Of a stretch of 10,163 nt of DNA, positions 1 through 10,163 are shown piece by piece. This stretch comes from a bacterium (GTDB taxonomy: Bacteria; Armatimonadota; Zipacnadia; Zipacnadales; Zipacnadaceae). Each line of letters begins with the position of its first letter. Positions within the stretch are counted from its first letter, which is position 1. A program made the translations under genes and the position numbers. The stretch is from positions 1 to 10,163 of the forward strand of contig JAUVXR010000050.1 of assembly GCA_030603495.1 (NCBI GenBank). Direction: 5' to 3'. The notes under the pieces were generated by a model, which was given only the letters and a program-made list of their open reading frames with translations, searched no databases and was not told the DNA's origin.

Positions 1-403
1 ACGAGCTTTGCGCGCACTCCAGCCCAAACCGGTTCGGCGCCTGGCCGATGCGAATCGCCCAGTCGTCGCTGGGAGCGTAGTCCACGTAGATGTCCGTCCA
101 GTCAGAGGACGTGTCGCCCAGACTTGCCCAGGTCATTACGGAATTGGTTCGCTCGTTGACATTGGCCCGCAGGCTGACATACAACCGGGGCAGATAAAAG
201 CCGTCATACTGGCCATCTCTGCCACTGCCCGCAGTTTTGGGACCAGAAGAAGAACGACCCATATCCCAGTCCTCGTAGCGGAACTGCAAGTACCCGTCAA
301 TGGAGATCCGATCGGCCCAATTGGAGTCGCCCTGTGCCAGCGCTGGCAGGGCCACCGCCAGCAGCACAGTCACAATTATGAACAGTCTAATCTTTAACAT
401 CAT
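1..403 (-). CDS. Outer-membrane porin-like protein, N-terminal part (runs off left edge)
   Basis: The minus strand is open from an ATG at 403-401 to the window edge, giving 134 codons with no stop. The product begins with a basic start (MMLKIR), a hydrophobic stretch of about 15 residues and a signal-peptidase-like ALPALA-Q site near residue 24. After that it alternates aromatic and polar residues like a beta-barrel: IDGYLQFRYEDW, FYLPRLYVSLRANV, DIYVDYAPSDDW and IRIGQAPNRFGLE. The last of these resembles the segment ending in G-Q-x-x-x-x-F-G-x-E of phosphate-selective porin O/P-type proteins. I infer a trimeric or monomeric outer-membrane channel; the substrate cannot be judged. A Shine-Dalgarno AAGGGAGGG lies just upstream. 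Two ATG codons stand in tandem (403-401 and 400-398), and the second has the more usual spacing. The plus-strand reading frame over the same bases is a shadow. The barrel identity is a family-level judgement from the N-terminus only. Confidence 0.72.
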   Translation of the reverse strand, partial: MMLKIRLFIIVTVLLAVALPALAQGDSNWADRISIDGYLQFRYEDWDMGRSSSGPKTAGSGRDGQYDGFYLPRLYVSLRANVNERTNSVMTWASLGDTSSDWTDIYVDYAPSDDWAIRIGQAPNRFGLECAQSS

Positions 404-570
404 TTACCCTCCCTTAGATCGTTTACTTTCTCGTCGCCGCCCAGAAGCAGCGGCACCAGCAGCATTTCAAACGGTGCTCTTGCCAGTGCTGCATCCTCCT
501 CCTTTCGCTGCGGTTGGTGCTGTTGCGATGCGACCAGCGCGAGTGTTTCGGCGACCAAAATGCCAATTCA
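404..570 (-). promoter_or_regulatory. Long 5' leader of the porin gene with two short reading frames
   Basis: If the promoter at 606-577 is used, the porin mRNA has a leader of about 165 nt. It contains GAAAGGAGGAGG followed at once by an ATG (494-492) that opens a 23-codon frame ending at 423; the encoded peptide has a cluster CCWCRCFW. A second frame starts at 465 in a different register and encodes 21 residues beginning MLLVPLLLGG. Its TGA (402-400) overlaps the tandem ATGATG of the porin. The first frame has a strong but very close ribosome binding site; the second has none. Either could be a leader peptide coupling porin translation to upstream translation, but both could be chance. Confidence 0.25.
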
Positions 571-576
571 ACACGA

Positions 577-606
577 ATAATACCAGAAGTAGCGCTTCCT
601 TGTCAA
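577..606 (-). promoter_or_regulatory. Sigma70-type promoter for the porin gene
   Basis: On the minus strand there is a perfect -35 TTGACA (606-601), an 18-base spacer, and a -10 TATTAT (582-577). The -10 is preceded by TGG, an extended -10 element. It points toward the porin gene and predicts a start of transcription near position 570. Confidence 0.6.
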
Positions 607-673
607 CCCCACCTACGATGTGGCCGCGTTCTGCAGGCAGATTGAGTCTATCACGCTATCTCGCTGTCGTCCC

Positions 674-703
674 TTGACCACGCCGGATTGTGCCATATAT
701 ACT
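674..703 (+). promoter_or_regulatory. Sigma70-type promoter for the DUF72 gene
   Basis: There is a -35 TTGACC (674-679), an 18-base spacer and a -10 TATACT (698-703). It predicts transcription starting near 710, which is upstream of the ATG at 754 but downstream of the earlier in-frame ATG at 688. It therefore supports the later start. It diverges from the porin promoter, so the two genes share one control region. Confidence 0.55.
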
Positions 704-753
704 GTACTTGGGTCTTACTAGCGCTTCGATCAATAGGCAAATGTGGGCCAAAC

Positions 754-1554
754 ATGGCCATTACGGTCGGGACAGCAGGTTACTCCTATGACGACTGGGT
801 GGGCTACTTCTATCCACAGGGCACCCAGAAGCGCGACTTCCTGAGCTACTACGCCCAGCACTTCCCGCTCGTCGAGGTCAACTATACCTACTACCGCATG
901 CCGGAGGCCCCGACGCTTGCCGCGATGTCGCGCAAGACCAGCCCCAATTTCCAGTTTATCATCAAAGCTAACTCCGTCCTGACCCACGAACGAACCGCCG
1001 AGGCCGCTGATTTCACTGCCTTTGCCCAGGCGCTCACCCCCTTGGAGGAACAGAGCAAGCTGGCCGGCGTGCTGGCCCAGTTTCCCTACTCTTTCCACGC
1101 TAATCCGGATAACGTGGCGTACCTGCGCCGGTTCCGCGAGCTGTTGCCGGACCTGCCGATCGCGATCGAGTTTCGCAATGCCAAGTGGGTTACCGAACGA
1201 GCGTTTGAGTTCCTGCGCAGCCTCGATTTGGGCTTCTGCTGCGTGGATCAGCCGCGTTTCCAGAGCCTGATGCCACCGGTAGCTGAGGTCACCTCCGATA
1301 TCGGCTACCTCCGCTTCCACGGGCGCAACTACGAGAAATGGTTCCAGCACGACGAGGCCTGGGAGCGCTATGATTACCTCTACAGCGCGGAAGAGCTAGG
1401 CGAGTGGGTTGAGAAGGTTGCCGAAATGTCTCAGCAGGCCGAGCAGGTCTACGTGGTCTTCAACAATCACTACCAGGCGCAAGCTGTGCAGAACGCCCTC
1501 CAGTTCACCGAGATGCTCCAGAACGCCGGCTTGCCGGTAGTTTCGGCCTCCTAG
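754..1554 (+). CDS. DUF72 (YecE-family) protein
   Basis: This is a 266-residue cytoplasmic protein of the DUF72/YecE family, which adopts a TIM-barrel-like fold and has no firmly established biochemical role. The match rests on the N-terminal VGTAGYSYDDWVGYFYP, the following VEVNYTYYRMP, the segments VLAQFPYSF and AIEFRNAKW, and the C-terminal YLRFHGRN, ERYDYLYS and VVFNNHY, all in family order. Length is normal. I chose the ATG at 754 over the in-frame ATG at 688: family members begin with this MxxxVGTxGxSY segment, and the best promoter (674-703) would start transcription beyond 688. No strong ribosome binding site is visible. The gene stands 82 bases before the restriction-modification gene on the same strand and may be read together with it, but nothing shows that their functions are linked. 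Confidence 0.88.
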   Translation: MAITVGTAGYSYDDWVGYFYPQGTQKRDFLSYYAQHFPLVEVNYTYYRMPEAPTLAAMSRKTSPNFQFIIKANSVLTHERTAEAADFTAFAQALTPLEEQSKLAGVLAQFPYSFHANPDNVAYLRRFRELLPDLPIAIEFRNAKWVTERAFEFLRSLDLGFCCVDQPRFQSLMPPVAEVTSDIGYLRFHGRNYEKWFQHDEAWERYDYLYSAEELGEWVEKVAEMSQQAEQVYVVFNNHYQAQAVQNALQFTEMLQNAGLPVVSAS

Positions 1555-1577
1555 CGCCTGCTTTGAAGGGTATACAT

Positions 1578-1640
1578 ATGCGTTCGCCGAAGATAGTGAT
1601 AGGGTTAGCCGTAAGCGCACGGGGGATATTGGCTGAATGA
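1578..1640 (+). CDS. Possible 20-aa leader ORF overlapping the R-M start
   Basis: An ATG at 1578 is preceded by GAAGGG at a 7-base spacing and opens a 20-codon frame (MRSPKIVIGL then AVSARGILAE). Its TGA overlaps the ATG of the restriction-modification gene in an ATGA arrangement. The R-M ATG itself has only a distant G-run (1620-1625) as a ribosome binding site, so translation could be coupled through this leader. The peptide matches no family known to me, and a chance frame of this size is quite possible. It is too short to be a controller (C) protein. Confidence 0.3.
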   Translation: MRSPKIVIGLAVSARGILAE

Positions 1641-4570
1641 CTGAAACTGCCGATCCACATCGCCTCACTGCACCCGACGAGACCCGCCGCGTTATAACGG
1701 GCCTGGTGGAACGCTACCGCCGCGACGCCGATGAATACGCGCGTGGGTCGTACAAAGAGGCTCAAGTGCGGGAGGAGTTCATTAACCCGTTCTTTGAGGC
1801 GCTGGGCTGGGACCTCGCCAATAAGGCTGGCTATGCCGAGCCCTACAAGGAAGTTATCCACGAGGACACCATCAAGGTTGGCGGAGCGACCAAGGCGCCG
1901 GATTACTGCTTCCGCATTGGCGGGCAGCGCAAGTTCTTCCTCGAGGCGAAGAAGCCCTCGGTGCATATCAAGACCGATCCGTCTCCGGCTTATCAACTGC
2001 GCCGCTACGGCTGGAGTGCGAAGCTCCCCCTGTCCATTCTGACTGACTTTGAGGAGTTCGCGGTTTACGATTGCAGCAAGCGGCCCCAGGAGGCGGACGG
2101 GCCCGCTGTTGCCCGAGTTGATTTCGTCACCTATGACCAGTACCTCGACCGCCTCGACGATATCTACTCGATCTTCGCCAAGGAGGCGATACTGAAGGGC
2201 TCGTTCGACCGCTATGCCGAGGGCACCCGCCGTAAGCGGGGCACCACCGAGGTTGATGCGGAGTTCCTCGGGGAGATTGAAGCCTGGCGGGAAATGCTGG
2301 CCAAGGACATCGCCCGCCATAACCCGGGCCTGTCGGTGCACGAGCTGAACTTCGCCGTCCAGACCACCATTGACCGCATTCTATTTTTCCGCATTGCCGA
2401 GGACCGGGGCGTCGAGCCGTACGGGCGGTTGCGCGACCTGCTCGACGGCGCGGGCCTCTACCCGCGCTTGTGCCAGCTCTACCAGCAGGCCGACACCAAG
2501 TACAACGCCGGGCTGTTTGACTTCAGCGCCGGCGGCGATCAGTTGACGCGCGACCTGGAGGTCTCCGACAAGGCCCTGGACGCTATTTTGGCCCAGCTTT
2601 ATTACCCGCAGTGCCCCTACGAGTTCTCGGTCATCGGCGCCGACATTCTCGGCGCGGTCTACGAGCAGTTTCTAGGGAAGGTCATCCGCCTGACCAAGGG
2701 GCACCAGGCGAAAGTCGAGGATAAGCCCGAGGTCAAGAAGGCCGGCGGCGTCTACTACACGCCCACCTACATCGTGGACTACATCGTCGAGCATACTGTC
2801 GGCGAGGCGCTGCAGGAAGCGAAAACGCCGGAGGCCGCCGGTAAGCTGCGTATCCTCGACCCAGCCTGCGGCTCCGGGTCGTTTCTGCTGGGGGCTTACC
2901 AGCGCCTACTGGACTGGCATCTGGACTACTACACGGGCCACAGCCCCAAGAAGTATGCCCGCGGCAAGCAGCCGACGCTGGTGCAGGTGCGCGCGGAGGA
3001 GTGGCGGCTGTCGAGCTTCGAGCGCAAGCGCATCCTGCAGGGCAACATCTACGGTGTGGACATTGACTCGCAGGCCGTGGAGGTCACCAAGCTCAACCTG
3101 CTGCTCAAGTGCCTGGAGGGGGCGACCGAGCAGACGCTGGCGCAGCAGTTGCAGATCTTCCACGAGCCGGCGCTGCCCAACCTGGCAGACAATATCAAGT
3201 GCGGCAACAGCCTCATCGGGCCGGACTATTATGAGGGCAGGCAGCTTGCACTGCTTGACGAAGACGAGTCCCGCCGCGTCAACGCTTTTGACTGGGAGGC
3301 GGAGTTTGCTGATATTATGGCCGCCGGCGGCTTCGATTGTGTGATCGGCAATCCGCCGTATGGAATCGTGTTTGACGACGAGACGAAGGTTTATATAGAA
3401 GAACTATACCAAACATTTGCGCGAAATAATGACACATATGTCGCCTTTTCAGAAAAGGCTGTTGAATTACTGAAGCCTGGAGGCTTGTTTGGCTACATCA
3501 TACCTAGTACATTTCTCTTGGGACCATACTTTGATGATTTAAAACGACACATTATTGAGAAGGCAGAAGTTCGGCTAATTGTCGACTTTGGTATGAACCA
3601 AGTGTTTACCCAGCCCAATGTCTTCACTGTATTGCTGTTCTTGCAGCGTAAGACTTCATCGAACGGGCGACAGGAGCGCGAGCCCGTTTTTCTAAAGGTA
3701 ACAGAGTCCCCTGCGTTCCCTCATGGACTACAACGCCAAACGATTAACAGGGATCGGCTTCGGACGCTCCGATGGGTACCCGCTGATGTACTTGTTGAGA
3801 AGTTTGAGGCCGGTGAGATGGTGCTTGATGACGTTGCCTGGGTTAAGGATGTGGGATTGAATTACTGGACTAAAGGGCGAGGTAAGAAGAGAGGCGGCTC
3901 GATTGCCGATAGAGTGCTCTATGAGGGTCTACGAGAACACGCTCCAGATAGGCCATACTTGAAAGGGAAAGATGTAGCTCGATACTCGCTGACTCCTGGT
4001 GACCACTGGCTTCGTCACAACTATAACCAACTGCTTGATCCCAAAGTTGATACTTTCCGCTTCAGTCCAGAATTTATAGAACGGGAGAAAATCGTATATC
4101 GCCAAACGGCCGATAGAATTATCGCCACCATTGATCCCGATGGCTTCTTGATAAACAAAACATTGCACAGCGTTGTTTTGAAAGACGAGTGCCAAGGGGA
4201 ATTTAACCTCCGCTATTTGCTGGGCCTTCTCAATTCACGTTTCTTGACATATGTATATCGAGCGCGGACACGGGAAGAAGGTAGAACATTCGCCCAGGTA
4301 AAGGTTTTCAGGATTAAACAGCTCCCCATTCGCACGATTGACTTTGATGACCCGGCGGATGTGGCGCGGCATACCAAGATGGTGGAACTGGTGGAGACGA
4401 TGCTGGAGCTGCACAAGCGGCTGGCCCAGGTCAAGACGCCGCGCAGCCGCGAGCGCCTCCAGCGCCAAATAGCCGCCACCGACCAGGCGATTGATGAGCT
4501 GGTCTATGAACTGTACGAGCTGACCGACGAGGAGATTGCGATAGTCGAGGATAGTGCGAAGCAAAGGTAG
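1637..4570 (+). CDS. Single-chain restriction-modification enzyme (type IIG/IIL-like, Eco57I-type methylase)
   Basis: This 977-residue protein probably both cuts DNA and methylates adenine at N6 using S-adenosylmethionine, as in type IIG/IIL systems. Residues 20-150 form an HsdR-like nuclease domain with a PD-(D/E)XK site: D89 in APDY, then E103 and K105 in FFLEAKK. A helical connector follows. The methylase has motif X-like GGVYYTPTYIVDYIV (about 370-384), motif I LDPACGSGSF (407-416), an acidic VDID after beta-2 (474-477) and catalytic NPPY (572-575). Residues about 660-895 form the target-recognition part, including YLKGKDVARYSL and the LLGLLNSRF segment typical of TaqI-like specificity domains. 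The last 75 residues are helical, possibly coiled coil. All key catalytic residues are present, so the gene looks intact. The start is at the ATGA overlap with a small leader frame. The block from NPPY to about residue 900 has much lower GC than both flanks. Recognition sequence cannot be told from this. Confidence 0.93.
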   Translation: MTETADPHRLTAPDETRRVITGLVERYRRDADEYARGSYKEAQVREEFINPFFEALGWDLANKAGYAEPYKEVIHEDTIKVGGATKAPDYCFRIGGQRKFFLEAKKPSVHIKTDPSPAYQLRRYGWSAKLPLSILTDFEEFAVYDCSKRPQEADGPAVARVDFVTYDQYLDRLDDIYSIFAKEAILKGSFDRYAEGTRRKRGTTEVDAEFLGEIEAWREMLAKDIARHNPGLSVHELNFAVQTTIDRILFFRIAEDRGVEPYGRLRDLLDGAGLYPRLCQLYQQADTKYNAGLFDFSAGGDQLTRDLEVSDKALDAILAQLYYPQCPYEFSVIGADILGAVYEQFLGKVIRLTKGHQAKVEDKPEVKKAGGVYYTPTYIVDYIVEHTVGEALQEAKTPEAAGKLRILDPACGSGSFLLGAYQRLLDWHLDYYTGHSPKKYARGKQPTLVQVRAEEWRLSSFERKRILQGNIYGVDIDSQAVEVTKLNLLLKCLEGATEQTLAQQLQIFHEPALPNLADNIKCGNSLIGPDYYEGRQLALLDEDESRRVNAFDWEAEFADIMAAGGFDCVIGNPPYGIVFDDETKVYIEELYQTFARNNDTYVAFSEKAVELLKPGGLFGYIIPSTFLLGPYFDDLKRHIIEKAEVRLIVDFGMNQVFTQPNVFTVLLFLQRKTSSNGRQEREPVFLKVTESPAFPHGLQRQTINRDRLRTLRWVPADVLVEKFEAGEMVLDDVAWVKDVGLNYWTKGRGKKRGGSIADRVLYEGLREHAPDRPYLKGKDVARYSLTPGDHWLRHNYNQLLDPKVDTFRFSPEFIEREKIVYRQTADRIIATIDPDGFLINKTLHSVVLKDECQGEFNLRYLLGLLNSRFLTYVYRARTREEGRTFAQVKVFRIKQLPIRTIDFDDPADVARHTKMVELVETMLELHKRLAQVKTPRSRERLQRQIAATDQAIDELVYELYELTDEEIAIVEDSAKQR
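3360..4335 (+). other. Low-GC block inside the R-M gene (probable specificity-region exchange)
   Basis: Hand counts of single 60-base lines give 60% GC at 2881, 63% at 3001 and 65% at 4381. Inside the block they give 42% at 3421, 40% at 3541, 48% at 4081 and 43% at 4141. Codon choice changes at the same places: G/C-ending codons dominate outside, A/T-ending ones inside. The left border coincides with the conserved NPPY codons and the right border with the start of the helical C-terminus. The block carries the late methylase motifs and the whole target-recognition region. I infer replacement by homologous recombination within conserved flanks. Confidence 0.65.
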
Positions 4571-4579
4571 GATGCGATA

Positions 4580-4981
4580 ATGCTTACTTGGATCTTAGCA
4601 CTTGCTAATGGGATAATCTTTGTGTTTTCAATTTGGTTCAGTCGTTTCCACGACTTATCAGAGTTGTGGCATTGGCTTCTCATGGCTATCGCGGCGGTAC
4701 TGGTCATCTGCATTACAGCGGCAAACCAAGCAAAGCTAGACAAGAACATGAGATATGTGATAGATAGTCTAAGCCGCGTGGAGACACGACAGCGAAAGGA
4801 TATCACTCAGCGTCTACGGGACTACTACGAAAGAATCGTCAATGGAGTAGGCGAAGCCGAAATTGTCGATCCGCTGAGTGCAGTGGCAACAGGCGGATAC
4901 TTTCCGTCCTCTGGCCGCGTGCGCGATCTTATTCCGAAGCCGCAATTTGGCGAACCGAATGACGACGCGAGGCCCAATTGA
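4580..4981 (+). CDS. Small two-span membrane protein downstream of the R-M gene
   Basis: This 133-residue protein is of unknown function. Two hydrophobic segments are clear: residues about 3-20 (ILALANGIIFVFSIWF) and about 31-48 (WLLMAIAAVLVICITAA). Next comes a charged helical stretch (about 50-90, with VETRQRKDITQRLRDYYERI), then a flexible polar tail. By the positive-inside rule the long C-terminal part is probably cytoplasmic. The ATG lies 9 bases after the R-M stop, and the likely ribosome binding site AGGTAGG overlaps that stop, so the two genes are probably translated together. Its first half is low in GC (42% over 4621-4680), like the exchanged block of the R-M gene, which hints at shared acquisition. 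It may be an accessory of the R-M system or a passenger. I recognise no family. Confidence 0.62.
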   Translation: MLTWILALANGIIFVFSIWFSRFHDLSELWHWLLMAIAAVLVICITAANQAKLDKNMRYVIDSLSRVETRQRKDITQRLRDYYERIVNGVGEAEIVDPLSAVATGGYFPSSGRVRDLIPKPQFGEPNDDARPN

Positions 4982-5194
4982 GTCGGCAGGCCGATCCGGC
5001 ACAGGTCGCGCGGCACTGTGGGTAAGCGGAGGTACAGCGCGAGGGCATCAGGAAAAGAAACCTAGAGCAGGAGAAAGCAGTCCGGCCGCCGAACTCTCCA
5101 ACACCAGGTAGGGACAGTCGCCAAAGAAGAGACCACGGTGTCGAAGCCGGGGTCCTGGCACCGTTAGCACATAGCAAATCTTAGGAGGAACAAG

Positions 5195-5407
5195 ATGGAC
5201 CGACCAGACAACAGCCAGGAGGAGAGCGAGCAGGAGGCACTGATCTGTCCGCTCCTATCAACGCGACCAGCGACGCTTGACGCTTCCTTCAAACGAATGA
5301 TGTCGGCCGGCGTTCTTAACGAGTGCATGTATGAGAAGTGCGCTTGGTGGAATGACCAGCGCCAAGAGTGCGCGGTGCTTTCCATAATCAGAGCCGTGGC
5401 CGAGTAA
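5195..5407 (+). CDS. Small four-cysteine protein, function unknown
   Basis: This 70-residue soluble protein has an acidic N-terminus, a CPLLS segment with Cys18, and a C-terminal pattern ECMYEKCAWW...ECAVL with Cys44, Cys49 and Cys59. Four cysteines in such a small protein suggest a zinc or iron-sulfur site. The general look (CP, then C-x4-C-A-W/L-W, then C-A) recurs in small uncharacterised bacterial proteins that I recall but cannot name. An excellent AGGAGG (5183-5188) sits six bases before the ATG, and this is the main reason to trust the start. The gene stands alone between two gaps of about 200 bases, and I found no clear promoter. The opposite-strand frame across it is a shadow. Confidence 0.6.
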   Translation: MDRPDNSQEESEQEALICPLLSTRPATLDASFKRMMSAGVLNECMYEKCAWWNDQRQECAVLSIIRAVAE

Positions 5408-5530
5408 CGCAGCAAACGTTACGGTCCTGCGGCACAGACCTCTGACGCGCATATGGCCTACAGCGCTATGCAGAGTGTGTGCTACCTGCAGTAGCGATAC
5501 AGCCGGCAGAGTTGGCGTGTCAACGGCTTC

Positions 5531-5540
5531 GTGCCGGCAC
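5531..5540. repeat. 10-bp perfect palindrome before the receiver gene
   Basis: GTGCCGGCAC is perfectly self-complementary and lies 60 bases before the start of the receiver gene, in a 192-base gap otherwise without visible content. It could be an operator, but no convincing promoter is seen beside it. Confidence 0.25.
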
Positions 5541-5599
5541 AAGCTAATAGACAAGGCCGTTGAGGTGGTAGCCAGCCAATAACTCAGGGGGGCAAGAGC

Positions 5600-6037
5600 A
5601 TGTGCACTGAACAAGACCGCGAGTCGGCGGGCGTGCTGATAATAGATGACGATGAGGGGATACTCACGGCATGCCGTGGGATCCTCGAACCTGCTGGTTA
5701 TCGGGTCCTCGATGCTGGCGAGGGGGGCCAGGGGATGGCGATATTCCGCGCCGAGCACGAAGCGATTGACGTGATTATCATGGATTGGATAATGCCCGGC
5801 CTGGAGGGCCACCACTGGATAGAGCCGATACTGGCTATTGACCCACAGGTCAAGCTGATCTTCTGCACCGGCCATGCCATAAACCAGACTCTCCGGGCGG
5901 AACTCGACTCCAGGGGAATAGACCTGCTGAAGAAGCCCTTCGATGCTCAGCAGTTGCTGGCTATCGTAGGGAAGGCCCTGGGTGAAGAACCGGCCGAGCA
6001 TCCGGTGCCCGCTGAGTACAACCGGGCAGGAAGCTAG
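5600..6037 (+). CDS. Stand-alone response-regulator receiver domain protein
   Basis: This 145-residue protein is a single CheY-like receiver. It has the acidic pair D16/D17 in VLIIDDDEG, phosphoacceptor D62 in VIIMDWIMPG, T90 in FCTGH and K112 in the KKPF motif, so all residues needed for phosphotransfer are present. The domain fills residues 10-125. The remaining 20 residues are polar, and there is no DNA-binding or enzymatic output domain. A G-run (GGGGGG, 5587-5592) serves as ribosome binding site 7 bases before the ATG. It presumably acts by protein contact in a phosphorelay. No histidine kinase is in the window, so its partner is unknown. Its last codons carry one arm of a 12-bp inverted repeat shared with the IstB remnant. 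A 247-codon opposite-strand frame overlaps it and is rejected. Confidence 0.88.
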   Translation: MCTEQDRESAGVLIIDDDEGILTACRGILEPAGYRVLDAGEGGQGMAIFRAEHEAIDVIIMDWIMPGLEGHHWIEPILAIDPQVKLIFCTGHAINQTLRAELDSRGIDLLKKPFDAQQLLAIVGKALGEEPAEHPVPAEYNRAGS

Positions 6038-6088
6038 AGGCCATCCGCTGGGTGCCGGCGGGTGTCAATCCCCCTTGTTGTACTCAGC
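6011..6088. repeat. 12-bp perfect inverted repeat joining receiver gene end and IstB remnant end
   Basis: GCTGAGTACAAC (6011-6022) and its exact complement GTTGTACTCAGC (6077-6088) are separated by 54 bases. The left arm lies within the last codons of the receiver gene and the right arm contains the stop codon of the IstB remnant. It could form a long-range hairpin acting as a two-way terminator between convergent genes, although it has no T-run, or it could be a trace of insertion-element ends. Confidence 0.4.
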
Positions 6089-6290
6089 TTTGCTCACGGC
6101 GCGATGAAGTCTGTTTACGTAGGCGGCGTTTGGCTTCGCGCAGCCGGTAGCTGGGGCCGTTGGCTTCCAGGATATGCCACCCATGAGTGATCCGGTCGAG
6201 CAGTGCCCCGGTGAGCCGCTGGGTGCCCATAACCTCGACCCGTGCTTCGAAAGGCAGGTTGGTGGTGACGATCAACCTGGTGCGTTCATA
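6084..6290 (-). pseudogene. istB: C-terminal remnant of IS21-family transposition helper ATPase IstB
   Basis: The 68 codons from about 6290 to the TGA at 6084 read YERTRLIVTTNLPF, then ERLTGALLDR-like QRLTGALLDRITHGWHILEA and SYRLREAKRR. This is the characteristic end of IstB, the AAA+ helper of IS21-family transposases. The family is about 250 residues, so the Walker motifs and most of the ATPase are gone. No IstA and no second end are visible within the window. Upstream the frame continues for about 25 unrelated-looking codons to a TAA near 6368, so the break is near 6295. TGTCAATCCCCC at 6063, just beyond the stop, could be the outer end of the element, but this is unproven. There is no usable start or ribosome binding site, so the remnant is surely inactive. 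Confidence 0.85.
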
Positions 6291-6592
6291 GCCTTGGGTG
6301 CAGCGTTTGTCTATGAGAAAGATATTGAGCCTCAGGCAGAGGATTTCGTGAAATGTACAGGTGATTTACTCTACCCAGTAACACAAGAGGGGGCCAGCTA
6401 GCGCGGCAAAGCATGCGAGTGCGGTGGTGCCGGCGGTAATGAGCCAGGAGTGCTCCCGAGCCGATCTTCTCGACATTCTTGCCTGAATCCTCCGGGAGAG
6501 CTGGCGGCAGCGCCCATCGTGCCGTATTCCGGACTCCCTGCGCCATTTCTGGGAAGCACAGGTCCGCCGCAACGCCCTGCCCAAGGTAACAC
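6291..6592. other. Gap without a recognisable gene
   Basis: This 300-base stretch lies between the IstB remnant and the end of the secreted-protein gene. Apart from the weak 76-codon frame listed separately, I see no family match, no clear promoter and no terminator with a T-run. It may be debris left by loss of the rest of the insertion element. Confidence 0.4.
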
Positions 6593-6596
6593 TCAC
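6366..6596 (-). CDS. Doubtful 76-aa ORF with C-terminal membrane segment
   Basis: A GTG at 6596-6594 overlaps the TGA of the secreted-protein gene (GTGA), a layout typical of coupled translation. The frame runs 76 codons. The N-terminal two thirds are very rich in arginine (for example CRQLSRRIQARMSRRSAR). The end is a hydrophobic span, WLITAGTTALACFAALAGPLLCYWV, written here as about residues 50-75, which would suit a tail-anchored membrane protein. There is no separate ribosome binding site and no known relative. Competing frames of similar length overlap it, so it may be noise. Confidence 0.2.
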   Translation of the reverse strand: MSVTLGRALRRTCASQKWRRESGIRHDGRCRQLSRRIQARMSRRSAREHSWLITAGTTALACFAALAGPLLCYWVE

Positions 6597-8254
6597 TCCA
6601 CGAGCGTGACACGGTTGAGCTTCTCGTCAACCAGGTAGAACGACCCACCTACCGAGACGTCCACGACGATGTCCTTGTACCCAAGCACCCTGAGTTTCAC
6701 GCTCGTCCGGTCGCAACGAGGTGAGTGAGCATATACGAGCCACTTCCGAACCGGTGCCTTCCCCCGAACCAAGGCCAGCGAGAAGACGTTGACGGGCCAG
6801 TGCAACTCCCAAGGAAACTCCTGCGCGTTGACGTCCGCGTCCAGCAGGAACCAGCGGTCTTCATCCTTGTACTCCGCGGGGATGCCCGCCTGGTAAGGGT
6901 GATCATGAGCCCGGTTAGGGACCAATTCACCGTGTCGCCACCATTGCTTGAGGATCGGGTTCTCGTAGACGCGGTCGACTGCGTGGACCAGCGCCATGAA
7001 GTAGGAAGCGCCTCCCTCCCAGGAGTCTTTGTCGTCCCAGGGAAAGACCCATCCCCGGTATTCCCGGACGGCTCGTGGCCTCAACAGCCACATGCCGAAT
7101 TGCACGAAGCCACGGTAGCGCTCAGGAGTGTAGGTCTGTCCCTGCATACGATAGAGGGTGCGGGGCGCCGGATATGACTTCTCCCTCTGCGGACCGCCAT
7201 ACCCATCCCACACGGAGATCTCCAGCCAGAAGGCGCGGTTCAGCGCATACGCTCTCTCCTGCATGAAGACCAGGTTCATGAATTCCACCTGGGGGCTCCA
7301 CATGGTATCGTCTCTGCTGGGATTCCAATCATGGGTATAGTACGAGGGACTGCCGCCGTCCCACATCAGCGGGTAGGGATTGATCCGTCCCTGGCTATGC
7401 AGTGAGTAGTGAACCCACCCACCCCATCGCCCAATGAACTCTGGCCCGAACGCACTGTAGCCTACGAAGACGGCGTTGTTCTTCCAGTTGGGGTTGTCCA
7501 GGCCTTCGCGCATGCCCTCCTGCAGCGCCCGGTAGCGCTCGATCCAGCCGTCAGCGACGACCTTCCGCTTGGCGTCGTCGTCTCTCCCTTTGCCGTACTT
7601 CTCAAGGTAGCGTTTCGAATTCTCTACTTCACGCCAGACGAGCTTGCGGTGCTCATTGTTGGACAGGAAGACCACCAGCGGCGGATCCGGATACCACTCC
7701 TGGAGCTTCCTGATCCAAGCGTTGTCCGTATGCTTTCTCCCGATCTCTCGCCACGGCTTCAGCGGGCCGAAGGGAGAAACCTGTGGCAGGATCTTTCCGT
7801 CGACGTCGATCACGTTTGGGTTCTCGTTCGGCGGGAGGCTGAGATAGGGCTCAGCCGAGAGGCCGCTTTCCCATTGGCTGGCGATGAAGGTAAGCGGGAG
7901 TCTCAACTGGCGCGCGTTGTGGATCGGCTCGTCGTAGTACGTGAGAAGGAAATCCACTGGATCCGAAGGAACATCGCCCTCTCGCGGAGGATGAGTAAAC
8001 CAGGGCAATAGGTGATGGCCCTTTTCGATCAACTTCATCTGATTGGCCGGCCGCCAGCCCGCACACGTCGGGTCGCGGAATTTACCGGACTGCCAACTGC
8101 ACGCTAGCGGGAGCGGTCGGCCCTCCCGGCTGTTGTTAGGCCGGGTGGCTTCCACGCGGATGTCCTCCGCTGTAGACTGCGCCTCATCCGCAGCCAGCAG
8201 TGGATGTGACAGGAATAGCAGGACGGAAATGATAATCATGACGCGCGTTGCCAT
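6593..8254 (-). CDS. Secreted protein resembling a TIM-barrel glycoside hydrolase
   Basis: This 553-residue exported protein begins MATRVMIIISVLLF and continues to a cleavage-like LLAADE at residues 19-24. I chose the ATG at 8254-8252 because it starts this signal peptide and follows GGGAGGGGAGGT at a good distance; the longer frame from 8332 would bury the signal. The mature part is rich in Trp, Tyr, Asp and Glu, as sugar-binding enzymes are. The segment PLVVFLSNNEHRKLVW (N199-N200-E201) looks like the Asn-Glu acid/base motif of clan GH-A, and AFWLEISVWDG (E345) could carry the nucleophile. The last 60 residues read like a beta-sandwich domain ending in FYLVDE. I know no exact family, and the catalytic assignments are inference. 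It is the last clear gene of the minus-strand carbohydrate cluster, 159 bases after the deacetylase gene. Confidence 0.72.
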   Translation of the reverse strand: MATRVMIIISVLLFLSHPLLAADEAQSTAEDIRVEATRPNNSREGRPLPLACSWQSGKFRDPTCAGWRPANQMKLIEKGHHLLPWFTHPPREGDVPSDPVDFLLTYYDEPIHNARQLRLPLTFIASQWESGLSAEPYLSLPPNENPNVIDVDGKILPQVSPFGPLKPWREIGRKHTDNAWIRKLQEWYPDPPLVVFLSNNEHRKLVWREVENSKRYLEKYGKGRDDDAKRKVVADGWIERYRALQEGMREGLDNPNWKNNAVFVGYSAFGPEFIGRWGGWVHYSLHSQGRINPYPLMWDGGSPSYYTHDWNPSRDDTMWSPQVEFMNLVFMQERAYALNRAFWLEISVWDGYGGPQREKSYPAPRTLYRMQGQTYTPERYRGFVQFGMWLLRPRAVREYRGWVFPWDDKDSWEGGASYFMALVHAVDRVYENPILKQWWRHGELVPNRAHDHPYQAGIPAEYKDEDRWFLLDADVNAQEFPWELHWPVNVFSLALVRGKAPVRKWLVYAHSPRCDRTSVKLRVLGYKDIVVDVSVGGSFYLVDEKLNRVTLVE

Positions 8255-8382
8255 GTGACCTCCCCTCCCGTGTTTCGAGACTGATCGCGCTGTTGCGCGG
8301 CAGTGCACGGTGGGAGTAGAAATGCCTGCCACGTGAGCTATCGTGCTTATTCATTCTGACGGGCATCCTCCTGCCTTCGCGT

Positions 8383-8402
8383 GCGGGCAATGCGTGCCCC
8401 GC
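8383..8402. promoter_or_regulatory. Stem-loop between deacetylase and secreted-protein genes
   Basis: Eleven bases after the deacetylase stop, GCGGGCA (8383-8389) pairs with TGCCCCGC (8395-8402) with one bulged base and a five-base loop. No T-run follows on the minus strand, so it is not a standard intrinsic terminator. It could act as a processing or mRNA-stability element between the two genes. Confidence 0.35.
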
Positions 8403-8413
8403 TCGACCTATCG

Positions 8414-9250
8414 TCAGCCTCCCACCATGGCCTGATGCGCTTCTTCTATGTTGACAAATTTGCAGGCGTAGTCCGACTGCACACTGGTGAGGATCTCCTC
8501 AAGCATCCCCACTATCTCCCAGTCCATTACAGTGCGTTGCTGATCCATCACTTCGTAGGGGTGAAAAAGCCAAAGATAGCATGCAGTTTCCACCCCACTG
8601 TTGGCGAAGGCCTCATCCCACCGGCGCATCTGCTCCCATCTGAAGCCGTCCTCGCAGCAGGGATTCAGGAACATCTCCATCGCCGGAAACTGGATGAAGT
8701 GGCCCAAGCGGGAGGTATAGTCCAGAAAGTTGTCGTAGTCGTGCCGGTACGGGTTGATGCCTGGAGGGATGTCGCTGTTATCCAGGGCTGGGTTCCGGTT
8801 GTGGTCCTTGCGGACGTCTCCCGGTACTATCTCGGAGACGTGGGTATAACCCAACTCCTGCAAAGCGCGGTAGATGTTGGGTTTCTGGACCAAGCAGCCG
8901 TTGCGATGGCAGCGCACGCTGGACGGATAGTTGTTGTCGGCAAGCCAGCCTTCGACCCGTTCCTTCGACCGCCGGGAGAATTCCACTGCCTCGCCAAACT
9001 CAGCTATATCGCCGAGGGGCTCATAATGATCATGAACCCCCAGCACATCGTCTCTGCCGATCACTTGATGCAAGAAATCCGGATGGTTGCGAGTAAAGTC
9101 GTGGACATTTTCATTGACGAACCAGGTGATATGTCCGGCAGCGCCCGTCTTCTCGAAGGTATCCAGGAGCACCTGAAGGCTCTCGCGTTGCAAGGGAAGC
9201 TCAGCCGTGTGCAGGTCACCGTCAACGGTCACCAAAAATAGCTTTTCCAT
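8414..9250 (-). CDS. NodB-like polysaccharide deacetylase family protein
   Basis: This 278-residue protein has the layout of the carbohydrate esterase 4/NodB-homology fold. Residues 6-12 LVTVDGD place Asp10 and Asp12 as motif 1. GVHDHYEP (71-78) supplies His73 and His75 for the metal site. VRCHRNG (112-118) matches the Arg-containing motif 3. WLFHPYEV (227-234) gives the late His230. Family enzymes remove acetyl groups from N-acetylated sugars, usually using a divalent metal. No signal peptide is present, so it should act in the cytoplasm, unlike most cell-wall deacetylases; a nucleotide-sugar or oligosaccharide substrate fits better. The start follows GGGGAG by six bases. A 286-codon plus-strand frame covers the same region and is a shadow. 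It lies between the UroD-like fragment and the secreted glycosidase-like gene. Confidence 0.78.
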   Translation of the reverse strand: MEKLFLVTVDGDLHTAELPLQRESLQVLLDTFEKTGAAGHITWFVNENVHDFTRNHPDFLHQVIGRDDVLGVHDHYEPLGDIAEFGEAVEFSRRSKERVEGWLADNNYPSSVRCHRNGCLVQKPNIYRALQELGYTHVSEIVPGDVRKDHNRNPALDNSDIPPGINPYRHDYDNFLDYTSRLGHFIQFPAMEMFLNPCCEDGFRWEQMRRWDEAFANSGVETACYLWLFHPYEVMDQQRTVMDWEIVGMLEEILTSVQSDYACKFVNIEEAHQAMVGG

Positions 9251-9276
9251 TTTATTCTCCCCTGCTTGTTTGTGAA

Positions 9277-9305
9277 ATCATAAAATGTTCTCTGGCACCG
9301 GTGCC
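9277..9305 (-). promoter_or_regulatory. Possible promoter with a 12-bp palindromic operator before the deacetylase gene
   Basis: GGCACCGGTGCC (9294-9305) is a perfect 12-bp palindrome with a central CG, a shape common in LacI-family operators. A -10-like TATGAT lies on the minus strand at 9282-9277, which puts the palindrome over the -35 position. A true -35 sequence is missing there; the nearest TTGACG is 26 bases from the -10. This suits a promoter that depends on, or is blocked by, a regulator binding the palindrome. Confidence 0.4.
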
Positions 9306-9392
9306 TCTCGTCAACTTTGCGAATGTCCAGCTGCGATCATGACTTCGCAATGTATACAGAGCAAAGACCTTGGCATGACACTTTTTCGGGTG

Positions 9393-10061
9393 TTACGCTG
9401 AGGGATCACCTCCCAACTTTTCCAGCGTATCACAGATTACCTCGATATTCTCCAGCGGTACATCAGGCAGACACTGAGCGTATACCTGAAGTCCCCCTTG
9501 TTTATCGCGCAGTGCTTCCACTGTCTCCACGATGTGATTTTCCAGCTCGCGCGGCGTAGCAAAGGGGAACAGTTGCCTGTCCAAGTCCAGACTGATAGCC
9601 ACCGTTCTTGAGAGCTGCTTCAGTCTTAGCTCCGCGACATCGTTGGATCTAATCTGCGCGTGCATCAAATCCACTCCGCACTCAGCCAGATCGTCAACGA
9701 CTGGCAGGATGTGGCCGTCGGTACGAAACCAAACTAGCATACCGGCTTTCTTGCAGGCAGTGAAGATCTCCTCATAGCAAGGCATTAAGAATCGACGGAA
9801 ACTCTTGGGGCTGATGGGGAAACGATCCTGCATACTGATGTCGTCCCCGAAGTGCAAGAACTCTACCTCGCTGTGCGCGAGCTTCTCGATCACGCGTAGA
9901 TTGTAATCGCGGACCAGCTCGATCAGACGATATAGCCTCGGCTCATCGGTAGCAATGTCCAGCATCAAGTTCTCAAAACCGCGCAGGAAGTACAGGCGCT
10001 CGAACATGCCGCCGTAGTGGGTACTGTACGTGCTCAGACCTATTTGGACAAATTGGGCCAA
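9393..10061 (-). CDS. UroD/MtaA-like protein, apparently lacking its N-terminus
   Basis: The 222 residues match the C-terminal two thirds of uroporphyrinogen decarboxylase-like proteins, a family that also holds corrinoid-dependent methyltransferases such as MtaA. The evidence is the FERLYFLRGFENLMLDI segment, FLHFGDDISMQDRFPISP, FRRFL, WFRTDGHI in place of the usual H-x-(C/D)-G metal or substrate motif, and the closing FATPREL. Full-length members have about 330-370 residues, and this region would begin at about residue 130. An in-frame TGA (10100-10098) stands 12 codons before the TTG at 10061. No ribosome binding site precedes that TTG. None of the three minus-strand frames in the remaining 60 bases looks like the missing part. 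It is probably a 5'-truncated pseudogene, or the start lies beyond a frameshift. A role in heme synthesis is unlikely; an odd methyltransferase in a glycan locus is more in keeping with the neighbours. Confidence 0.7.
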   Translation of the reverse strand: MAQFVQIGLSTYSTHYGGMFERLYFLRGFENLMLDIATDEPRLYRLIELVRDYNLRVIEKLAHSEVEFLHFGDDISMQDRFPISPKSFRRFLMPCYEEIFTACKKAGMLVWFRTDGHILPVVDDLAECGVDLMHAQIRSNDVAELRLKQLSRTVAISLDLDRQLFPFATPRELENHIVETVEALRDKQGGLQVYAQCLPDVPLENIEVICDTLEKLGGDPSA

Positions 10062-10117
10062 TGAATAAGGTGTACTTTGACCTCTATTGTGGCTGACTCA
10101 CTTGGTCGTGCGCACTA

Positions 10118-10137
10118 GCGCCAGGTTGTACTGGCGC
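10118..10137. repeat. 7-bp stem-loop upstream of the UroD-like fragment
   Basis: GCGCCAG (10118-10124) and CTGGCGC (10131-10137) form a perfect stem with a six-base loop. An 8-bp palindrome GTGCGCAC lies next to it at 10108-10115. The pair sits just beyond the point where UroD-like similarity stops. It has no T-run in either direction and its role is unknown. Confidence 0.35.
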
Positions 10138-10163
10138 CGGGCTCGAACCGTTCGCCGTTGCAC

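What the first reader, a model, noticed from the sequence alone, without database searches (positions are those of the whole stretch)
3360..4335. Specificity block of the R-M gene looks replaced
A block of about 1 kb with 40-48% GC lies within a gene whose flanks are 60-65% by hand count. Its left edge falls on the conserved NPPY codons and its right edge at the helical C-terminus. It holds exactly the part that sets DNA recognition. This fits modular exchange of target recognition at conserved borders, and here the exchanged unit would include the late methylase motifs as well as the recognition domain.
Basis: partly seen in the sequence, partly recalled or inferred. Interest (0 to 1): 0.6.

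Follow-up and report, generated by a model that had tools for sequence, protein, structure and literature searches.

The report
Swappable specificity cassette in restriction enzyme
The middle third of this bacterial DNA-cutting-and-marking enzyme, which decides which DNA sequence it recognises, has been swapped as one block while the rest of the protein stayed nearly constant, a known kind of evolution seen here very cleanly in an enzyme class where I found no earlier description of this particular block.

Summary
Window gene 1637-4570 encodes a 977-aa single-chain Type IIG-like restriction-modification protein. Bases 3359-4321 are 46% GC (third codon positions 47%) inside a 62% GC gene (82%). 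An unsupervised GC change-point puts the left edge at 3359, the Tyr codon of NPPY. The proposed test came out positive. Three copies in a same-genus genome are 86-87% identical to this protein in the left frame and 92-96% in the right frame, but 24-27% between NPP|Y and LPIR. Frame and block trees reject each other (AU p 5e-73 and 2e-41). The late methylase motifs travel with the recognition domain, not with the frame. The GC dip is shared by the exchanging clade (31/31 members for total GC, 30/31 at four-fold sites), is due to codon choice, and is absent from a related plasmid subfamily that does not exchange. So the dip marks the exchanging module; alone it does not date this gene's last swap. 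Fossils fit homologous recombination through the frame. En-bloc recognition-domain exchange is known for Type I and Type III systems; this is a new variant in single-chain Type IIG enzymes.

The parts
1637..4570 (+). single-chain Type IIG-like restriction-modification gene, 977 aa
   Evidence: ORF; Pfam HSDR_N, N6_Mtase, Eco57I, TaqI_C; PADLOC REase_MTase_IIG PDLC03604 E 1.7e-201
1637..3358 (+). left constant frame: nuclease, helical spacer and methylase motifs up to NPP of motif IV (res 1-574)
   Evidence: 78-87% identical to homologues of the same genus and family and one of the same order; invariant columns
1898..1951 (+). PD-X13-EAK nuclease site (P88, D89, E103, K105)
   Evidence: direct reading of the translation; E103 and K105 at least 90% conserved in the 32-sequence alignment; HSDR_N match
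2858..2878 (+). methylase motif I DPACGSG (res 408-414)
   Evidence: invariant or nearly invariant columns
3350..3361 (+). methylase motif IV NPPY; left border of exchange lies between NPP and Y
3359..4321 (+). exchanged specificity unit: end of motif IV, late methylase motifs and recognition domain (res 575-895), 46.2% GC
3953..4330 (+). TaqI-like C-terminal specificity domain (target recognition)
4322..4333 (+). LPIR, right border of exchange (res 896-899)
4322..4567 (+). right constant frame, C-terminal helical hairpin (helices 906-931, 935-959, 964-975)
   Evidence: 92-96% protein identity to same-genus copies; AlphaFold model
4448..4550 (+). 3' tail whose copies lie elsewhere in related genomes without the gene or downstream of other copies

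Best explanation
The gene is a single-chain Type IIG-like restriction-modification enzyme built as a constant frame plus one replaceable specificity unit. The frame is the nuclease, spacer and first half of the methylase up to NPP of motif IV, plus the C-terminal helical hairpin. The unit is the last residue of motif IV, the late methylase motifs and the TaqI-like recognition domain (3359-4321). Shown: the unit is inherited independently of the frame in this clade. Inferred: foreign units enter by homologous recombination through the conserved frame on both sides, and each exchange changes cutting and self-protecting methylation together because both activities share the one unit. The likely structural reason that the unit starts inside motif IV is that the loop just after motif IV touches target bases, as in MmeI (motif IV 481-484; base contacts Lys487, Ser488, Lys489; PMC4833311). 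The AT-rich codon usage probably reflects repeated arrival from AT-rich sources with incomplete amelioration, while the recombining frame stays GC-rich.
For: Sharp step in identity at NPP|Y and LPIR in same-genome and same-genus copies, also at DNA level: G006 copies are mostly 80-100% identical in the left frame, about 20-58% in the unit, then mostly 84-98% again. Frame and unit trees reject each other, AU p 5e-73 and 2e-41. The same unit (64%) sits in frames 67% alike (G011 L047, G012 L040) while L047's closer frame relative L022 (83%) carries an unrelated unit (27%). Tandem copies in Parabeggiatoa L029 have 90% identical frames and 21% units; gene conversion appears to end about 50 residues before NPPY. 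L028 keeps a truncated first unit followed by a second left border 96% identical over 201 bp and a complete second unit. Late methylase part tracks the recognition domain, not the frame. GC dip: unit below frame in 31/31 exchanging members, four-fold sites lower in 30/31, amino-acid composition contributes about zero; control plasmid subfamily co-evolves and has no dip. Intact nuclease and methylase motifs and a reasonable model with BpuSI, MmeI and CamA matches.
Against: No donor of this gene's unit was found; best relatives are 30-33% identical, so the last swap here is inferred from relatives. The borders coincide with the ends of conserved motifs, so they show where conservation ends as well as where chimeras join. 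The control subfamily is small and phylogenetically clustered (9 members, two groups). Twenty-eight E. coli genomes with a homologue from that control subfamily all carry one unit, so exchange is not universal or fast. That the unit sets specificity and that the enzyme is active were not tested.
Confidence: 0.9

Rival explanations
1. The middle block diverged in place by relaxed or diversifying selection, without any transfer of a block.
For: Recognition domains evolve fast and the borders coincide with conserved motifs.
Against: DNA identity drops within a few codons, from mostly 80-98% to about 38%, between copies in one genome; unit lengths vary 290-380 aa; unit tree crosses the frame tree decisively; distant frames share 64% identical units; third-position GC differs; the control subfamily shows frame and unit diverging together.
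Confidence: 0.04
2. The GC dip is an ancestral or amino-acid-driven property of any recognition domain and says nothing about exchange.
For: The dip is present in nearly all homologues of this clade, in hosts with frame GC of 37-69%.
Against: Amino-acid composition explains about 0 points of it in the median; it sits in codon choice. Homologues with the same domains that do not exchange lack it (Mann-Whitney p 2e-5). In the Methanosarcinales copy a 31% GC unit sits in a 63% GC frame and contig.
Confidence: 0.08
3. A phase-variable shufflon: silent unit cassettes in the genome are switched into the expression locus.
For: Some relatives carry several copies (three in G006, tandem pair in L029) that could supply units.
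Confidence: 0.04
4. The chimera is a metagenome assembly artefact.
For: The host genome is fragmented (62 contigs) and the window is a whole 10-kb contig.
Against: The reading frame is intact across both borders with all motifs in place; the same architecture recurs in about 30 independent genomes from several phyla and two domains.
Confidence: 0.01

Closest known systems
Type III Mod (modA of Neisseria and Haemophilus), DNA recognition domain exchanged en bloc (PMC3311624)
   Same: One variable block between conserved flanks in a methylase gene, moved en bloc by recombination in the flanks, with lower GC than the flanks (modA12: 28% against 40%).
   Different: Type III Mod is a separate subunit; phase-variable repeats are part of that system. 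Here restriction and modification are one chain and the unit carries the late catalytic motifs as well as the recognition domain; no phase-variation feature was found.
[quoted passage not shown]
   Same: Specificity changes by recombination at conserved sequences around recognition domains.
   Different: There the recognition domains lie in a separate S subunit with two repeats and can change position. Here there is one unit at one position inside a single-chain enzyme.
Type IIG/IIL enzymes BpuSI and MmeI (PMC3874165, PMC4833311)
   Same: Nuclease, helical spacer, gamma methylase, recognition domain, C-terminal helices in one chain; fold matches.
   Different: MmeI-family specificity is described as changing through contact residues within alignable recognition domains; here whole units are replaced.
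Thermus TspDTI/TspGWI family (PMC3384240)
   Same: Same domain order and a PD-X13-EXK nuclease motif as reported for TspGWI; members with different specificity.
   Different: The three TspDTI-type enzymes are similar over essentially the whole length; no block replacement is described in the passages read.

Membership tests
Type IIG restriction-modification enzyme | N-terminal PD-(D/E)XK nuclease and gamma-class methylase fused in one chain | tested here: met
   HSDR_N, N6_Mtase, Eco57I, TaqI_C on one 977-aa ORF; P88-D89-X13-E103-A-K105 read from sequence; motif I (408) before motif IV (572) before the recognition domain
Type IIG restriction-modification enzyme | match to curated Type IIG profiles over frame | tested here: met
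   PDLC03604 REase_MTase_IIG E 1.7e-201
Type IIG restriction-modification enzyme | cleavage at a fixed distance from the site, methylation of the same site | not testable with these tools
   needs biochemistry or methylome data
BREX PglX / DISARM DrmMI methylases | full-length profile match | tested here: not met
   BREX-1 89 bits against cut-off 500, BREX-2 86 against 400; no BREX or DISARM gene is apparent in the window
Type IIL (MmeI) family | MmeI methylase domain | tested here: inconclusive
   PF20473 40.9 bits, cut-off 27, but Eco57I and TaqI_C score higher
En-bloc recognition-domain exchange | variable block with sharp borders between conserved flanks | tested here: met
En-bloc recognition-domain exchange | phylogenetic incongruence of block and flanks | tested here: met
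   AU tests
En-bloc recognition-domain exchange | same block found in different flanks | tested here: met
   L047/L040 units 64% with frames 67%, while L047/L022 frames 83% with units 27%; not shown for this window's own unit
En-bloc recognition-domain exchange | exchange changes the sequence recognised | not testable with these tools
   needs methylome or hybrid enzymes
Phase-variable shufflon | silent cassettes and flanking repeats in the genome | tested here: not met

The most novel reading that the evidence does not exclude
A family-wide pool of about 1-kb AT-rich specificity cassettes (late methylase half plus recognition domain) circulates across phyla and between bacteria and archaea, plugging into one conserved Type IIG frame at NPP and LPIR. 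Each replacement leaves a short 3' tail of the former gene downstream as a footprint.
Probability: 0.35. Interest if true: 0.65.

Novelty: new variant of a known kind. Interest (0 to 1): 0.47.

Why it matters
It locates a natural swap junction inside the catalytic motif of single-chain restriction-modification enzymes and shows that the functional specificity unit is larger than the annotated recognition domain. That suggests where to cut when making hybrid enzymes, and it gives a sequence set (constant frame, many units, several copies per genome) in which the specificity code could be read from methylomes. It also shows that a GC dip can mark a recurrently exchanged module rather than a single recent import.

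Tried and rejected
Donor search for the window's unit in plasmids, viral contigs and 291 genomes of the phylum: nothing above 33% identity. Donor search for the very AT-rich Methanosarcinales unit L032: plasmids about 25%, viral contigs none. Population test in E. coli: 28 of 5426 genomes carry a homologue, all with one unit. Frame in phage records: no match; a few uncultivated viral contigs carry it. Shufflon: no silent cassettes or repeats. GC-biased gene conversion as the reason for the GC-rich frame: frame GC3 exceeds the host gene mean in all 8 sampled genomes of the phylum, but not in L024, L029 or L092, so this stays a suggestion.

Full report
Observation. The gene at 1637-4570 codes for a 977-aa protein. 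Pfam gives HSDR_N (residues 39-151), N6_Mtase and Eco57I (336-657) and TaqI_C (773-898); PADLOC gives Type IIG restriction enzyme-methyltransferase at 1.7e-201. The low-GC block is real: 3359-4321 has 46.2% GC and 47.0% GC3, against 62.3% and 82.1% to its left and 60.6% and 78.0% to its right. Codon shuffling never reproduced it in 2000 trials, and a likelihood fit with two free breakpoints returned 3359-4348, so that the left edge is the Tyr codon of NPPY without any knowledge of protein motifs. No other sampled gene of at least 350 aa in the same genome (25 genes) shows so deep a drop.

Homologues were collected from 61 related genomes, from public genome contigs, from the whole phylum (291 genomes), and from plasmids and viral contigs. 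A same-genus genome, G006, has three copies. Against the window protein they are 86-87% identical in the left frame, 24-27% in the unit and 92-96% in the right frame. Among themselves the frames are 92-97% identical and the units 21-24%. At DNA level identity is mostly 80-100% up to the codons of GNPP, falls to about 20-58% in 15-codon windows, and returns to mostly 84-98% after LPIR. Likelihood breakpoints fall at residues 575-577 and 895-897 in 14 of 18 exchanging-clade pairs. In the other four the fit found another boundary, or moved one border.

What moves. The unit is larger than the recognition domain: it begins at the fourth residue of motif IV, which itself varies between Tyr and Trp. 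Across 351 pairs of the exchanging clade, the late methylase part (577-680) correlates with the recognition domain (r 0.52) and not with the left frame (r -0.05 and 0.03) or right frame (-0.02). The two halves of the left frame correlate at 0.83, and the left frame with the right frame at 0.63 to 0.79. A second, weaker border exists near residue 675 in one class of units, whose late methylase parts stay mostly 45-90% alike while recognition domains are mostly 15-50%. In the predicted structure (mean pLDDT 80, low in parts of the recognition domain) the left border is the end of strand 566-571 and the right border precedes the C-terminal helical hairpin. Foldseek matches are CamA, BrxX, BseCI, BpuSI, MmeI and DrdV. 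In MmeI, motif IV is 481-484 and the methylase-domain base contacts are Lys487, Ser488 and Lys489 (PMC4833311). A unit starting inside motif IV would therefore carry the base-contacting loop with it; for this protein that is inference.

Evidence that it is exchange. Frame and unit trees of 19 members reject each other (AU p 5e-73 and 2e-41). Units of G011 and G012 are 64% alike in frames 67% alike, while G011's closer frame relative G008 (83%) has a 27% unit. Fossils point to recombination through the frame. Parabeggiatoa (L029) carries two tandem copies whose frames are 90% identical and units 21%, with the high-identity tract ending about 50 residues before NPPY. Longimicrobiaceae L028 has frame, truncated unit, a second left border 96% identical over 201 bp, a complete second unit and right frame. 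So crossovers probably occur in the long shared frame, and the junction at NPP|Y is kept by conservation rather than remade each time.

The GC dip reinterpreted. It is present in 31 of 31 exchanging members in total GC and 30 of 31 at four-fold sites, with amino-acid composition contributing about zero in the median. In nine plasmid homologues (Rhizobiales and Xanthomonas, Acinetobacter, Psychrobacter, E. coli) there is no dip (four-fold difference +1.2 in the median, p 2e-5 against the others). In the closely related pairs among them frame and unit diverge together, for example 93/94% and 82/78%. It is two-sided in the sampled genomes of this phylum, because the frame is more GC-rich than host genes, but not in all other hosts. 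A lower GC in an exchanged recognition block has been reported for modA12 (28% against 40%, PMC3311624).

Comparison with known systems. Recognition-domain exchange is established for Type I S subunits and Type IIG S subunits (PMC3077401), and Type III Mod (PMC3311624). A 2020 paper names Type I, III and IIG as types whose domains move (PMC7379913). I found no description in the held library of en-bloc exchange from motif IV to the C-terminal helices in single-chain Type IIG enzymes; subscription papers are mostly missing from that library, so the novelty claim is limited. The principle is known, the enzyme class and the unit are the new part.

Uncertain points. The donor of this unit is unknown, its recognition sequence is unknown, and activity is not shown. 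The 3' tails described under Noticed in passing look like remains of earlier gene copies and fit the model, but their short length is not explained.

Noticed in passing
L035, L036, L037, L047, L044, L025, L008, L100 downstream of the intact gene (0.4-2.7 kb): Short 3' tails of the same gene (last 16-54 codons, 48-165 bp) lie on the same strand downstream of 8 of 29 exchanging-clade genes with downstream sequence and of none of 9 control plasmid genes; none reaches into a unit.
   Followed up: partly
G001:C167:1363-1462 (L051), G004:C63:46967-47065 (L052), G010:C342:10472 (L141): At the site next to the DUF72 gene, two same-genus genomes lack the gene but keep its end: G004 has about 50 bp of the 5' end joined to about 100 bp of the 3' end, G001 only the 3' end. 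A different genus (G010) has a similar both-ends scar.
   Followed up: partly
L038 2871-2968, L039 2985-3066, L051 1363-1462, L052 2468-2566, L037 5847, L035 1021, L036 6403: Seven tails with different left flanks begin at one of two nearby points of the gene, around CGCCTCCAGCGCC or CGCCACCGACCAGG. Recurrent breakpoints are unexplained; the clustering was not tested statistically.
   Followed up: partly
window 4580-4981 (+): A 133-aa ORF without Pfam match follows the gene, 49.6% GC; related DNA follows the G011 copy, which has a different unit, so it does not travel with the unit.
   Followed up: partly
L032 6864-7862: A Methanosarcinales archaeon carries the same frame at 63% GC with a 31% GC unit, the strongest composition break seen.
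   Followed up: partly
L107, L108, L109, L111, L112, L114, L097: Plasmid homologues of the non-exchanging subfamily sit beside a second N-6 DNA methylase gene, with a ribbon-helix-helix or CopG gene upstream in the Rhizobiales and Xanthomonas plasmids; the window gene has no such companion in the 10-kb contig.
   Followed up: no
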